Assembly (NCBI RefSeq): GCF_021497965.1
Contig: NZ_CP046525.1
Location: forward strand, 620,001 to 684,000
Direction of reading: 5' to 3'
DNA: 64,000 bases
DNA from: Streptococcus infantis
GTDB taxonomy: Bacteria; Bacillota; Bacilli; Lactobacillales; Streptococcaceae
Within the stretch, counting starts at the first letter, position 1, and every line of letters starts with the position of its first letter. Position numbers and translations under genes: made by a program. Below are positions 1-64,000 of the stretch, in pieces. Below the pieces are notes generated by a model. The model had not been told where the DNA came from and searched no databases. It saw only the letters and a program-made list of their open reading frames with translations.

Positions 1-1
1 A

Positions 2-625
2 GCTATGGGTCTTGTCATGAAAGGACAAGGTGTCCAAGCTATTTATGGACCTAAAGCTGACGTTTTGAAATCAGATATTCAAGACCTTCTTGATTCAGGT
101 GAAGTGATTCCTGAAACTCTTCCAAGTCAAATGGCAGCAGCTCAAAAAGATGCTGTTGTATACAAAGGTGTGACTGAAGAAGTTTACTCAGTTGCTGACG
201 GTCAAGTCATTGAATTGGACCAAGTGAAGGATCCTGTATTTGCACAAAAAATGATGGGTGATGGATTTGCAGTAGAACCAGCAAATGGAAACATTGTATC
301 TCCAGTATCAGGTACTGTATCAAGCATCTTCCCAACTAAACATGCTCTTGGTCTTGTGACTGAAGCAGGCCTCGAAGTACTTGTTCACATTGGTTTGGAC
401 ACAGTTAGTCTTGAAGGAAAACCATTTACAGTTCGTGTTGCTGAAGGACAACAAGTTGCTGCTGGTGATCTTCTTGTCACAGCTGACTTAGGTGCTATCC
501 GTGAAGCTGGTCGTGAAACTACAACTGTAGTTGTCTTTACAAATGGCGATGCAATTAAATCAGTTAAATTAGAGCAAACAGGTTCTCTTGCAGCTAAAAC
601 ACCAGTTGCTAAAGTAGAATTGTAA
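2..625 (+). CDS. ptsG: PTS glucose-type transporter, C-terminal IIB end and IIA domain (partial)
   Basis: The reading frame is open to the left edge, so the gene starts outside the window. The first ~30 residues match the end of a glucose-type IIB domain (GVQAIYGPKADVLKSDI), and the rest is a Crr-like IIA domain. That domain takes phosphate from HPr on the histidine in VLVHIGLDTV; the second active-site histidine is in TKHALGL. In the IIC-IIB-IIA arrangement the phosphate passes to IIB and then to sugar imported by the missing membrane domain. Glucose is the usual substrate of this architecture, but specificity cannot be read from this fragment. A hairpin follows the stop codon. Confidence 0.85.
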   Translation, partial: AMGLVMKGQGVQAIYGPKADVLKSDIQDLLDSGEVIPETLPSQMAAAQKDAVVYKGVTEEVYSVADGQVIELDQVKDPVFAQKMMGDGFAVEPANGNIVSPVSGTVSSIFPTKHALGLVTEAGLEVLVHIGLDTVSLEGKPFTVRVAEGQQVAAGDLLVTADLGAIREAGRETTTVVVFTNGDAIKSVKLEQTGSLAAKTPVAKVEL

Positions 626-631
626 TCGATT

Positions 632-659
632 AGGGGTTGGAAGTATTTTTCCAACCTCT
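632..659 (+). terminator. Hairpin after the PTS gene, probable terminator
   Basis: An 11-bp inverted repeat (AGGGGTTGGAA / TTCCAACCTCT, one G-T pair) lies directly after the PTS stop codon. The T-tract after it is weak, so some readthrough into the next gene, 19 bases on, is likely. Confidence 0.5.
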
Positions 660-677
660 TGTTTATAGGAGAAAAGC

Positions 678-1496
678 ATGAAGTTTTTAACCCTTAATAC
701 TCATAGTTGGATGGAAAAAGATCCTGAAGAAAAATTTCAGCTCTTGTTGCAAGATATACTCGAAAACAAGTATGATTTAATTTGTTTTCAGGAAATTAAC
801 CAAGAAATCACCTCCGAGCAAGTAGAGGCTGGTCCACTTTATCATCCGTTACCTTCAGCAGAACTGATTCACCAAGACCACTATGTCCGCCTTATGGTAG
901 AGAAATTAGCTGCAAAAGGACTGAAATACTATTGGACATGGGCTTATAACCATATTGGTTATGATCGTTACCATGAAGGTGTTGCAATCCTATCTAAAAC
1001 ACCAATTGAAGCGCGTGAAATTTTAGTTTCAGATGTGGATGATCCGACAGATTACCACACACGACGAGTTGCTTTAGTAGAAACAGTAGTTGAAGGTAAA
1101 GAACTTGCTGTTGCGAGTGTGCATCTCTCTTGGTGGGATAAAGGCTTCCAAGAGGAATGGGCGCGTTTTGAAGCAGTTCTGAAAGAATTAAATAAGCCTC
1201 TCTTACTAGCAGGTGATTTTAATAATCCTGCAGGCCAAGAGGGCTACCAAGCTATTTTAGCTAGTCCACTAAACTTACAAGATGCATTTGAAGTTGCAAA
1301 AGAAAGAAGTGGTAGTTATACTGTTCCGCCTGAAATTGATGGTTGGAAAGGAAATAGTGAACCTCTACGAATTGATTATGTCTTTACAAGTAAAGATATT
1401 CAGGTAGAGCGTCTGCAAGTAGTTTTCGATGGCCAACAAAATCCTCAAGTTAGCGATCACTATGGCCTTCAGGCAGAACTCTCATGGAAAGATTAA
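678..1496 (+). CDS. Endonuclease/exonuclease/phosphatase-family hydrolase
   Basis: This 272-residue cytoplasmic protein has the metal-dependent EEP fold. Visible motifs in order are LNTHSW at the N-terminus, FQEIN (metal-binding Glu), a conserved His in SVHLSWW, LLAGDFNNP (catalytic Asp-Asn), RIDYVF, and the terminal SDHYGL (catalytic Asp-His). All the expected catalytic positions are present, so it should be active. The family includes nucleases, sphingomyelinases and inositol or sugar phosphatases; without a signal peptide a secreted nuclease is unlikely. The start has a good ribosome site (ATAGGAGAAAAGC). Its true substrate is not evident. Confidence 0.85.
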   Translation: MKFLTLNTHSWMEKDPEEKFQLLLQDILENKYDLICFQEINQEITSEQVEAGPLYHPLPSAELIHQDHYVRLMVEKLAAKGLKYYWTWAYNHIGYDRYHEGVAILSKTPIEAREILVSDVDDPTDYHTRRVALVETVVEGKELAVASVHLSWWDKGFQEEWARFEAVLKELNKPLLLAGDFNNPAGQEGYQAILASPLNLQDAFEVAKERSGSYTVPPEIDGWKGNSEPLRIDYVFTSKDIQVERLQVVFDGQQNPQVSDHYGLQAELSWKD

Positions 1497-1515
1497 ATAA
1501 GGGTTTTTAGTAAAA

Positions 1516-1561
1516 ATAAATAAGTTCCCCTTCTACTGACAGAAGGGGTTGATTTATTTAA
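1516..1561 (+). terminator. Intrinsic terminator after the EEP hydrolase gene
   Basis: A long inverted repeat centres on CCCCTTCT / AGAAGGGG with a six-base loop. It is flanked by complementary AT-rich arms (AAATAAAT / ATTTATTT), so it could work in both directions. Confidence 0.7.
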
Positions 1562-1644
1562 AGAGTTAATATAGTTAAAGTTTTTTATTGAATAACTTGT
1601 AAAATATCATAAAATCCTTTAAAATAAAAATGTTGGAGGAATTT

Positions 1645-2370
1645 ATGATTGTAAATCAAATTATGCGTATGATCCCGACGCTAAAGGTAAATAATAGAAA
1701 TTTAAATGAATCATTTTATATTGAGACTTTGGGTATGAAACCCTTGCTTGAAGAGTCTGCCTTCTTATCACTTGGAGACCAGTCAGGCATTGAAAAGTTA
1801 GTTTTAGAAGAGTCACCAAGTATGAGAAGCCGTAAGGTTGAAGGAGTAAAAAAATTAGCTAGATTGATTGTAAAAGTAGAAAATCCATCTGAGATTGAAG
1901 CGCTACTAGCTAGAACGGAAAAGCTTCCTCAACTCTATAAAGGAAACAAGGGATATGCTTTTGAGGTTCTTTCTCCAGAAGGCGATTGTGTCCTTGTCCA
2001 TGCGGAAGATGATATTAGAGATTTGGAAAAGGTTGAAGATGAAGTCACTTTTTCAAAAGACGAGAACATGCAATATTTGACGGCATTTGAAATCTCAGTG
2101 GAAGTTAACTTGCCAGAAGATACAAGCAGCCTACTTGAAAAAGAAGAAATCGAAAATCGAATCGTTTTTAGAGAAGCTCAAGGCGGTGATTTACTTGTTG
2201 AAAATAATGTAACTTGGGACTTGTCCATGTTGAAATTCCAAGTGAAAGAACTTGACCTAGCAAGTCTTCGCCAACGTTTTGAAGCTACAGGTTACTTTAT
2301 TCCTAAATCTGAGAAGTTCTTCCTAACTAAGGATACCAACAATGTCGAATTGTGGTTTGAAGCAGTATGA
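1645..2370 (+). CDS. cppA: CppA-family protein (glyoxalase/VOC-like fold)
   Basis: This 241-residue protein matches the streptococcal CppA family, named for a reported complement-C3-degrading activity but built like a vicinal-oxygen-chelate (glyoxalase/bleomycin-resistance) protein with N- and C-terminal halves. The N-terminal half begins MIPTLKVNNRNLNESFYIE, typical of a VOC beta-alpha-beta unit. No signal peptide is visible, so a secreted protease role is doubtful. The start is placed at this ATG because GGAGGA sits five bases upstream; an ATG 15 bases earlier lies before that ribosome site. The stop overlaps the next start by four bases (ATGA), indicating translational coupling. Confidence 0.8.
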   Translation: MIVNQIMRMIPTLKVNNRNLNESFYIETLGMKPLLEESAFLSLGDQSGIEKLVLEESPSMRSRKVEGVKKLARLIVKVENPSEIEALLARTEKLPQLYKGNKGYAFEVLSPEGDCVLVHAEDDIRDLEKVEDEVTFSKDENMQYLTAFEISVEVNLPEDTSSLLEKEEIENRIVFREAQGGDLLVENNVTWDLSMLKFQVKELDLASLRQRFEATGYFIPKSEKFFLTKDTNNVELWFEAV

Positions 2371-3299
2371 AACAAAAAATCATTCAAAAAATAGAGCAAC
2401 AAATTGAGGCAGGGATTTATCCTGGTGCCTCTTTTGCGTATTATCAGGATGGCGTTTGGTCTGACTGGTATCTAGGTGAAGCAAATCCAGAAATTGGTGA
2501 GAAGACGCGTGAAGGGTTGGTCTATGATTTAGCAAGTGTGAGCAAGGTCGTCGGAGTAGGAACGGTCATAACTTTCTTGTGGAAGGAAGGAAAAATCGAG
2601 TTAGACCAGTCCATAATAGCTTATCTACCAGAGGCGGATTACCCAGATATCACCATTCGACAGTTACTGACGCATGCAACGGATTTAGATCCTTTTATTC
2701 CTAATAGAGATCAGCTTTCAGCAGACCAGTTAAGAGAAGCTATGTTTCATCTGAATCGTCGAGAGAAAAGAGCTTTTCTATACTCAGATGTGCACTTTCT
2801 CTTACTAGGTTTTCTTTTAGAATCTTATTTTGAAAAGGTCTTGGATCAGATTTTACAAGAGCAAGTTTTGAATCCTTGGGGAATGAAGGAAACTCGGTTT
2901 GGTCCAGTTAGCAGTGCTGTTCCAACGGTTCGTGGACAGAAAGCAGGAGTGGTACATGATCCCAAGGCACGTTTACTAGGTAGACACGCTGGGAGTGCAG
3001 GTTTATTTTCAACTGTTCATGATTTAAAAATCTTCCTAGAGCATTATTTACAGGATTCCTTTGCTGAAGACTTAAGTCAAAATTATTCAGACTTGGATGA
3101 CAAGGAACGTTCATTGGCTTGGAATGTAGAAGGTGATTGGCTGGATCACACAGGTTATACTGGAACTTTTATCATGTGGAATCGACAGAAACAAGAGGCG
3201 GCAATCTTTTTATCTAATCGAACTTATGAGAAAGATGAGCGTGCTCAGTGGATATTCGATCGTAATCAGGTCATGGACTTAATTCGTAAAGCAGACTAG
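2367..3299 (+). CDS. Beta-lactamase-fold serine hydrolase
   Basis: The 310-residue protein belongs to the class C beta-lactamase / penicillin-binding-protein-like family. It shows the nucleophile motif SVSK (the SxxK box, ~residues 56-59), the Tyr motif YSDVHF in the position of YxN, and HTGYTGT as the third (KTG-like) box. There is no signal peptide, so it is probably a cytoplasmic esterase or peptidase rather than a resistance enzyme. It overlaps cppA by four bases and lies ten bases before the exporter gene, so the three form one transcript. Confidence 0.8.
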   Translation: MKQKIIQKIEQQIEAGIYPGASFAYYQDGVWSDWYLGEANPEIGEKTREGLVYDLASVSKVVGVGTVITFLWKEGKIELDQSIIAYLPEADYPDITIRQLLTHATDLDPFIPNRDQLSADQLREAMFHLNRREKRAFLYSDVHFLLLGFLLESYFEKVLDQILQEQVLNPWGMKETRFGPVSSAVPTVRGQKAGVVHDPKARLLGRHAGSAGLFSTVHDLKIFLEHYLQDSFAEDLSQNYSDLDDKERSLAWNVEGDWLDHTGYTGTFIMWNRQKQEAAIFLSNRTYEKDERAQWIFDRNQVMDLIRKAD

Positions 3300-3308
3300 G
3301 GAGGGATC

Positions 3309-4226
3309 ATGTCTAAAGCGTTAAAAGGAACTCTTTTTACAGTGATTGCAGGTATCGCATGGGGCCTATCAGGGACTAGCGGTCAATACTTGATGGCTCA
3401 TGGAATTTCTGCTCTTGTTTTAACCAATATCCGTTTGATTATTGCAGGACTCCTTTTGGTTCTTTTGTCCTATATCAAATCTAAGGAGCAATTCCTAGCT
3501 TTTCTAAAAGATAAATCTAGTCTGTTTTCTCTCTTGTTATTTTCTTTGTTTGGGCTCTTTTTAAATCAATTGGCCTATTTATCAGCTATTCAGGAGACAA
3601 ATGCTGGAACAGCGACGGTCTTACAGTATGTCTGTCCAGTTGGAATCTTAGCTTATACTTGTATAAAAGATAGGGTAACGCCTACTATAGCTGAAATTAT
3701 TTCTATGATTTTGGCTATAGGTGGGACCTTTCTCATTGCAACCCATGGGCAGTTGGATCAGCTTTCTATGACACCAGCTGGACTCTTCTGGGGCTTATTC
3801 TCAGCTCTGACCTATGCTCTTTATATCATTTTACCCATTAATTTGATTCAAAAGTGGGGGAGTATTTTGGTCATCGGTGTGGGAATGATGATCTCAGGTT
3901 TTCTAGCAGTGCCTTTTACAGGGATTATCGGGGCTAGTATTCCCTTATCTTTTGATATCTTTCTAGCTTTTGCAGGAATCATTCTGATAGGAACGGTCTT
4001 TGCCTATACTGCCTTTCTTAAAGGTGACAGTATCATTGGACCAGTCAAGTCTAGCCTTCTAGCTTCGATTGAGCCCATTTCTGCAGTATTTTTTGCCTTT
4101 ATGATTATGGGAGATATTTTTTATCCTGTAGATTTTCTAGGTATGGCAATGATTTTACTGGCTGTGACTATTATTTCTTTGAAGGATTTAATGTTAGAAA
4201 AGAAACAGACTCCAAAAAGGTCATAA
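3309..4226 (+). CDS. EamA/DMT-family membrane transporter
   Basis: A 305-residue integral membrane protein with about ten hydrophobic segments arranged as two EamA repeats. Typical motifs are WGLSGTSGQY in the first helix and the later AYTAFLKGDSIIGPVKSSLL stretch with conserved Pro and Glu (SIEPISAVFF). Such proteins export or exchange small metabolites such as amino acids; the substrate cannot be predicted. It is the last gene of the cppA transcript, with GGAGGGATC as ribosome site, and ends at a strong bidirectional terminator. Confidence 0.85.
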   Translation: MSKALKGTLFTVIAGIAWGLSGTSGQYLMAHGISALVLTNIRLIIAGLLLVLLSYIKSKEQFLAFLKDKSSLFSLLLFSLFGLFLNQLAYLSAIQETNAGTATVLQYVCPVGILAYTCIKDRVTPTIAEIISMILAIGGTFLIATHGQLDQLSMTPAGLFWGLFSALTYALYIILPINLIQKWGSILVIGVGMMISGFLAVPFTGIIGASIPLSFDIFLAFAGIILIGTVFAYTAFLKGDSIIGPVKSSLLASIEPISAVFFAFMIMGDIFYPVDFLGMAMILLAVTIISLKDLMLEKKQTPKRS

Positions 4227-4256
4227 AAAATCCACTCTTTATTTGAGTGGATTTTT
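4226..4256. terminator. Bidirectional terminator between the DMT gene and uraA
   Basis: A perfect 13-bp stem (AAAAAATCCACTC / GAGTGGATTTTTT) with a seven-base loop gives a T-run on both strands. It serves the exporter gene on the plus strand and uraA on the minus strand. Confidence 0.9.
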
Positions 4257-4260
4257 TATG

Positions 4261-4296
4261 TTTAGATATTTAGATATTTAGATATTTAAATATTTA
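4261..4296. repeat. Short tandem repeat, 8-bp unit TTTAGATA
   Basis: Three exact copies of TTTAGATA are followed by one variant (TTTAAATA) and a partial copy. The array runs into the uraA stop codon (4294-4296) and separates it from the shared terminator. It is a likely site of slippage. Confidence 0.85.
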
Positions 4297-5577
4297 ATTT
4301 TTGTTTTCGTATGGCAAGATCAAGTTCAAAAGGATACCTGTCATAGCTGATAGGGCAGTACCTGAAAGGGTAACTGGACCGAGTTTAAGGATTGCTCCAC
4401 CGAGTCCAAGCACGAGCATTGCGCTTGCGATGATAAGATTACGCATTTGACCAAAGTCTACACGTTCCTTGATCAAAACTTTCAAACCGTTGCTGGCGAT
4501 AACCCCATAAAGAAGGATAGACATTCCACCGAGTACGGCACTAGGGATTGTAGAAATCAAGGCAGTGAATTTACCAAGGAAGCTAAGGGCGATAGCGATA
4601 AAAGCAGCGTTACGAATAACAGATACAGAAGCGATGCGAGTCATACCGATAACCCCTGTATTTTCACCGTAAGTTGTATTTGCTGGTCCGCCAAGGAAGG
4701 CAGAAACAGAAGTTGCTATACCATCACCGAGAAGGGTACGATGAAGACCTGGATCTTTCAAGAATTGGCGTCCACAGATTTGACTTAGAACGGTGTGGTC
4801 ACCGATATGTTCAGAAATGGTTACGATAGCGATTGGTAAGATTGCGATTGTTTCCGGACCAAAGTAAAGGTTGTATTCTTTGAAGGCACCACCTGTGCTA
4901 AATGGTAGGTAGAAGCCTGGAATTTCGAACCAGTTAGCTTGAAGAACAGGAGTGAAGTCAACTAAGCCAAGTGCTAGCGCGAAGAGATATCCACCAATAA
5001 TTGCAAAGAGGAAAGGAATGATACGAAGGAAACCTTTTCCTTTTGTATTGATAAAAGCAGCGATGAGGAAGGTAACCACAGCTACAAGAGCATTTTTCCA
5101 GTTGCCGTCAGCTACAAGACCAGCATTGGTTACGGCAGAACCAGCAAGCCCAAGACCGATAACGATAATCATAGGACCAATAATGATTGGAGGCAAGAGT
5201 TTATCAATCCATTTTGTACCTGCGAAGCGAACACTTGCAGCAACAAGGACATAAACAAAACCAGTCAGGATAACCCCTGTCTGAGCAGCAGATACATCAC
5301 CACCCATTTCTTTCATGGCAAGTGACATGGCTGTAATAAAGGCGAAAGAAGAACCAAGATAAACAGGAACTCTAAAACCTGTTGCAATCATATAGATGAG
5401 GGTACCAACCCCTGAAGCAAAGAGGGCAACGGATACAGGCATTCCCAAAATCAGTGGGACCAAAATTGTTGCACCAAACATAGCAAAAACGTGCTGGAAG
5501 CTGAGAAGAATTCCCTTACCAGCAGAAGGACGTTGGTCGACGTCTAATAACAAATCAACAGTTGATTCTTGTTTCAT
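4294..5577 (-). CDS. uraA: Uracil permease (NCS2 nucleobase transporter)
   Basis: This 427-residue membrane protein is an NCS2/UraA-family proton-coupled uracil importer. Family motifs include the early QHVFAMFGATILVPLILG helix, the transport-site segment ISEHIGDHTVLSQICG (substrate-binding Glu and His), and GGPANTTYGENTGVIG. The start is placed at the ATG read as MKQESTV, because GAGG lies six bases before it. An in-frame ATG 12 codons upstream lies within the attenuator terminator and would not have a ribosome site. The leader carries a PyrR-binding loop and terminator, so expression should fall when UMP is plentiful. Uracil salvage here complements the pyr operon 6 kb away. Confidence 0.9.
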   Translation of the reverse strand: MKQESTVDLLLDVDQRPSAGKGILLSFQHVFAMFGATILVPLILGMPVSVALFASGVGTLIYMIATGFRVPVYLGSSFAFITAMSLAMKEMGGDVSAAQTGVILTGFVYVLVAASVRFAGTKWIDKLLPPIIIGPMIIVIGLGLAGSAVTNAGLVADGNWKNALVAVVTFLIAAFINTKGKGFLRIIPFLFAIIGGYLFALALGLVDFTPVLQANWFEIPGFYLPFSTGGAFKEYNLYFGPETIAILPIAIVTISEHIGDHTVLSQICGRQFLKDPGLHRTLLGDGIATSVSAFLGGPANTTYGENTGVIGMTRIASVSVIRNAAFIAIALSFLGKFTALISTIPSAVLGGMSILLYGVIASNGLKVLIKERVDFGQMRNLIIASAMLVLGLGGAILKLGPVTLSGTALSAMTGILLNLILPYENKN

Positions 5578-5599
5578 AAATACCTCACTTTTGGGCATC

Positions 5600-5636
5600 A
5601 AAAAAGAGCCCATTATTTTACAGCAATAGGCTCTCA
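5600..5636 (-). terminator. PyrR-controlled attenuator terminator in the uraA leader
   Basis: On the minus strand, AGAGCCTATT pairs with AATGGGCTCT and is followed by a run of six T. It lies just before the uraA ribosome site and downstream of the PyrR-binding loop, the standard layout for PyrR transcription attenuation. Confidence 0.85.
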
Positions 5637-5701
5637 GAGTAAGACTTCATTAAAAAATAATTGACCACATTTTAATGAATGTTATGTATATCTGCGTCTT
5701 C

Positions 5702-5719
5702 GTCACCTCACGGGATGAC
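5702..5719 (-). promoter_or_regulatory. PyrR-binding loop in the uraA leader
   Basis: The minus-strand RNA forms GTCA-TCCCGTGAGG-TGAC, carrying the conserved CCNGUGAGG core bound by UMP-charged PyrR. The same core occurs ahead of pyrR and between carA and carB in this window. Confidence 0.9.
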
Positions 5720-5741
5720 ATTAAAAACCTTTGCTTAGGAT

Positions 5742-5770
5742 AGTATAGCAGAAAAAATTCGTTTTGTAAA
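5742..5770 (-). promoter_or_regulatory. uraA promoter
   Basis: On the minus strand, TTTACA (5770-5765) and TATACT (5747-5742) are spaced by 17 bases, and the -10 is extended by an upstream TGC. The -35 lies inside the loop and stem of the rsmG terminator hairpin. Confidence 0.8.
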
Positions 5771-5777
5771 CGAATTT
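5751..5777 (-). terminator. rsmG terminator overlapping the uraA promoter
   Basis: Minus-strand AAATTCGTTT / AAACGAATTT form a 10-bp stem with a three-base loop, followed by a short T-run. The element overlaps the uraA -35 box, so rsmG termination and uraA initiation share the same bases. Confidence 0.6.
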
Positions 5778-5861
5778 TTCCCTAGCCCAGAAATAAGAAA
5801 GCGAGGTATGATTTTGTAAATCATTTTTTCCCGAGCCTAGAAATAAGAAAGCGAGGTTGAT
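5762..5861. repeat. Two tandem 50-bp repeats downstream of rsmG
   Basis: The copies are 5762-5811 and 5812-5861. They differ at five positions over their first 46 bases and share the core AGAAATAAGAAAGCGAGGT. The first copy contains the uraA -35 region. No coding role is apparent. Confidence 0.8.
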
Positions 5862-5886
5862 TTTGGCAGATGTCCGATTAATCATT

Positions 5887-6600
5887 CTAAAGTGGGCGTT
5901 TATTTGGCAAACCTGCTTTTCTTGGGTATTTATTTGGAGTTTCTTTTTTCTTTTCTACTATTGTTATGTAACGAGGGTCTCCATTGGGAAGAGTATAGCT
6001 GATGTTGTCCTCAACTTTGCTAAAGAGAAGGTTAAGAGCATTTTTTGCCTCTGTCAATTCCTCGGGTGCATTGCTTGCCTTGAGTGCGAGTAATTTGCCA
6101 CCAACTTTTAGAAAAGGAATGGTTAATTCAGATAAGACTTGCATACGAGCAACTGCTCGAGCTGTGACGATATCAAACTGGGCACGGAATTTCTTCTCTT
6201 GAGCAAAATCTTCTGCGCGCCCATGGTAGAAATGAACCCCTTCTAGATTAAGCTCCTCAGCTAAAAGCTGAAGAAAGTTAATGCGCTTATTGAGTGAATC
6301 AATGATGGTCACATCTAGCTGAGGGTAGAGAATCTTCATAGGAAGACTTGGGAATCCTGCACCAGCGCCAATATCAAGTAACTTAATTTCTTGGTTTTCT
6401 ATCAACCCTTGTAGGATAGGAGCGATGGAATCATAAAAGTGTTTAAGATAAACTTCTTCCTTTTCAGTAATTGCAGTCAGGTTGATTTTTTGGTTCCACT
6501 CGACTAAGAGTTCAAAATAGCGCTCAAATTGTGCTTTTTGCTGGTCAGTAAGATTAATATTCTGTTCAGCAAGTAGTGTGTAAAAAGTTTCTGGTTTCAT
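5887..6600 (-). CDS. rsmG: 16S rRNA (guanine-N7) methyltransferase RsmG
   Basis: This 237-residue protein (formerly GidB) methylates G527 of 16S rRNA using S-adenosylmethionine. The SAM-binding loop [17 protein letters not shown] and the later DIVTARAVA segment are clear, and the length matches the family. The start is set at MKPETFY, where AAGGA lies ten bases upstream; eight extra in-frame codons upstream include that ribosome site. Loss of rsmG commonly gives low-level streptomycin resistance in bacteria; this copy looks intact. Confidence 0.95.
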
Positions 6601-6626
6601 AGTTATATCCTTCTTGTATATCATCT

Positions 6627-6661
6627 TATTTTACCACAAAAACATGGAAATTTGATATACT
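6627..6661. promoter_or_regulatory. Divergent promoters for rsmG and lemA
   Basis: On the minus strand an extended -10, TGG-TAAAAT (complement of 6628-6633), fits rsmG. On the plus strand TGA-TATACT (6656-6661) fits lemA. Neither has a convincing -35, so both are extended -10 predictions. Confidence 0.45.
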
Positions 6662-6691
6662 TGTACTAATCAAAAGGCAGAAAGGAGCTTT

Positions 6692-7255
6692 ATGATGAAT
6701 TGGATTTTTTATGGACTTCTTGCTCTAATTATTTTCTTGGTAATTGACTGCTATAATAAATTGGTGAAAAATCGTATGCAGACCAAGGAAGCTTGGAGTC
6801 AGATTGATGTTCAGTTGAAGCGTCGAAATGATCTCTTACCAAACTTAATTGAAACAGTAAAAGGTTACGCTAAATACGAAAGTTCTACTCTAGAAAAGGT
6901 GACTGAACTCCGTAGACAAGTAGCTGCAGCAACTACACCTGCAGAAGCCATGAAAGCTAGTGATGCACTGACTCGTCAGGTATCTGGTATTTTTGCGGTT
7001 GCAGAGAATTATCCTGACTTGAAGGCTAGTAGCAATTTTGCTCACTTACAAGAAGAACTGACTAACACAGAAAATAAAATTTCTTATTCACGTCAGCTCT
7101 ATAATAGTGTCGTTAGCAACTACAATATTAAATTAGAAACTTTCCCAAGTAATCTGGTTGCGGCTATATTTGGCTTCAAGGCAGCGGATTTCCTTCAAAC
7201 TCCAGAAGAAGAAAAGGCTGTACCTAGAGTTGATTTTAGTGGTTTAGGTGACTAA
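6692..7255 (+). CDS. lemA: LemA-family membrane protein
   Basis: A 187-residue LemA protein: one N-terminal membrane helix (residues ~3-22), then a helical domain with the family signature ending in [18 protein letters not shown] and the C-terminal [19 protein letters not shown]. LemA proteins have an extracytoplasmic N-terminus and an unclear biochemical role. The gene is directly followed by htpX, the usual arrangement in streptococci, suggesting a joint role in membrane protein quality control. AAAGGAGCTTT precedes the start. Confidence 0.92.
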
Positions 7256-7256
7256 G

Positions 7257-8156
7257 ATGCTGTACAAACAAATTGCTAGTAATAAACGTAAAACTTGGAT
7301 TCTTTTAATTGTCTTCTTTCTTTTGCTAGCCTTGGTTGGTTATGCTGTTGGTTTTCTGTTCATGAACTCAGGTATCTGGGGCGTGACTGTAGCTATGATT
7401 ATCGGTTTCATCTATGCCTTGACCATGATTTTTCAATCTACAGAGATTGTCATGAGTATGAATGGTGCGCGTGAGGTTGATAGAAACGAAGAACCTGTTC
7501 TCTATCATGTTGTCGAGGATATGGCTATGGTGGCGCAGACTCCTATGCCACGAGTTTATGTTATTGATGACCCGGGTTTGAATGCCTTCGCCACCGGTTC
7601 GAATCCTCAAAATGCTGCTGTTGCTGCTACGTCAGGCCTTCTAGAGATTATGAATCGTGAGGAGTTAGAGGCAGTAATCGGGCATGAAGTTAGTCACATT
7701 CGCAACTTAGATATTCGAATCTCTACCATTGCTGTTGCTCTTGCTAGTGCCATCACTCTTTTATCGAGTATGGCTGGTCGTATGATGTGGTGGGGTGGAG
7801 CTAGTCGTAGTCGTAGAAGTAATGACCGTGATGGTGGAGGAATTGAAGTGATTATGTTAGTTGTTTCTCTCCTAGCCATCGTTCTAGCACCTCTTGCAGC
7901 AACTTTGGTGCAGTTAGCTATCTCTCGCCAACGAGAATTTTTAGCGGATGCTTCAAGTGTGGAATTAACACGCAATCCTCAGGCAATGATCAATGCCCTC
8001 CTTAAACTAGAAAATAGTCAACCAATGACTCATCATGTGGATGATGCTAGTAGTGCGCTTTATATCAATGATCCTCAAAAACGAGGTTTCTTGAAAAAAC
8101 TATTTTATACTCATCCGCCCATTTCAGAGCGGATTGAACGTTTGAAAAATATGTAA
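7257..8156 (+). CDS. htpX: Membrane zinc metalloprotease HtpX
   Basis: A 299-residue M48 peptidase that degrades misfolded membrane proteins. Two N-terminal helices (~13-32 and 37-57) precede the zinc site GHEVSHIRN (HExxH) and the third ligand in EFLADASS; two further hydrophobic segments lie between these. The start is the ATG one base after the lemA stop, with AGGTG inside the lemA end as ribosome site; a GTG nine bases upstream would overlap lemA but is less well placed. The C-terminal [13 protein letters not shown] is typical of the family. Confidence 0.93.
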
Positions 8157-8189
8157 AAAACATCCAGAGGTTTTCCTCTGGATGTTTTA
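8157..8189. terminator. Bidirectional terminator between htpX and the ABC-F gene
   Basis: CATCCAGAGG / CCTCTGGATG with a four-base loop, flanked by A-run and T-run so that both converging genes can terminate here. Confidence 0.9.
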
Positions 8190-8199
8190 TTTCCAAAAG

Positions 8200-9726
8200 T
8201 TAAAGATCTTGTAAATCCACTACTTCTAAACCAGGCTCTGTCAGACTATAGATACTCGTACAGACTTCTTTTAAGAAACGTCGATCATGTGAAACAGTGA
8301 TGAGACCACCAGGATAAGTGGCAAAGAGTTTTCTGATTTCTGGTTGAGAAGTTGGAGAAAAATTTCGTGTGGGTTCATCCAGAAGGAGAAAGTTTGGTTT
8401 TCGCAGAACTAAATTCAAAAGAAGGAGTTTTCCTTGTTGACCTCCAGATAAGGAGTGGATTTGGTGGTGCATCTCTGGATAGCTGAAATTAAGACTAGCT
8501 AAGTGAGATTGGATTTTCTGTAGTTCCTCTTTATGTCCAGATTGGCTGAGAAATTCTACTGGGGATAAATCCAATTGCAGTGTTTCTTGGTAATCTTGTG
8601 GCATAAAACCAAGCGAAATCTCTCTTTTGCCGCTTAGTAGTTGATGTAACTTTGCTAAAAGAGTGGATTTGCCAACGCCATTGGGACCGATAATGCCGAT
8701 TTTATCTTGACCACGGACTGTTAGTCGTAACTCCTGAGCTAAAATGCGCTTGCCAATGAATAAATTTTCTTTTTCCAGTTGGATTAAGACTTTAGAAGCA
8801 GGTAATGGTTGGATGTCTGAAAAGAAAAGTTGGATTTGTTCCTCTTCAAGTGGCTTTTGGATCATGGACTGAGCTTCCTTTTCAAAGCGTTTTTCTTGAG
8901 AGAGAACAGTTTTCATCTTTTTAGCCAATAGGCGACCAGCAGTACTGTCTTTGGTAGCTCGAAGTGCAGTTTCTACATTTTGCTTAACTCGGCGATGTTT
9001 TTCCATGGTTTTATCATAGGCTCTCTGGTCGTTAGCAGCTTGCTGACTTTGTCTGGCAAAATTAGCCTTTCTCTGCTCACTATAGCGATCATAGTCTAAA
9101 TGCTCGACTAGCGTTTCCGCTTCTTTCCGATGCTTGACCAGTCGCAAGTGGATAATGGTGTCTGCAGTTTGAGAGAGAAAATCTTCATCATGAGAAATGA
9201 AAATAACGGTTTGTCTGGTTTTATGTATCTGTTTTTTTAGCCAATCAACCGTCTCTATATCCAGGTCATTTGAAGGTTCATCTAAAAATAAAATCTCAAA
9301 GGGTTTGGCAAATTCATGGATGAGCTGAATTTTCAAAGCTTCACCACCCGAGAGACTACCAATTTCTTGATCACTTGCAAAACGACTGCTGTCAAAGTGC
9401 AACTCCTCCGCAAAACGATAGAGGATACTGTAGTCTAAATCAGCAGGATCCAAAAAGAAGTAGTCCTGCAGAGATCTTTTTTTCAGTTCTTCAGGGAGAT
9501 GTTGGGGAATGTAGGCTATGGACTGAAGGTCAGACTGGATGTCGCCCTTGATAGTAAAATCAGGCAAAGCTTCCCCTATTAAAGCTCGTAGTAAGGTTGA
9601 TTTTCCATTTCCTTCTTCGCCTATAATAGCGACTTTTTCTCCGTCTTGGATGGTAATGTTTAAATCGGAAACAAGGTCTCTTAAATCTTTGTTTTGTGTA
9701 ATGGTCAGATGATTGATTTTTATCAT
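8200..9726 (-). CDS. ABC-F ATPase, probable ribosome protection / translation factor
   Basis: A 508-residue soluble protein with two ABC ATPase domains and no membrane segments. First domain: GEEGNGKST (Walker A), LSGGEA, FLDEPSNDLD. A charged helical linker follows (~residues 230-300, rich in Lys/Arg). Second domain: GPNGVGKST, LSGGQQ, LLDEPTRNFSP. The DEPTRNFSP variant resembles ABC-F proteins of the Vga/Lsa antibiotic-resistance group more than housekeeping EttA-like members. Whether it confers resistance is unknown. The start MIKINHL is chosen for AAGGGC upstream; 22 more in-frame codons overlap the leader terminator. The ~215-base leader has a three-codon ORF and alternative hairpins, so induction by ribosome-targeting drugs is plausible. 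Confidence 0.85.
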   Translation of the reverse strand: MIKINHLTITQNKDLRDLVSDLNITIQDGEKVAIIGEEGNGKSTLLRALIGEALPDFTIKGDIQSDLQSIAYIPQHLPEELKKRSLQDYFFLDPADLDYSILYRFAEELHFDSSRFASDQEIGSLSGGEALKIQLIHEFAKPFEILFLDEPSNDLDIETVDWLKKQIHKTRQTVIFISHDEDFLSQTADTIIHLRLVKHRKEAETLVEHLDYDRYSEQRKANFARQSQQAANDQRAYDKTMEKHRRVKQNVETALRATKDSTAGRLLAKKMKTVLSQEKRFEKEAQSMIQKPLEEEQIQLFFSDIQPLPASKVLIQLEKENLFIGKRILAQELRLTVRGQDKIGIIGPNGVGKSTLLAKLHQLLSGKREISLGFMPQDYQETLQLDLSPVEFLSQSGHKEELQKIQSHLASLNFSYPEMHHQIHSLSGGQQGKLLLLNLVLRKPNFLLLDEPTRNFSPTSQPEIRKLFATYPGGLITVSHDRRFLKEVCTSIYSLTEPGLEVVDLQDL

Positions 9727-9762
9727 ATTATTGCCCTTTCTAGAATGTCCATAGTGCATAAC

Positions 9763-9790
9763 AAAAAGCTCTACTTTACCTAGTAGAGCC
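9763..9790 (-). terminator. Attenuator terminator before the ABC-F gene
   Basis: Minus-strand GCTCTACT / AGTAGAGC is an 8-bp stem followed by five T, just upstream of the ABC-F ribosome site. Its 5' arm UCUACUA is complementary to UAGUAGA further upstream in the leader, allowing an antiterminator. Confidence 0.8.
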
Positions 9791-9803
9791 AATCGTCTAT
9801 GTC

Positions 9804-9847
9804 AAAAAAACTCTTTTAAAAGGGCTGAAAATCCAGCAGAAAAAGAG
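9804..9847 (-). terminator. Second terminator-like hairpin in the ABC-F leader
   Basis: Minus-strand CTCTTTT / AAAAGAG encloses an inner GCTG / CAGC stem and is followed by seven T. It lies upstream of the main attenuator and could be an additional stop point. Confidence 0.5.
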
Positions 9848-9873
9848 CACACAAAAAAGAGACAGAAACAAGA

Positions 9874-9903
9874 TCTACTAAATAAAGGTTCTTTATTTGA
9901 TAG
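9874..9903 (-). promoter_or_regulatory. Anti-antiterminator hairpin in the ABC-F leader
   Basis: Minus-strand CUAUCAAAUAAAG pairs with CUUUAUUUAGUAG across a three-base loop. Its 5' arm begins only two bases after the leader ORF stop codon; its 3' arm holds UAGUAGA, the complement of the terminator arm. A ribosome stalled on the leader ORF would be expected to open this hairpin. Confidence 0.65.
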
Positions 9904-9905
9904 AC

Positions 9906-9917
9906 TTAGTTATTCAT
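9906..9917 (-). CDS. Three-codon leader peptide (Met-Asn-Asn) of the ABC-F gene
   Basis: ATG-AAT-AAC-TAA lies about 25 bases from the predicted transcription start and is preceded by GGAGGTAAGGGAGAC, a strong Shine-Dalgarno region for so short an ORF. No downstream in-frame extension exists. Its position immediately before the leader hairpin suggests a ribosome-occupancy sensor for the ABC-F gene. Very short upstream ORFs controlling ABC-F resistance genes through attenuation are known in other Firmicutes; assignment here rests on sequence layout only. Confidence 0.65.
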   Translation of the reverse strand: MNN

Positions 9918-9948
9918 GTCTCCCTTACCTCCGAGTATTATTGCAATC

Positions 9949-9977
9949 ATCATACTCTTTTTGAGAAAATTTGTCAA
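9949..9977 (-). promoter_or_regulatory. Promoter of the ABC-F leader
   Basis: On the minus strand a perfect TTGACA (9977-9972) and TATGAT (9954-9949) are separated by 17 bases. The near-consensus promoter implies constant transcription with control by attenuation. Confidence 0.85.
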
Positions 9978-10002
9978 GATTAAGCCAGAAAACCCTCTAT
10001 TT

Positions 10003-10332
10003 TTAAAACCCAAAAACAGGTCCATAGAGTTTCAAAACGTGCTTAACTTGATCGAAGTGGAACTTGTCATAGTTTCTCCAAGCAGTGCGGGCTTGATCGT
10101 TTAGTTTTAGTGAGCCAAGTCCAATCAAAAGACTAGTCCGTTGGTAAAAGCTTTCCAGTTCAATTAGAATAGCATTGTCTAATTTCTCAGCTTTTTTGAG
10201 TGCTCTGAGAATCTCATCAATATTTTGTTGTAAGCGTAGGTCATCAGGTAAGCCTTGTTTACAACTTTGTATTGTTTGATTTAATTCTGAAACGAGTTGA
10301 TAGGCTTCAGTTAAAAGAACTTTGTCTTCCAT
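10003..10332 (-). CDS. Bacteriocin immunity protein (enterocin A immunity family)
   Basis: A 109-residue, mostly helical soluble protein resembling the EntA_Immun family, which protects cells against class II bacteriocins by interacting with the mannose-PTS receptor complex. Typical features are the four-helix pattern and a C-terminal stretch NDQARTAWRNYDKFHFD. No bacteriocin precursor or export gene is nearby, so it is an orphan immunity gene giving cross-protection or an evolutionary remnant. GGAGG precedes the ATG by seven bases. It is transcribed toward the ABC-F leader on the same strand, with no clear terminator between. Confidence 0.75.
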   Translation of the reverse strand: MEDKVLLTEAYQLVSELNQTIQSCKQGLPDDLRLQQNIDEILRALKKAEKLDNAILIELESFYQRTSLLIGLGSLKLNDQARTAWRNYDKFHFDQVKHVLKLYGPVFGF

Positions 10333-10365
10333 ATGAGTGTCCTCCTTTGCTCATCTATTGATGCC

Positions 10366-10374
10366 TATAGTATA
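10366..10374 (-). promoter_or_regulatory. Promoter (-10) of the immunity gene
   Basis: On the minus strand, TATACT (10374-10369) has a TGC extension upstream, the same extended -10 as uraA. No good -35 is visible. Confidence 0.55.
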
Positions 10375-10464
10375 GCACAAAAAGAAAGATTATCATAATA
10401 AATATATTAAAAAATGTAGAATGATTTTTTTAAAAGTTTAGTTGCCTTGCTTGCGCTCTTTTCA

Positions 10465-10473
10465 TGGTATAAT
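10465..10473 (+). promoter_or_regulatory. Promoter (-10) of yceD-nth
   Basis: TGG-TATAAT, a consensus extended -10, lies 28 bases before the ATG. TTGC-containing sequences occur upstream, but none at ideal -35 spacing. Confidence 0.6.
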
Positions 10474-10501
10474 CAAGTGAGTAAATCTTTATGGAGGAAG
10501 T

Positions 10502-11044
10502 ATGAAATTAAATATTCAAGAAATTCGTAAGTTGCCTGAAGGCTTGCATTTTGAGCAAAATTTAGATTTGGCAGCTGACTTACGTAAACGTAATCAAGAA
10601 ATTTTAGATGTAAAAAATATTGTTGCAGTAGGGAAAGTCCAGTCTGAAGACCTTATGTTTTTCCTAGATTATCAGTTATCTTATACAATCGTTCTAGCTT
10701 CTAGTCGTAGCATGGAACCGGTAGAATTGAAAGAATCATATCCAGTGACGGAAGTCTTTATGGAAGGTGCTACCAATCAATTGGACCAAGAAGTTCTAGA
10801 TGATGATTTAGTATTACCGATTGAAAATGGTGAAATCGACCTTTCTGAGAGCGTATCTGATAATATCTTGCTCAATATTCCAATCAAAGTCTTAACAGCT
10901 GAAGAAGAAGCTGGCCAGGGATTTGTTTCCGGAAATGACTGGCAAATCATGTCTGAGGAAGAATATCAAGCCCAACAAGCAGTCAAAAAAGAAGAAAACA
11001 GTCCTTTTGCAGGTTTACAAGGACTGTTTGATGGAGATGAGTAG
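10502..11044 (+). CDS. YceD/DUF177-family protein
   Basis: A 180-residue acidic protein of the YceD (DUF177) family, which in other bacteria and plastids is linked to 23S rRNA accumulation or ribosomal protein L32 production. The central region with DYQLSYTIVLASSRSMEPV and the C-terminal acidic tail fit the family; zinc-binding cysteines are absent. It is not next to rpmF here but directly precedes nth (stop TAG followed at once by ATG), so the two are co-transcribed. GGAGGAAGT precedes the start. Confidence 0.8.
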   Translation: MKLNIQEIRKLPEGLHFEQNLDLAADLRKRNQEILDVKNIVAVGKVQSEDLMFFLDYQLSYTIVLASSRSMEPVELKESYPVTEVFMEGATNQLDQEVLDDDLVLPIENGEIDLSESVSDNILLNIPIKVLTAEEEAGQGFVSGNDWQIMSEEEYQAQQAVKKEENSPFAGLQGLFDGDE

Positions 11045-11674
11045 ATGGTTTTATCCAAGAAACGTGCCCGTCATGTCATTGAAGAAATCATCGCTCTTTT
11101 TCCAGATGCAAAACCTAGTCTAGACTTTCACAATCATTTTGAGCTTTTGGTTGCCGTTATGCTATCTGCTCAGACGACAGATGCTGCAGTCAACAAGGCT
11201 ACACCAGGTCTCTTTGCAGCTTTTCCAACGCCTCAAGCTATGACAGATGCAAGTGAGAGTGAAATTGCTAAACATATTTCTCGTCTAGGTCTCTATCGCA
11301 ATAAGGCTAAGTTTCTTAAAAAATGTGCCCAGCAGTTACTAGACGATTTTGATGGCCAAGTCCCTCAGACTAGGGAAGAATTAGAGAGTTTGGCAGGAGT
11401 TGGCCGTAAAACAGCTAACGTAGTTTTGAGTGTAGGTTTCGGTATTCCAGCTTTTGCAGTTGATACTCACGTAGAACGTATCTGCAAACACCATGATATT
11501 GTTAAAAAATCAGCTACGCCACTTGAAGTTGAAAAACGTGTCATGGATGTCTTACCACCGGAAGAATGGTTGGCAGCCCATCAGGCTATGATTTACTTTG
11601 GCCGTGCCATCTGTCATCCAAAAAATCCAGAATGCGAACACTATCCACAATTGTACGATTTTAGTTCTTTATAA
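11045..11674 (+). CDS. nth: Endonuclease III (DNA glycosylase/AP lyase)
   Basis: A 209-residue base-excision repair enzyme that removes oxidised pyrimidines. The helix-hairpin-helix LAGVGRKTANVV contains catalytic Lys122 and VDTHV contains Asp140. The C-terminal iron-sulfur motif is incomplete: Cys190 and Cys197 are present, but the third and fourth ligand positions are Tyr200 and Phe206, so a normal 4Fe-4S cluster cannot form. The gene starts immediately after yceD. Activity is still expected, because both catalytic residues are intact. Confidence 0.92.
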   Translation: MVLSKKRARHVIEEIIALFPDAKPSLDFHNHFELLVAVMLSAQTTDAAVNKATPGLFAAFPTPQAMTDASESEIAKHISRLGLYRNKAKFLKKCAQQLLDDFDGQVPQTREELESLAGVGRKTANVVLSVGFGIPAFAVDTHVERICKHHDIVKKSATPLEVEKRVMDVLPPEEWLAAHQAMIYFGRAICHPKNPECEHYPQLYDFSSL

Positions 11675-11697
11675 GGTCGCGTATTGAATGTTTTTAC

Positions 11698-11726
11698 TTG
11701 CTTTGAACTAGGCTTTGTGATATAGT
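11698..11726 (+). promoter_or_regulatory. pyrR operon promoter
   Basis: TTGCTT (11698-11703) and TATAGT (11721-11726) with a 17-base spacer lie upstream of the PyrR leader. Confidence 0.7.
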
Positions 11727-11751
11727 AAGGACAATAAAATATTCCTTTAAA

Positions 11752-11769
11752 CCTGTCCCGTGAGGCAGG
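11752..11769 (+). promoter_or_regulatory. PyrR-binding loop in the pyrR leader
   Basis: CCTG-TCCCGTGAGG-CAGG carries the conserved CCNGUGAGG core. With the terminator at 11841 it forms the operon attenuator, giving autoregulation of pyrR. Confidence 0.9.
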
Positions 11770-11817
11770 CAAGGAGCTGGATTAAGTAGAAGGGTAAGTC
11801 TTTACTGTTTACAGTAA

Positions 11818-12405
<588 letters not shown>

Positions 12406-12422
12406 TAGCTAAAGGAGTAGCC

Positions 12423-13346
12423 ATGTCAGAAAATCAACAAGTACTGAAACATGTGGTGTCCATGGAAGATCTCACTGTGGATCAGGTTATGAAATTGATT
12501 AAACGAGGGATTGAGTTTAAGAATGGAGCTCAGTTGCCTTACGAAGACCATCCCATTGTTTCCAATCTTTTCTTTGAAAATTCGACAAGAACGCATAAAT
12601 CGTTCGAAGTTGCAGAGATTAAACTAGGATTGGAACGACTTGACTTTGATGTAAAGACAAGTTCAGTCAACAAGGGTGAGACACTCTATGATACCATCCT
12701 GACTTTGTCAGCGCTTGGTGTAGATGTCTGCGTTATTCGTCACCCTGAAGTTGATTACTACAGAGAATTGATTGCGAGTCCGACGATCACGACTTCGATT
12801 ATCAACGGTGGCGACGGTTCAGGGCAACATCCTAGTCAGAGTCTGCTTGATTTAATGACAATTTACGAAGAATTCGGACATTTTGAAGGACTCAAGGTCG
12901 CGATTGCTGGAGACTTGGATCATTCACGTGTTGCCAAATCCAATATGCAGATTTTGAAACGCTTGGGAGCTGAACTTTACTTTGCAGGACCTGAGGAATG
13001 GAGAAGCCAAGAATTTGCGGACTATGGACAGTTTGTTACCATTGATGAGATTGTTGACCAGGTGGATGTTTTGATGTTGCTTCGGGTTCAACATGAACGT
13101 CACGAGAGTGGAGCCGTCTTTTCAAAAGAAGGCTATCATGCGCAACATGGCTTGAACCAAGAACGCTACAATCGCTTAAAAGAAGAAGCAATCATTATGC
13201 ATCCTGCTCCAGTAAATCGGGATGTAGAAATTGCTGACCACTTGGTTGAAGCTCCAAAATCACGCATTGTCCAACAAATGACCAATGGAGTCTTTGTTCG
13301 AATGGCAATCTTAGAATCCGTATTGGCAAGTAGAAAAGCCAAATAA
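12423..13346 (+). CDS. pyrB: Aspartate carbamoyltransferase catalytic subunit
   Basis: A 307-residue enzyme joining carbamoyl phosphate and aspartate in the second step of UMP synthesis. Motifs are [13 protein letters not shown] (carbamoyl-phosphate loop), HPSQSLLD and [11 protein letters not shown]. As in other Gram-positives no regulatory pyrI subunit is present. It lies 17 bases after pyrR with ribosome site AAAGGAG. Carbamoyl phosphate is supplied by carAB downstream. Confidence 0.96.
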
Positions 13347-13395
13347 GACACAAAACGTTAAAAGACGCCAGTGAGCGTCCACGAGAGGTGAGAAT

Positions 13396-14475
13396 ATGAC
13401 AAAACGACTTCTAGTTTTAGAAGATGGCACAGTTTTTGAAGGTAAAGCCTTCGGTGCAGATATTGATGTAACAGGGGAAATCGTCTTTAATACAGGGATG
13501 ACAGGCTATCAAGAATCCATTACAGACCAGTCTTATAATGGGCAAATCTTGACCTTCACTTATCCATTGGTGGGGAATTATGGGATTAACCGTGATGATT
13601 ACGAATCTATTAGCCCAACTTGTAAGGGTGTTGTAGTTTTCGAAGAGGCACGTAGAGCAAGTAACTGGCGGAATCAAATGACGCTGGATGAGTTCTTGAA
13701 AGCTAAGAAAATTCCTGGTATTTCAGGAATTGATACACGTGCGCTTACAAAGATTATCCGTAAACATGGAACCATGCGAGCAACCTTGACACACGCTGGA
13801 GACAGTATGGATCATGTTGCTGATCAACTTAAAGCGACTGTTTTACCGACTGATAATATCAGACAAGTTTCTACCAAGACTTCTTATCCAGCTCCAGGAG
13901 TTGGTTTGAGTGTTGTTCTAGTAGACTTTGGTCTTAAGCATTCTATTTTACGAGAACTTTCAAAACGTGATTGTAACGTGACTGTAGTTCCATACACAAC
14001 TACGGCTGAGGAAATCCTACATTTGAATCCTGACGGAGTTATGTTATCAAACGGTCCGGGGAATCCAGAAGATGTTCCAGAAGCGCTCGACATGATTCGT
14101 GGGATTCTAGGCAAAATTCCAATCTTTGGTATTTGTATGGGTCACCAGCTCTTTGCAATGGCAAATGGTGCAAAGACTTACAAGATGAAGTTTGGTCACC
14201 GTGGCTTTAACCATGCAGTTCGAGAAATTGCAACTGGGCGAGTGGACTTTACTAGTCAAAACCATGGTTACGCCGTTAGCCGTGAGGATTTACCAGAGCA
14301 CTTGATTATCACCCATGAAGAAATTAATGATAAGTCAGTTGAAGGGGTACGCCACAGATACCAACCAGGTTTCTCTGTGCAATTTCACCCAGACGCAGCT
14401 CCTGGTCCTCATGATGCAAGTTATCTATTTGATGAATTCATCGAGATGATGGAAGCCTTCAAACAAACAAATTAA
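13396..14475 (+). CDS. carA: Carbamoyl-phosphate synthase small subunit
   Basis: A 359-residue glutaminase subunit that hydrolyses glutamine and channels ammonia to CarB. The class I amidotransferase motif [13 protein letters not shown] holds the catalytic Cys, and [11 protein letters not shown] holds the catalytic His. The first ~150 residues form the CarA N-terminal domain with [10 protein letters not shown]-like sequence ([14 protein letters not shown]). The gap to pyrB is 49 bases and holds a small hairpin that lacks the PyrR core. Confidence 0.96.
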
Positions 14476-14510
14476 TGACGAGTGTGAAATCGTCGGAGAA
14501 TTTATTTAAT

Positions 14511-14528
14511 GTCGCCCTGTGAGGCGAC
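14511..14528 (+). promoter_or_regulatory. PyrR-binding loop between carA and carB
   Basis: GTCGCC-CTGTGA-GGCGAC contains the CCNGUGAGG core in a perfect six-base stem. An internal PyrR site ahead of carB would allow separate control of the large subunit. Confidence 0.85.
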
Positions 14529-14572
14529 GAATAGAAAGGAGAAGGGTGGTCCGTATTTGCTGAACTGAATAC

Positions 14573-14662
14573 GGGCTACGGACGGTGCTAAAAAGATAGT
14601 TATTTCTAGAACTGACAGTTCTTCGTCATAACTCCTATTTTAGCTTTGTCCGCTTGACGCCC
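14573..14662 (+). promoter_or_regulatory. Long imperfect hairpin immediately upstream of carB
   Basis: About 90 bases fold on themselves through matched blocks GGGC, GGAC, GCTAAAA, AGTTAT and AGAACTG, paired with CAGTTCT, ATAACT, TTTTAGC, GTCC and GCCC. The structure ends 14 bases before the carB ATG. No long T-run follows, so it is not an obvious terminator. It separates an SD-like AAGGAGAAGG (14536-14545) from the carB start. It may be a translational control element or a small palindromic insertion. Confidence 0.7.
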
Positions 14663-14676
14663 TTAATATCTTATAA

Positions 14677-17600
14677 ATGCCTAAACGTACTGATATTCAA
14701 AAAATTATGGTGATTGGTTCTGGTCCAATTATTATTGGTCAAGCTGCTGAGTTTGACTATGCTGGAACCCAGGCTTGCTTGTCTTTGAAAGAGGAAGGTT
14801 ACGAGGTTGTCTTGGTAAACTCAAACCCTGCGACCATCATGACTGATAAAGAAATTGCAGACAAGGTTTACATCGAACCAATCACACTTGAGTTTGTGAC
14901 TCGTATTCTCCGCAAGGAACGTCCAGATGCTTTGCTTCCAACTCTTGGAGGTCAAACAGGGCTTAACATGGCAATGGAATTGTCTAAAAACGGTATTCTT
15001 GATGAATTGGGAGTAGAACTTCTCGGTACTAAATTGTCTGCCATTGATCAAGCGGAGGACCGTGATCTCTTTAAACAATTGATGGAAGAATTGAAGCAAC
15101 CGATTCCAGAATCAGAAATTGTAAATACAGTTGAAGAAGCTGTTGCCTTTGCTGCGACGATTGGATACCCAGTTATCGTCCGTCCTGCCTTTACTCTAGG
15201 TGGTACTGGTGGTGGTATGTGTGCCAACGAAGCAGAATTGCGAGAGATTGCTGAAAATGGTTTGAAGTTGTCACCTGTTACCCAGTGTTTGATTGAACGT
15301 TCCATTGCTGGTTTCAAGGAAATTGAGTATGAAGTCATGCGTGACTCAGCTGACAATGCCCTTGTTGTATGTAACATGGAAAACTTTGACCCAGTTGGGA
15401 TCCACACAGGGGATTCCATTGTATTTGCTCCAGCGCAAACCATGTCAGATTATGAAAACCAAATGCTTCGTGATGCAAGTTTGAGCATTATCCGCGCTCT
15501 CAAGATTGAAGGTGGATGTAACGTTCAATTAGCTCTGGATCCGCACAGCTTTAAGTATTATGTCATCGAAGTAAATCCTCGTGTATCTCGTTCTTCTGCC
15601 CTTGCTTCTAAGGCGACAGGTTACCCAATCGCTAAATTGGCTGCTAAGATTGCAGTAGGATTGACATTGGATGAGGTTATTAACCCTGTTACAGGTTCAA
15701 CTTATGCTATGTTTGAACCAGCCCTTGACTATGTGGTTGCAAAGATTCCACGCTTCCCATTTGACAAGTTTGAAAAGGGTGAACGTCGTCTTGGTACTCA
15801 GATGAAGGCAACTGGAGAAGTTATGGCTATCGGTCGTAACATCGAGGAATCACTTCTTAAGGCTTGTCGTTCTCTTGAAATTGGAGTTCACCACAATGAA
15901 ATGCCTGAACTTGCAGAAGTCTCAGATGATGCCTTGATTGAAAAAGTTGTCAAAGCTCAAGATGACCGTCTTTTCTACGTATCTGAAGCCATTCGTCGTG
16001 GTTATACACCAGAAGAGATTGCTGACTTGACTAAGATTGATATCTTCTATCTTGATAAACTCTTGCATATCTTTGAAATTGAGCAAGAATTGGGTTCTCA
16101 TCCACAAGATCTAGCAGTCCTAAAAACAGCAAAACTCAATGGTTTCTCAGATCGTAAAATTGCTGAACTCTGGAACACTACAGCTGACCAAGTTCGCCAA
16201 CTTCGTTTGGAAAATAAGATTGTTCCAGTTTACAAGATGGTGGATACTTGTGCGGCAGAATTTGAATCAGAAACTCCATATTTCTATTCTACTTATGGTT
16301 GGGAAAATGAATCTATTAAGTCAGATAAGGAATCTGTACTTGTCCTAGGTTCTGGTCCAATCCGTATCGGTCAAGGGGTTGAGTTTGACTACGCAACTGT
16401 TCACTCTGTTAAGGCAATCCAAGCTGCTGGCTATGAAGCTATCATCATGAACTCAAACCCAGAGACAGTTTCAACAGACTTCTCTGTATCTGATAAACTC
16501 TACTTTGAACCATTAACGTTCGAAGATGTTATGAATGTTATCGATTTAGAGCAACCAAAAGGTGTTATCGTTCAATTTGGTGGTCAAACAGCTATCAACC
16601 TTGCTGAGCCTTTAGCCAAAGCTGGTGTGACCATTCTTGGTACACAAGTCGCTGACCTAGACCGTGCCGAAGACCGTGACCTCTTCGAACAAGCCCTCAA
16701 AGACTTGGATATTCCACAACCTCCTGGACAAACAGCAACCAATGAAGAAGAAGCGGTGCTTGCAGCTCGTAAGATTGGTTTCCCAGTCCTTGTTCGTCCT
16801 TCATATGTTTTGGGTGGACGTGCTATGGAAATCGTAGAGAACGAAGAAGACCTTCGTTCTTACATGCGTACAGCCGTTAAGGCAAGCCCAGACCATCCAG
16901 TTCTTGTCGACTCTTATATCGTTGGACAAGAATGTGAAGTTGATGCCATCTCAGACGGACAAAATTTTCTCATTCCAGGTATCATGGAACATATCGAACG
17001 TGCTGGTGTCCACTCAGGTGACTCCATGGCTGTTTACCCTCCACAAACCTTGTCTCAAAAGGTGCAAGAAACGATTGCAGATTACACTAAGCGTCTTGCA
17101 ATTGGCCTCAACTGTCTTGGTATGATGAACATTCAGTTTGTTATCAAGGATGAGAAAGTATACGTCATTGAAGTAAACCCTCGTGCTAGCCGTACCGTAC
17201 CGTTCCTTTCAAAAGTAACCAATATCCCTATGGCACAGGTAGCGACTAAGTTGATTCTTGGTCAAAGTCTCGAAGAACTTGGTTACCAAGATGGACTTTA
17301 CCCAGAAAGTACTCGCGTCCATATCAAGGCACCAGTCTTCTCCTTTACCAAACTAGCTAAGGTAGACAGCCTTCTTGGTCCTGAAATGAAGTCAACAGGG
17401 GAAGTTATGGGGTCTGATACCACTCTAGAAAAAGCCCTCTATAAAGCTTTTGAAGCTTCATACCTCCACTTGCCAACCTTTGGGAACGTTGTCTTTACCA
17501 TCGCAGACGATGCAAAAGAAGAAGCTTTAGATTTAGCGCGTCGTTTCCAAAATATTGGTTACGGAATCCTTGCAACTGCAGGAACAGCGGAGTTCTTTGC

Positions 17601-17853
17601 AAGTCATGGATTACAGACTCAACTTGTTGGTAAAATCGGTCATGATGAACACGATATCCCAAGCTACGTCCGCAAAGGAAAAATTCAAGCAATCATCAAT
17701 ACTGTCGGTACCAAACGGACAGCCGACGAAGACGGAGAACAAATCCGTCGATCTGCCATCGAACATGGGGTGCCTCTCTTTACAGCTTTGGATACAGCAG
17801 ATGCCATGCTAAAAGTATTAGAAAGCAGAAGTTTTGTCACAGAAGCGATTTAA
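14677..17853 (+). CDS. carB: Carbamoyl-phosphate synthase large subunit
   Basis: A 1058-residue enzyme that makes carbamoyl phosphate from bicarbonate, ammonia and two ATP, with CarA. Two homologous ATP-grasp halves are visible: the first opens with [20 protein letters not shown] and the second (~residue 558) with [20 protein letters not shown]. Each carries an EVNPR-S motif ([10 protein letters not shown] and [10 protein letters not shown]). The C-terminal ~130 residues are the MGS-like allosteric domain. No Shine-Dalgarno precedes the ATG; TAA sits directly before it and an ~90-base hairpin ends 14 bases upstream. The N-terminus matches the family exactly, so this start is secure. Confidence 0.97.
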
Positions 17854-17858
17854 AAAAT

Positions 17859-17886
17859 AAGATTCTCTTTGGAGAATCTTTTTTTA
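17859..17886 (+). terminator. Terminator of the pyr operon
   Basis: AGATTCTC / GAGAATCT stem with a four-base loop followed by seven T, just after the carB stop. Confidence 0.9.
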
Positions 17887-18241
17887 TTTATGAAAACAAT
17901 GATAAGGTTTTCACAATCATTAAAATGTAATCAAATTGAAATATTTAGAAAAAGAAATATAATAAATGAAAAGATTATTAAATAAAAAATCTTGTATATA
18001 AGGACTGATTTATGCATACATGTAAATATATATTATAAATTATAGATAGCTAAAAATACTGTTAAAATCCATAAGAAAGCGTTTTCCAGAGTATATAATT
18101 AATTGAATTAATATTTATTTTTTGATATGATAGAAATGCTAAAGTGGGTAAATTCTAGCTTTCAATTATTGTGCATAGGGTACAAGATTTGTAGAAATAT
18201 TACCTTCTGTTAGTAAAATATATAAAGGAGAACTTATCCAT
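17887..18241 (+). other. AT-rich intergenic region ahead of the giant adhesin
   Basis: About 355 bases contain no convincing ORF. The only signals I can support are the adhesin promoter at 18103-18131 and the ribosome site AAAGGAG at 18225-18231. Confidence 0.7.
18103..18131 (+). promoter_or_regulatory. Promoter of the giant adhesin gene
   Basis: TTGAAT and TATGAT are separated by 17 bases, giving a ~100-base 5' leader. Confidence 0.65.
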
Positions 18242-21200
18242 ATGATAAGAAAGGAACAACAACGTTTTTCTTTGCGAAAATATAAGGTAGGTGTTGCATC
18301 TGTATTTTTAGGGACAACTCTTAGCTTTTTGATGGCTAATGGTGGTGCAGTTCAAGCTTCTGAGCTTCCTACACAACCAGCTTCTGAAGAAAAAACTGAG
18401 TTGGTGAAAAAGGATGTCAGCAGTGAGGATTCCTCTAAAAAAGAACAAGATATTGTAGCAAATGTTGCAACAGCTGAGCTTGCTGAAGAAAATAAAGTAG
18501 AAGAAGCAAAACCTACTTCTGAGTCTAAAGTAGAAGAAGCTAAATCTGAAGCGACTACTTCAGAAAAAGCATCAGAGGTAAAACCTGCTTCAACTGAGAC
18601 TGAGGTTGCTAATAAGGAAACTGCTAAGCCGGTTGAAAAAGCTGAAGAAACTAAGCCAGCTATTTCAGAAGGTGATAAACCTAAAGTTCGTAATCGTCGT
18701 GCTACAACGGAAGATGCAGTTTCTGGAGATCACAACTCTAAACCAGTCAGTGTTAGTACCTATCTAAAAGATGGTGAAACAGTTGATCCAACTATACAGA
18801 ATCCAAATGGAGCTAAGGTTGAGTCACAAACTGTTCCTTCTGGTTATGCAAGAAAAGAAGGTGATTACTATACATACAGTATTGTAGACCTTACTCGCTT
18901 CAACGAACGTTACAACACAAAATATTACTCTCGTGCTTATAAGAGATTTGATGATTCTACAGATACAGTTGTTGAATTGATTGATAAAACGACTGGTAAT
19001 GTAGTAGAAACTAGAACTATTACTTCATCAAGTGGTATTCAAAAATTTACAACTACTGCTACTGCATCAAAGGGAGAGTTAACTTATCAAGTAGATTATG
19101 ATAAAGGGACACCTGCTAGTAAAGCTGAACCAGCTCAACCATTCCTACAATACGGTTATGAAGTTGGCGCGAGTATCCAAGCTTTAGTCGCTCCTGGTCA
19201 CAACCTTACTCCAGATGAGAAAAAATTATACGATGCTGTATATGCTGCTCGTACATCAACAGATATTATTAACGTTGTAGAACCTGCTTATAATGGTCGT
19301 ACAATTACCGACTCAAACGCTAAAATCCCAGAAGCAATTAATAAAACAACTTACTATAGAGTAGTTGATAAAAACAATGCGACATTTAACGCCAATAAAA
19401 CAGATAAAACTGTTCAAGACTACGTTCCAAATGGCAATGAAGAAGATTTGGCTAGATATACCACTAAAGCTATGGAAGGACAAAACTTCACAGCATCTGG
19501 TGAGCGTCAATTTGATGGCTACAAATTGTACCAAACGGCAGATTCAGATACAACATCTGGTTATGTAAGTCGCCCATACAAAGTCGGTACTAAATTTATG
19601 GACGCTGAGCGTGCAGGAATTAAACGGATTAAAGAAATCGTAGGTGAAGATGGATCTGTAGTTGTTCGTGTTTATCTTCTTGATCCAAAACAACAAAGCA
19701 AACGTTCTGATGGTACATTGAGCACTGACGGCTACATGTTGCTAGCAGAAACGAAGCCTATTAAACCAGGTGATTACAATAAAGAAGATTTAGTTGTTAA
19801 GAAATCACCTCTTAACACAATTGCTTTCACAGATAGTAAAGGTGTAAACTATCCAAACGGTAAAGAAGTTCCATTTGACTTCCAAACAGCTGCTGGATAT
19901 ACACCTAAGAAAACAGTCTTTGTACCATTCTTAGGAGATAAGATTGGTCACCTTTCTCCAAACGAACAATTGGTTCGTGGAGTAAACGGTATCGGTACAA
20001 ACGTTGACTTGCTCAACTCATTAACACCATACAAACAACCAATTTATTACTACGTCAAACAAAATCCAGTTGAAGTGACTCCGGAAGTTGAAAAACAATT
20101 GGACGGACGTGTCTTGACAGACGGTGAGTTTACATTCAAATTAACAGAAGAGAAAAGTACACCTGACAAACATGAAGAAACAGTTAGCAATAAAGATGGA
20201 AAAGCTACATTCAGCAAGCTTTCCTTTAACAAAGTTGGTACTTATAAATACAAGATCACTGAACAGAAGGGCTCTGATGCAAATGTAGATTACGATTCAA
20301 TGACAGTTACCATGACTGTCAATGTAACTGAGAACACTCAGGGTGACTTGGAAGCTACAGTTAAATACAGTTCAGAAGGTGGATTTAGCGCAAGTAATGA
20401 TGATAAAATCTTCAATAACTATGTTGTTGCTCCAGTTGTTACAAGATTTGACTTTACTAAAAAATTAGCCGGTCGTAAGTTAAAAGCTGGTGAATTCAGC
20501 TTTGTTCTCAAAGATCAAGATGGTAATGTTATTGAAACAGTTAAGAATGATGAAGAAGGAAATGTGACCTTTACTGAATTGTCATATGACAATACTAAAA
20601 TTGGTACCCACTCATACTCTGTTGAGGAAGTTATCCCAGCTGATGCAGATAAAGAATTTGGTATGACATACGATACCATGAAAGCATTTGTCCGTGTAAA
20701 AGTTGCTAAAAATGGCCATACCTTAACAACTGTTACAGATATTGCTTCAACAGGTGGTAAGAATGCTGCTGGGGAATCAACTGACACTCAAGAAGATACT
20801 GAATTCAACAACAAAGTCAATCCTCCAGCAACACCTGAATTCCAACCAGAAAAATTTGTCGTTTCTAAAGAGAAATATGATATTACTGGCAACAAGTTGA
20901 TGAACGACGACGACGAGTTGGCAAATGAATACACTGAAACAAATGCAGATCCATATGTAGACAAGACCACTAACAACGAACCAGAAAACTTGAATACCAA
21001 GACAGTTAAACGTGGTTCTAAATTAGTTTACCAAGTATGGCTTGATACTACTAAATTCACTGAAGCAAATAACATCCAATACGTTGGTGTATCTGATACA
21101 TACGACGCTGATAAATTGGACGTCAATGCAGCGGATATTAAAGCATATGATTCAGTAACTGGTGCAGAAGTAACCAATAAATTCGACATCAAAGTTGAAA

Positions 21201-24200
21201 ATGGTACGATTACTGCAACTTCAAAAGATGAATTTATCAAAGATAAAGTGCATGCTCCTGTTATCGACACAACTGAGTTCGAATTTGGACGTTACTATAA
21301 ATTTGATATTCCAGCAACTGTGAAAGAATCTGTTAAAGCTGGTGCTGATATTGAAAATACAGCCAACCAAACAGTTCACGTTTACAACCCAGTAAGTAAG
21401 ACAGTTGAAAAACCTGAAAAACCAACACAAAAACGTGTCAACAGCGTTCCAGTTCCAGTGGAAATGAACTTCACTAAACGTTTGGATGGTCGTGAACTTC
21501 AAGCCAACGAATTCGAATTCGTATTAAAGAAAGACGGCGTTGAAGTTGAACGCGTGAAGAATGATGCTGCTGGTAATGTTGTCTTCAAGACTCTCGAGTT
21601 CGGTCGCGATGATCTTGGTAAGACATACAACTACACAGTAGAAGAAACTCCTGGTGCAGATGCAACTGTCAATTATGACACAATGGTTGCTACTGTTAAA
21701 GTAGTTGTATCACATGATGGTACCGCAAAGGCAATTGTTGCCAACGTAACAGATGCTGCTGATAAAGAGTTCAACAATACAGTTACTCCTCCAGAAGAAC
21801 CTAAGTTCCAACCAGAGAAATACGTTGTTTCTAAAGAGAAATACGATATCACTGGTGATAAGCTCATTGATGACGATTCTGAGTTGACAGATAAATATGG
21901 TGAAACAAACGCGAATCCATACGCGGATAATACCATCAATAATGAAGTGGAAAACTTAAATACTAAGACTGTTGAACGTGGTTCTAAATTAGTTTACCAA
22001 GTATGGTTGGATACAACTAAATTTGATGCTGCTAACAAGGACAACATCCAAACAGTTGGTATCTCAGATAACTATGATGAAGCTAAATTAAATCTTAATG
22101 CAGCTGACATCAAAGCCTACGACTCTGTAACAGGTGCAGAAGTAACCAATAAATTCGATATCGCTGTAAATGATGGTGTGATTACTGCAACCCTTAAAGA
22201 TGGCTTCACGAAGTCACTTGGTGACGCAGAAAACACACAAGTGATCGATACAACTAAATTCGAATTCGGACGTTACTACAAGTTCGATATCCCAACAACA
22301 GTGAAAGCTGATGTTCCTGGTGGTGTAGACATCGAGAATAGTGCGGCTCAAGTAGTAAACTACTACAACCCAACGACTAAAAAAGTTGAAAAACCAAGCA
22401 AACCAACTGAAAAACGTGTAAACAACGTCCCAATTCAAATTGAACTTGACTTCAAGAAAGCTCTTGCAGGTCGTCAATTGAAAGCGAATGAGTTTACTTT
22501 CCAATTGTTAGACGATGATGAATTCAATGTTCTTGAAACAGCAACTAATGATAAGGATGGTAAGATTAAATTCACTAGCCTTAAATACACAAACAATGAT
22601 CTCGGTGTTTACCGTTACAAAGTAGTAGAAGTTGCTGGTACAGACTCAACCGTTACGTATGACAATATGAAGGCTGTTGTAACAGTCACTGTTTCTCATG
22701 ATGGTACAGCTAAAGCTTTAGTTGCTAAGGTCGGAGATATTGCCGATAAAGAATTTAATAACACAGTTCGCCCTCCAGAAGAGCCTAAGTTCCAACCAGA
22801 GAAATACGTTGTTTCTAAAGCGAAATTCGATATTACAGGTACTAAGCTCGCTGATGACGATTCTGAGTTGACAGATAAATATGGTGAAACAAATACAAAC
22901 CCATATGTGGATACAACTAACAACAACGAAGATGAAAATTTGAATACGAAACCAGTTGAACGTGGTCAAAAACTTTACTATCAAGTATGGTTGGATACAA
23001 CTAAATTTGACGCAAACAACAAAGACAATATCCAAACAGTAGGAATCACAGATAACTACGACAAGGATAAATTGACTGTTAATGCTTCAGATATCAAGGT
23101 TTACGATTCCGTTACTGGTGCAGACGTTACGACGAAATTCGATATCTCTGATAACAATGGTGTTCTGACAGCTAACCTGAAAGATGGCTTCACGAAGTCA
23201 CTTGGCGACGCTGAAAACACACAAGTGATCGATACAACTAAATTCGAATTCGGACGTTACTACAAGTTCGATATCCCAGCAACAGTGAAAGACGATGTCG
23301 TAGCTGGTGCAGATATTGAAAACAAGGCAGCACAAGTCGTTAACTACTACAACCCAGTAAGCAAGACTGTTGAAAAACCAAACAAACCAACTGAAAAACG
23401 TGTCAACAGTGTTCCAATCTCAGTAGAATTTAACTTCACTAAGAAATTGGAAGGTCGTGAACTGAAAGCTAACGAATTCACATTCGAGTTGAAAGACAGC
23501 GACAATGTTGTGATTGCGACTGCAACCAACGATGCAGCTGGCAAGATCAAGTTTGATCCAGTAGATTACACTAATAAAGCTGGTGAAACTGTTACTGCCC
23601 TTAAATACAAGAAGGGTCAAGAAGGTACTTACAAGTACACTGTAACAGAGGTTAAGGGTACAGACGCAACTGTATCATACGATACAATGAAAGCAGAAGT
23701 AACTGTAACAGTATCTCATGACGGTACTGCGAAAGCCTTGATCACAAACGTGACAGAACCTGCGGATAAAGAATTTAACAACCGTGTGACTCCACCAGAA
23801 ACTCCTGAGTTTAACCCAGAAAAATACATCCTTAATGAAGAAAAATTTGATATTACTGGAACTAAACTTCTGGATGATGATAAAGAGTTGACTGATAAAG
23901 TAGCTGATACCAACAAAGATCCATATGTGGACAATGTTGATAATAATGAAAAGCAAAATATCAATACACAAACACTCCATAAAGGTGATAAGGTTGTTTA
24001 CCAAGTATGGTTGGATACAACTAAATTCAAAGAAGGTCACAATATTCAATCTGTAGGAATTACAGATAAATATGACAACGAAAACTTGGATGTTAATGTA
24101 TCTGAAATTAAGGCTTACGATTCAGTAACTGGAGCTGATGTGACTGACAAGTTCGATATCAAGGTTGAAGATGGTGTTATTACTGCTACGTCTAAGGTTG

Positions 24201-25243
24201 ATTTGACTAAATCACTCGGTGATGCGGAAGATACACAAGTAATTGATACTACTAAGCTAGCGTTTGGTCGTTACTATAAGTTTGATATTCTTGCACGTAT
24301 CAAGGACACTGCTAAGGAAGGTGTAGATATTGAAAATACAGCTTCACAAATTGTTCACCAATACGATCCAACTAAGAAATCAGTTGAAAAACCAGAAAAA
24401 CCAACTGAAAAACGTGTTGTAAATATTCCAGTTAAAGTTGAATTCAACTTCACTAAGAAATTGGAAGGTCGTGCGTTGAAAGCTGGAGAATTCAGCTTCG
24501 TATTGAAAGACAAAGATGGCAACGTAATTGAAACTGTAAGCAACGATTCAGAAGGTAAGATCAAGTTCTCAGCTCTTGAGTTCAAACGTGGTCAAGAAGG
24601 CACTCATATCTATCATGTAGAAGAAGTGAAAGGTACAGAGGCTGGAGTTGAGTATGACAAGATGGTAGTGACTGTTGGAGTTACTGTAACTAAGGATGGT
24701 AAAGTGTTGACCCTTACTTCACAAATGCCTGAAGATACTGAGTTTAACAACAAGGTAACACCACCAACACCACCAACACCACCAACACCACCAACACCAC
24801 CAACACCACCAACGCCGCCAACACCGCCAACACCACCAACACCGCCAACGCCGCCAACGCCGCCAACACCACCAACGCCGCCAACACCGCCAACACCGCC
24901 AACACCGCCAACGCCGCCAACGCCGCCAACACCGCCAACACCACCAACACCGCCAACACCACCAACACCACCAACACCACCAACACCACCAACACCGCCA
25001 ACACCACCAACACCACCAACACCACCAACGCCGCCAACACCACCAACGCCGCCAACACCGCCAACACCGCCAACACCACCAACACCGCCAACACCACCAA
25101 CACCACCAACACCAGAAAAACCTAAAGGTCCTGAGTTGCCAAATACTGGTGAACAATCTAAATCTGGAGTTGCCGCACTTGGTGCTGCGCTTGGTCTTGT
25201 AGGTCTAGGTTTGGTTGTAAAACGTAAAAAACGTGAAGAATAA
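18242..25243 (+). CDS. Giant LPXTG fibrillar adhesin with alternating Spy0128-like and SspB-C-like isopeptide domains
   Basis: A 2333-residue wall-anchored protein. It starts with a YSIRK-type signal (FSLRKYKVGVASVFLG; cleavage near residue 41), then a charged low-complexity stretch (~42-150) and an N-terminal adhesive region (~155-605). Six pilin-type isopeptide domains begin near residues 609, 737, 1065, 1395, 1722 and 2060; each has Lys in FTKKL-like, Glu in VEE/ITE and Asn in FNN. Four antigen I/II C-domain-like modules (QVWLDTTKF, AYDSVTGAEVT, FGRYYKFDIP) alternate with them from ~863. A (TPP)39 stalk, LPNTG (2299-2303), membrane helix and basic tail end it. Self-forming isopeptide bonds should make a stiff fibre. 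The ligand is unknown. Confidence 0.9.
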   Translation: MIRKEQQRFSLRKYKVGVASVFLGTTLSFLMANGGAVQASELPTQPASEEKTELVKKDVSSEDSSKKEQDIVANVATAELAEENKVEEAKPTSESKVEEAKSEATTSEKASEVKPASTETEVANKETAKPVEKAEETKPAISEGDKPKVRNRRATTEDAVSGDHNSKPVSVSTYLKDGETVDPTIQNPNGAKVESQTVPSGYARKEGDYYTYSIVDLTRFNERYNTKYYSRAYKRFDDSTDTVVELIDKTTGNVVETRTITSSSGIQKFTTTATASKGELTYQVDYDKGTPASKAEPAQPFLQYGYEVGASIQALVAPGHNLTPDEKKLYDAVYAARTSTDIINVVEPAYNGRTITDSNAKIPEAINKTTYYRVVDKNNATFNANKTDKTVQDYVPNGNEEDLARYTTKAMEGQNFTASGERQFDGYKLYQTADSDTTSGYVSRPYKVGTKFMDAERAGIKRIKEIVGEDGSVVVRVYLLDPKQQSKRSDGTLSTDGYMLLAETKPIKPGDYNKEDLVVKKSPLNTIAFTDSKGVNYPNGKEVPFDFQTAAGYTPKKTVFVPFLGDKIGHLSPNEQLVRGVNGIGTNVDLLNSLTPYKQPIYYYVKQNPVEVTPEVEKQLDGRVLTDGEFTFKLTEEKSTPDKHEETVSNKDGKATFSKLSFNKVGTYKYKITEQKGSDANVDYDSMTVTMTVNVTENTQGDLEATVKYSSEGGFSASNDDKIFNNYVVAPVVTRFDFTKKLAGRKLKAGEFSFVLKDQDGNVIETVKNDEEGNVTFTELSYDNTKIGTHSYSVEEVIPADADKEFGMTYDTMKAFVRVKVAKNGHTLTTVTDIASTGGKNAAGESTDTQEDTEFNNKVNPPATPEFQPEKFVVSKEKYDITGNKLMNDDDELANEYTETNADPYVDKTTNNEPENLNTKTVKRGSKLVYQVWLDTTKFTEANNIQYVGVSDTYDADKLDVNAADIKAYDSVTGAEVTNKFDIKVENGTITATSKDEFIKDKVHAPVIDTTEFEFGRYYKFDIPATVKESVKAGADIENTANQTVHVYNPVSKTVEKPEKPTQKRVNSVPVPVEMNFTKRLDGRELQANEFEFVLKKDGVEVERVKNDAAGNVVFKTLEFGRDDLGKTYNYTVEETPGADATVNYDTMVATVKVVVSHDGTAKAIVANVTDAADKEFNNTVTPPEEPKFQPEKYVVSKEKYDITGDKLIDDDSELTDKYGETNANPYADNTINNEVENLNTKTVERGSKLVYQVWLDTTKFDAANKDNIQTVGISDNYDEAKLNLNAADIKAYDSVTGAEVTNKFDIAVNDGVITATLKDGFTKSLGDAENTQVIDTTKFEFGRYYKFDIPTTVKADVPGGVDIENSAAQVVNYYNPTTKKVEKPSKPTEKRVNNVPIQIELDFKKALAGRQLKANEFTFQLLDDDEFNVLETATNDKDGKIKFTSLKYTNNDLGVYRYKVVEVAGTDSTVTYDNMKAVVTVTVSHDGTAKALVAKVGDIADKEFNNTVRPPEEPKFQPEKYVVSKAKFDITGTKLADDDSELTDKYGETNTNPYVDTTNNNEDENLNTKPVERGQKLYYQVWLDTTKFDANNKDNIQTVGITDNYDKDKLTVNASDIKVYDSVTGADVTTKFDISDNNGVLTANLKDGFTKSLGDAENTQVIDTTKFEFGRYYKFDIPATVKDDVVAGADIENKAAQVVNYYNPVSKTVEKPNKPTEKRVNSVPISVEFNFTKKLEGRELKANEFTFELKDSDNVVIATATNDAAGKIKFDPVDYTNKAGETVTALKYKKGQEGTYKYTVTEVKGTDATVSYDTMKAEVTVTVSHDGTAKALITNVTEPADKEFNNRVTPPETPEFNPEKYILNEEKFDITGTKLLDDDKELTDKVADTNKDPYVDNVDNNEKQNINTQTLHKGDKVVYQVWLDTTKFKEGHNIQSVGITDKYDNENLDVNVSEIKAYDSVTGADVTDKFDIKVEDGVITATSKVDLTKSLGDAEDTQVIDTTKLAFGRYYKFDILARIKDTAKEGVDIENTASQIVHQYDPTKKSVEKPEKPTEKRVVNIPVKVEFNFTKKLEGRALKAGEFSFVLKDKDGNVIETVSNDSEGKIKFSALEFKRGQEGTHIYHVEEVKGTEAGVEYDKMVVTVGVTVTKDGKVLTLTSQMPEDTEFNNKVTPPTPPTPPTPPTPPTPPTPPTPPTPPTPPTPPTPPTPPTPPTPPTPPTPPTPPTPPTPPTPPTPPTPPTPPTPPTPPTPPTPPTPPTPPTPPTPPTPPTPPTPPTPPTPPTPPTPPTPEKPKGPELPNTGEQSKSGVAALGAALGLVGLGLVVKRKKREE
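24758..25114 (+). repeat. (Thr-Pro-Pro)39 coding tandem repeat, 9-bp unit
   Basis: A 357-base tract of ACA/ACG and CCA/CCG codons encodes 39 TPP triplets plus a final TP. Only synonymous third-position changes break it up. It forms the wall-spanning stalk before LPNTG, and its length is likely to vary by slippage or recombination. Confidence 0.95.
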
Positions 25244-25302
25244 AATATACAAAATCGAATTCATTTAGCGATGAACTAACGATTTTAGCTCTAAAATGAA
25301 GA

Positions 25303-25331
25303 GGCTTTGCTCGTAAGAGCAAGGCCTTTTT
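25303..25331 (+). terminator. Terminator of the giant adhesin gene
   Basis: GGCTTTGCTC / GAGCAAGGCC with a GTAA loop followed by five T. Confidence 0.9.
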
Positions 25332-25379
25332 ATTATTTTTAAATGTCTATGAAATTTTATTGAAAGAAAATAAAAATTA

Positions 25380-25408
25380 TTGAAATCACATATTTTTTTT
25401 GATAAAAT
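25380..25408 (+). promoter_or_regulatory. Promoter of the GbpC-domain protein gene
   Basis: TTGAAA (25380-25385) and TAAAAT (25403-25408) with 17-base spacing; the -10 has a TGA extension. Confidence 0.65.
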
Positions 25409-25478
25409 TAGTATGTTTTTAAGAATCAAATCTTTTTCTTGAGAATGTTTTAAATCTTAAATAAAAGAAGGAATTGTC

Positions 25479-28208
25479 ATGTCATCGTTAAAGAATAATA
25501 AAACGATTAAGTATGCCTTGAGAAAAACCTCAGTTGCTTTTGGTTCTGTTGCAGTCGCAACAGTGATTGCTGCTTCAGGTATTGCCACTGTATCAGCCGA
25601 TGAAACTTCATCAGTAACGACACCTGTTACTTCAACTACAACAGTAGCTGGAGAAGAAACAAAAGAAGTTGCGGTTCCAGAGAAGTTGGAAGAAGCTAAA
25701 ACTGCTGCCACAAATGAAGGTCTTGAAGTTAAAGAAACTGAGACTAAAAAGCAAGATTCAGAGGAAGCTGCTGCTAAAGATTACGAAAAACAAGTTACTG
25801 ATATTAATAAAACTGTAGCTGATTATAAAGCTGAAGTAGCAGCAAATCAAGAAGCTTACGAAAAAGAAAAAGCTGAAGTTGATGCTAAAAACGCTGCTGC
25901 ACAAGCAAACTACGATAAAGAGCTTGAAGCTTACAACGAAAAACTTACTGCTTATAAAAAAGAATTGACTGAAAAATCAGCAGAAAAAACAGCAGTAGAA
26001 CAGAGTAATGAAGAGGCACGTGTTGCTTATGAAAAAGCTCTTGAAGAATATAACACAGCACTTGCAGCATACAATGCATCTGTAACAGCAAATCAAGAAG
26101 CTACTGAAAGCAATAAATTAGCTCAAGCAGAATATGAAGCTAAATTAGCTGACTACAAGACTAAAAAAGCTGCTTATGATGAAGCACAAGCTGCTTACTT
26201 GATTGAGCTCGAAATTTACAACAAGAAAAAAGCACAATACGATGACGCTAAAGATGCCTTTAATAAGATGGTTGCAGAGCGTGGCGGAAATCCTGAGAAA
26301 TACAAACAAGATTTGACATTCCTCTCTGAAGAACTTACTGATGGTGAAACAACTAAAATTACACACCAAACAACTGGATTAACAAATTACTTGACAAAAG
26401 AAGGTCAATCTCGTATGTACGGTGATGGTAAAGCTACTAAGATGTATGAAACAAAGAATCTTCAAGATTCTGATTTGACAGCTACAAATCCATATGCCAA
26501 CAATGAAATTGAGTGGGGTCTTGTAAAAGTCGGAGACAAATTTGATGTGACATACACAGGACTTACTCAAGCTAAAATTGTAAAAGGTAGCGAAGAAAAA
26601 CGTATTGCAAAAGTTGTTTATAAATACGAAGTGAAGAGCCTTCCATCATCAGATGGAAAAGGAATCGTTCAAATTTATAACGATCCAGCAGTTACAATGA
26701 CAATTGGTAGCTCAACAGATACTGAAAACCCAGTAACTGTTGGTGTTGATATTGAGTTTTACGATGAAAATGACCAATTGATTGATTTGTCACAACACAA
26801 TGCAATCCTTGCCCTTAACTCACTTAACCACTGGAATGGTGCATCTTATGTAGAAAATGACAAACCTCGTCCTCTAGTTGTTGAAGCTAAAGATAGCGAA
26901 GGCAATACAGTTCGTGGAACTTGGGATCCATATTCAGATGGAAGTGAACCAAAACTTGATGGTGCAGACGTTGTTGTGAAAAGCGGTAAAGCTGACTTCG
27001 GTAGTGCAGAAGTTGATATCAATGCTGATAATCCTTTGAAAATTGTTGCTCAAAAAGCAACATGGGATGCTGATGCCTTCAAAGTAACTGAAGAAACAGT
27101 AGTTGATGCTACAACAGTGAATGCATCTGGTGGCGGAAATGGTCACTCAGTTGGTACTGAAGATTACACATTCGGTGATAAATCAGACGTTATCGGTTCT
27201 TACACTGTAGACGCTAAATCAGGTGTTTTGAGATACACACCAAAAATGAAACACCAAGATACTCCTCACATTGAGTCTGTAAACATTGGTGACAAAGAGT
27301 TTATTAAACTTCCAAATTCAAGTGTAGACCAAGATTCATCGACAAAAGAAGTATCTGCTAAAGAACAAAATCAATACATGGCTCAAGGTGCTACATTTAA
27401 TGCAGACTCTTCAAGTGAAACTAAGGGTTGGGATGATCCTAAGAGCCCTTACCTTTACTATGGTGGTGGTGCTGTTATTTTGAAAGATGGTCATCTTGAA
27501 TTTACAGCAAAAGGTGCTAACGCAACAGGCGAAGCAACTCTCTATTGGTTCTCTATCAACTCAAACGTTGGCTTCCCTCAAGATCCAGGTGAAGAGCCAG
27601 TTAAACCAACAGAACCAACACCTCCAGTTAAACCTGAAAAACCAGAATTGACAGAAGTACCAACTGTTAAAGAAAAACCAGTTCCACCGACAGAACCAGA
27701 ATATAAAACAGTACCTGTCTTACCAAGTGAACCGGTTAAACCAGAAACACCTGAGTTGGTGAAGGATCCTGTTAAGAAAGAAACAGAAAAACCAGTTGTT
27801 GAATGGAATAAAAATGTTGTGGTTATCAAGAAAGATGAAAAACCACAACCAAAACCAGAGCCTAAGCCGGAACCAAAACCAGAACCAAAACCAGAGCCTA
27901 AGCCGGAACCAAAACCAGAACCAAAACCAGAGCCTAAGCCGGAACCAAAACCAGAACCAAAACCAGAGCCTAAGCCGGAACCAAAACCAGAGCCAAAACC
28001 AGAGCCAAAACCAGAGCCTAAGCCAGAACCAAAACCAGAACCAAAGCTAGAGTTTAAGTCAGAGTCAAAATCAGAAACTAATCAAAAAGATTCAGAGAGA
28101 GTATTACCAAATACTAGTTCAGCTGATCAATCATTCATGACTTATTCAGCACTTATTGGTTTAGCTACTGCCGGTTATGCTTTGTCAAGAAAGAAAAAAG
28201 AAGACTAA
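25479..28208 (+). CDS. GbpC/Spa-domain surface protein (antigen I/II-like), LPNTS anchor
   Basis: A 909-residue surface protein. The N-terminal YSIRK-like signal ([17 protein letters not shown]) is cleaved near residue 41. Residues ~85-265 are alanine-rich heptad repeats like the antigen I/II A-region ([13 protein letters not shown]). Residues ~268-690 form a GbpC/Spa lectin-like domain ([32 protein letters not shown]). A proline-rich stalk includes a PKPE array, and the sorting signal at 876-880 reads LPNTS instead of LPXTG, followed by a helix and basic tail. It lacks the C-domains of full antigen I/II, so it is a short family member. A role in binding glucans or salivary glycoproteins is inferred from the domain. 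Confidence 0.88.
27846..28048 (+). repeat. PKPE-coding tandem repeat, 36-bp unit
   Basis: The landmark GAGCCTAAGCCGG recurs every 36 bases at 27858, 27894, 27930 and 27966, with degraded copies after. It encodes about 17 Pro-Lys-Pro-Glu units. Copy number is likely to vary. Confidence 0.9.
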
Positions 28209-28230
28209 TTCATTCTGACAGTTTTAAAAG

Positions 28231-28257
28231 AGAAGACTAGTTTAGTCTTCTTTTTTT
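28231..28257 (+). terminator. Terminator after the GbpC-domain gene
   Basis: AGAAGACTA / TAGTCTTCT with a three-base loop and a run of T. Confidence 0.9.
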
Positions 28258-28286
28258 ACTTAACTTTATCCAATAAAATTTAAAAT

Positions 28287-28301
28287 ATTAAACCGTTTAC
28301 A
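28287..28301 (+). promoter_or_regulatory. Possible CcpA cre site upstream of nagB
   Basis: ATTAAACCGTTTACA matches 13 of 15 positions of the cre consensus WTGWAARCGYWWWCW and ends just before the nagB -35, a plausible place for carbon catabolite control. Confidence 0.45.
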
Positions 28302-28302
28302 C

Positions 28303-28331
28303 TTGACAAAAATTGGTCTATACCATATAAT
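28303..28331 (+). promoter_or_regulatory. nagB promoter
   Basis: Perfect TTGACA and TATAAT boxes with a 17-base spacer. Such a strong promoter suggests repression as the main control. Confidence 0.9.
28314..28325 (+). promoter_or_regulatory. NagR-type operator in the nagB promoter spacer
   Basis: TGGTCTATACCA is an inverted repeat of the GntR/NagR type, located between the -35 and -10. Binding of NagR there would block RNA polymerase until amino-sugar phosphate accumulates. Confidence 0.65.
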
Positions 28332-28358
28332 GAAGTAAAGAAATGTGGAGGAACAATT

Positions 28359-29066
28359 ATGAAAGTTATTCAAGTAAAAAATCCTGAAGAAGGTGGAAAA
28401 GTAGCTTTTGAAATTTTAAAAGAAAAGTTAGCAAAGGGTGCTCAAACATTAGGACTTGCGACAGGTAGCAGTCCACTTGAGTTCTACAGAGAAATCGTAG
28501 AGAGTGACCTTGATTTTTCAAATCTTACAAGTGTCAACTTGGACGAATATGTAGGATTAGATGGAGATAATCCTCAATCTTATCGTTATTTCATGCAAGA
28601 ACATCTGTTCAATAAAAAGCCATTTAAAGAAAGCTTTTTGCCTCGTGGAGTTAAAGACAATGCAGAAGAAGAAGTAGAACGCTATAATCAAATTCTTGCT
28701 GATCATCCGGTTGATTTGCAAATCTTGGGAATTGGTCGAAATGGTCACATTGGATTTAACGAACCAGGAACTCCGTTCGATAGCCAAACTCATCTTGTAG
28801 ACCTTGATCAGTCTACCATTGAGGCTAATGCTCGTTTCTTTGATAAAATCGAAGACGTACCAACACAAGCTATTTCAATGGGTATTAAAAATATCTTAGA
28901 TGCCAAATCTATTCTTCTCTTCGCTTATGGCCCATCAAAAGCAGAAGCTATTGCCGGAACTGTTGAAGGTCCAGTGACTGAAAATCTACCAGCAAGTAGT
29001 TTGCAAAATCATTCGGATGTGACTATTATTGCGGATGCAGAAGCACTAAGTTTATTAAAGAAATAA
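28359..29066 (+). CDS. nagB: Glucosamine-6-phosphate deaminase
   Basis: A 235-residue cytoplasmic enzyme converting glucosamine-6-phosphate to fructose-6-phosphate and ammonia, linking amino-sugar catabolism to glycolysis. Motifs include [14 protein letters not shown] (phosphate loop), NLDEYVGL, and [15 protein letters not shown] with the catalytic His and Glu. The length fits the short Gram-positive form, without the allosteric insertion of E. coli NagB. It is monocistronic between two surface-protein genes, with a NagR operator and a cre-like site upstream. GTGGAGG precedes the ATG. Confidence 0.96.
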
Positions 29067-29076
29067 GTTAATCTAA

Positions 29077-29114
29077 AAGCCATTCATCTAATAAAGTTGG
29101 GATGGCTTTTTTGT
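29077..29114 (+). terminator. nagB terminator
   Basis: AAAAGCCAT / ATGGCTTTTTT inverted repeat with an ~18-base loop. Confidence 0.75.
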
Positions 29115-29246
29115 TGAAAACATTTAAGAAATTGTTATATTGTTTTTTAAAAAGTATAAAAATAAGAAAAAAAGCAATCTTTATATACAGTAATTTTATA
29201 ATAACAATTTTTTAGTAAATAATTCAAATTATTTCAATTATAAAAC

Positions 29247-29275
29247 TAGACTTTTAAAATAAATATTGCTACAAT
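29247..29275 (+). promoter_or_regulatory. Probable promoter of the Cna-type adhesin gene
   Basis: TAGACT and TGC-extended TACAAT with 17-base spacing. The -35 is weak. Confidence 0.45.
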
Positions 29276-29320
29276 AAACATTAAATAATAACTAATTAGA
29301 AACAAAGGAGACAGATAGAA

Positions 29321-31243
29321 ATGAATATGAAAAAAATTGGATTTTTTTCTATCATCATGTGTTTATTAACAGTCATAATTTCTCTTACTTTAACAAAGGC
29401 TTCTGCCGAAGTATCAGAGTTGACTGGTTCTAGTAAGTCTGTAGATGCGATTACTTCGCTTAACATCACAAATAATAAAGGTGGAAATCTTGATGGGGAC
29501 CTGCCACAATGGGTTACATTCAGATTAAACGCAAACTTTGATTTATCAGGTAAAGATGTTAAAGCCGGTGATACAACTACTATTGATGTTTCAGATGCTC
29601 TTTATATAGAATCACAAAACTTTGAAATTCGAGATACAGCAACTAATAATCTCATCGCAACTGGTAAAATTGATGAAACTAAAAAACATATCATCTTAAC
29701 CTATACTGATTATGCTGAAAAGCACTCTGACACCAGTGGTTCTTTCTTTGTCTATACTCGAGTGGACTTTCAAAAGAATCCTGAAAAAGGAGAAATTCCT
29801 GTTCAAATTACTATCAATGGTAAAGTATATAATGCCGGTAAGGTGAATTTTACTGGAGTTGGAGAAGCCAAACCAGAGTTGTTCTCAAAAACTGGATGGA
29901 TAAGTAATGAAGAACAAAGAATTCTTTCTTATTCCATTTCAATCAACCAGACAAAAGAGAGTTATAAAGATGCAATAGTTGAAGACGCATTGAAGTTCTC
30001 TAACGCATCTTACATCAAAGATAGTATTCATATTTATAAAGGGAAATTCAACTATGTAAATGGAGAATGGGAATTTAACGATAAAACAGATGTAACTAAT
30101 CAACATACTGTTACAGTTAGTGAAGATGGTCGATCATTTGTTATTCAACTTGGAGATATCACTGAAGCTGATCAATACCGTATTGAATATAATGTTCAAG
30201 CAAATTATGCATTTGCAGATGGTGAAAAATTAGATAATGATGCTGTTTTAAAAGCAAAAGAAAAAACTTTGGAAAATGCGACTCAAACTACCGTTGCTCA
30301 GATAGCAGGTGGTTCAGGTATTGGATATGTCTTCTCGATTAATATCCATAAAGTAGATGAAACGAACCAACCACTAGCGGGGGCTAAGTTTAAAGTTGTA
30401 CGACAAGCTAATAATCAAGTGATTGGTGAGTTTACCACAGATGCTGAAGGGAAAATTACAGTAACTGGCCTTTTGAAAGACAAGTATATCTTAACTGAAG
30501 TTGAAGCACCAAAGGGGTATGTGATAAATACAGCAGACACAGAAGTGAATGCAACAGATTTTGGAGCTGATAAATCAGTTACAAAAACAATCGTCAATCC
30601 AAAAGAACAAACCACAACTACGACAACCACAACAGAAGCGCCGACAACAACCACAACGACAACAACGACAGAAGCGCCGACAACAACCACAACGACAACA
30701 ACGACAGAAGCGCCGACGACAACATCAACGACAACAACGACAGAAGCGCCGACAACAACCACAACGACAACAACGACAGAAGCGCCGACAACAACCACAA
30801 CGACAACAACGACAGAAGCGCCGACAACAACCACAACGACAACAACGACAGAAGCGCCGACAACAACCACAACGACTACAACGACGGAAGCTCCGATGAC
30901 AACATCAACGACAACAACGACAGAAGCGCCGACGACAACATCAACGACTACAACGACAGAAGCGTCGACGACAACATCAACGACAACAACGACAGAAGCG
31001 CCGACGACAACATCAACGACTACAACGACAGAAGAGTCGACGACAACATCAACGACTACAACAACAGAAGAGTCAACGACAACATCAACAACCACTTCAA
31101 AACCAGAAGTATCTGAGACAACTACTACAGAAGATAAGCCAGGTCTTCCATATACTGGTGAGTCTACAGGTATTGCATTAGTAATTGCTGGTGTATCTAT
31201 CTTGGCAGGTAGTCTCGTTATGAAAAAGAAATTTTCTAAATAA
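29321..31243 (+). CDS. Cna/SpaA-type LPXTG adhesin with Thr-rich stalk
   Basis: A 640-residue wall protein. Residues 1-29 are a classical signal peptide (no YSIRK). Residues ~30-330 resemble the tandem Ig-like N domains of collagen- and fibrinogen-binding MSCRAMMs. Residues ~338-428 are a SpaA/Cna_B domain: Lys in SINIHKVDE, GAKFKV, and Glu in YILTEVEAPKGY, the isopeptide triad pattern. Then come ~13 copies of a 12-residue Thr/Glu-Ala-Pro unit (~430-586), LPYTG at 609-613, a membrane helix and basic tail. The stalk is probably O-glycosylated, given its threonine density. The ligand is unknown; collagen or fibrinogen is a family-based guess. AAAGGAG fixes the first ATG. Confidence 0.85.
   Translation: MNMKKIGFFSIIMCLLTVIISLTLTKASAEVSELTGSSKSVDAITSLNITNNKGGNLDGDLPQWVTFRLNANFDLSGKDVKAGDTTTIDVSDALYIESQNFEIRDTATNNLIATGKIDETKKHIILTYTDYAEKHSDTSGSFFVYTRVDFQKNPEKGEIPVQITINGKVYNAGKVNFTGVGEAKPELFSKTGWISNEEQRILSYSISINQTKESYKDAIVEDALKFSNASYIKDSIHIYKGKFNYVNGEWEFNDKTDVTNQHTVTVSEDGRSFVIQLGDITEADQYRIEYNVQANYAFADGEKLDNDAVLKAKEKTLENATQTTVAQIAGGSGIGYVFSINIHKVDETNQPLAGAKFKVVRQANNQVIGEFTTDAEGKITVTGLLKDKYILTEVEAPKGYVINTADTEVNATDFGADKSVTKTIVNPKEQTTTTTTTTEAPTTTTTTTTTEAPTTTTTTTTTEAPTTTSTTTTTEAPTTTTTTTTTEAPTTTTTTTTTEAPTTTTTTTTTEAPTTTTTTTTTEAPMTTSTTTTTEAPTTTSTTTTTEASTTTSTTTTTEAPTTTSTTTTTEESTTTSTTTTTEESTTTSTTTSKPEVSETTTTEDKPGLPYTGESTGIALVIAGVSILAGSLVMKKKFSK
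30609..31076 (+). repeat. Thr-stalk coding tandem repeat, 36-bp unit, about 13 copies
   Basis: Each 36-base unit encodes nine Thr/Ser residues plus EAP, with later units degenerating to EAS and EES. Early copies are nearly identical in DNA, which implies recent amplification. Confidence 0.92.
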
Positions 31244-31268
31244 TTGAGTTTAGAAAAAGATAGTTAAT

Positions 31269-31293
31269 AAAAAGGACTTTAGGGTCCTTTTTA
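31269..31293 (+). terminator. Terminator of the Cna-type adhesin gene
   Basis: AAAAAGGAC / GTCCTTTTT stem with a six-base loop. Confidence 0.85.
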
Positions 31294-31329
31294 TTTGTCA
31301 ATGAAAAATAATGAAATGCACTATTTTTC

Positions 31330-31358
31330 TTGACAATTTTCATCAATACATGTAAAAT
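31330..31358 (+). promoter_or_regulatory. rpsU promoter
   Basis: Perfect TTGACA and TAAAAT with a 17-base spacer. Confidence 0.8.
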
Positions 31359-31392
31359 AGAATAGATCTTGAACTTGAAGGGAGTGAAAATA

Positions 31393-31569
31393 ATGTCTAA
31401 AACAGTAGTACGTAAGAATGAATCTCTTGACGATGCACTTCGTCGTTTCAAACGTGCGGTTACTAAAGCTGGTACTCTTCAAGAAACACGCAAACGTGAA
31501 TTCTATGAAAAACCTTCTGTAAAACGTAAACGTAAATCAGAAGCAGCTCGTAAACGTAAAAAATTCTAA
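31393..31569 (+). CDS. rpsU: 30S ribosomal protein S21
   Basis: A 58-residue, very basic small-subunit protein that helps ribosomes engage mRNA near the anti-Shine-Dalgarno region. The sequence [20 protein letters not shown] and the Lys/Arg-rich tail ending RKRKKF are diagnostic. The start follows GGGAGTG; eight further in-frame codons upstream would include that ribosome site and are rejected. It is monocistronic, with its own promoter and terminator. Confidence 0.97.
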
Positions 31570-31578
31570 TTTGAAATG

Positions 31579-31607
31579 AAAGACTAGACTTATCTAGTCT
31601 TTTTTTG
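31579..31607 (+). terminator. rpsU terminator
   Basis: AAAGACTAGA / TCTAGTCTTT with a four-base loop and a T-run. Confidence 0.92.
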
Positions 31608-31999
31608 CTAATCACAAAGAGTAAAATCACAGTGAAGATTGTTAATTCAGTGTTAAACAGATATTCTAAACTTGGAAGCTTTTTGATTGTAGTTATGTGT
31701 TTTATATAAAGTTAAAATGTTGACGTTGAGAAAGTATCCTCGTTGAGGAAATTAAAAACATACTGACAGAAGTATAGGAAAACTGCTAGATATAGGTGCT
31801 GACAAAAACTATTAAAAGTCAATTTTTGAGAATAGATTTACTGATAAAAGAAAATTAAAACTCATCAATTAATCTGAAACAGTGTTGCTAAAGTCATTTG
31901 GCGCAGTAAAAATGACATTTTGTATTTTACCCCCCCTTTTTTCTTGTTTTTTTGGTATAATTAAAAATATCAGTAGAAAAAATCTGAGAGGGCTTTATC
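31608..31999 (+). other. Non-coding region upstream of the phosphorylcholine esterase gene
   Basis: About 390 AT-rich bases without a supportable gene. The 3' end holds the esterase promoter and homopolymer tracts (31930-31961). I see no known regulator motif in the rest. Confidence 0.6.
31930..31961 (+). promoter_or_regulatory. Esterase promoter with homopolymer tracts
   Basis: C7 (31930-31936), T6 (31937-31942) and T7 (31947-31953) lead into TGG-TATAAT (31956-31961). No consensus -35 is present; the C/T tracts occupy that region, so slippage could alter promoter strength. Confidence 0.6.
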
Positions 32000-34702
32000 A
32001 TGAGAAAAACAAAAGTCGCAGTCGCTTTAGGAGCATTTTTGTTTCTTAGTGTCGGCGCGAGAGTAGAGGCGGACACAACTTCGCGGTCCGACGTCAATCG
32101 GATTCATTTCATTAATACCAAAGGAAGTCCAGGGACTGATGCCATTTTACTTGAAAGTAACGGGCATTATGCGTTGATAGATATGGGTGAAGACTATGAC
32201 TTTCCAGATGGGAGCGATCCGCTTTATCCATTAAGATCGGGTATTATTACTTCAAATGTCTATGCAATTGAAGATCGACTTTTCCGTCATCTTGACCATG
32301 TAGGTGTTAAGAAGTTGGACTTTATGCTTGGAACGCATGTCCATAGTGACCATATTGGTGGAGCTGATGAAGTTCTAAAAAAATATAAGGTTGATAAATT
32401 TTATCTAAAACGATATTCGGATGATCGAATTTCCACTCAATGGGGCTTGTGGGATAATCTTTTTAACTATAATAATGCACTGAATGCCGCTAGAAAATAT
32501 GGCGTTAATCTTATTCAAGATATCTCAGATAATGATAGTCATTTCAAATTGGGTGATATGGATATTCAGTTGTATAACTACAAAAATGAATATGGCCCAG
32601 ATGGGAAATTAAAGAAAGTATATGATGACAATCCCAATTCTATTGTTGCTGTAGTTACAGTAAATGGGAAGAAAATTTATCTGGGTGGGGATCTTGATAA
32701 CGTTTATGGAGCTGAAGATCGCTTAGGCCCACAAATTGGGAAAGTCGATTTAATGAAATGGAACCATCACCTTGACGGAAAAGTTTCAAACAGCATTAAT
32801 TTTCTTAATAATCTTTCCCCATCTATTGTTGTGCAAACAACAGGATTGGATATAAATGTCCAAGCAACGAGAGATAAATTGAAACAGATGAATGTCCAAG
32901 TTGTTCATGCTTCAAGTGATAAGAAAGATGCGACTGTTTTTGATATAAAAACAGATGGCATTAATAATATTTCTCAAGAATTCCCAGATATTCCGAATAC
33001 GAATTCACGTTGGATCACTGAAGATGGATATAAGAAGTATTATTTCGCTGATGATCAGATGGCAACAGGTTGGCATACAATTGATGGAGCAAAATACTTC
33101 TTCAATGGGAAAGGACATCTGCAACAAGATAAATGGCTTCAAGATTTTGATGACGAAGGTACTCTTAAGTCTTTATATATGGATAAAGATGGGAAGTTAC
33201 AAACTTCCAAATGGCTTCAAATTGACAAGCAATGGTATTATGTGGATTCTAAAGGATATCGAAAAGAGTCGGAGTTAGCAATCATTGACGGTAAGACCTA
33301 TTACTTTGACGAAAAAGGGATTATGCAAACTGGTACCAGAACAGTGAATGGAGCAACTCTGGTCTTTGATGATACAGGTGCGCTTTCAAATGAACTAAGA
33401 GCATCATCCTGGAATAAAATCGGTAATAAATGGTATTACCTAGATGAAAATAAAAAAATGACCATTGGTTTCAAAGAAATTGATGGAAAGATGTACTATT
33501 TCAATGAAGCCGGAGAAATGGGAACTTATTGGCAATATACGCACCAAAAATGGTATTACTTTAGCGCTTCAGGTGAAATGAAACGTGGTTGGCTCAATGA
33601 TGCAGGTAAATGGTATTATCTAGATCCTAAAACTGGAGAAATGTTCACTGGTTCAAATAAAATTGACGGCAAACTCTATCGCTTTAATGATGGAGGCGTC
33701 ATGGCAACTGGTTGGGAACAGTTTGATGGCAAATGGTACTATTATACATCTAGTGGCGATCAGAAAAAAGGCTGGCTTAAATACAACAATGACTGGTACT
33801 ATCTCGAACTGAAAGATGGAGAGATGGTTACAGGAACCAAAGAAATCGATGGGCAACAATATAGCTTTAAAGATAGTGGTGCTATGGTTACTGGCTGGAA
33901 ACAAACAGATGACAAATGGTACTATTATGCATCAAGTGGTGAACTGAAAAAAGGCTGGATTAAATATGCTGGTGATTGGTACTATCTTGATTCGAAAGAT
34001 GGAGAGATGGTTACAGGAACCAAAGAAATCGATGGACAACAATATAGCTTTAAGGCTAGTGGTGCTATGGTTACTGGCTGGAAACAAGAAGATGATAAAT
34101 GGTACTATTATGCATCAAGTGGTGAGCAGAAAAAAGGTTGGATAAAATCTGCAGGTAAGTGGTACTACTTGAATCAAAATGACGGCGTTATGGTGACCGG
34201 TAGACAGGAAATTGATGGTGTCAAATATAGCTTTAACCAATCTGGAGCTATGGAAACCGGATGGGTATTTGACGGCAAAGATTGGTACTATCATAAAGAA
34301 TCTGGAGCCATGGAAACTGGTTGGTTTAAATATTCTGGCAAATGGTTCTTCCTAGATGGTGATTCTGGAAAAATGCTTACTGGTATCCATGAAATCTCTG
34401 GAGATAACTATTACTTTAATATTGCAGGTGAAATGCAAGTTGGTTGGATTCAAGAAAAAGGGGACTGGTATTATTTCAAACCAAGTGGTGAAATGCTTCG
34501 TGATGGAATTACACCTGATGGCTATAAAGTCGCTAGTGATGGTAGATGGCGTTCAAATGGAGTGACTACCACAACGACGAGTGTAGAAGAAACAACTTCA
34601 AAAGATTCATCGCTTAGAGAAGCTTTTGAACCTACAACAGATGCTACCCAAACTAGTGAGGAAAAATCAGTTCCAGTTAGTGATGACAAAGCTTCTAACT
34701 AA
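32000..34702 (+). CDS. pce: Choline-binding phosphorylcholine esterase (Pce/CbpE-like), extended repeat region
   Basis: A 900-residue secreted protein. A signal peptide (~1-24) is followed by a metallo-beta-lactamase-fold esterase (~30-330) that removes phosphorylcholine from teichoic acids. Metal ligands are visible in HVHSDH (113-118), Asp231 of GGDLDN and His in KWNHHLD (~256). The catalytic domain closely parallels pneumococcal Pce (ESNGHYALIDMGEDYDFPDG; IYLGGDLDNVYGAEDR). Residues ~340-855 are roughly two dozen choline-binding repeats (GW, KWYYL/F), which hold the enzyme on cell-wall choline, then a family-typical TPDGYKVASDGRW segment and a Ser/Thr-rich tail. At 900 residues it is far longer than pneumococcal Pce (about 630), the excess being choline-binding repeats. 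Confidence 0.92.
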   Translation: MRKTKVAVALGAFLFLSVGARVEADTTSRSDVNRIHFINTKGSPGTDAILLESNGHYALIDMGEDYDFPDGSDPLYPLRSGIITSNVYAIEDRLFRHLDHVGVKKLDFMLGTHVHSDHIGGADEVLKKYKVDKFYLKRYSDDRISTQWGLWDNLFNYNNALNAARKYGVNLIQDISDNDSHFKLGDMDIQLYNYKNEYGPDGKLKKVYDDNPNSIVAVVTVNGKKIYLGGDLDNVYGAEDRLGPQIGKVDLMKWNHHLDGKVSNSINFLNNLSPSIVVQTTGLDINVQATRDKLKQMNVQVVHASSDKKDATVFDIKTDGINNISQEFPDIPNTNSRWITEDGYKKYYFADDQMATGWHTIDGAKYFFNGKGHLQQDKWLQDFDDEGTLKSLYMDKDGKLQTSKWLQIDKQWYYVDSKGYRKESELAIIDGKTYYFDEKGIMQTGTRTVNGATLVFDDTGALSNELRASSWNKIGNKWYYLDENKKMTIGFKEIDGKMYYFNEAGEMGTYWQYTHQKWYYFSASGEMKRGWLNDAGKWYYLDPKTGEMFTGSNKIDGKLYRFNDGGVMATGWEQFDGKWYYYTSSGDQKKGWLKYNNDWYYLELKDGEMVTGTKEIDGQQYSFKDSGAMVTGWKQTDDKWYYYASSGELKKGWIKYAGDWYYLDSKDGEMVTGTKEIDGQQYSFKASGAMVTGWKQEDDKWYYYASSGEQKKGWIKSAGKWYYLNQNDGVMVTGRQEIDGVKYSFNQSGAMETGWVFDGKDWYYHKESGAMETGWFKYSGKWFFLDGDSGKMLTGIHEISGDNYYFNIAGEMQVGWIQEKGDWYYFKPSGEMLRDGITPDGYKVASDGRWRSNGVTTTTTSVEETTSKDSSLREAFEPTTDATQTSEEKSVPVSDDKASN
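33764..34129 (+). repeat. Near-identical 183-bp duplication in the choline-binding region
   Basis: Copies at 33764-33946 and 33947-34129 encode the same 61-residue block of choline-binding repeats with few changes, and a partial third copy follows. This indicates recent expansion. Confidence 0.85.
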
Positions 34703-34728
34703 TCACTTTGTCGAATAGATTTTAAAGA

Positions 34729-34765
34729 AGGGATTAAATAACAGTTTGTTGTTTAATCTCTTTTT
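34729..34765 (+). terminator. Terminator of the esterase gene
   Basis: GATTAAATAAC / GTTGTTTAATC stem with one mismatch, then CTCTTTTT. Confidence 0.8.
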
Positions 34766-34846
34766 CGATAGGTTAAATCTTTTAAAGAGTTCTTCCTAAA
34801 TAAATAGCGTAAAGACTGTTAAAAACATAAACTTATTTCTACAATC

Positions 34847-34855
34847 TGATATAAT
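34847..34855 (+). promoter_or_regulatory. hprK operon promoter (-10)
   Basis: TGA-TATAAT, a consensus extended -10, lies 30 bases before the hprK ATG. The -35 is not convincing. Confidence 0.6.
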
Positions 34856-34885
34856 AGTAGGAGAACCTTATTGAAGGAGAAAAAT

Positions 34886-35821
34886 ATGTCGGTTTTAGTC
34901 AAAGAAGTAATTGATAAACTCAGACTAGACATTGTCTATGGTGAGCCAGAATTACTTGAAAAGGAAATAAATACGGGCGATATTTGTCGACCAGGTCTCG
35001 AAATGACGGGCTATTTTGATTACTATACTCCAGAACGTATCCAATTGTTGGGAATGAAGGAGTGGTCCTATCTCATTAGCATGTCTTCTCACAACCGCTA
35101 CCAGGTTTTGAAGAAATTATTTCAACCAGAAACACCTGCAGTTATTGTTTCGCGTGGTTTAGTAGTTCCAGAAGAAATGCTAAAGGCTGCTAGAGAATGT
35201 AAAATCGCTATTTTAACAAGTCGTACTGCAACCAGTCGTCTATCTGGTGAACTATCAAGTTACTTGGACTCTCGTTTGGCCGAACGCGCAAGTGTGCATG
35301 GTGTTTTGATGGATATCTATGGTATGGGTGTTCTGATTCAAGGTGATAGTGGTATCGGTAAGAGTGAGACCGGACTTGAGTTGGTCAAACGCGGACATCG
35401 TCTAGTCGCAGATGATCGCGTGGATATCTATGCTAAAGACGAGATGACACTTTGGGGTGAGCCAGCAGAAATCTTGAAGCATTTGTTAGAAATTCGCGGC
35501 GTTGGTATTATTGATATCATGAGCCTTTATGGGGCTAGTGCCGTTAAGGATTCTTCACAAGTTCAATTGGCTGTCTATTTAGAAAATTACGATACTGATA
35601 AGGTCTTTGACCGTTTGGGGAATAATGCGGAAGAATTGGAAATCTCAGGTGTTTCTATTCCACGTATTCGTATCCCAGTAAAAACAGGACGTAATATCTC
35701 TGTCGTTATCGAGGCGGCTGCAATGAATTATCGTTCGAAGGAGATGGGCTTTGATGCGACACGCCTCTTTGAAGAACGATTGACAAAACTAATTGAAAGG
35801 AACGAGATGAAGAATGATTGA
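34886..35821 (+). CDS. hprK: HPr kinase/phosphorylase
   Basis: A 311-residue bifunctional enzyme that phosphorylates HPr on Ser46 and reverses the reaction, controlling carbon catabolite repression through CcpA. The P-loop [14 protein letters not shown] and the family signature [13 protein letters not shown] are clear. The ATG (MSVLVKEV) has GAAGGAG upstream; a TTG 15 bases earlier would include that ribosome site and is rejected. It overlaps lgt by eight bases and heads an operon hprK-lgt and two small genes. Confidence 0.95.
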
Positions 35822-36602
35822 TCCAGTTGCTTTTCAAATTGGTCCTTTGGGTATTAGATGGTATGCACTCTGCATCGTTTCAGGTCTTATTTTAGCAGTC
35901 TATCTTGCAAGTAAAGAAGCACCAAAAAAGAACATCTTATCCGATGACATTTTAGACTTTATTTTAATTGCTTTTCCTTTAGCTATCATTGGTGCTCGAC
36001 TTTATTATGTCATTTTTAGATTTGACTACTATAGTCAGCATATGGGAGAGATTTTTGCCATTTGGAATGGAGGTCTTGCCATATACGGCGGTTTAATCAC
36101 CGGAGCAATCGTACTCTATTTCTTTGCTGATCGTAGATTAATCAACACATGGGATTTCTTGGATATTGCTGCTCCAAGCGTTATGATTGCTCAGAGCCTT
36201 GGACGTTGGGGGAATTTCTTTAACCAGGAAGCCTACGGAGCAGTTGTTGAAAATCTTGATTACCTACCTGGTTTTATTAAGAATCAGATGTATATCGATG
36301 GCTCCTATCGACAACCAACCTTCCTTTATGAATCTATCTGGAATCTCATTGGGTTTACGTTGATTATTATTTTTAGACGTCGATTAAAGAGTATTCGTCG
36401 TGGTTATATCACTGCCTTCTATCTAATTTGGTATGGATTTGGACGTATGATCATTGAAGGTATGCGAACAGATAGTCTCATGTTCTTTGGACTTCGAGTA
36501 TCTCAATGGTTGTCAGTTCTATTAATTGGACTTGGAATTTATATTATCGTTTATCAAAATCGAAAAAAAGCACCATTTTATAATGTGAAAAAGGAGAATT
36601 AA
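35814..36602 (+). CDS. lgt: Prolipoprotein diacylglyceryl transferase
   Basis: A 262-residue membrane enzyme that attaches diacylglycerol from phosphatidylglycerol to the lipobox cysteine of prelipoproteins. About seven hydrophobic segments are present, with the family signature [13 protein letters not shown] near residue 130. Substrates in this window include PstS and the amino-acid binding lipoprotein. It overlaps hprK by eight bases, the usual arrangement in streptococci. Confidence 0.95.
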
Positions 36603-36603
36603 A

Positions 36604-36987
36604 ATGTTAGAAGTTGCTTATATCATTGTGGCAATTGCCTTGGTTGTATTCTTAGTTTATCTGATTATTACCCTTCAAAAAGTTGGTCGTGTAATCGATG
36701 AAACTGAAACGACTGTTAAAACCTTAACTTCAGATGTAAATGTTACTCTACATCACACAAACGAACTACTTGCAAAGGTCAATGTTCTTGCTGACGATAT
36801 CAATGTCAAAGTTGCAACCATTGATCCACTCTTTACAGCAGTTGCAGATCTTTCTGTTTCTGTTTCTGATCTAAATGAGCAAGCTCGTGTCTTGAGTAAA
36901 AAAGCTTCATCTGCAGGTTCAAAAACTTTAAAGACTAGTGCTGGTTTGTCTGCCATTCGTGTTGCAAGTAAATTTTTTAAAAAATAA
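36604..36987 (+). CDS. DUF948 membrane protein
   Basis: A 127-residue protein with one N-terminal membrane helix (~4-25) and a helical cytoplasmic or surface region rich in Val, Thr and Asp, matching DUF948. Members often sit beside YtxH-type genes, as here, and are called general-stress proteins in Bacillus; the molecular role is unknown. It starts two bases after lgt with AAGGAG overlapping the lgt end. Confidence 0.8.
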   Translation: MLEVAYIIVAIALVVFLVYLIITLQKVGRVIDETETTVKTLTSDVNVTLHHTNELLAKVNVLADDINVKVATIDPLFTAVADLSVSVSDLNEQARVLSKKASSAGSKTLKTSAGLSAIRVASKFFKK

Positions 36988-37001
36988 AAAGGAGATAGCT
37001 C

Positions 37002-37397
37002 ATGGGTAAATTATCATCAATCCTTTTAGGAACTGTTTCAGGTGTTGCCGTTGCTTTATTCCTAACAAGTGAAAAAGGGAAACGAGTTACGAGTCGAGCA
37101 CAAGACTTTATTGAAGATTTGAAAGAAGATCCTGAATACGCTAAAGAACAAGTCTGCGAAAAGCTGACTGATGTCAAAGATCAAACCAAAGAATTTGTTC
37201 TTAAAACAAAAGAACAAATCGAATCTGGGGAAATTACTCTCGATACCGTCCTCGATAAAGCAAAATATCACGCTCAACAAGCTACTGAAGCTTCGAAAGA
37301 AACCTTGAACAGTCTCAAAGAACAATTGGAAGAAAAAGTAGTTGTTGAAGATCAAGAAGATGGTCAAGAAATTGTCATCGATATTCAAGAAGACTAA
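37002..37397 (+). CDS. YtxH-domain protein
   Basis: A 131-residue protein with an N-terminal glycine-containing membrane helix (LLGTVSGVAVALFLTSEKGK, residues ~8-27) typical of the YtxH family, followed by a long charged amphipathic helix region and an acidic tail. It is probably membrane-attached and stress related; no enzymatic motif is present. Last gene of the hprK operon. Confidence 0.8.
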   Translation: MGKLSSILLGTVSGVAVALFLTSEKGKRVTSRAQDFIEDLKEDPEYAKEQVCEKLTDVKDQTKEFVLKTKEQIESGEITLDTVLDKAKYHAQQATEASKETLNSLKEQLEEKVVVEDQEDGQEIVIDIQED

Positions 37398-37401
37398 ATA
37401 G

Positions 37402-37449
37402 AATCGCCATTTCCTGATTTTCAAATGAATCAGGAATGGTGATTTTTTT
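37402..37449 (+). terminator. Terminator of the hprK operon
   Basis: A long stem AATCGCCATT-CCTGATT / AATCAGG-AATGGTGATT with a short loop, followed by seven T. It directly precedes the hemW promoter. Confidence 0.88.
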
Positions 37450-37466
37450 CTTGAGTGAACTCTTTG

Positions 37467-37475
37467 TGGTATAAT
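37467..37475 (+). promoter_or_regulatory. hemW promoter (-10) directly before the start codon
   Basis: TGG-TATAAT ends only seven bases before the hemW ATG, so transcription should start at or next to the initiation codon. No Shine-Dalgarno sequence fits between. Confidence 0.7.
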
Positions 37476-37482
37476 AAATACT

Positions 37483-38613
37483 ATGCAGAAGAAACCGACA
37501 TCAGCTTATGTGCACATTCCATTTTGTACACAAATCTGTTATTATTGTGACTTTTCAAAAGTTTTTATCAAGAATCAACCGGTGGATAGCTATCTAGAGC
37601 ATCTACTGCAAGAATTTCATTCTTATGATATTCAAAAATTACGTACACTCTATATTGGAGGTGGAACACCGACAGCCTTGTCTGCGCCACAGTTAGAGTT
37701 GCTTCTGGATGGATTGACTAAAAACTTAGATTTATCAGTCTTAGAAGAATTGACCATTGAGGCCAATCCCGGTGATTTGGATGCTGATAAGATTGCTGTT
37801 TTGAAAAATTCTGCAGTCAATCGTGTTTCACTAGGTGTTCAGACCTTTGATGACAAAATGTTGAAAAAAATAGGGCGTAGTCATTTGGAGAAGGATATTT
37901 ATGAAAATATTGACCGCCTCAAATTGGCTGGTTTTGATAATATCTCTATTGATTTAATCTACGCACTTCCTGGTCAGACTATGGACCAGGTTAAGGAGAA
38001 TGTTGCCAAGGCTATCGCTCTGGATATTCCTCATATGAGCCTTTATAGTTTGATTTTGGAAAACCATACGGTCTTTATGAATCGTATGAGACGAGGGAAA
38101 TTACCTCTTCCTAAGGAAGAATTAGAAGCTGAGATGTTTGAGTATATCATTTCAAAGCTAGAAAAAGCTGGCTTCGAGCATTATGAGATTTCTAATTTTT
38201 CTAAACCAGGATTTGAAAGTCGTCACAATCTTATGTACTGGGATAATGCCGAGTATTATGGTATTGGTGCAGGTGCATCTGGCTATGTAGATGGTGTTCG
38301 CTATAAAAATCATGGGCCTATTCGCCATTATTTAAAGGCAGTAGAAGATGGGAATGCTCGTATTAACGAAGAACATCTGACTCAAAGGGAGCAAATGGAA
38401 GAAGAGATGTTCCTTGGACTTCGCAAGAAGTCTGGAGTTTCCATGGAGAGATTTGAAGAAAAATTTGGACAGTCTTTCCAAGAACTTTATGGAGATATCA
38501 TCAAAGACTTGATTCAACAAGGTCTTATGCAGGTTGATGGCGATCATGTTCGTATGACTAAGAGAGGTCTCTTCTTAGGTGATACAGTAGCAGAACGATT
38601 TATATTGGAGTAA
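37483..38613 (+). CDS. hemW: Radical-SAM protein HemW
   Basis: A 376-residue radical SAM protein of the HemW (formerly HemN-like) family, thought to deliver heme to target proteins rather than oxidise coproporphyrinogen. The cluster motif CTQICYYC (CxxxCxxC) is at residues ~15-22, followed by LYIGGGTPTAL and the HemW C-terminal domain (GLRKKSGVS). An extended -10 lies just upstream, and no ribosome site is seen, so the mRNA is probably leaderless. The N-terminus MQKKPTSAYVHIPFC fits the family, supporting this ATG. Confidence 0.92.
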   Translation: MQKKPTSAYVHIPFCTQICYYCDFSKVFIKNQPVDSYLEHLLQEFHSYDIQKLRTLYIGGGTPTALSAPQLELLLDGLTKNLDLSVLEELTIEANPGDLDADKIAVLKNSAVNRVSLGVQTFDDKMLKKIGRSHLEKDIYENIDRLKLAGFDNISIDLIYALPGQTMDQVKENVAKAIALDIPHMSLYSLILENHTVFMNRMRRGKLPLPKEELEAEMFEYIISKLEKAGFEHYEISNFSKPGFESRHNLMYWDNAEYYGIGAGASGYVDGVRYKNHGPIRHYLKAVEDGNARINEEHLTQREQMEEEMFLGLRKKSGVSMERFEEKFGQSFQELYGDIIKDLIQQGLMQVDGDHVRMTKRGLFLGDTVAERFILE

Positions 38614-38617
38614 AATT

Positions 38618-39355
38618 ATGGGCTTAACTTATCAAATGAAGATGAAAATTCCTTTTGATATGGCTGACATGAATGGTCATATCAAACTACCAGACGTTAT
38701 CTTGTTGTCCTTACAGGTATCAGGGATGCAGTCAATTGAACTTGGAGTGAGTGACAAGGATGTTTTAGAACAGTATAATCTAGTCTGGATTATCACAGAT
38801 TATGATATCGATGTGATACGCTTACCTCAATTTGCTGAGGAAATTACCATCGAAACAGAGGCCTTGAGCTACAATCGTCTATTTTGCTACCGCCGATTTA
38901 CTATTTATGATGAAGATGGTCAAGAAATCATTCGCATGGTAGCTACATTTGTCCTTATGGATCGTGATAGTCGGAAGGTTCATCCTGTAGAACCTGAAAT
39001 AGTCGCACCTTATCAATCTGAGTTTTCTAAGAAACTGATCCGTGGACCAAAATACGCTGAGTTGGAAGAAGCGATTAGCAAGGACTATCATGTCCGTTTT
39101 TACGACTTAGATATGAATGGCCATGTCAATAATAGCAAATACCTAGACTGGGTTTTTGAAGTTATGGGGGCAGATTTTCTAACCAATCATATTCCTAAAA
39201 AAATCAACCTCAAATATGTCAAGGAAGTTCGACCAGGTGGTATGATTACTTCTAGTTACGAATTGAATGGACTGGAAAGCAATCACCAAGTTACAAGTGA
39301 TGGCGACATCAATGCTCAGGCAAAGATAACTTGGCAAGAAATTAACAAAGATTAG
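38618..39355 (+). CDS. Acyl-ACP thioesterase
   Basis: A 245-residue cytoplasmic enzyme of the FatA/FatB-type acyl-ACP thioesterase family, which releases fatty acids from acyl carrier protein. Two hot-dog folds are evident: the N-terminal half opens with [15 protein letters not shown] and the C-terminal half has [17 protein letters not shown], the region holding the catalytic Asn/His. It follows hemW by four bases and is in the same transcript. Confidence 0.88.
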
Positions 39356-39365
39356 AAAGAAATAT

Positions 39366-40139
39366 ATGACTTATAAAGGCTATTTGATAGATTTAGACGG
39401 AACAATCTATAAGGGAAAAGATAGAATCCCAGCTGGTGAAGCATTTGTTCACGAGTTGCAAAAAAGAGAGATTCCGTATCTCTTTGTGACAAATAATACC
39501 ACTCGTACACCAGAAAGTGTTCAGGAGATGTTAGCCAATCACTTTAACATCGACACACCTGTATCGACAATTTATACTGCAACCTTAGCGACTATTGATT
39601 ACATGAATGATTTGGGGCTTGAAAAGACAGTCTATGTGATTGGAGAAGCGGGGCTCAAGGAAGCAATCAAAGCAGCAGGCTACGTTGAAGATAAAGAAAA
39701 CCCTGCCTATGTGGTTGTTGGTTTGGACTGGCAAGTTGACTATGAAAAATTTGCTACGGCAACCCTAGCTATTCATAAAGGTGCTCATTTTATCGGCACC
39801 AACCCAGATTTGAACATCCCAACGGAACGAGGCCTTTTACCTGGTGCTGGTTCACTGGTTACTCTGCTCGAAGCAGCAACTCGCATAAAACCAGTTTATA
39901 TTGGAAAACCTAATGCGATTATTATGGACAAAGCTGTTGAACACCTAGGACTTGAGCGCCAAGAAATTGTCATGGTGGGCGATAATTACCTGACTGATAT
40001 TCGTGCTGGTATTGATAATGAAATCCCTAGCCTTTTGGTGACGACAGGATTTACAAAACCTGAAGAAGTAGCAGACCTGCCAATCGCTCCAACCCATGTT
40101 CTCTCAAGTCTAGCGGAGTGGAATTTCGATGAAAACTAA
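39366..40139 (+). CDS. HAD-superfamily (NagD-like) phosphatase
   Basis: A 257-residue class IIA HAD phosphatase. Motif I is [10 protein letters not shown] (nucleophile Asp), motif II is FVTNNTTRT, the Lys is in IGKPNAI, and motif III is [13 protein letters not shown]. The cap domain between motifs II and III is of the C2 type. Likely substrates are small sugar or nucleotide monophosphates; the substrate is not defined. It overlaps the following membrane gene by 11 bases. Confidence 0.9.
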
Positions 40140-40752
40140 ACTAACTTTTGGAGGAAGTCTTTTCTTTCTCCTCTCGCTTGCTATTTTATTGACCATTTAT
40201 CTAGCTTGGTTTCTTTATCCTCTGGAAATTTCTTGGTTACACCTAACAAGTCGTGTTCCTTTCCAACCTCAGACAATCCAGCATAACTTTAATGTTTTGA
40301 TGGATTATTTGACAAATCCATTGAATCAAGCATTGAAAATGCCAGATTTTCCTTCGTCTGCTTCTGGCATCCATCATTTTGCGGTTGTGAAGGGGCTCTT
40401 TCACCTAACGCAAGGAGTAGCGATGGTTACCCTACCGATTTTCTATCTTTTTTGGAAGCAGGTCATTCAGAAAGGTTTTCTGTCTCTATTTCGCAGAGGC
40501 CTCTTGATTATGCTGTCTCTACCTTTGATTCTTGGTTTTGTTGGTGTTTTCATTGGATTTGAACAATTCTTTACTTTGTTTCATCAAATCCTTTTTGTGG
40601 GAGATGATACTTGGCTTTTTGATCCTGCAAAAGATCCAGTCATTCTCATCCTACCAGAGGACTTTTTCCTTCATACCTTTCTTTTATTTTTCTGCTTGTA
40701 TGAATTGATTTTTGGATTTATGTACCTTAAAAGTCGAAAAACAGGCAATTAA
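40129..40752 (+). CDS. TIGR01906-family integral membrane protein
   Basis: A 207-residue protein with four predicted membrane helices (near residues 10-30, 95-112, 125-148 and 183-200) and a large extracytoplasmic loop after the first. It belongs to a lactobacillales family of unknown function, usually placed after the HAD gene as here. The start overlaps the end of the HAD gene by 11 bases. Confidence 0.8.
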
Positions 40753-40790
40753 AAGAATAAATGCATAAAATTATTTGAACAAATTGTGGG

Positions 40791-40824
40791 AAAACCTATT
40801 TTTCTTGAAAAAATAGGTTTTTTT
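40791..40824 (+). terminator. Terminator of the hemW operon
   Basis: AAAACCTATTTTT / AAAAAATAGGTTTT with a short loop and a T-run. Confidence 0.85.
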
Positions 40825-40858
40825 ACGGAAATAACTAGTCAAGCGCTTTATTTTTTTG

Positions 40859-40864
40859 TATAAT
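40859..40864 (+). promoter_or_regulatory. spxA promoter (-10)
   Basis: Perfect TATAAT, 33 bases before the ATG. A -35 is not clear. Confidence 0.5.
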
Positions 40865-40897
40865 AGAGTGAGAAAAGTATGCAAAGAAGAGAATAGC

Positions 40898-41299
40898 ATG
40901 ATTACACTATTTTTATCACCGAGTTGTACATCATGTCGTAAGGCAAAGGCCTGGCTTAATAATCATAAGGTGCCTTTCCAAGAGCACAATATTATGACCA
41001 GTCCTTTATCAAGAAAAGAATTGCAACAAATTCTTTCCTTGACCGAAAACGGTACCGATGACATTATTTCAACTCGTTCAAAAATTTTCCAAAAGTTAAA
41101 TATCGATGTGGAAAGTATCTCGGTGACTGAGTTGCTTAGTTTAATTGAGCAGTACCCTAGTCTTTTGCGTCGTCCTATTATCATTGATGATAAACGTATG
41201 CAGATTGGCTTTAATGAAGATGAAATTCGTGCTTTTCTTCCTCGTAGTTATCGTAAGCAAGAATTGAAAGAAGCTACATTGAGAGCTGGTATTAATTAG
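40898..41299 (+). CDS. spxA: Spx-family transcriptional regulator (SpxA1-like)
   Basis: A 133-residue ArsC-fold regulator that binds the alpha C-terminal domain of RNA polymerase and redirects transcription in thiol or oxidative stress. The redox motif CTSC is at residues 10-13. [20 protein letters not shown] and [28 protein letters not shown] match the SpxA1 rather than the SpxA2 paralogue of streptococci. The ATG with AAGAGA upstream is chosen over a TTG 42 bases earlier that overlaps the promoter. Confidence 0.92.
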
Positions 41300-41578
41300 A
41301 TGAATAAACAGTATAGTTACCCACTAGATTTGTCGTGGAGCACTGAAGAACTTGCTTCAGTGCTTTCTTTTTTTAATGATGTTGAAGCCGCCTATGAAAC
41401 TAAGGTAGAAGCAAAGAAAATATTAGATTCCTATAAATTGTTCAAGTCTGTCGTGCCGAGTAAGAGTGAAGAAAAACGTTTGGGACGTGAATTTGAAGCA
41501 GTTAGTGGATATTCTTTCTACCGTGCAGTCCAATTGGCAAAAGAAAAAGGAGAAGGGAAGATTTCACTTGGAAAATAA
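41300..41578 (+). CDS. UPF0223-family protein
   Basis: A 92-residue cytoplasmic helical protein of the UPF0223 (YktA) family, function unknown. The start [18 protein letters not shown] and the [17 protein letters not shown] segment are characteristic. It begins immediately after the spxA stop and overlaps the next gene by 11 bases, so it belongs to the spxA operon. Confidence 0.85.
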
Positions 41579-42335
41579 ATTTACATTTGCCAAAGAAATT
41601 GTCAGGGAAGCTGGGGATTACATTCTCCAGCATATGAAAGAAGATCTCCATGTTGAGAGAAAGTCTTCCCCTACAGATTTGGTAACTAAGTTAGATAAAG
41701 AAGTTCAAGACTTACTCATTGAGAAAATTCGTTCTCGCTATCCAGATGATTTGTTTTGTGCAGAAGAAGGATGTATGCGTGCAGCAGTAGGACAAGGTTG
41801 TGTATGGATTATTGATCCTATTGATGGAACCAACAACTTCGTAGCACAAGGTGAAGATTTTGCCGTTATGCTAGCCTATTTTGAGGATGGTGTTGGGAAA
41901 TTTGGGATTATCTATGATGTCATGAAAGGCGATTGCTATCATGGTGGAGGAGATTTTCCGCCCTGTCGTAATGATGAACCTTTACCAGCATTTAAAAAGA
42001 AACCTTTGAGAGAATTTTTGGTAGCTGGGAATTCTGGTATGCTAGAAAGCAACGAATGGGGCTTGGCAGAATTGGGAAATGCTGCACTTGGCACACGAGT
42101 TTATGGCAGTGCTGCCATTAGTTTTGCAAAGGTGCTATCAGGTCGACTACTAACGTATATCACTTATCTTCAACCCTGGGATTATGCAGCAGCGAGTATC
42201 CTAGGTGAAAGTTTAGGTTATAAGGTTCTTACGATTGCTGGTGAGGAAGTTGATTTCCAAACACGGCAGGCTGTTATGATGGTACCAGTCGAGATGCAAG
42301 ATGAAATTCAATCCTATATCTACGAAAGGAAATAA
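41568..42335 (+). CDS. Inositol-monophosphatase-family phosphatase
   Basis: A 255-residue Mg-dependent phosphatase. Metal ligands are visible in [17 protein letters not shown] and PWDYAAA, the three signatures of the family. The start is inferred as the TTG read (M)[11 protein letters not shown], because AAGGAGAAGG lies upstream and the UPF0223 gene overlaps. Longer in-frame versions would overlap UPF0223 by over 100 bases. Substrates in bacteria may be inositol phosphate, fructose-1,6-bisphosphate or 3'-phosphoadenosine phosphate; this is not resolved. Confidence 0.88.
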
Positions 42336-42341
42336 ACTTAC

Positions 42342-43655
42342 ATGCAATTTCCAGAAGGATTTGTAAAAAAATATGAAACAATATTGGGAGATGAGGCAAG
42401 AGCTTTTCTTGCCTCTTTTGATGATGAAGCCGTTTCTGCTTTTCGTGTCAATCCCTTAAAAGAAAGTCAAGTTTCTTTTTCAGACGCTATTCCAAATACA
42501 CCTTGGGGCTACTATGGTAAGGTTTCTGGAAAGTCTCCAGAGCATGTAACTGGTCTGGTCTATTCCCAAGAACCAGCTGCACAAATGGTGGCGCAAGTAG
42601 CTCATCCAACTCCTGGCATGAAGGTTTTGGATTTGGCAGCAGCACCAGGTGGAAAATCGACACAATTGGCAGCCTATCTAGAAGGTGAGGGGCTTCTCGT
42701 TTCCAATGAAATTTCAAGTAAGCGAGCAAAAATACTGGTTGAAAATATGGAACGTTTTGGTGCGACTAATGTCGTTGTGACCAATGAATCAGCAGACCGT
42801 TTAGCCAAGATTTTTAAAGGCTATTTTGACCTAATCGTTTTAGATGCACCTTGCTCAGGAGAAGGGATGTTTCGTAAACAACCTGACGCTATGGATTATT
42901 GGAGTGTCGATTATCCTAGTCAGTGCGCTAGTTTACAACGTGAGATTTTAGCAGATGCAGTTACTATGTTGGCTGATGGTGGTCGACTAATCTATTCAAC
43001 CTGTACCTGGGCGCCAGAAGAAAATGAAGAAATCATTAGCTGGCTCATGGATAATTATGATTTTGAACTCATTCCAGTAGAACATATAAATGGTATGTCA
43101 CAAGGAATCAACCAAGCTGAGACTGCTAGAATGTACCCTCATCACTTTAAGGGAGAAGGTCAGTTCGTGGCCCATCTTCAGTTTAAAGGTCAAAACAAGG
43201 CTGGGAAGTTCAAACCTTCTAAATCAAACCTTTCTCGTGAACAACTTTCCTTGTGGCAGGATTTTGAGAAGAAACATTTAAAAGAAAAATTGACTGGAGT
43301 CTTACAAGTTTTTGGAGACCAACTGTATTTGTTACCAGAAGTTCTACCGGATTTAGGAAAACTTAGAATTGCTCGGAATGGACTACATCTTGGAACTTTT
43401 AAGAAAAAACGTTTTGAACCAAGCTTTGCTCTTGGCCTGGCTTTAAAACCAAGCCAAGTCAAACAATCAATTGAAATCCATCAAGAAGACTTCGTTAAAT
43501 ACGTGGCCGGTGAGACAGTTCAATTGTCTGAAACTCTACCAAATGGTTGGTACCAAGTTTTGGTTGGTGGGAATGGTCTGGGATTTGCTAAAGTAACCGG
43601 AAATACTCTAAAGAATTATTTCCCCAAGGGCTTGAGGTTTAAGGTAAAAAACTAG
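42342..43655 (+). CDS. rsmF: 16S rRNA m5C methyltransferase (RsmF/NSUN family)
   Basis: A 437-residue SAM-dependent RNA cytosine-C5 methyltransferase. The SAM site VLDLAAAPGGKSTQLA, the motif IV Cys in DAPCSGEGMF and the catalytic Cys in YSTCTWAPEENE are all present. The C-terminal ~150 residues match the RsmF-specific domains, including a final PUA-like part. It is the last gene of the spxA operon. The exact cytosine modified cannot be told from sequence. Confidence 0.88.
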   Translation: MQFPEGFVKKYETILGDEARAFLASFDDEAVSAFRVNPLKESQVSFSDAIPNTPWGYYGKVSGKSPEHVTGLVYSQEPAAQMVAQVAHPTPGMKVLDLAAAPGGKSTQLAAYLEGEGLLVSNEISSKRAKILVENMERFGATNVVVTNESADRLAKIFKGYFDLIVLDAPCSGEGMFRKQPDAMDYWSVDYPSQCASLQREILADAVTMLADGGRLIYSTCTWAPEENEEIISWLMDNYDFELIPVEHINGMSQGINQAETARMYPHHFKGEGQFVAHLQFKGQNKAGKFKPSKSNLSREQLSLWQDFEKKHLKEKLTGVLQVFGDQLYLLPEVLPDLGKLRIARNGLHLGTFKKKRFEPSFALGLALKPSQVKQSIEIHQEDFVKYVAGETVQLSETLPNGWYQVLVGGNGLGFAKVTGNTLKNYFPKGLRFKVKN

Positions 43656-43672
43656 TCAAAATCAGTATTCTA

Positions 43673-43681
43673 TGTTATAGT
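43673..43681 (+). promoter_or_regulatory. pst operon promoter (-10)
   Basis: TGT-TATAGT extended -10; a TAGTCA at 17-base spacing upstream (43653-43658) is a weak -35. I did not identify a certain Pho box. Confidence 0.5.
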
Positions 43682-43765
43682 GGAAGTATGGATTTTTCGT
43701 GAAAAATATTAGAAAATAAGGGCGAAAATCCGGGTTATTCATCATTATTTTCAAGGAGACAAATA

Positions 43766-44644
43766 GTGAAAAAATTTAAAAAACTCACCATCTCTCTTGC
43801 AACTCTTTTACTTGCTGGTTCGCTAGCAGGGTGTGCAAGTTGGATTGACCGTGGAGAGTCTATGACGGCTGTCGGTTCAACTGCCCTTCAACCTTTAGTC
43901 GAGGCAGCTGCTGATGAATTTGCGTCAACTAACATCGGTAAAACAGTCAATGTTCAAGGTGGTGGATCTGGTACAGGACTGTCTCAGGTTCAATCAGGAG
44001 CAGTAGATGTTGGAAACTCTGATGTATTTGCTGAGGAAAAAGACGGTATTGATGCCTCTGCCTTGGTAGACCATAAGGTAGCCGTTGCTGGAATTGCTGT
44101 TATTATTAATAAAGAGGTGGATGTCGATAATCTAACGACAGACCAGCTCCGTCAAATCTTTACAGGAAAAATTACCAACTGGAAAGAAGTTGGTGGGAAA
44201 GATTTGGCTATTTCTATTATCAACCGTGCTGCGAGTTCAGGTTCTCGTGCGACCTTTGATAGTGTGATTATGAATGGTCAATCAGCGATTCAGAGTCAGG
44301 AGCAAGATTCAAATGGTATGGTTAAATCAATCGTTTCCCAAACCCCTGGGGCTATTTCCTACCTAGCATTTGCATATGTTGATGATTCAGTTGGGACCAT
44401 CAAACTTAATGGCTATGAACCAAATTCAGAGAATGTAACTACTAATAATTGGCCTTTGTGGTCTTATGAACACATGTATACACTTGGTGAACCAAATGAA
44501 TTGGTTGCCGAATTCTTAAACTTTGTCCTTTCAGACGAAGTTCAGAACGGAATCGTTAAAGGAATGGGCTATATTTCTGTTAAAGAAATGAAAGTCGAAA
44601 AAGATGCTGCAGGTACTGTGACAGCGATAGAAGGGAGTCAATAA
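43766..44644 (+). CDS. pstS: Phosphate-binding lipoprotein PstS
   Basis: A 292-residue lipoprotein with lipobox LAGC (lipidated Cys23) that captures phosphate for the Pst importer. Phosphate-binding segments are [23 protein letters not shown] and [14 protein letters not shown]. It starts with GTG, with AAGGAGA at good spacing. It heads pstS-pstC-pstA-pstB-pstB-phoU, and its stop shares a base with the pstC start. Confidence 0.95.
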
Positions 44645-45561
44645 TGAATCAAGAAGAATTATCAAAAAAATTGCTCTCTCCGTCAAAGAACTCTCGTCTT
44701 GAGAAATTAGGGAAAAGTCTGACTTTTGCCTGCCTCTCTTTGATTGTTATTATTGTGGCTATGATTTTAATCTTTGTAGCCCAAAAAGGTTTGTCAACCT
44801 TCTTTGTCAATGGTGTGAATATCTTTGATTTTCTCTTTGGTGCAACTTGGAACCCTTCAGGTAAACAGTTTGGCGCCCTTCCAATGATTTTAGGTTCCTT
44901 TATCGTTACCATTCTATCAGCTCTGATTGCAACACCATTTGCCATTGGGGCAGCTGTCTTTATGACAGAAGTATCGCCAAAAGGAGCTAAGATTTTGCAA
45001 CCTGCTATCGAACTTCTAGTTGGGATTCCTTCAGTAGTTTATGGATTTATCGGTTTGCAGGTCGTTGTACCATTTGTACGTAGTGTCTTTGGTGGAACAG
45101 GTTTTGGGATTTTGTCAGGGATTTTCGTTCTCTTTGTCATGATTTTGCCGACTGTAACCTTTATGACAACTGATAGCTTACGTGCAGTTCCTCGTCACTA
45201 CCGTGAAGCTAGTTTAGCAATGGGAGCAACTCGTTGGCAGACCATTTGGCGTGTAACCTTGAAGGCTGCTCGTTCAGGTATTTTTACAGCTGTAGTCTTT
45301 GGTATGGCGCGTGCTTTCGGTGAAGCCCTTGCGATTCAGATGGTTGTTGGTAACTCAGCAGTTATCCCAACGTCATTGACAACACCAGCAGCGACTCTGA
45401 CATCTGTTTTGACCATGGGAATCGGAAATACCGTTATGGGAACTGTTGATAATAATGTTCTTTGGTCACTTGCCTTAGTATTGCTCTTGATGAGCTTGGC
45501 CTTCAACAGTGTGATTAAATTGATTACGAAAGAAAGAGGAAAGAAAAACTATGCACGCTAA
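44644..45561 (+). CDS. pstC: Phosphate ABC transporter permease PstC
   Basis: A 305-residue membrane permease with six helices and the EAA-type ATPase contact loop YREASLAMGATRWQTIWRV. It forms the translocation channel with PstA. It overlaps pstS by one base and pstA by 11 bases. Confidence 0.95.
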   Translation: MNQEELSKKLLSPSKNSRLEKLGKSLTFACLSLIVIIVAMILIFVAQKGLSTFFVNGVNIFDFLFGATWNPSGKQFGALPMILGSFIVTILSALIATPFAIGAAVFMTEVSPKGAKILQPAIELLVGIPSVVYGFIGLQVVVPFVRSVFGGTGFGILSGIFVLFVMILPTVTFMTTDSLRAVPRHYREASLAMGATRWQTIWRVTLKAARSGIFTAVVFGMARAFGEALAIQMVVGNSAVIPTSLTTPAATLTSVLTMGIGNTVMGTVDNNVLWSLALVLLLMSLAFNSVIKLITKERGKKNYAR

Positions 45562-46435
45562 GAAATTAGATAAACTTGCAACAGCTGTCCTCTATACCAT
45601 CGCAGGAGTCATTGTGACCATCCTAGCTTCCTTGATTCTCTATATCTTGGTTCGAGGCTTGCCTCATGTTTCATGGTCATTCTTGACTGGGAAATCATCT
45701 TCTTATCAAGCAGGTGGTGGTATTGGAATTCAACTTTATAATTCCTTCTTCCTTCTGGTCATCACCCTATTCATTTCTGTACCATTATCCATGGGGGCTG
45801 GAATTTACTTGGCTGAGTATGCCAAAAAAGGTCGTGTTACCAATTTCGTTCGTACCTGTATTGAGATTTTGTCTTCATTACCATCAGTCGTTGTAGGTCT
45901 CTTTGGTTATCTCATCTTTGTAGTTCAGTTTGAGTATGGATTTTCAATTATTTCAGGTGCCTTGGCTTTAACGGTCTTTAACCTTCCACAGATGACTCGT
46001 AATGTTGAAGACAGTTTGAAGCACGTTCACCATACGCAACGTGAAGCTGGTTTGGCTCTAGGACTTTCTCGTTGGGAAACAGTTCTTCATGTTGTCATTC
46101 CTGAAGCTTTACCTGGTATCGTTACTGGGGTTGTACTTGCATCAGGTCGTATCTTTGGTGAAGCTGCGGCTCTTATCTACACAGCAGGACAATCAGCACC
46201 AGCACTTGACTGGTCTAACTGGAACGTTCTAAGTGTATCTAGTCCAATCTCTATCTTCCGTCAAGCAGAAACCTTGGCTGTTCATATCTGGAAAGTCAAC
46301 AGTGAAGGAACTATTCCTGATGGAACTCTTGTTTCAGCAGGTTCTGCTGCGGTGCTCCTCATCTTTATCTTAATCTTTAACTTTGGAGCTCGTAAACTTG
46401 GAAGCTATCTACATAAGAAATTAACTGCTGCCTAA
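45551..46435 (+). CDS. pstA: Phosphate ABC transporter permease PstA
   Basis: A 294-residue permease, partner of PstC, with six hydrophobic segments and the ATPase contact loop QREAGLALGLSRWETVLHV. The C-terminus carries the family-typical segment on acquisition of Lys/Arg after the last helix. It overlaps pstC by 11 bases and is followed ten bases later by the first pstB. Confidence 0.95.
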   Translation: MHAKKLDKLATAVLYTIAGVIVTILASLILYILVRGLPHVSWSFLTGKSSSYQAGGGIGIQLYNSFFLLVITLFISVPLSMGAGIYLAEYAKKGRVTNFVRTCIEILSSLPSVVVGLFGYLIFVVQFEYGFSIISGALALTVFNLPQMTRNVEDSLKHVHHTQREAGLALGLSRWETVLHVVIPEALPGIVTGVVLASGRIFGEAAALIYTAGQSAPALDWSNWNVLSVSSPISIFRQAETLAVHIWKVNSEGTIPDGTLVSAGSAAVLLIFILIFNFGARKLGSYLHKKLTAA

Positions 46436-46445
46436 AGGAGAAGCC

Positions 46446-47249
46446 ATGTCAAAATATAATTGGGATGAAAAGCATATCATTACCTTTCCAGAAGAAAAAG
46501 TGGCCCTCTCTACTAAGGATTTACATGTTTACTACGGTAAAAACGAATCCATTAAGGGCGTCGATATGCAATTCGAAAAAAATAAAATCACAGCCTTGAT
46601 TGGTCCGTCTGGATCAGGGAAATCAACCTACCTTCGCAGTCTCAACCGTATGAATGATACCATTGATATTGCTAAGGTGACAGGACAAATTCTCTATCGA
46701 GGTATTGACGTTAACCGTCCTGAAATTAATGTTTATGAAATGCGTAAACATATCGGAATGGTGTTCCAACGTCCAAATCCATTTGCTAAATCAATCTACC
46801 GCAACATCACCTTTGCACATGAACGTGCAGGAGTTAAGGACAAGAAAGTTCTTGATGAAATTGTAGAAACCTCACTTCGCCAGGCTGCCCTTTGGGATCA
46901 GGTAAAAGATGACCTTCATAAGTCAGCCTTGATGCTTTCAGGTGGTCAGCAGCAACGTCTCTGCATTGCTCGTGCTATTTCTGTAAAACCAGATATTCTC
47001 TTGATGGATGAGCCGGCGTCAGCCTTGGATCCGATTGCGACAGCTCAGCTTGAGGAAACCATGTTGGAGTTGAAGAAGAACTTTACCATTATTATCGTAA
47101 CTCACAGTATGCAACAGGCTGCTCGTGCAAGTGATTATACAGGATTTTTCTACTTGGGTGATTTGATTGAGTATGATAAAACTTCAAATATTTTCCAAAA
47201 TGCTAAGCTACAGTCTACTAATGACTATGTAACTGGACACTTTGGTTAG
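46446..47249 (+). CDS. pstB: Phosphate ABC transporter ATPase PstB (first copy)
   Basis: A 267-residue ATPase with Walker [10 protein letters not shown], signature LSGGQQQRL and Walker B ILLMDEPASALDP. It energises phosphate import through PstC/PstA. It has an ~20-residue N-terminal extension compared with the second copy. Two adjacent, diverged pstB genes are the rule in many streptococci. Confidence 0.95.
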   Translation: MSKYNWDEKHIITFPEEKVALSTKDLHVYYGKNESIKGVDMQFEKNKITALIGPSGSGKSTYLRSLNRMNDTIDIAKVTGQILYRGIDVNRPEINVYEMRKHIGMVFQRPNPFAKSIYRNITFAHERAGVKDKKVLDEIVETSLRQAALWDQVKDDLHKSALMLSGGQQQRLCIARAISVKPDILLMDEPASALDPIATAQLEETMLELKKNFTIIIVTHSMQQAARASDYTGFFYLGDLIEYDKTSNIFQNAKLQSTNDYVTGHFG

Positions 47250-47261
47250 AAAGGGAACAGT

Positions 47262-48020
47262 ATGACAGAACCGATTTTGCAGGTTTCAGACCTGTCAGTC
47301 TATTACAATAAAAAGAAGGCCTTGAATAGTGTTTCCTTATCATTTCAACCCAAGGAAATTACAGCCCTTATCGGTCCGTCTGGATCTGGGAAGTCAACAC
47401 TTCTAAAGGCTATTAACCGAATGGGTGACCTTAATCCTGAAGTGACGACAACTGGATCAGTGGTCTATAATGGGCACAATATCTATAGTCCGCGTACCGA
47501 CACGGTTGAATTACGTAAGGAAATCGGAATGGTTTTCCAACAACCCAATCCATTCCCAATGTCTATCTATGAGAATGTCGTCTATGGTCTCCGTATCAAT
47601 GGGGAAAAAGACAAGCAAGTCTTGGACGAAGCTGTGGAGAAAGCTTTACAGCGTGCATCAATCTGGGATGAGGTCAAGGATCGCTTGCATGATTCAGCTA
47701 TTGGTCTATCAGGTGGACAACAACAACGTGTCTGTGTAGCCCGTGTATTGGCGACTAGTCCAAAGATTATCCTCTTGGATGAGCCAACCTCGGCCTTAGA
47801 CCCTATCTCGGCTGGAAAAATCGAAGAAACCCTATATAGTCTCAAGGACAAGTACACCATGCTATTGGTTACTCGTTCCATGCAGCAAGCATCTCGAATC
47901 TCTGATAAAACAGGCTTTTTCCTTAATGGAGATTTGATTGAATTTAACGATACCAAGGAAATGTTCCTCTATCCACAACATAAGGAAACAGAAGATTACA
48001 TTTCAGGTAAATTTGGATAA
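47262..48020 (+). CDS. pstB: Phosphate ABC transporter ATPase PstB (second copy)
   Basis: A 252-residue paralogue of the preceding gene, with [18 protein letters not shown] and [13 protein letters not shown]. The His of the switch region, usually THSM in PstB (present in the first copy), is replaced here by TRSM. That may reduce its ATPase activity and suggests the two copies form an asymmetric heterodimer. It lies 12 bases after the first copy and ten before phoU. Confidence 0.95.
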
Positions 48021-48030
48021 GGAGAAAAAG

Positions 48031-48684
48031 ATGTTACGATCTCAATTTGAAGAAGATTTAGAGAAATTGCACAACCAATTCTACGCCATGGGACAAGAAG
48101 TTCTTTCCCAAATCAATCGTACTGTACGTGCTTTTGTGACACATGACCGTGACTTGGCAAAAGAAGTCATCGAAGAAGATGCAGAAGTCAATGAATACGA
48201 AGTGAAACTTGAAAAGAAATCATTTGAAATCATTGCACTTCAGCAGCCTGTTTCACAAGACTTGCGTACAGTTTTGACAGTACTTAAGGCTGTTTCAGAC
48301 TTGGAACGTATGGGTGACCATGCTGTATCCATTGCTGAAGCTACCATTCGTATGAAGGGGGAACAACGTATCCCAGCTGTCGAAGAAGAAATCAAAAACA
48401 TGGGACGTGATGTTAAAGATTTCGTAGAAACAACCCTCGAACTTTACCTAAATGGATCAGTTGATAAGGCCTATGAAGTTGCAACGATGGATGAAAAAAT
48501 CAACCATTATTTCGAAAATATTCGTGATTTGGCAACTGAAGAAATTAGAAAGAATCCAGATGCTATTGTCACAGGTCGTGATTACTTCCAAGTTATTTCT
48601 TACTTGGAACGCATTGGTGACTATGCAAAGAATATCTGTGAATGGGTTGTTTACTTTGAAACAGGTAAAATTGTCGAATTGTAA
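48031..48684 (+). CDS. phoU: Phosphate transport regulator PhoU
   Basis: A 217-residue helical protein with two PhoU repeats, each carrying metal-binding acidic motifs (VSDLERMGDHA and ISYLERIGDYA). It restrains Pst transport and phosphate signalling. The ATG after AAGGAGAAAAAG is the start; longer in-frame forms overlap the second pstB. No phosphate two-component system is adjacent in this window. Confidence 0.94.
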   Translation: MLRSQFEEDLEKLHNQFYAMGQEVLSQINRTVRAFVTHDRDLAKEVIEEDAEVNEYEVKLEKKSFEIIALQQPVSQDLRTVLTVLKAVSDLERMGDHAVSIAEATIRMKGEQRIPAVEEEIKNMGRDVKDFVETTLELYLNGSVDKAYEVATMDEKINHYFENIRDLATEEIRKNPDAIVTGRDYFQVISYLERIGDYAKNICEWVVYFETGKIVEL

Positions 48685-48702
48685 AATTGATTAAATATAC
48701 AG

Positions 48703-48739
48703 AAAAAGGAGCTGAAAATTGAATAAAAGCTCCTTTTTT
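48703..48739 (+). terminator. Terminator of the pst operon
   Basis: AAAAAGGAGCT / AGCTCCTTTTTT with a 14-base loop. Confidence 0.88.
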
Positions 48740-48781
48740 GTTAGAGAATATAAAAAAAATAAATAAATATTAAATTTATAC

Positions 48782-48810
48782 TTGACAATTAAAGTTTATA
48801 GAGTTATAAT
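48782..48810 (+). promoter_or_regulatory. Consensus promoter of the amino-acid binding lipoprotein gene
   Basis: TTGACA and TATAAT, both perfect, with a 17-base spacer. The coding start is 32 bases downstream. Confidence 0.92.
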
Positions 48811-48841
48811 TATACAAAATTAATATAGAGGTTGTTTATTT

Positions 48842-49657
48842 ATGAAATTTAAAAAATGGATATTTGTTTTATGTAGTTTTCTTGCAAGTTTCTTTTTAGT
48901 AGCTTGCCAATCGTCTAGCTCAAGCTCACAGTCTGCAGTAGAGGCTATCAAACAAAAAGGGAAATTGGTGGTCGCAACAAGCCCAGATTATGCTCCATTT
49001 GAGTTCCAAGCACTTGTGGATGGTAAGAACCAAGTTGTAGGTGCTGATATTGATATGGCACAAGCAATCGCTGATGAACTTGGTGTGAAACTAGAAGTTT
49101 CAAGTATGAGTTTTGACAACGTCTTGACTAGTCTTCAGACAGGAAAAGCAGATTTGGCCATTGCGGGTATCAGTGCCACTGAAGAAAGAAAAGAAGTCTT
49201 TGATTTCTCAATTCCTTACTATGAGAACAAAATTAGCTTCCTTATCAGAAAATCTGACCTTGAAAAATACAAGGATTTAGATTCTCTTGCAAGTGCTAAT
49301 ATTGCGGCTCAAAAAGGAACTGTCCCTGAATCTATGGTCAAAGAACAACTTCCTAAAGCGCAGTTAACATCTTTGACTAACATGGGTGAGGCAGTCAATG
49401 AGCTTCAATCAGGCAAGGTTGATGCTGTTCATATGGATGAACCAGTTGCTCTAAGCTATGCTGGTAAAAACTCTGATTTGGCAGTTGCTACAGTAAGCTT
49501 GACCATGAAAGAAGGCGAAGCAAATGCTGTAGCTATCAAAAAAGGCAATTCAGATTTGAAGGAAGTAGTAGATAAGGTCATCCAAAAATTGAAAGATGAC
49601 GGAACTTACCAAACCTATCTTGAGAAAGCTTCTAAATTAACCGAAGTAGAACAATAA
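48842..49657 (+). CDS. Amino-acid ABC transporter substrate-binding lipoprotein (orphan)
   Basis: A 271-residue family 3 solute-binding lipoprotein; lipobox LVAC gives lipidated Cys22, followed by a Ser/Gln-rich linker. Ligand-site signatures are TSPDYAPFEFQ, GADIDMAQAIADELG and IAGISATEERKEVFDFS, typical of polar amino-acid binders. No permease or ATPase gene is adjacent, so it must serve a transporter encoded elsewhere; it resembles pneumococcal AatB-type proteins, but I cannot fix the ligand. It is monocistronic with a consensus promoter. Confidence 0.88.
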   Translation: MKFKKWIFVLCSFLASFFLVACQSSSSSSQSAVEAIKQKGKLVVATSPDYAPFEFQALVDGKNQVVGADIDMAQAIADELGVKLEVSSMSFDNVLTSLQTGKADLAIAGISATEERKEVFDFSIPYYENKISFLIRKSDLEKYKDLDSLASANIAAQKGTVPESMVKEQLPKAQLTSLTNMGEAVNELQSGKVDAVHMDEPVALSYAGKNSDLAVATVSLTMKEGEANAVAIKKGNSDLKEVVDKVIQKLKDDGTYQTYLEKASKLTEVEQ

Positions 49658-49663
49658 AAAATA

Positions 49664-49695
49664 ACAGAGTTGGACTTTAGTCCAGCTCTGTTTTT
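49664..49695. terminator. Bidirectional terminator shared by convergent genes
   Basis: ACAGAGTTGGAC / GTCCAGCTCTGT with a four-base loop, flanked by A-rich and T-rich tracts. Most of the element lies inside the 3' end of the minus-strand gene, whose stop codon is in the loop. Confidence 0.9.
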
Positions 49696-50951
49696 AAGTA
49701 TTTTAGTGTTGCTTCAATATTTTCAAAGGGAACTTTTGCAAAGTGATAGGGACAAGTCCCTATGTAGGATGATTCGAAAAAGTCGAGATTTAAAGGACTA
49801 TGTTTGAGACTTGCAATCTTAGGATAGTCTCTAAGATCAAGTAAGGCTCCATCATGGAGAGGATAGATTGGCAAGGAAATGGGATAGTTATTTAAAAGTT
49901 GTTGGATGTGCTCCTGACTTTTTTCCTGAAGTGCTAATCTTGCTAGTCTGTTTTTCTCAAAGAGTTGACTATCAATATAAAGAGATAAGGCTTTTTGCAT
50001 GATAAGGTTGTTATCATAGTCCAGAATATTTTTATAAGTTACAAAAGCATCCTTGATAGCATTTGGAAGAAGAAGTGCAGTTATCCGGAGGGCTGGAAAA
50101 AGACTCGTAGAAAAAGATTTAATATAAATGACCAAATCATGCTGGTCCAGATAATGAAAGGTTTGTCCCATTTTAGGATCCAAGTCACCTAGATAGTCAT
50201 CTTCAACGATATAGATCTGGTGTTTTGCAGCCAAGTCAAGGATAGCAAGTTTTTCCTCCTCGGAATAGGAATGCCCCAGAGGATAATGAAAACGAGGAAT
50301 GGTATAGAAAAACTTAATCTTTCCACTCTTAAACTGTTTCTCAAGTTCGTTTAAATCAATACCGTCCACCCGACGTTCAATGGTTTGATAGGGAATGTTT
50401 TGAGCTAGTAGTAGTTGATTCATCCGATGATAGGTCGGTTGTTCAACCAGTATTTCCTGAGCTTGACCTGGAAAATCAATCTGAGAAAGAATAAACAGTG
50501 CTTGCTGGGTTCCAGATGTCATGACTAACTGGTCTGACTTACTATAAATCGCTTGATCAAAAAGTAATGTCTGAACAGATTTTCTTAATTCTTCTAGTCC
50601 CTCTTGGTTTTCATAGTAGTTGTAGAGATAATTTTCTCGTCCAATCAAGCTTTCATTGACGCAAAGCCGAAAATCATCATAGGCAGCCACATGTTCATCG
50701 TTAACGGAGATAATTAGGTCTTCGTGACTGGTTTGTTGCTCTAAAACATAATAACCACTCTGAGGTTTGGAGTAGATGTAATTTTCGTATCGAAGTTCCA
50801 TGAGTGCACGCTGAATGGTGTCTTTACTACAGTGGAAATCTTGACTGAGTCTTCGAATAGATGGCAGGCGACTTCCTGTCGCAAATCTACCTGATTCTAT
50901 CTCATTTTTTAGATAGTGCACGACTTGTTCGTACTTGCTTTCTTGCTTCAT
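49677..50951 (-). CDS. MocR-type regulator (GntR domain fused to aminotransferase fold)
   Basis: A 424-residue regulator: an N-terminal GntR winged helix (~1-70; SRLPSIRRLSQDFHCSKDTI) joined to a fold-type I aminotransferase domain. The PLP lysine lies in YIKSFSTSLFPALRI, and VEDDYLGDLD is the cofactor-ring Asp motif. Such proteins sense PLP or amino compounds; PdxR and GabR are examples. No vitamin B6 or GABA gene is nearby, so its target is unknown, possibly itself. GGGAGGT precedes the ATG. Its stop codon is inside the shared terminator loop. Confidence 0.88.
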   Translation of the reverse strand: MKQESKYEQVVHYLKNEIESGRFATGSRLPSIRRLSQDFHCSKDTIQRALMELRYENYIYSKPQSGYYVLEQQTSHEDLIISVNDEHVAAYDDFRLCVNESLIGRENYLYNYYENQEGLEELRKSVQTLLFDQAIYSKSDQLVMTSGTQQALFILSQIDFPGQAQEILVEQPTYHRMNQLLLAQNIPYQTIERRVDGIDLNELEKQFKSGKIKFFYTIPRFHYPLGHSYSEEEKLAILDLAAKHQIYIVEDDYLGDLDPKMGQTFHYLDQHDLVIYIKSFSTSLFPALRITALLLPNAIKDAFVTYKNILDYDNNLIMQKALSLYIDSQLFEKNRLARLALQEKSQEHIQQLLNNYPISLPIYPLHDGALLDLRDYPKIASLKHSPLNLDFFESSYIGTCPYHFAKVPFENIEATLKYLKTELD

Positions 50952-50976
50952 CCCAGACCTCCCTTGATTTTGTTAC

Positions 50977-51005
50977 ATTGTACCTTTTTTTTAAACGTTT
51001 GGCAA
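50977..51005 (-). promoter_or_regulatory. Promoter of the MocR-type regulator
   Basis: Minus-strand TTGCCA (51005-51000) and TACAAT (50982-50977), with a 17-base spacer. Confidence 0.75.
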
Positions 51006-51009
51006 TGTT

Positions 51010-51207
51010 ATACTTTTCGAAAATTAAATTCAAACCGCGTCAACGTCGCTTTGTCGTATGTGTAGGATACTAACTACGTCAGTTCCATCTACAACCTCAA
51101 AACAGTGTTTTGAGCTGACTACGTCAGTTCTATCCACAACTTCAAAGCAGTGCTTCGAGCAACCTGCGGCAAGTTTCCTAGTTTGGTCTTTGATTTTCAT
51201 TGAGTAT
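51010..51207 (-). repeat. BOX element (boxA-boxB-boxB-boxC), reverse orientation
   Basis: Read on the minus strand, the ~200 bases begin TACTCAATGAAAATCAAAG and include GCCGCAGGTTGCTC (boxA, ~51150-51207). Two boxB-like units follow, with AGAACTGACGTAGT and GGAACTGACGTAGT. Then comes boxC, with ACGTTGACGCGGTTTGAA and ending TTTTCGAAAAGTATAA. BOX elements are dispersed non-coding repeats of S. pneumoniae and its relatives, probably mobilised in trans. This copy separates the MocR gene from budA. Confidence 0.92.
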
Positions 51208-51224
51208 TAAAAAGCAGTCTAGCA

Positions 51225-51253
51225 TTCAATTCTAATCAGAAATGTGATATACT
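51225..51253 (+). promoter_or_regulatory. budA promoter
   Basis: TTCAAT and TGA-extended TATACT with 17-base spacing, just downstream of the BOX element. Confidence 0.6.
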
Positions 51254-51281
51254 TAGTAAGTAAAATTTCAAGAAGAGTGAG

Positions 51282-52010
51282 ATGATAAAGGTGCAAGAAC
51301 CAGTGAAATTATTCCAATACAATACTTTGGGAGCCTTGATGGCTGGACTTTACGGTGGGACTATGACCGTTGGTGAGTTACTTGAACATGGAGATTTAGG
51401 GCTAGGAACCTTAGATTCCATTGACGGGGAATTGATTGTCTTAGATGGAAAGGCTTATCAAGCTAAGGGGTCAGGTGATAAACCTGAAATCGTTGAAGTG
51501 TCGCCAGATGCTCTGATTCCTTATGCGGCAGTTGTACCCCACCAGGCAGAAGTTATTTTCCGCCAACGTTTTGAAATGACTGATAAGGAACTAGAAAAAC
51601 GTATTGAATCCTACTATGATGGAGAAAACCTTTTCCGTTCGATTAAGATTCATGGTGACTTTAAACATATGCATGTTCGCATGATACCAAAATCGACAAG
51701 CGAAACGAAGTTTGCTGAGGTTGCGACTCATCAGCCTGAATATAGTTGCGAAAATATCTCTGGGACTATCGTTGGATTCTGGACACCTGAAATTTTCCAT
51801 GGTGTCAGTGTCGCAGGCTATCATTTGCATTTTATTTCAGATGACCTAACCTTTGGTGGTCACGTTATGGACTTTGTCATCAAGGAGGGAATCGTAGAGG
51901 TTGGAGCTGTCGATCAGTTGGATCAACGTTTTCCTGTCCAGGACCGTCAGTATCTCTTTGCTAAGTTTAATGTTGATGAGATGAAAAAAGATATTGATCA
52001 GGCAGAATAG
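51282..52010 (+). CDS. budA: Alpha-acetolactate decarboxylase
   Basis: A 242-residue zinc enzyme converting acetolactate to acetoin, a neutral end-product pathway that limits acidification and diverts branched-chain precursor. The metal-binding histidines are in GYHLHFISDDLTFGGH. No acetolactate synthase gene is adjacent. The ATG is preceded by AAGAGTGAG; a GTG nine bases on is possible. The next gene begins 12 bases after its stop. Confidence 0.93.
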   Translation: MIKVQEPVKLFQYNTLGALMAGLYGGTMTVGELLEHGDLGLGTLDSIDGELIVLDGKAYQAKGSGDKPEIVEVSPDALIPYAAVVPHQAEVIFRQRFEMTDKELEKRIESYYDGENLFRSIKIHGDFKHMHVRMIPKSTSETKFAEVATHQPEYSCENISGTIVGFWTPEIFHGVSVAGYHLHFISDDLTFGGHVMDFVIKEGIVEVGAVDQLDQRFPVQDRQYLFAKFNVDEMKKDIDQAE

Positions 52011-52022
52011 AGGGAGTCAAAT

Positions 52023-52775
52023 ATGAAAATTCATGTAATAATTACTATGATAGCTTTAGTTGTATTTCTTATAGCAGCCATTTGGTATGCAAGGAAGAAA
52101 TACAAGATTAATTTTGCAGTTTTGGGACTTGGGGCAGTTGCATTTTTTGTCTCATCTCAAGTACTGGAGAAAATTGTTCACCTTTTGGTGCTTCATCCAC
52201 AAAAAGATGGAACCATTTCGCTCATGCAGGAGCATCCTTTTTTATATGTCCTTTATGGAATTGCTATGGCAGCTATCTTTGAAGAAACGGCTCGCCTTGT
52301 CTTCTTTAAATGGTTAGAGAAGAAGAGAAGCTTAGAAGATTCAGATGCCTTAGCTTATGGGTTGGGGCATGGAGGTTTGGAGTTGCTCTACCTCGGAATG
52401 GGAAGTTTGATTAGTCTTTTGATCCTCCTTTCATTATTAGAGTCTCCAAATCCCGATGTAGCAAATCTCCTTCCCAAAACTACACTCGAAACAGTCCAAT
52501 CTCTATCTGGATGGCAGGTTTATTTACTCGGTGTTGAGCGTGTGCTTGCTCTTGTTATGCAAATTGGTCTCTCTTTCTGGGTTTATCAAGCAGTCCGTCA
52601 AAAGAATTGGATTTACCTAGTAGCTGCTTATGGTTTGCACGCCTTATTCGATCTAGCTCCTAGTCTTTCACAGGTTGGTTGGATTTCAAATCCACTTATA
52701 GTGGAAGGATTACTAGCCGTGGAAGTTGTCTTATTTGTATACTTTACAAAGTCAATTTTTTATAAAAAACAATAA
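52023..52775 (+). CDS. YhfC-family intramembrane metalloprotease-like protein
   Basis: A 250-residue membrane protein with about seven hydrophobic segments. Motifs EETARLVFF, GLGHGGLELLYLG and YGLHALFDLAP match the YhfC family, related to CPBP/CAAX-type intramembrane proteases; the Glu-Glu and His residues of the putative active site are present. Substrates are unknown. It lies in a transcript with budA. Confidence 0.82.
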   Translation: MKIHVIITMIALVVFLIAAIWYARKKYKINFAVLGLGAVAFFVSSQVLEKIVHLLVLHPQKDGTISLMQEHPFLYVLYGIAMAAIFEETARLVFFKWLEKKRSLEDSDALAYGLGHGGLELLYLGMGSLISLLILLSLLESPNPDVANLLPKTTLETVQSLSGWQVYLLGVERVLALVMQIGLSFWVYQAVRQKNWIYLVAAYGLHALFDLAPSLSQVGWISNPLIVEGLLAVEVVLFVYFTKSIFYKKQ

Positions 52776-52778
52776 ACG

Positions 52779-52802
52779 AAAAGAGGCCTAGCCTCTTTTT
52801 AA
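52779..52802 (+). terminator. Terminator of budA-yhfC
   Basis: AAAAGAGGC / GCCTCTTTT with a three-base loop and T-run. Confidence 0.9.
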
Positions 52803-52851
52803 TATTGTCAGAGAAAAAGCTTAGAAAATCATCGAAAAAAATCGCTAAAAA

Positions 52852-52860
52852 TGGTATAAT
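52852..52860 (+). promoter_or_regulatory. murB promoter (-10)
   Basis: TGG-TATAAT extended -10, 29 bases before the ATG; no clear -35. Confidence 0.6.
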
Positions 52861-52889
52861 GGAATGAATTTTACAAAAGGATAAGAAAA

Positions 52890-53795
52890 ATGACTGTATT
52901 AGATAAATTAAAAGAAACCTTAGAAGGAATTGACATTCGATTCGATGAGCCGTTGAAAACTTATACCTATACAAAAGTTGGAGGGAAAGCAGATTACTTA
53001 GTTTTTCCTCGTAATCATTATGAGATGGCCCGTGTGGTTAAATTTGCCAATCAAGAAAATACCCCATGGATGGTTCTTGGAAATGCAAGTAATATTATCG
53101 TTCGTGAAGGTGGCGTTCGTGGTTTTGTCATCATGTGTGACAAGTTAAATAATGTCACAGTTGATGGTTATACGATTGAGGCAGAAGCTGGAGCTAACTT
53201 GATTGAAACGACTCGTATAGCTCTTCGTCATAGTTTGACGGGTTTTGAGTTTGCTTGTGGAATTCCAGGAAGCGTCGGTGGTGCTGTCTTTATGAACGCT
53301 GGTGCCTATGGTGGTGAGATTGCTCATATCTTGCAATCGTGTCAGGTTTTAACAAAAGATGGTGAAATCGAGACTTTATCTGCCAAAGACTTAGCCTTTG
53401 GTTATCGTCATTCAGCCATTCAAGAATCTGGAGCAGTCGTCTTATCAGCTAAATTCGCACTATCTCCAGGAAATTATGAGACTATCAAACAAGAAATGGA
53501 ACGCTTGAGTCATTTACGAGAACTCAAACAACCGTTGGAGTATCCATCTTGTGGTTCTGTCTTTAAACGTCCGGTTGGGCATTTTGCAGGGCAATTGATT
53601 TCAGAAGCTGGTTTGAAGGGCTACCGTATCGGTGGTGTAGAAGTCTCAGAAAAGCATGCAGGCTTTATGATAAATGTAGCTAATGGAACTGCTAGAGATT
53701 ATGAAGACTTAATTGAGTCTGTCATTGAAAAAGTTAAAGAACATTCAGGCGTTACGCTCGAGCAAGAAGTTCGTATCCTGGGTGAACACGAATAA
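52890..53795 (+). CDS. murB: UDP-N-acetylenolpyruvoylglucosamine reductase
   Basis: A 301-residue FAD enzyme that makes UDP-MurNAc for peptidoglycan. FAD-binding segments include [14 protein letters not shown] and [21 protein letters not shown]; the catalytic Ser is in SCGSVFKRP and the Glu in EQEVRILGE. Type IIa/b features fit other streptococcal MurB. ATAAGAAAA is a weak ribosome site. Downstream is a large hairpin and then potABCD, an order also found in pneumococci. Confidence 0.95.
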
Positions 53796-53818
53796 CATTA
53801 TTTTTACACATCATTCAA

Positions 53819-53900
53819 AGATTGGGATTTTATCGCTAGATGAGATTTAGGCCATTTTATGTCCTAAGCTTCTTTCTAGCATTCAAAAAGGTCCCAATCT
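53819..53900 (+). promoter_or_regulatory. Long stem-loop between murB and potA
   Basis: Outer arms AGATTGGGA / TCCCAATCT, middle GCTAGA / TCTAGC and inner TTAGG / CCTAA fold 82 bases into one extended hairpin with an 11-base loop. No T-run follows. It sits 33 bases before the potA start and may act as a processing or leader element. Confidence 0.7.
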
Positions 53901-53933
53901 GTTAATTTACGAAGAAAAAGGAATTTAGAGGAA

Positions 53934-55091
53934 TTGAAAAAACCAATTATCGAATTCAGAAACGTTTCTAAAGTTTTTGAAGATAGCGACACCAAGGTTC
54001 TCAAGGATATTAACTTTGAGTTGGAAGAAGGAAAATTTTACACACTGCTAGGAGCGTCTGGTTCAGGGAAATCAACTATTCTCAATATCATCGCAGGTTT
54101 GCTGGATGCAACGACTGGTGATATTTTGTTGGACGGCGTGCGAATCAATGATATCCCGACCAATAAGCGTGATGTTCATACTGTCTTCCAGTCTTATGCC
54201 TTGTTCCCACATATGAATGTCTTTGAAAATGTTGCCTTTCCATTGCGTTTGCGTAAGGTCGATAAGAAAGAAATCGAACGACGTGTGCTAGAAGTACTTA
54301 AGATGGTACAGTTGGAAGGTTTCGAGAAACGTTCCATTCGTAAGCTTTCGGGAGGACAACGTCAACGTGTAGCGATTGCGCGTGCGATTATCAACCAACC
54401 ACGTGTGGTCCTCTTGGATGAGCCTTTGTCAGCTCTTGACCTGAAGTTACGAACCGACATGCAGTACGAACTCCGTGAATTGCAACAACGATTGGGTATT
54501 ACCTTTGTTTTTGTTACCCACGATCAGGAAGAAGCTCTTGCCATGAGTGACTGGATTTTCGTTATGAATGACGGTGAAATTGTTCAGTCAGGTACACCAG
54601 TGGACATCTACGATGAGCCCATCAACCACTTTGTTGCAACTTTTATCGGTGAATCAAACATCTTGCCAGGAACCATGATTGAGGACTACTTGGTCGAGTT
54701 TAACGGCAAACGCTTTGAAGCGGTCGACGGTGGTATGAAGCCAAATGAACCAGTCGAAGTCGTCATTCGTCCAGAAGACTTGCGCATTACCCTTCCAGAA
54801 GAAGGGAAGCTCCAAGTGAAGGTTGATACCCAGCTTTTCCGTGGGGTTCACTATGAGATTATCGCCTATGATGAACTCGGCAATGAATGGATGATTCACT
54901 CAACTCGTAAGGCTATCGTTGGTGAGGAAATCGGTCTGGACTTTGAACCAGAAGATATCCACATCATGCGTCTCAATGAAACAGAAGAAGAGTTTGATGC
55001 TCGTATCGAAGAGTACGTAGAAATCGAAGAGCATGAAGCAGGTTTGATTAACGCTATTGAGGAGGAAAGAGATGAAGAAAACAACCTCTAA
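53934..55091 (+). CDS. potA: Spermidine/putrescine ABC transporter ATPase PotA
   Basis: A 385-residue ATPase powering polyamine import. Walker A is GASGSGKST, signature LSGGQRQRV, Walker [13 protein letters not shown]; a C-terminal TOBE domain (~280-350) is present. The start is TTG (read [11 protein letters not shown]) with GAGG four bases before it; no ATG fits. The acidic tail ends with potB overlapping by 20 bases. The four pot genes overlap one another, so they form one operon. Confidence 0.95.
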
Positions 55092-55878
55092 ACTCTTTGT
55101 AGTGCCTTACATGCTTTGGATTGCACTCTTTGTATTGGCCCCCTTGGTCTTGATTTTCGGACAATCCTTTTTCAACATCGAAGGCCAGTTCAGTTTAGAA
55201 AACTATAAATCCTACTTTGCGTCACAAAACTTGACCTATCTCAAAATGAGTTTTAACTCAGTGCTCTATGCAGGTATTGTAACTCTAGTGACGCTACTTA
55301 TCAGCTATCCAACAGCCCTATTTTTGACTCGTCTCAAACACCGTCAACTCTGGCTTATGCTGATTATTTTGCCAACCTGGATCAACTTGCTCCTTAAGGC
55401 CTATGCCTTTATCGGTATTTTTGGTCAAAATGGCTCTATTAATCAATTCCTAGAATTTATTGGAATTGGTTCGCAGCAGTTGCTCTTTACAGATTTCTCA
55501 TTTATCTTTGTTGCAAGCTATATTGAACTTCCATTTATGATTTTGCCCATCTTCAATGTTTTGGATGATATGGATAACAATCTCATTAATGCCAGCTATG
55601 ACCTCGGTGCAACCAAATGGGAGACTTTCCGTCATGTCATCTTCCCTCTTTCTATGAATGGAGTGCGAAGTGGTGTCCAATCTGTCTTTATCCCTAGTTT
55701 AAGTCTTTTCATGTTGACCCGTTTGATTGGGGGGAACCGAGTGATTACCTTGGGGACTGCCATCGAGCAGAACTTCCTAACCAACGACAACTATGGTATG
55801 GGTTCAACTATCGGTGTTGTTCTTATCCTGACTATGTTCGTCACTATGTGGGTGACTAAGGAAAGGAGAGAACGATGA
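55072..55878 (+). CDS. potB: Polyamine ABC transporter permease PotB
   Basis: A 268-residue permease with six membrane helices and the ATPase contact loop [18 protein letters not shown]. The ATG read MKKTTSKLF follows GAGGAGGAAAG, located inside the 3' end of potA. It overlaps potC by four bases (ATGA). Confidence 0.94.
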
Positions 55879-56648
55879 AAAAATTATCGAATCTTTACCT
55901 AGCCTTCGTCTTTATCGTCCTCTATCTGCCAATCTTCTACTTGATTGGTTATGCCTTCAATGCTGGGGATGATATGAATAGTTTTACAGGTTTTAGCTTA
56001 TCTCACTTTGAAACTATGTTTGGTGATGGAAGGCTCATGTTAATTTTAGTTCAAACCTTTTTACTAGCTTTTCTATCAGCCTTGATTGCGACAGTGATTG
56101 GGACTTTTGGTGCCATCTACATCTACCAATCACGAAAGAGATACCAAGAAGCCTTTCTATCACTCAATAACATTTTGATGGTTGCTCCAGATGTTATGAT
56201 TGGTGCTAGTTTCTTGATTCTCTTTACACAACTCAAGTTTTCACTTGGATTTTTGACAGTTCTATCTAGTCATGTGGCCTTTTCAATTCCAATCGTAGTG
56301 CTCATGGTCTTGCCTCAATTGAAAGAGATGAATGGAGATATGATTCATGCAGCCTATGACCTTGGAGCTAGTCAGTTCCAGATGTTCAAGGAAATTATGC
56401 TTCCTTACCTAACACCGTCTATCATTGCAGGTTACTTCATGGCTTTCACCTATTCCTTAGATGACTTTGCCGTGACCTTCTTTGTAACGGGGAATGGTTT
56501 TTCAACCTTGTCAGTCGAGATCTACTCTCGAGCTCGTAAGGGAATTTCGCTAGAAATCAATGCCCTTTCAGCCCTAGTCTTTCTTTTTAGTATTATCTTG
56601 GTTGTCGGCTATTACTTTATTTCGCGTGAGAAGGAGGAGAAAGCATGA
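55875..56648 (+). CDS. potC: Polyamine ABC transporter permease PotC
   Basis: A 257-residue partner permease to PotB with six hydrophobic segments and contact loop IHAAYDLGASQFQMFKEI. It overlaps potB and potD by four bases each, ensuring balanced translation. Confidence 0.94.
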   Translation: MKKLSNLYLAFVFIVLYLPIFYLIGYAFNAGDDMNSFTGFSLSHFETMFGDGRLMLILVQTFLLAFLSALIATVIGTFGAIYIYQSRKRYQEAFLSLNNILMVAPDVMIGASFLILFTQLKFSLGFLTVLSSHVAFSIPIVVLMVLPQLKEMNGDMIHAAYDLGASQFQMFKEIMLPYLTPSIIAGYFMAFTYSLDDFAVTFFVTGNGFSTLSVEIYSRARKGISLEINALSALVFLFSIILVVGYYFISREKEEKA

Positions 56649-57715
56649 AAAAGCTCTATTCATTTTTAGCAGGAATTCTTGCGATTATTCTCGTCTTGTG
56701 GGGAATTTCTTACCATCTTGATAGTAAAATCAATAGCCGTGATAGTCAAAAATTGGTTATCTACAACTGGGGAGACTATATCGACCCTGAACTTCTGGAA
56801 AAATTTACAGAAGAAACGGGAATCCAAGTTCAGTACGAAACCTTTGATTCTAACGAAGCCATGTACACGAAAATCAAGCAGGGTGGAACAACCTATGATA
56901 TTGCTATCCCGAGTGAGTACATGATTAACAAGATGAAGGACGAAGATCTTCTAGTGCCTCTGGATTATAGTAAGATTGAGGGAATTGAGAATATCGGTCC
57001 AGAGTTTCTCAACCAGTCTTTTGACCCAAACAACCAGTACTCAATCCCATACTTCTGGGGAACATTGGGAATTGTTTATAATGAAACCATGGTGGAAGAA
57101 GCGCCTGAACATTGGGATGACCTCTGGAAACCAGAATACAAGGATTCAATCATGCTCTTTGATGGGGCGCGTGAAGTGCTTGGGTTAGGTCTTAACTCAC
57201 TAGGCTATAGCCTCAACTCTAAAGATCCACAACAACTGTCACAAACGGTCGATAAACTTTATGAGCTAACTCCTAATATCAAGGCTATTGTAGCCGATGA
57301 GATGAAGGGTTACATGATTCAGAATAACGCTGCCATCGGTGTGACTTTCTCAGGGGAAGCTAGCCAGATGTTGGAAAAGAATCCTAACCTCAAATTCGTC
57401 GTACCTACAGAAGCAAGTAACCTCTGGTTTGACAATATGGTCATTCCTAAAACAGTTAAGAATCAGGATGCAGCTTATACCTTCATCAACTTCATGTTAA
57501 AACCTGAAAATGCTCTCAAGAATGCAGAGTATGTCGGCTATTCAACACCAAATACAGCTGCTAAGGAAATGCTCCCAGAGGAGACAAAAGAAGACAAGTC
57601 CTTCTATCCAGATGCAGATACTATGAAACACCTAGAAGTTTATGAGAAGTTTGACCATAAATGGACAGGAATCTACAGCGACCTCTTCCTACAGTTTAAG
57701 ATGTATCGGAAGTAG
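56645..57715 (+). CDS. potD: Polyamine-binding protein PotD
   Basis: A 356-residue solute-binding protein capturing spermidine/putrescine outside the membrane. LVIYNWGDYIDPELL opens the mature domain and YFWGTLGIVYN is a ligand-site segment. The N-terminal hydrophobic stretch (~5-21) has no lipobox Cys, so the protein is either anchored by this uncleaved helix or cleaved and released, rather than lipidated. It is the last gene of the operon, followed by a terminator. Confidence 0.94.
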   Translation: MKKLYSFLAGILAIILVLWGISYHLDSKINSRDSQKLVIYNWGDYIDPELLEKFTEETGIQVQYETFDSNEAMYTKIKQGGTTYDIAIPSEYMINKMKDEDLLVPLDYSKIEGIENIGPEFLNQSFDPNNQYSIPYFWGTLGIVYNETMVEEAPEHWDDLWKPEYKDSIMLFDGAREVLGLGLNSLGYSLNSKDPQQLSQTVDKLYELTPNIKAIVADEMKGYMIQNNAAIGVTFSGEASQMLEKNPNLKFVVPTEASNLWFDNMVIPKTVKNQDAAYTFINFMLKPENALKNAEYVGYSTPNTAAKEMLPEETKEDKSFYPDADTMKHLEVYEKFDHKWTGIYSDLFLQFKMYRK

Positions 57716-57726
57716 TGCTATAAAGT

Positions 57727-57757
57727 AAACGAATCAGCTAAGCTGGTTCGTTTTTTG
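57727..57757 (+). terminator. Terminator of the pot operon
   Basis: AAACGAATCAGC / GCTGGTTCGTTT (one G-T pair) with a three-base loop, then a T-run. Confidence 0.88.
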
Positions 57758-57861
57758 AGTAGAAAGTAATTTGTATAGTTGTTTATTTTTACTATCCTAT
57801 TTGCTTATTTTATAGCCTCGTAGTATACTAAGTTTATACGAATAGAAAGCGGTAACAAATC

Positions 57862-58124
57862 ATGAAAATGTCTACTTTTTTCAAAAAAGTTACTGGCCAA
57901 CCTTTTTGATTGTTAACGAAACAATTATACTATTCCATTTAAAGGATGGCTTGGATCGGCAATATCTAACAACGGATTCCATACATTTGGTGATAGGTTA
58001 CTTTATATTTGCAAATATTTTCATAGCTATCCTTAGTAATTCGAAAATTTGGAATAAAAGTTGGGATAAAAAGAAAAATGGCAGTAAGAAAAAATATATC
58101 CTAAAAAGTAATCTGAGATTGTAG
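57862..58124 (+). pseudogene. Frameshifted small membrane-protein remnant
   Basis: An ATG opens MKMSTFFKKVTGQPF and meets a TGA after a run of five T at 57903-57907. One extra T would join it to a downstream frame of 73 codons containing a hydrophobic segment (VIGYFIFANIFIAIL) and a basic tail. The ribosome site is weak. I do not recognise the family, and the fragment might be fortuitous; it is reported as a probable degraded gene. Confidence 0.4.
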
Positions 58125-58180
58125 GGAATGTTTTTTTAATAGAATATAATTTCCAGAAATTTTTGAAAAAAATTAATACC

Positions 58181-58209
58181 TTGACTGCTATTAAGGTCTT
58201 TTTTATAAT
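58181..58209 (+). promoter_or_regulatory. Promoter of the GIY-YIG/PASTA gene pair
   Basis: TTGACT and TATAAT with a 17-base spacer. ACCTT / AAGGT arms with a following T-run overlap it, giving a weak hairpin in the spacer. Confidence 0.82.
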
Positions 58210-58267
58210 AATATATGAGAGCGGAATTATGCATATACTCTCTATAAAAATTAAAGGGAAATGCAAT

Positions 58268-59173
58268 ATGGATAATAAGATATATTTGAAGGATATTTTC
58301 AGATTTAATGAGCTGTTATCGCAATTAGAGTACAAAGGTTGTCGTATTAAGTTGAGATTTAATAAGAATTGGGATGATTACAGTTTTGTTGAAGATTATA
58401 TCAGTGGATCTGAAGATTTTTTACCTTGGATTTTAAGTAATGGTTCAGATAGAAAAAGTCGAAATCGTAGAAATGAAATTCAGTTTCAATTTATAGAAGT
58501 AGAGTACCATAAATGGCTTTTTGTTGGTGCCTATCTTATAAAAGAAAAGAATAGTCAGATAAAGAAAGTGGCCTATGGGAACCATCATGTCAAGTTTGCT
58601 TTAGCTGAACGATTAAAAGAGTATGATAAGTTTATAGAAAAAGTTTTGGTCAATCATACCAACACAGGCCAATCATGGTTTTATGTCAATCCTAAAATAA
58701 TTGAATCAGTTGTAGTAGAATCTGTAAGCAGTATCTCCTATTTTAATCAAACATCTCAATTTCCAGGTTATGAAAATATCTCATTTTCTTACCAAGAATT
58801 AAAGAAAAATTGGGCAAATAGTTCTTGGCGACAATATCTTTCAGCTGTTTATGGTGTCTATGTTATTACTGATGCTAAGACAGGAAAGCTTTATGTTGGT
58901 TCTGCTTATGGAGATAATGGAGTTTATGGAAGATGGTCTACATACTTAAGTGAAGGTTATGATAAATCCGAAATGGAAGAAAATCGTTATCCAAATAAAA
59001 GATTGTATGAAATAGTCGAAAAATATGGAATAAGTTATATTAAAAAGTATTTCCAATATAGTTTATTAGAGATTTTTCCAAAGAATGAAGTTGGAAAACA
59101 AAAGGCACTCCAACGTGAACGATATTGGAAGAAAGTATTAAAATCTAAGGAACATGGTTATAATGCAAACTAG
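58268..59173 (+). CDS. GIY-YIG nuclease-domain protein with unidentified N-terminal domain
   Basis: A 301-residue soluble protein. The first ~185 residues form a domain I do not recognise ([30 protein letters not shown]). The C-terminal ~110 residues match a GIY-YIG endonuclease: G-V-Y at 196-198 in [15 protein letters not shown] at 209-211 in KLYVGSA, Arg in YGRWSTYL, a Glu/Trp motif ERYWKKVL and the final Asn in GYNAN. The catalytic positions appear intact. The start is this ATG because it lies ~50 bases after a strong promoter. It is AT-richer than its neighbours, and its stop overlaps the ribosome site of the next gene, so the two are coupled. The cellular target is unknown. Confidence 0.8.
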
Positions 59174-59181
59174 GAGGGAAT

Positions 59182-60387
59182 ATGAATAGTCTGAATGATT
59201 GGGAAAAAGCTCGTCGAGAAGAAGAATTGAATCAAGAGCTAAAAAGACAAAATAACTTGTTGGAACAGCAGAGATGGGAACAGCAGTTTTCTAACCAAAA
59301 GCAACAGGCAGCACTAGATGAACAAAATCGTCTTGCTAGAGAACAAAAAGAAACATTAAAAGAGAGAAATGAGTTAGAACGTCAGAGGCAATGGGATGAA
59401 GAATCTCGTCATCAAAGAGAAATAGAACTGCGTATAGAACAACAATATAAAGATAATATTTTTGATTTAAAAAAACTGTGGGCTAAAGCTGAATCAGAAG
59501 ACGAGAGAGGTAGGATACAGATACTTCTAGCAGAAGCAGAAACTGAATATGATGAGTATTTACTTGAGAAAGAGAGAGAACTAGAACGAAAACGTTTAGC
59601 TGCGGAGCAATTTCAATTAAAACAACAGGAAGAAATAGAACAGAATGAATTATTAGAGCGTCGTAGACAAAAAATAAGTAGAATAAAGTGGTTTTTCGGA
59701 ATAGCTATAAGCTTACTTTTATTAGCGATAATTGGAACTTTTCTCATAGGTATGAGCAAGTCTAAATCATCTTATACTCATAACAGTAATAATCATTTAA
59801 CTCAACCAACTACTTCAGAAACCTCGACTAGTTCAACAACCAAAAGTTCACCTAGTACTAGTAAATCTCAAGATAAACAAACTTCAACAACGTCTCCCAC
59901 TACTAGACCACAGGCTACAAGAGTATATATTGGAAACTTTATTGGCCGAAAATCAATAGATGTGGTTGCTGAGCTCAAGGAGAAAAAAGTTCCTGAAAAT
60001 CTCATTAAGATTGTAGAAGAAGAATCAAGTGAAACAGAGGCAGGTCTTGTTATAAAACAAAGTCTGCCAGAAGGAACCACTTATGATCTTAGTAAGGCGA
60101 CGGAGATTACTTTGACCATTGCCAAGAAGGTAACAAGCGTTCCTATGCCAAGTTATATTGGATCAAGCCTTGAATTTACCAAGAATAACTTGATTCAGAT
60201 AGTCGGTGTTAAAGAGGCAAATATTGAAGTGATAGAGGTCTCTACAGCACCAGAAGGGACTGTTGAGGATACTGTGGTTAGTCAAAGTCCAAAACCAGGT
60301 GAAGGTGTAGATTTGAACAATACACGAATTAAAATTTCAATATATAAGCCCAAAACTACTCAAACATCACAAGGCCGCTCTAGGTAA
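59182..60387 (+). CDS. Coiled-coil / transmembrane / PASTA-domain protein
   Basis: A 401-residue membrane protein. Residues 1-165 are almost entirely charged Glu/Gln/Arg heptads, a long cytoplasmic coiled coil. One membrane helix (~170-190, [20 protein letters not shown]) follows, then a Ser/Thr-rich linker (~195-245) and two PASTA-like domains (~248-320 and ~321-395), with the typical ends [10 protein letters not shown] and [16 protein letters not shown] domains bind peptidoglycan fragments or beta-lactams in StkP-type kinases; here no kinase is present. GGAGGG overlaps the upstream stop, so it is co-translated with the GIY-YIG protein. Function unknown; a cell-wall-sensing partner is an inference. 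Confidence 0.78.
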
Positions 60388-60430
60388 ATTAAGAGATTTA
60401 AAGCTAAATTTATGATTCATGGCATTTACC

Positions 60431-60459
60431 TTGACCCCAAGATAAAAAAACGGTATAAT
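60431..60459 (+). promoter_or_regulatory. Promoter of the alaS T-box transcript
   Basis: TTGACC and TATAAT with a 17-base spacer, five bases before T-box stem I. Confidence 0.85.
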
Positions 60460-60463
60460 AATA

Positions 60464-60648
60464 GAGTTGAGAATTGATTTTCTCCCCATCTTAGTTCAGA
60501 GAATTGGCGGTGCTGCGAGCCATCTAAGATAGAAAATCATGCTACTCGATTGTAACAATTGCATAAGAATCAAGAATGACAAGTTCATTGAATGAAGGTG
60601 GTACCGCGGTTTTTCGCCCTTCGTGATATGGATTTGTCTTTTATTTTT
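60464..60648 (+). ncRNA. T-box riboswitch, alanine-specific
   Basis: Stem I is evident: GAGT/ACTC at the base, then ATTTTCT/AGAAAAT, ATCTTAG/CTAAGAT and a distal GGC/GCC loop. The specifier-loop codon GCT (60541-60543) reads alanine. The T-box AGGTGGTACCGCGG (60596-60609) contains UGGU, complementary to the ACCA end of uncharged tRNA-Ala. A T-rich tract follows before the ribosome site. Uncharged tRNA-Ala should switch on the downstream LURP-one gene and alaS. Confidence 0.92.
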
Positions 60649-60658
60649 GGAGGTGCTT

Positions 60659-61144
60659 ATGAGAAGATTTCTTGTCAAACAAAAATTTCGCCTAGGTGGT
60701 GAACGCTTTGATATCAAGGATGAGTTAGGCAATGTCGCCTATCAGGTTGAAGGTTCTTTCTTTAAGATTCCAAAGACCTTTACCATCTATGATACAGTTG
60801 GTGAACAGGTCAGTGGAATTAGTAAAGAAATTCTTACCTTCATGCCACGTTTTGAGATTCAACTAAGTAATGGAGATAGTTTCTATATCCGAAAGAAGTT
60901 GACTTTCTTTAGAGATAAGTATGAATTTGACAACCTTGGTCTTCGTATCGAAGGAAATATTTGGGATTTGAATTTTAAACTCCTAGATGATCGTGATCAA
61001 GTGATTGCGGAGATTGCCAAGGAACTCTTCCATTTAACCTCTACCTATTCCGTAACAGTCTACGACGAATCTTATGCAGACCTAGTTATTTCCCTCTGCG
61101 TTGCTATCGACTATGTGGAAATGCTAGAAAGCCAATCTAATTAG
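60659..61144 (+). CDS. LURP-one-related (YxjI-type) protein
   Basis: A 161-residue cytoplasmic protein matching the LURP-one/YxjI family, a tubby-like beta-barrel fold of unknown function. Typical segments are FRLGGERFDIKDELGNVAYQ near the start and DRDQVIAEIAKE. GGAGGTG precedes the ATG. It is the first gene after the alanine T-box and precedes alaS by 15 bases, so it responds to alanine tRNA charging along with alaS. Confidence 0.85.
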   Translation: MRRFLVKQKFRLGGERFDIKDELGNVAYQVEGSFFKIPKTFTIYDTVGEQVSGISKEILTFMPRFEIQLSNGDSFYIRKKLTFFRDKYEFDNLGLRIEGNIWDLNFKLLDDRDQVIAEIAKELFHLTSTYSVTVYDESYADLVISLCVAIDYVEMLESQSN

Positions 61145-61159
61145 TAAAAAGGAGACATT

Positions 61160-63778
61160 ATGAAACAATTATCTAGTGCACAAGTCCGCCAAATGTGGCT
61201 TGATTTCTGGGCAAGTAAAGGCCACTCAGTAGAACCATCTGTTAGCTTGGTTCCAGTAAACGATCCAACACTTTTGTGGATCAACTCAGGGGTCGCAACC
61301 CTTAAGAAATACTTTGATGGAACTATCAAACCTGAAAATCCACGTATTACCAATGCGCAAAAAGCCATCCGTACCAATGATATCGAAAACGTAGGGAAGA
61401 CTGCTCGTCACCATACTATGTTTGAAATGTTGGGGAACTTCTCAATCGGTGATTACTTCCGTGATGAAGCCATTACTTGGGCATATGAGCTTTTGACAAG
61501 TCCTGAGTGGTTTGACTTCCCTAAAGACAAACTCTACATGACCTACTATCCAGATGATACAGATTCTTACAACCGCTGGATTGAAGTAGGAGTGGACCCA
61601 AGCCACTTGATCCCAATCGAAGACAACTTCTGGGAAATCGGTGCGGGACCTTCTGGACCTGATACAGAAATCTTCTTCGACCGTGGAGAAGCCTTTGACC
61701 CAGAAAATATCGGTATTCGCCTTCTTGCAGAAGATATTGAAAACGACCGTTATATCGAAATCTGGAACATCGTTTTATCACAATTTAACGCAGACCCTGC
61801 GGTACCTCGTAGCGAATACAAGGAATTGCCACACAAGAACATTGATACGGGCGCTGGTTTGGAGCGTTTGGTAGCAGTGATCCAAGGGGCGAAGACAAAC
61901 TTTGAAACAGACCTCTTCATGCCAATTATTCGTGAAGTGGAGAAGTTATCTGGTAAGGTCTACGACCAAGATGGCGACAACATGAGCTTCAAGGTTATTG
62001 CAGACCACATCCGTTCGCTTTCATTTGCGATTGGGGATGGTGCCCTTCCTGGAAATGAAGGTCGTGGTTATGTCCTTCGTCGTCTCCTCCGTCGTGCCTC
62101 TATGCATGGTCAAAAATTGGGAATCAACGAGCCTTTCCTTTACAAACTCGTTCCAACTGTTGGAAAAATCATGGAAAGCTACTACCCAGAAGTGCTTGAA
62201 AAACGCGACTTTATCGAAAAAATCGTCAAGAGCGAGGAAGAGTCATTTGCTCGTACACTTCACTCAGGTCAACACTTTGCAGAAACCATCGTAGCAGACT
62301 TGAAAGAAAAAGGTCAAACGGTTATCGCTGGTCAAGATGTCTTCAAACTCTATGATACATATGGATTCCCAGTAGAATTGACAGAAGAAATCGCAGAAGA
62401 AGCTGGAATGACTGTCGATCGTGAAGGCTTTGAAGCAGCCATGAAAGAACAACAAGAACGTGCGCGTGCGTCAGCTGTTAAAGGTGGCTCAATGGGTATG
62501 CAAAACGAAACCCTTCAAAACATCACTGTTGAGAGTGTCTTCAACTACAATGCTAGCCAATTGTCTTCTAAGTTAGTGGCTATCGTAGCGGATAATGCTG
62601 AAGTAGAAGCTGTATCAGAAGGGACTGCATCTCTTATCTTTGCAGAAACACCATTTTACGCTGAAATGGGTGGACAGGTTGCGGACCACGGTCAAATCTT
62701 GGATGCTGCAGGAAACGTCGTAGCGAATGTGACAGACGTTCAAAAGGCACCAAATGGACAAGCACTCCATACCGTTGAAGTTCTTGCACCACTTGCTTTG
62801 AACCAAGAATACACCTTGGCAATTGATACTAATCGTCGTCATCGTGTCATGAAGAACCACACAGCCACTCACTTGCTCCATGCAGCTCTTCATAATATCC
62901 TTGGCCACCATGCTACTCAAGCAGGATCTCTGAATGAAGTGGAATTCCTTCGCTTTGACTTCACCCACTTCCAAGCTGTGACTCCTGAAGAATTGCGCGC
63001 CATTGAGCAACAAGTCAATGAAAAGATTTGGGAAGCCATTGCAGTGGAAACTGTTGAGACAGACATTGACACCGCTAAAGAAATGGGAGCTATGGCCCTC
63101 TTTGGTGAGAAATACGGTAAAGAAGTCCGTGTTGTCACCATTGGTAATTACTCAGTTGAGCTCTGTGGTGGTACTCACGTAGGTAATACATCTGAAATTG
63201 GTCTCTTCAAGATTGTCAAAGAAGAAGGTATCGGATCAGGAACTCGTCGTATCTTGGCAGTAACTGGTAAGGAAGCCTTTGAAGCTTATCGTGACCAAGA
63301 AGATGCACTGAAAGCAGTCGCAGTAACCTTGAAAGCCCCTCAACTCAAGGAAGTTCCTCATAAGGTTGAAGGACTTCAAGAACAACTCCGTCAATTGCAA
63401 AAAGAAAATGCAGAATTGAAGGAAAAAGCGGCAGCAGCGGCAGCAGGCGATGTCTTCAAGAATGTTCAAGAAGCAAACGGCCACCGTTACATTGCCAGCC
63501 AAGTATCTGTTTCAGACGCGGGTGCCCTTCGTACCTTTGCGGATAACTGGAAACAAAAAGACTATTCGGATGTGCTTGTTCTTGTCGCAGCCATCGGTGA
63601 CAAGGTGAATGTCCTTGTAGCCAGCAAGACAAAAGAGGTCCATGCAGGTAATGTGATCAAAGAATTGGCTCCAATCGTTGATGGACGTGGTGGTGGTAAA
63701 CCAGACATGGCCATGGCAGGAGGAAGCAACCAAGCGAAAATCCAAGAATTGTTGGATGCGGTAGCAGGTAAATTATAA
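61160..63778 (+). CDS. alaS: Alanyl-tRNA synthetase
   Basis: An 872-residue class II synthetase that charges tRNA-Ala. The catalytic core contains [17 protein letters not shown] and GAGLERL; the editing domain contains HTATHLLH (zinc/editing His) and CGGTHV; the C-terminal coiled coil and C-Ala domain (GGGGKPDMA-like: [14 protein letters not shown]) end the protein. The length is standard. Regulation is by the T-box two genes upstream. AAAAGGAGAC precedes the ATG. Confidence 0.97.
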
Positions 63779-63785
63779 TCAAGTA

Positions 63786-63816
63786 AATACCTATCCATTT
63801 GGATAGGTATTTTTTG
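63786..63816 (+). terminator. alaS terminator
   Basis: AATACCTATCC / GGATAGGTATT with a four-base loop and T-run. Confidence 0.92.
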
Positions 63817-63822
63817 TATAAG

Positions 63823-63850
63823 AAAAACTCCTCGCTGAAAGTGAGGAGTT
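63823..63850 (-). terminator. gdhA terminator
   Basis: Minus-strand AACTCCTC / GAGGAGTT stem with a nine-base loop followed by five T, 12 bases after the gdhA stop. Confidence 0.85.
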
Positions 63851-63861
63851 CATTTTTGGAA

Positions 63862-64000
63862 TTACACAATCCCTTGAGCGATCATAGCGTTTGCTACGTT
63901 TTCGAAGGCTGCAATGTTTGCACCTGCAAGGTAGTCAGTACCAAGACCGTATGTTTCTGCAGTTGTTTTAGCAGTGTTGAAGATATTAGTCATAATATCT
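63862..64000 (-). CDS. gdhA: NADP-specific glutamate dehydrogenase, C-terminal end (partial)
   Basis: The last 45 residues of a protein running off the right edge on the minus strand. The ending TYGLGTDYLAGANIAAFENV and AMIAQGIV is characteristic of bacterial NADP-dependent glutamate dehydrogenase, which assimilates ammonia by aminating 2-oxoglutarate. Only the tail is visible, so nothing can be said about its start or control. Confidence 0.85.
   Translation of the reverse strand, partial: DIMTNIFNTAKTTAETYGLGTDYLAGANIAAFENVANAMIAQGIV

Follow-up and report, generated by a model that had tools for sequence, protein, structure and literature searches.

A UzuA-family GIY-YIG nuclease gene coupled in Streptococcus to a kinase-less membrane protein with a StkP-derived ectodomain

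The stretch of DNA analyzed here (64,000 nucleotides, positions 620001-684000 of its 1.7-Mb contig; hereafter the window) carries two adjacent genes that encode a UzuA-family nuclease (gene 1) and a membrane protein (gene 2), preceded by potD and followed by a LURP-one-related gene and alaS (Table 1). The alaS T-box was recognized by eye, with no Rfam match in the region (57600-61200) attaining the gathering score, and potD and alaS, as well as gatB, uvrA, rlmB, xseA, and leuS below, are presumed identities taken from the translations. Gene 2 starts 8 nt past the end of gene 1, and its AGGAGG overlaps the gene 1 stop codon TAG (59171-59173), in agreement with the tight coupling described in a sequence-only reading of this DNA. 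A promoter-like site was also recovered where that reading placed a promoter ahead of the pair; a scan of the region gave 9 promoter-like sites compared to a mean of 11.9 after shuffling, so that only the quality of this one site is notable. The AT-richness of the pair was likewise borne out, the G+C content being 0.389 for the window but 0.304 in gene 1 and 0.361 in gene 2. The broken gene reported beside the pair corresponds to a short frame-broken ORF directly before the cassette (57862-58124), related to a longer, 83-residue ORF present in another genome (locus L312).

Table 1. Features of the two-gene locus, in window positions.
Feature	Position	Strand	Basis
Promoter-like site, sigma-70-type, TTGACT-17 nt-TATAAT	58181..58209	+	11/12 consensus positions
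Gene 1, UzuA-family nuclease, 301 aa	58268..59173	+	
AGGAGG, ribosome-site-like, for gene 2	59172..59177	+	read from sequence
Gene 2, 401-aa membrane protein, inner part rich in E/K/Q/R, outer part with PASTA	59182..60387	+	
Conserved 48-residue gene-2 family motif, residues 86-133	59437..59580	+	alignment
Membrane helix, residues 171-189	59692..59748	+	best 19-residue hydrophobic window
Two PASTA domains, residues 250-396, homologous to the C-terminal StkP ectodomain	59929..60369	+	above Pfam cut-off

Gene 1 matched the PADLOC profile PDLC03973 for UzuA almost over its full length (residues 11-301 to model positions 3-278 of 278; 3.8e-44) and, from residue 17 to 301, a PHROG without an assigned function (1.7e-33). 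The protein consists of a family-specific N-terminal domain (approximately residues 1-190) and a GIY-YIG domain (residues 195-301). The full-length match therefore contradicts the sequence-only reading, which had held the N-terminal domain to be unidentified and the nuclease to be unrecognized. The Pfam GIY-YIG model gave 22.5 bits for a cut-off of 22.6, and a profile of 64 homologues matched the catalytic domain of I-TevI (1LN0) at 1.9e-10. Two tyrosines, an arginine, a glutamate, and an asparagine serve as the catalytic residues of GIY-YIG nucleases, and Y198, Y209, R222, E284, and N299 of gene 1 were invariant in 64/64 aligned homologues and aligned with their I-TevI counterparts, including E284 with the glutamate that is alanine in entry 1MK0 and N299 with the closing asparagine, which upholds the earlier description of an apparently complete GIY-YIG domain. 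Gene 1 shares this domain and these residues with I-TevI but differs from it in N-terminal domain, context, and presumed role. An AlphaFold2 model reached a mean pLDDT of 91.7 and displayed a strand-rich N-terminal part. The dN/dS ratios of gene 1 were 0.04-0.12 in six of seven pairs, with synonymous sites saturated in the seventh and near saturation in two further pairs, indicating that the gene is under purifying selection. By family, gene 1 is thus assigned as a UzuA GIY-YIG nuclease and would be expected to cut DNA.

Gene 2 was confirmed by hydropathy and Pfam as a membrane protein with one helix and two PASTA domains, as first described, and the Pfam scan identified no Ser/Thr kinase domain in it. 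Glutamate, lysine, glutamine, and arginine make up 56-57% of the last 120 residues before the helix in two close relatives, and the last PASTA domain matched the StkP structure 5NOD at 3.8e-35. Gene 2 resembles the StkP/PknB kinases in its StkP-derived ectodomain and in the presumed topology with the N-terminus inside, but it lacks a kinase domain match and retains only the last PASTA repeats; the NF033483 model gave 41 bits versus a cut-off of 450. The 48-residue motif, which sits before the membrane helix, is common to a Streptococcus membrane protein family. Its profile matched 40/284 Streptococcus genomes at E 0.001, some of them weakly, and 22/395 genomes of an order-level sample, 12 of which were Streptococcus, while the ten matches from other genera were weak, the strongest reaching 1.3e-9 across 33 positions and the remaining nine no better than 2.7e-5. 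Ectodomains in the gene-2 family comprised PASTA, SH3_3, PASTA plus SH3_3, or none recognized; among seven pairs scanned, four carried PASTA and three SH3_3, one of the latter below the Pfam cut-off. Two of the five SH3_3 matches in all exceeded the Pfam cut-off (L012 and L014) and the other three fell below it and are tentative (L023, L162, and L169). Gene 2 dN/dS values of 0.22-0.29 in six pairs indicate that this gene is also under purifying selection. A phage origin of gene 2 was not supported: 50,697 phage records yielded no match at E 1e-5, and the motif pattern hit viral contigs 139 times with no hit confirmed. Weak Pfam, NCBIfam, and PHROG matches over the helix and the Ser/Thr-rich stretch of gene 2 were judged to reflect composition, and PADLOC matches to PD-T4-6 were taken as the shared tail of PASTA kinases.

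The source of the ectodomain was examined by comparing ten gene-2 proteins (only the later piece for G643) with 14 StkP proteins. The ectodomain of G062 showed 81% protein identity and 90% DNA identity (over 534 nt, up to the gene end) to the StkP of its own genome versus 29-41% in protein to other StkPs, and that of G093, a genome whose gene-2 relative stands without gene 1, was 75% (protein) and 86% (DNA) identical to its own StkP and 32-40% to the others. In a tree, each ectodomain group was placed beside the StkP of its lineage; the long G062 and G093 branches met, which touches deep placement only, the pairing of each with its own StkP having a support of 100/100. A single origin of the gene-2 ectodomains was rejected (AU p 7.5e-5), and together with the own-lineage pairing this indicates that the StkP ectodomain was captured, or later copied from StkP, at least three times. 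The window ectodomain was 86% identical to its own StkP and 89-91% to the StkP of three relatives, and in the potD-alaS group the StkP of a relative was often a better match than that of the same genome, a pattern that movement of the cassette between species would produce. That a membrane protein lacking a kinase repeatedly took up the StkP ectodomain is surprising even if the two genes have no joint mechanism, and bears on what PASTA domains recognize in each species.

At the potD-alaS site, the pair had been described as an accessory insertion, and empty sites in two relatives (G153 and G081) bore this out. The stretch is absent from both and the flanks align at 89-96%; the part missing in G081 (approximately 58157-60442) is the pair, which delimits a cassette of approximately 2.3 kb. 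A S. infantis strain carries a gene 1 that is 99% identical to that of the window. All four combinations of two nuclease types with two gene-2 types were present at this site: the window combines a type I nuclease with gene 2 alpha, G102 type II with alpha (95.9% DNA identity to the window in gene 2 and 55.1% in gene 1), G091 type II with beta (gene 1 89.9% to G102), and G610 type I with beta (gene 1 93.4% to the window and gene 2 91.1% to G091). Kinship in the shuffled pairs switches near the end of gene 1. The gap between potD and alaS (window 57720-60430; loci L310-L319) is itself an accessory hotspot. Ten relatives were examined for its content and potD was in reach in seven, which carried a gene of 249-277 residues (3/7; L310, L311, and L317), a membrane protein of 129-150 residues (2/7; L314 and L319), the 83-residue ORF of L312 (1/7), or no ORF of 60 residues (1/7).

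The gene 1 family was identified in 24/284 Streptococcus genomes and, at E 0.001, gene 1 matched 33/398 class-level genomes, ten of them long matches at 1e-43 or better (one with an internal stop) and most of the others short GIY-YIG matches. Among plasmid records, 379/72,556 had matches (23 at 80% coverage) and among phage records 3/50,697 (none at 80% coverage), and genome contigs held at least 537 gene 1 relatives among at least 595 pattern matches. The streptococcal genes formed two distant clades, both with pairs; monophyly of all 21 streptococcal rows was rejected (AU p 1.3e-6), for a group that was named after an earlier tree had been seen.

A gene-2 relative lay downstream on the same strand in 14/24 streptococcal gene 1 loci and in both gene 1 lineages, so that the coupling noted in the window extends across streptococci. 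Thirteen of these relatives bore the motif and the fourteenth (G643) is a motif-bearing gene 2 with an internal stop. Gene 2 was broken in G643, G350, and G054 (the motif piece of the last lying 491 nt away), gene 1 was broken in G618, and both genes were open in ten loci; the gap between the genes was 8-24 nt in ten of the 11 loci with an open gene 2 and 95 nt in one. Three further loci (G187, G018, and G632) kept an intact gene 1 with only a PASTA remnant of 56-58 residues. Neither gene 2 nor a remnant was matched in the last 7/24 loci, among which gene 1 was broken in G056 and G072 and a gene-2 relative occurred elsewhere in the genome in G119, G652, and G072. Gene 1 was consequently open without gene 2 in eight streptococcal loci (three with a remnant, five with none found). 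Pairs occupied five sites, i.e., potD-alaS and those adjoining gatB, uvrA, rlmB, and xseA, and at the latter four other genomes carried a gene-2 relative without gene 1. The tree of the gene-2 inner part was weak (2/13 branches starred) and did not separate gain from loss of gene 1 at these shared sites. The motif was found near gene 1 in 0/71 non-Streptococcus genome loci, drawn from the best 80 of the 537 relatives, and in 0/26 viral contigs. The earlier proposal of a two-gene system was thus supported in part: the coupling recurs across streptococci, but the independent occurrence of homologues, which that reading had named as refuting, was partly observed both for gene 1 without gene 2 and for gene 2 without gene 1. 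A membrane partner as a general feature of UzuA was rejected, a membrane protein being encoded directly downstream of gene 1 in 10/31 cases compared to 51/251 control pairs (Fisher p 0.16). As gene-2 relatives are kept alone in many genomes and the clearest capture besides that of G062 lies in a genome without gene 1 (G093), gene 2 probably has some role of its own.

Comparison with described systems placed the pair closest to Uzume and SNIPE in different respects. Gene 1 is a near full-length match to UzuA of Uzume (models PDLC03973 and PDLC03974), from which the locus differs by a membrane partner that was found only in Streptococcus. UzuA is listed among phage defenses (PMC13335696) and Uzume is placed under 'Unknown' in the table of a 2026 review. 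SNIPE (PD-lambda-1) is described as a membrane-bound GIY-YIG nuclease that cuts phage DNA at injection and spares the chromosome, that attacks host DNA once deprived of its membrane helix, and whose homologues have varied N-terminal adapter parts, some similar to FtsB or DivIVA (PMC13190303). The membrane-anchored DUF4041 protein of PMC9519451 fits the system later named SNIPE. The likeness to the pair lies in a GIY-YIG nuclease with its catalytic glutamate, a membrane helix, and variable adapters, some of which resemble host envelope or division proteins (PMC13190303), whereas SNIPE is one protein with DUF4041 and the pair consists of two genes with a PASTA or SH3 outer part. Membership of SNIPE was rejected, since neither protein contained DUF4041 in a Pfam scan at E up to 1 and PADLOC gave no match named PD-Lambda-1 for the pair. 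Searches of the open-access literature (i.e., outside subscription papers and preprints) returned no report joining a PASTA domain with GIY-YIG, Uzume with GIY-YIG, or PASTA with anti-phage defense and Streptococcus. To the extent of these searches, neither the gene combination nor the repeated capture from StkP nor the two-by-two shuffle has been described.

We tentatively propose, at somewhat below an even chance, that the pair is a mobile two-gene module directed against foreign DNA, in which a membrane partner with a StkP-derived ectodomain anchors a UzuA nuclease where the wall grows or controls it from there. The inner part of gene 2 would contact or control the nuclease and the outer part, derived from the host StkP, would bind cell-wall material. 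According to PMC12077195, StkP is located at the septum, pneumococcal wall synthesis is confined to mid-cell, and the StkP PASTA domains bind peptidoglycan; a protein with the same ectodomain would thus likely gather at mid-cell. The nuclease would be kept at the mid-cell wall-growth zone, away from or inactive on the chromosome, and its target would be DNA entering through the envelope, that of phages above all. By analogy with SNIPE, the two genes may represent a divided form of that system with a wall address. A more general form of the proposal, in which streptococci repeatedly build a UzuA adaptor from the StkP ectodomain or SH3, nascent peptidoglycan positions or switches the nuclease so that it cuts DNA entering at mid-cell, and both parts serve as exchangeable cartridges, is rather unlikely. 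If the pair works as proposed, Gram-positive cocci would have a split, exchangeable counterpart of SNIPE, self and non-self would be told apart by place in the cell, a defense gene would use a host cell-wall receptor as its address label, and Uzume would gain a concrete spatial hypothesis.

The free shuffling of both genes argues against a closely co-adapted contact and, with solo UzuA and solo gene 2, leaves room for two independent neighbors. UzuA would then act alone, as it does elsewhere, and gene 2 would belong to a streptococcal envelope family with its own task, the nuclease gene settling before gene-2 genes since these lie in accessory hotspots with good expression and frequent recombination. 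This explanation is possible, though well short of an even chance. It accommodates the UzuA loci without a partner outside Streptococcus, observed by eye and by the motif profile within the sample given above, the solo gene-2 relatives at the same four places as pairs, and the three loci that keep gene 1 with a mere remnant of gene 2. It accounts less readily for the order, strand, and tight spacing shared by pairs from two distant UzuA lineages and five sites, or for the presence or absence of both genes as one cassette in both potD-alaS empty-site comparisons.

The partner could alternatively restrain the nuclease until the wall is altered by a phage lysin, an antibiotic, or autolysis, whereupon the released enzyme would destroy the cell's own DNA in an abortive response. 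A captured StkP sensor ectodomain suits sensing better than mere anchoring and, according to PMC13190303, a membrane tether restrains the SNIPE nuclease, which has the same type of GIY-YIG domain. Gene 1 is nonetheless open without gene 2 in the eight streptococcal loci and outside the genus, and its persistence unpaired implies that it is not evidently toxic alone, making such a wall-damage switch improbable. A selfish, free-standing homing endonuclease with a passenger gene is very improbable: at E 0.001 the family profile matched no PDB sequences other than two I-TevI entries and gene 1 scored weakly with intron and homing endonuclease models, but NCBIfam TIGR01453 reached only 28.6 bits for a cut-off of 56.05, the UzuA-specific N-terminal part is conserved and makes up about two thirds of the protein, the insertion sites differ, and Rfam gave no match above a gathering score at 57600-61200, for introns or otherwise.

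Other contexts were observed for both gene families. Four plasmid UzuA loci were inspected, with AbiH and Fic within 6 kb of one, Shedu within 6 kb of another, and no gene named as defense at the other two. A protein of 102-122 residues (L186 5655-5963; also L020, L022, and L185) is encoded after UzuA near leuS in G109 and in G119 and at another place in G652, and the L186 protein, the sole one scanned, had no Pfam match. In L064 and L255, from Staphylococcus agnetis and a second genome belonging to its class, the gene 15 nt after UzuA encodes 315 residues, with a hydrophobic helix at the N-terminus. In G097, the gene-2-like protein at the uvrA site is preceded by an ATPase of the STAND type (PF01637, nSTAND1; L171 5213-7474), perhaps another effector ahead of this kind of membrane protein. 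In L169 and L170, a PGA_cap protein and a small membrane protein are neighbors of a gene-2 relative whose SH3_3 ectodomain is tentative.
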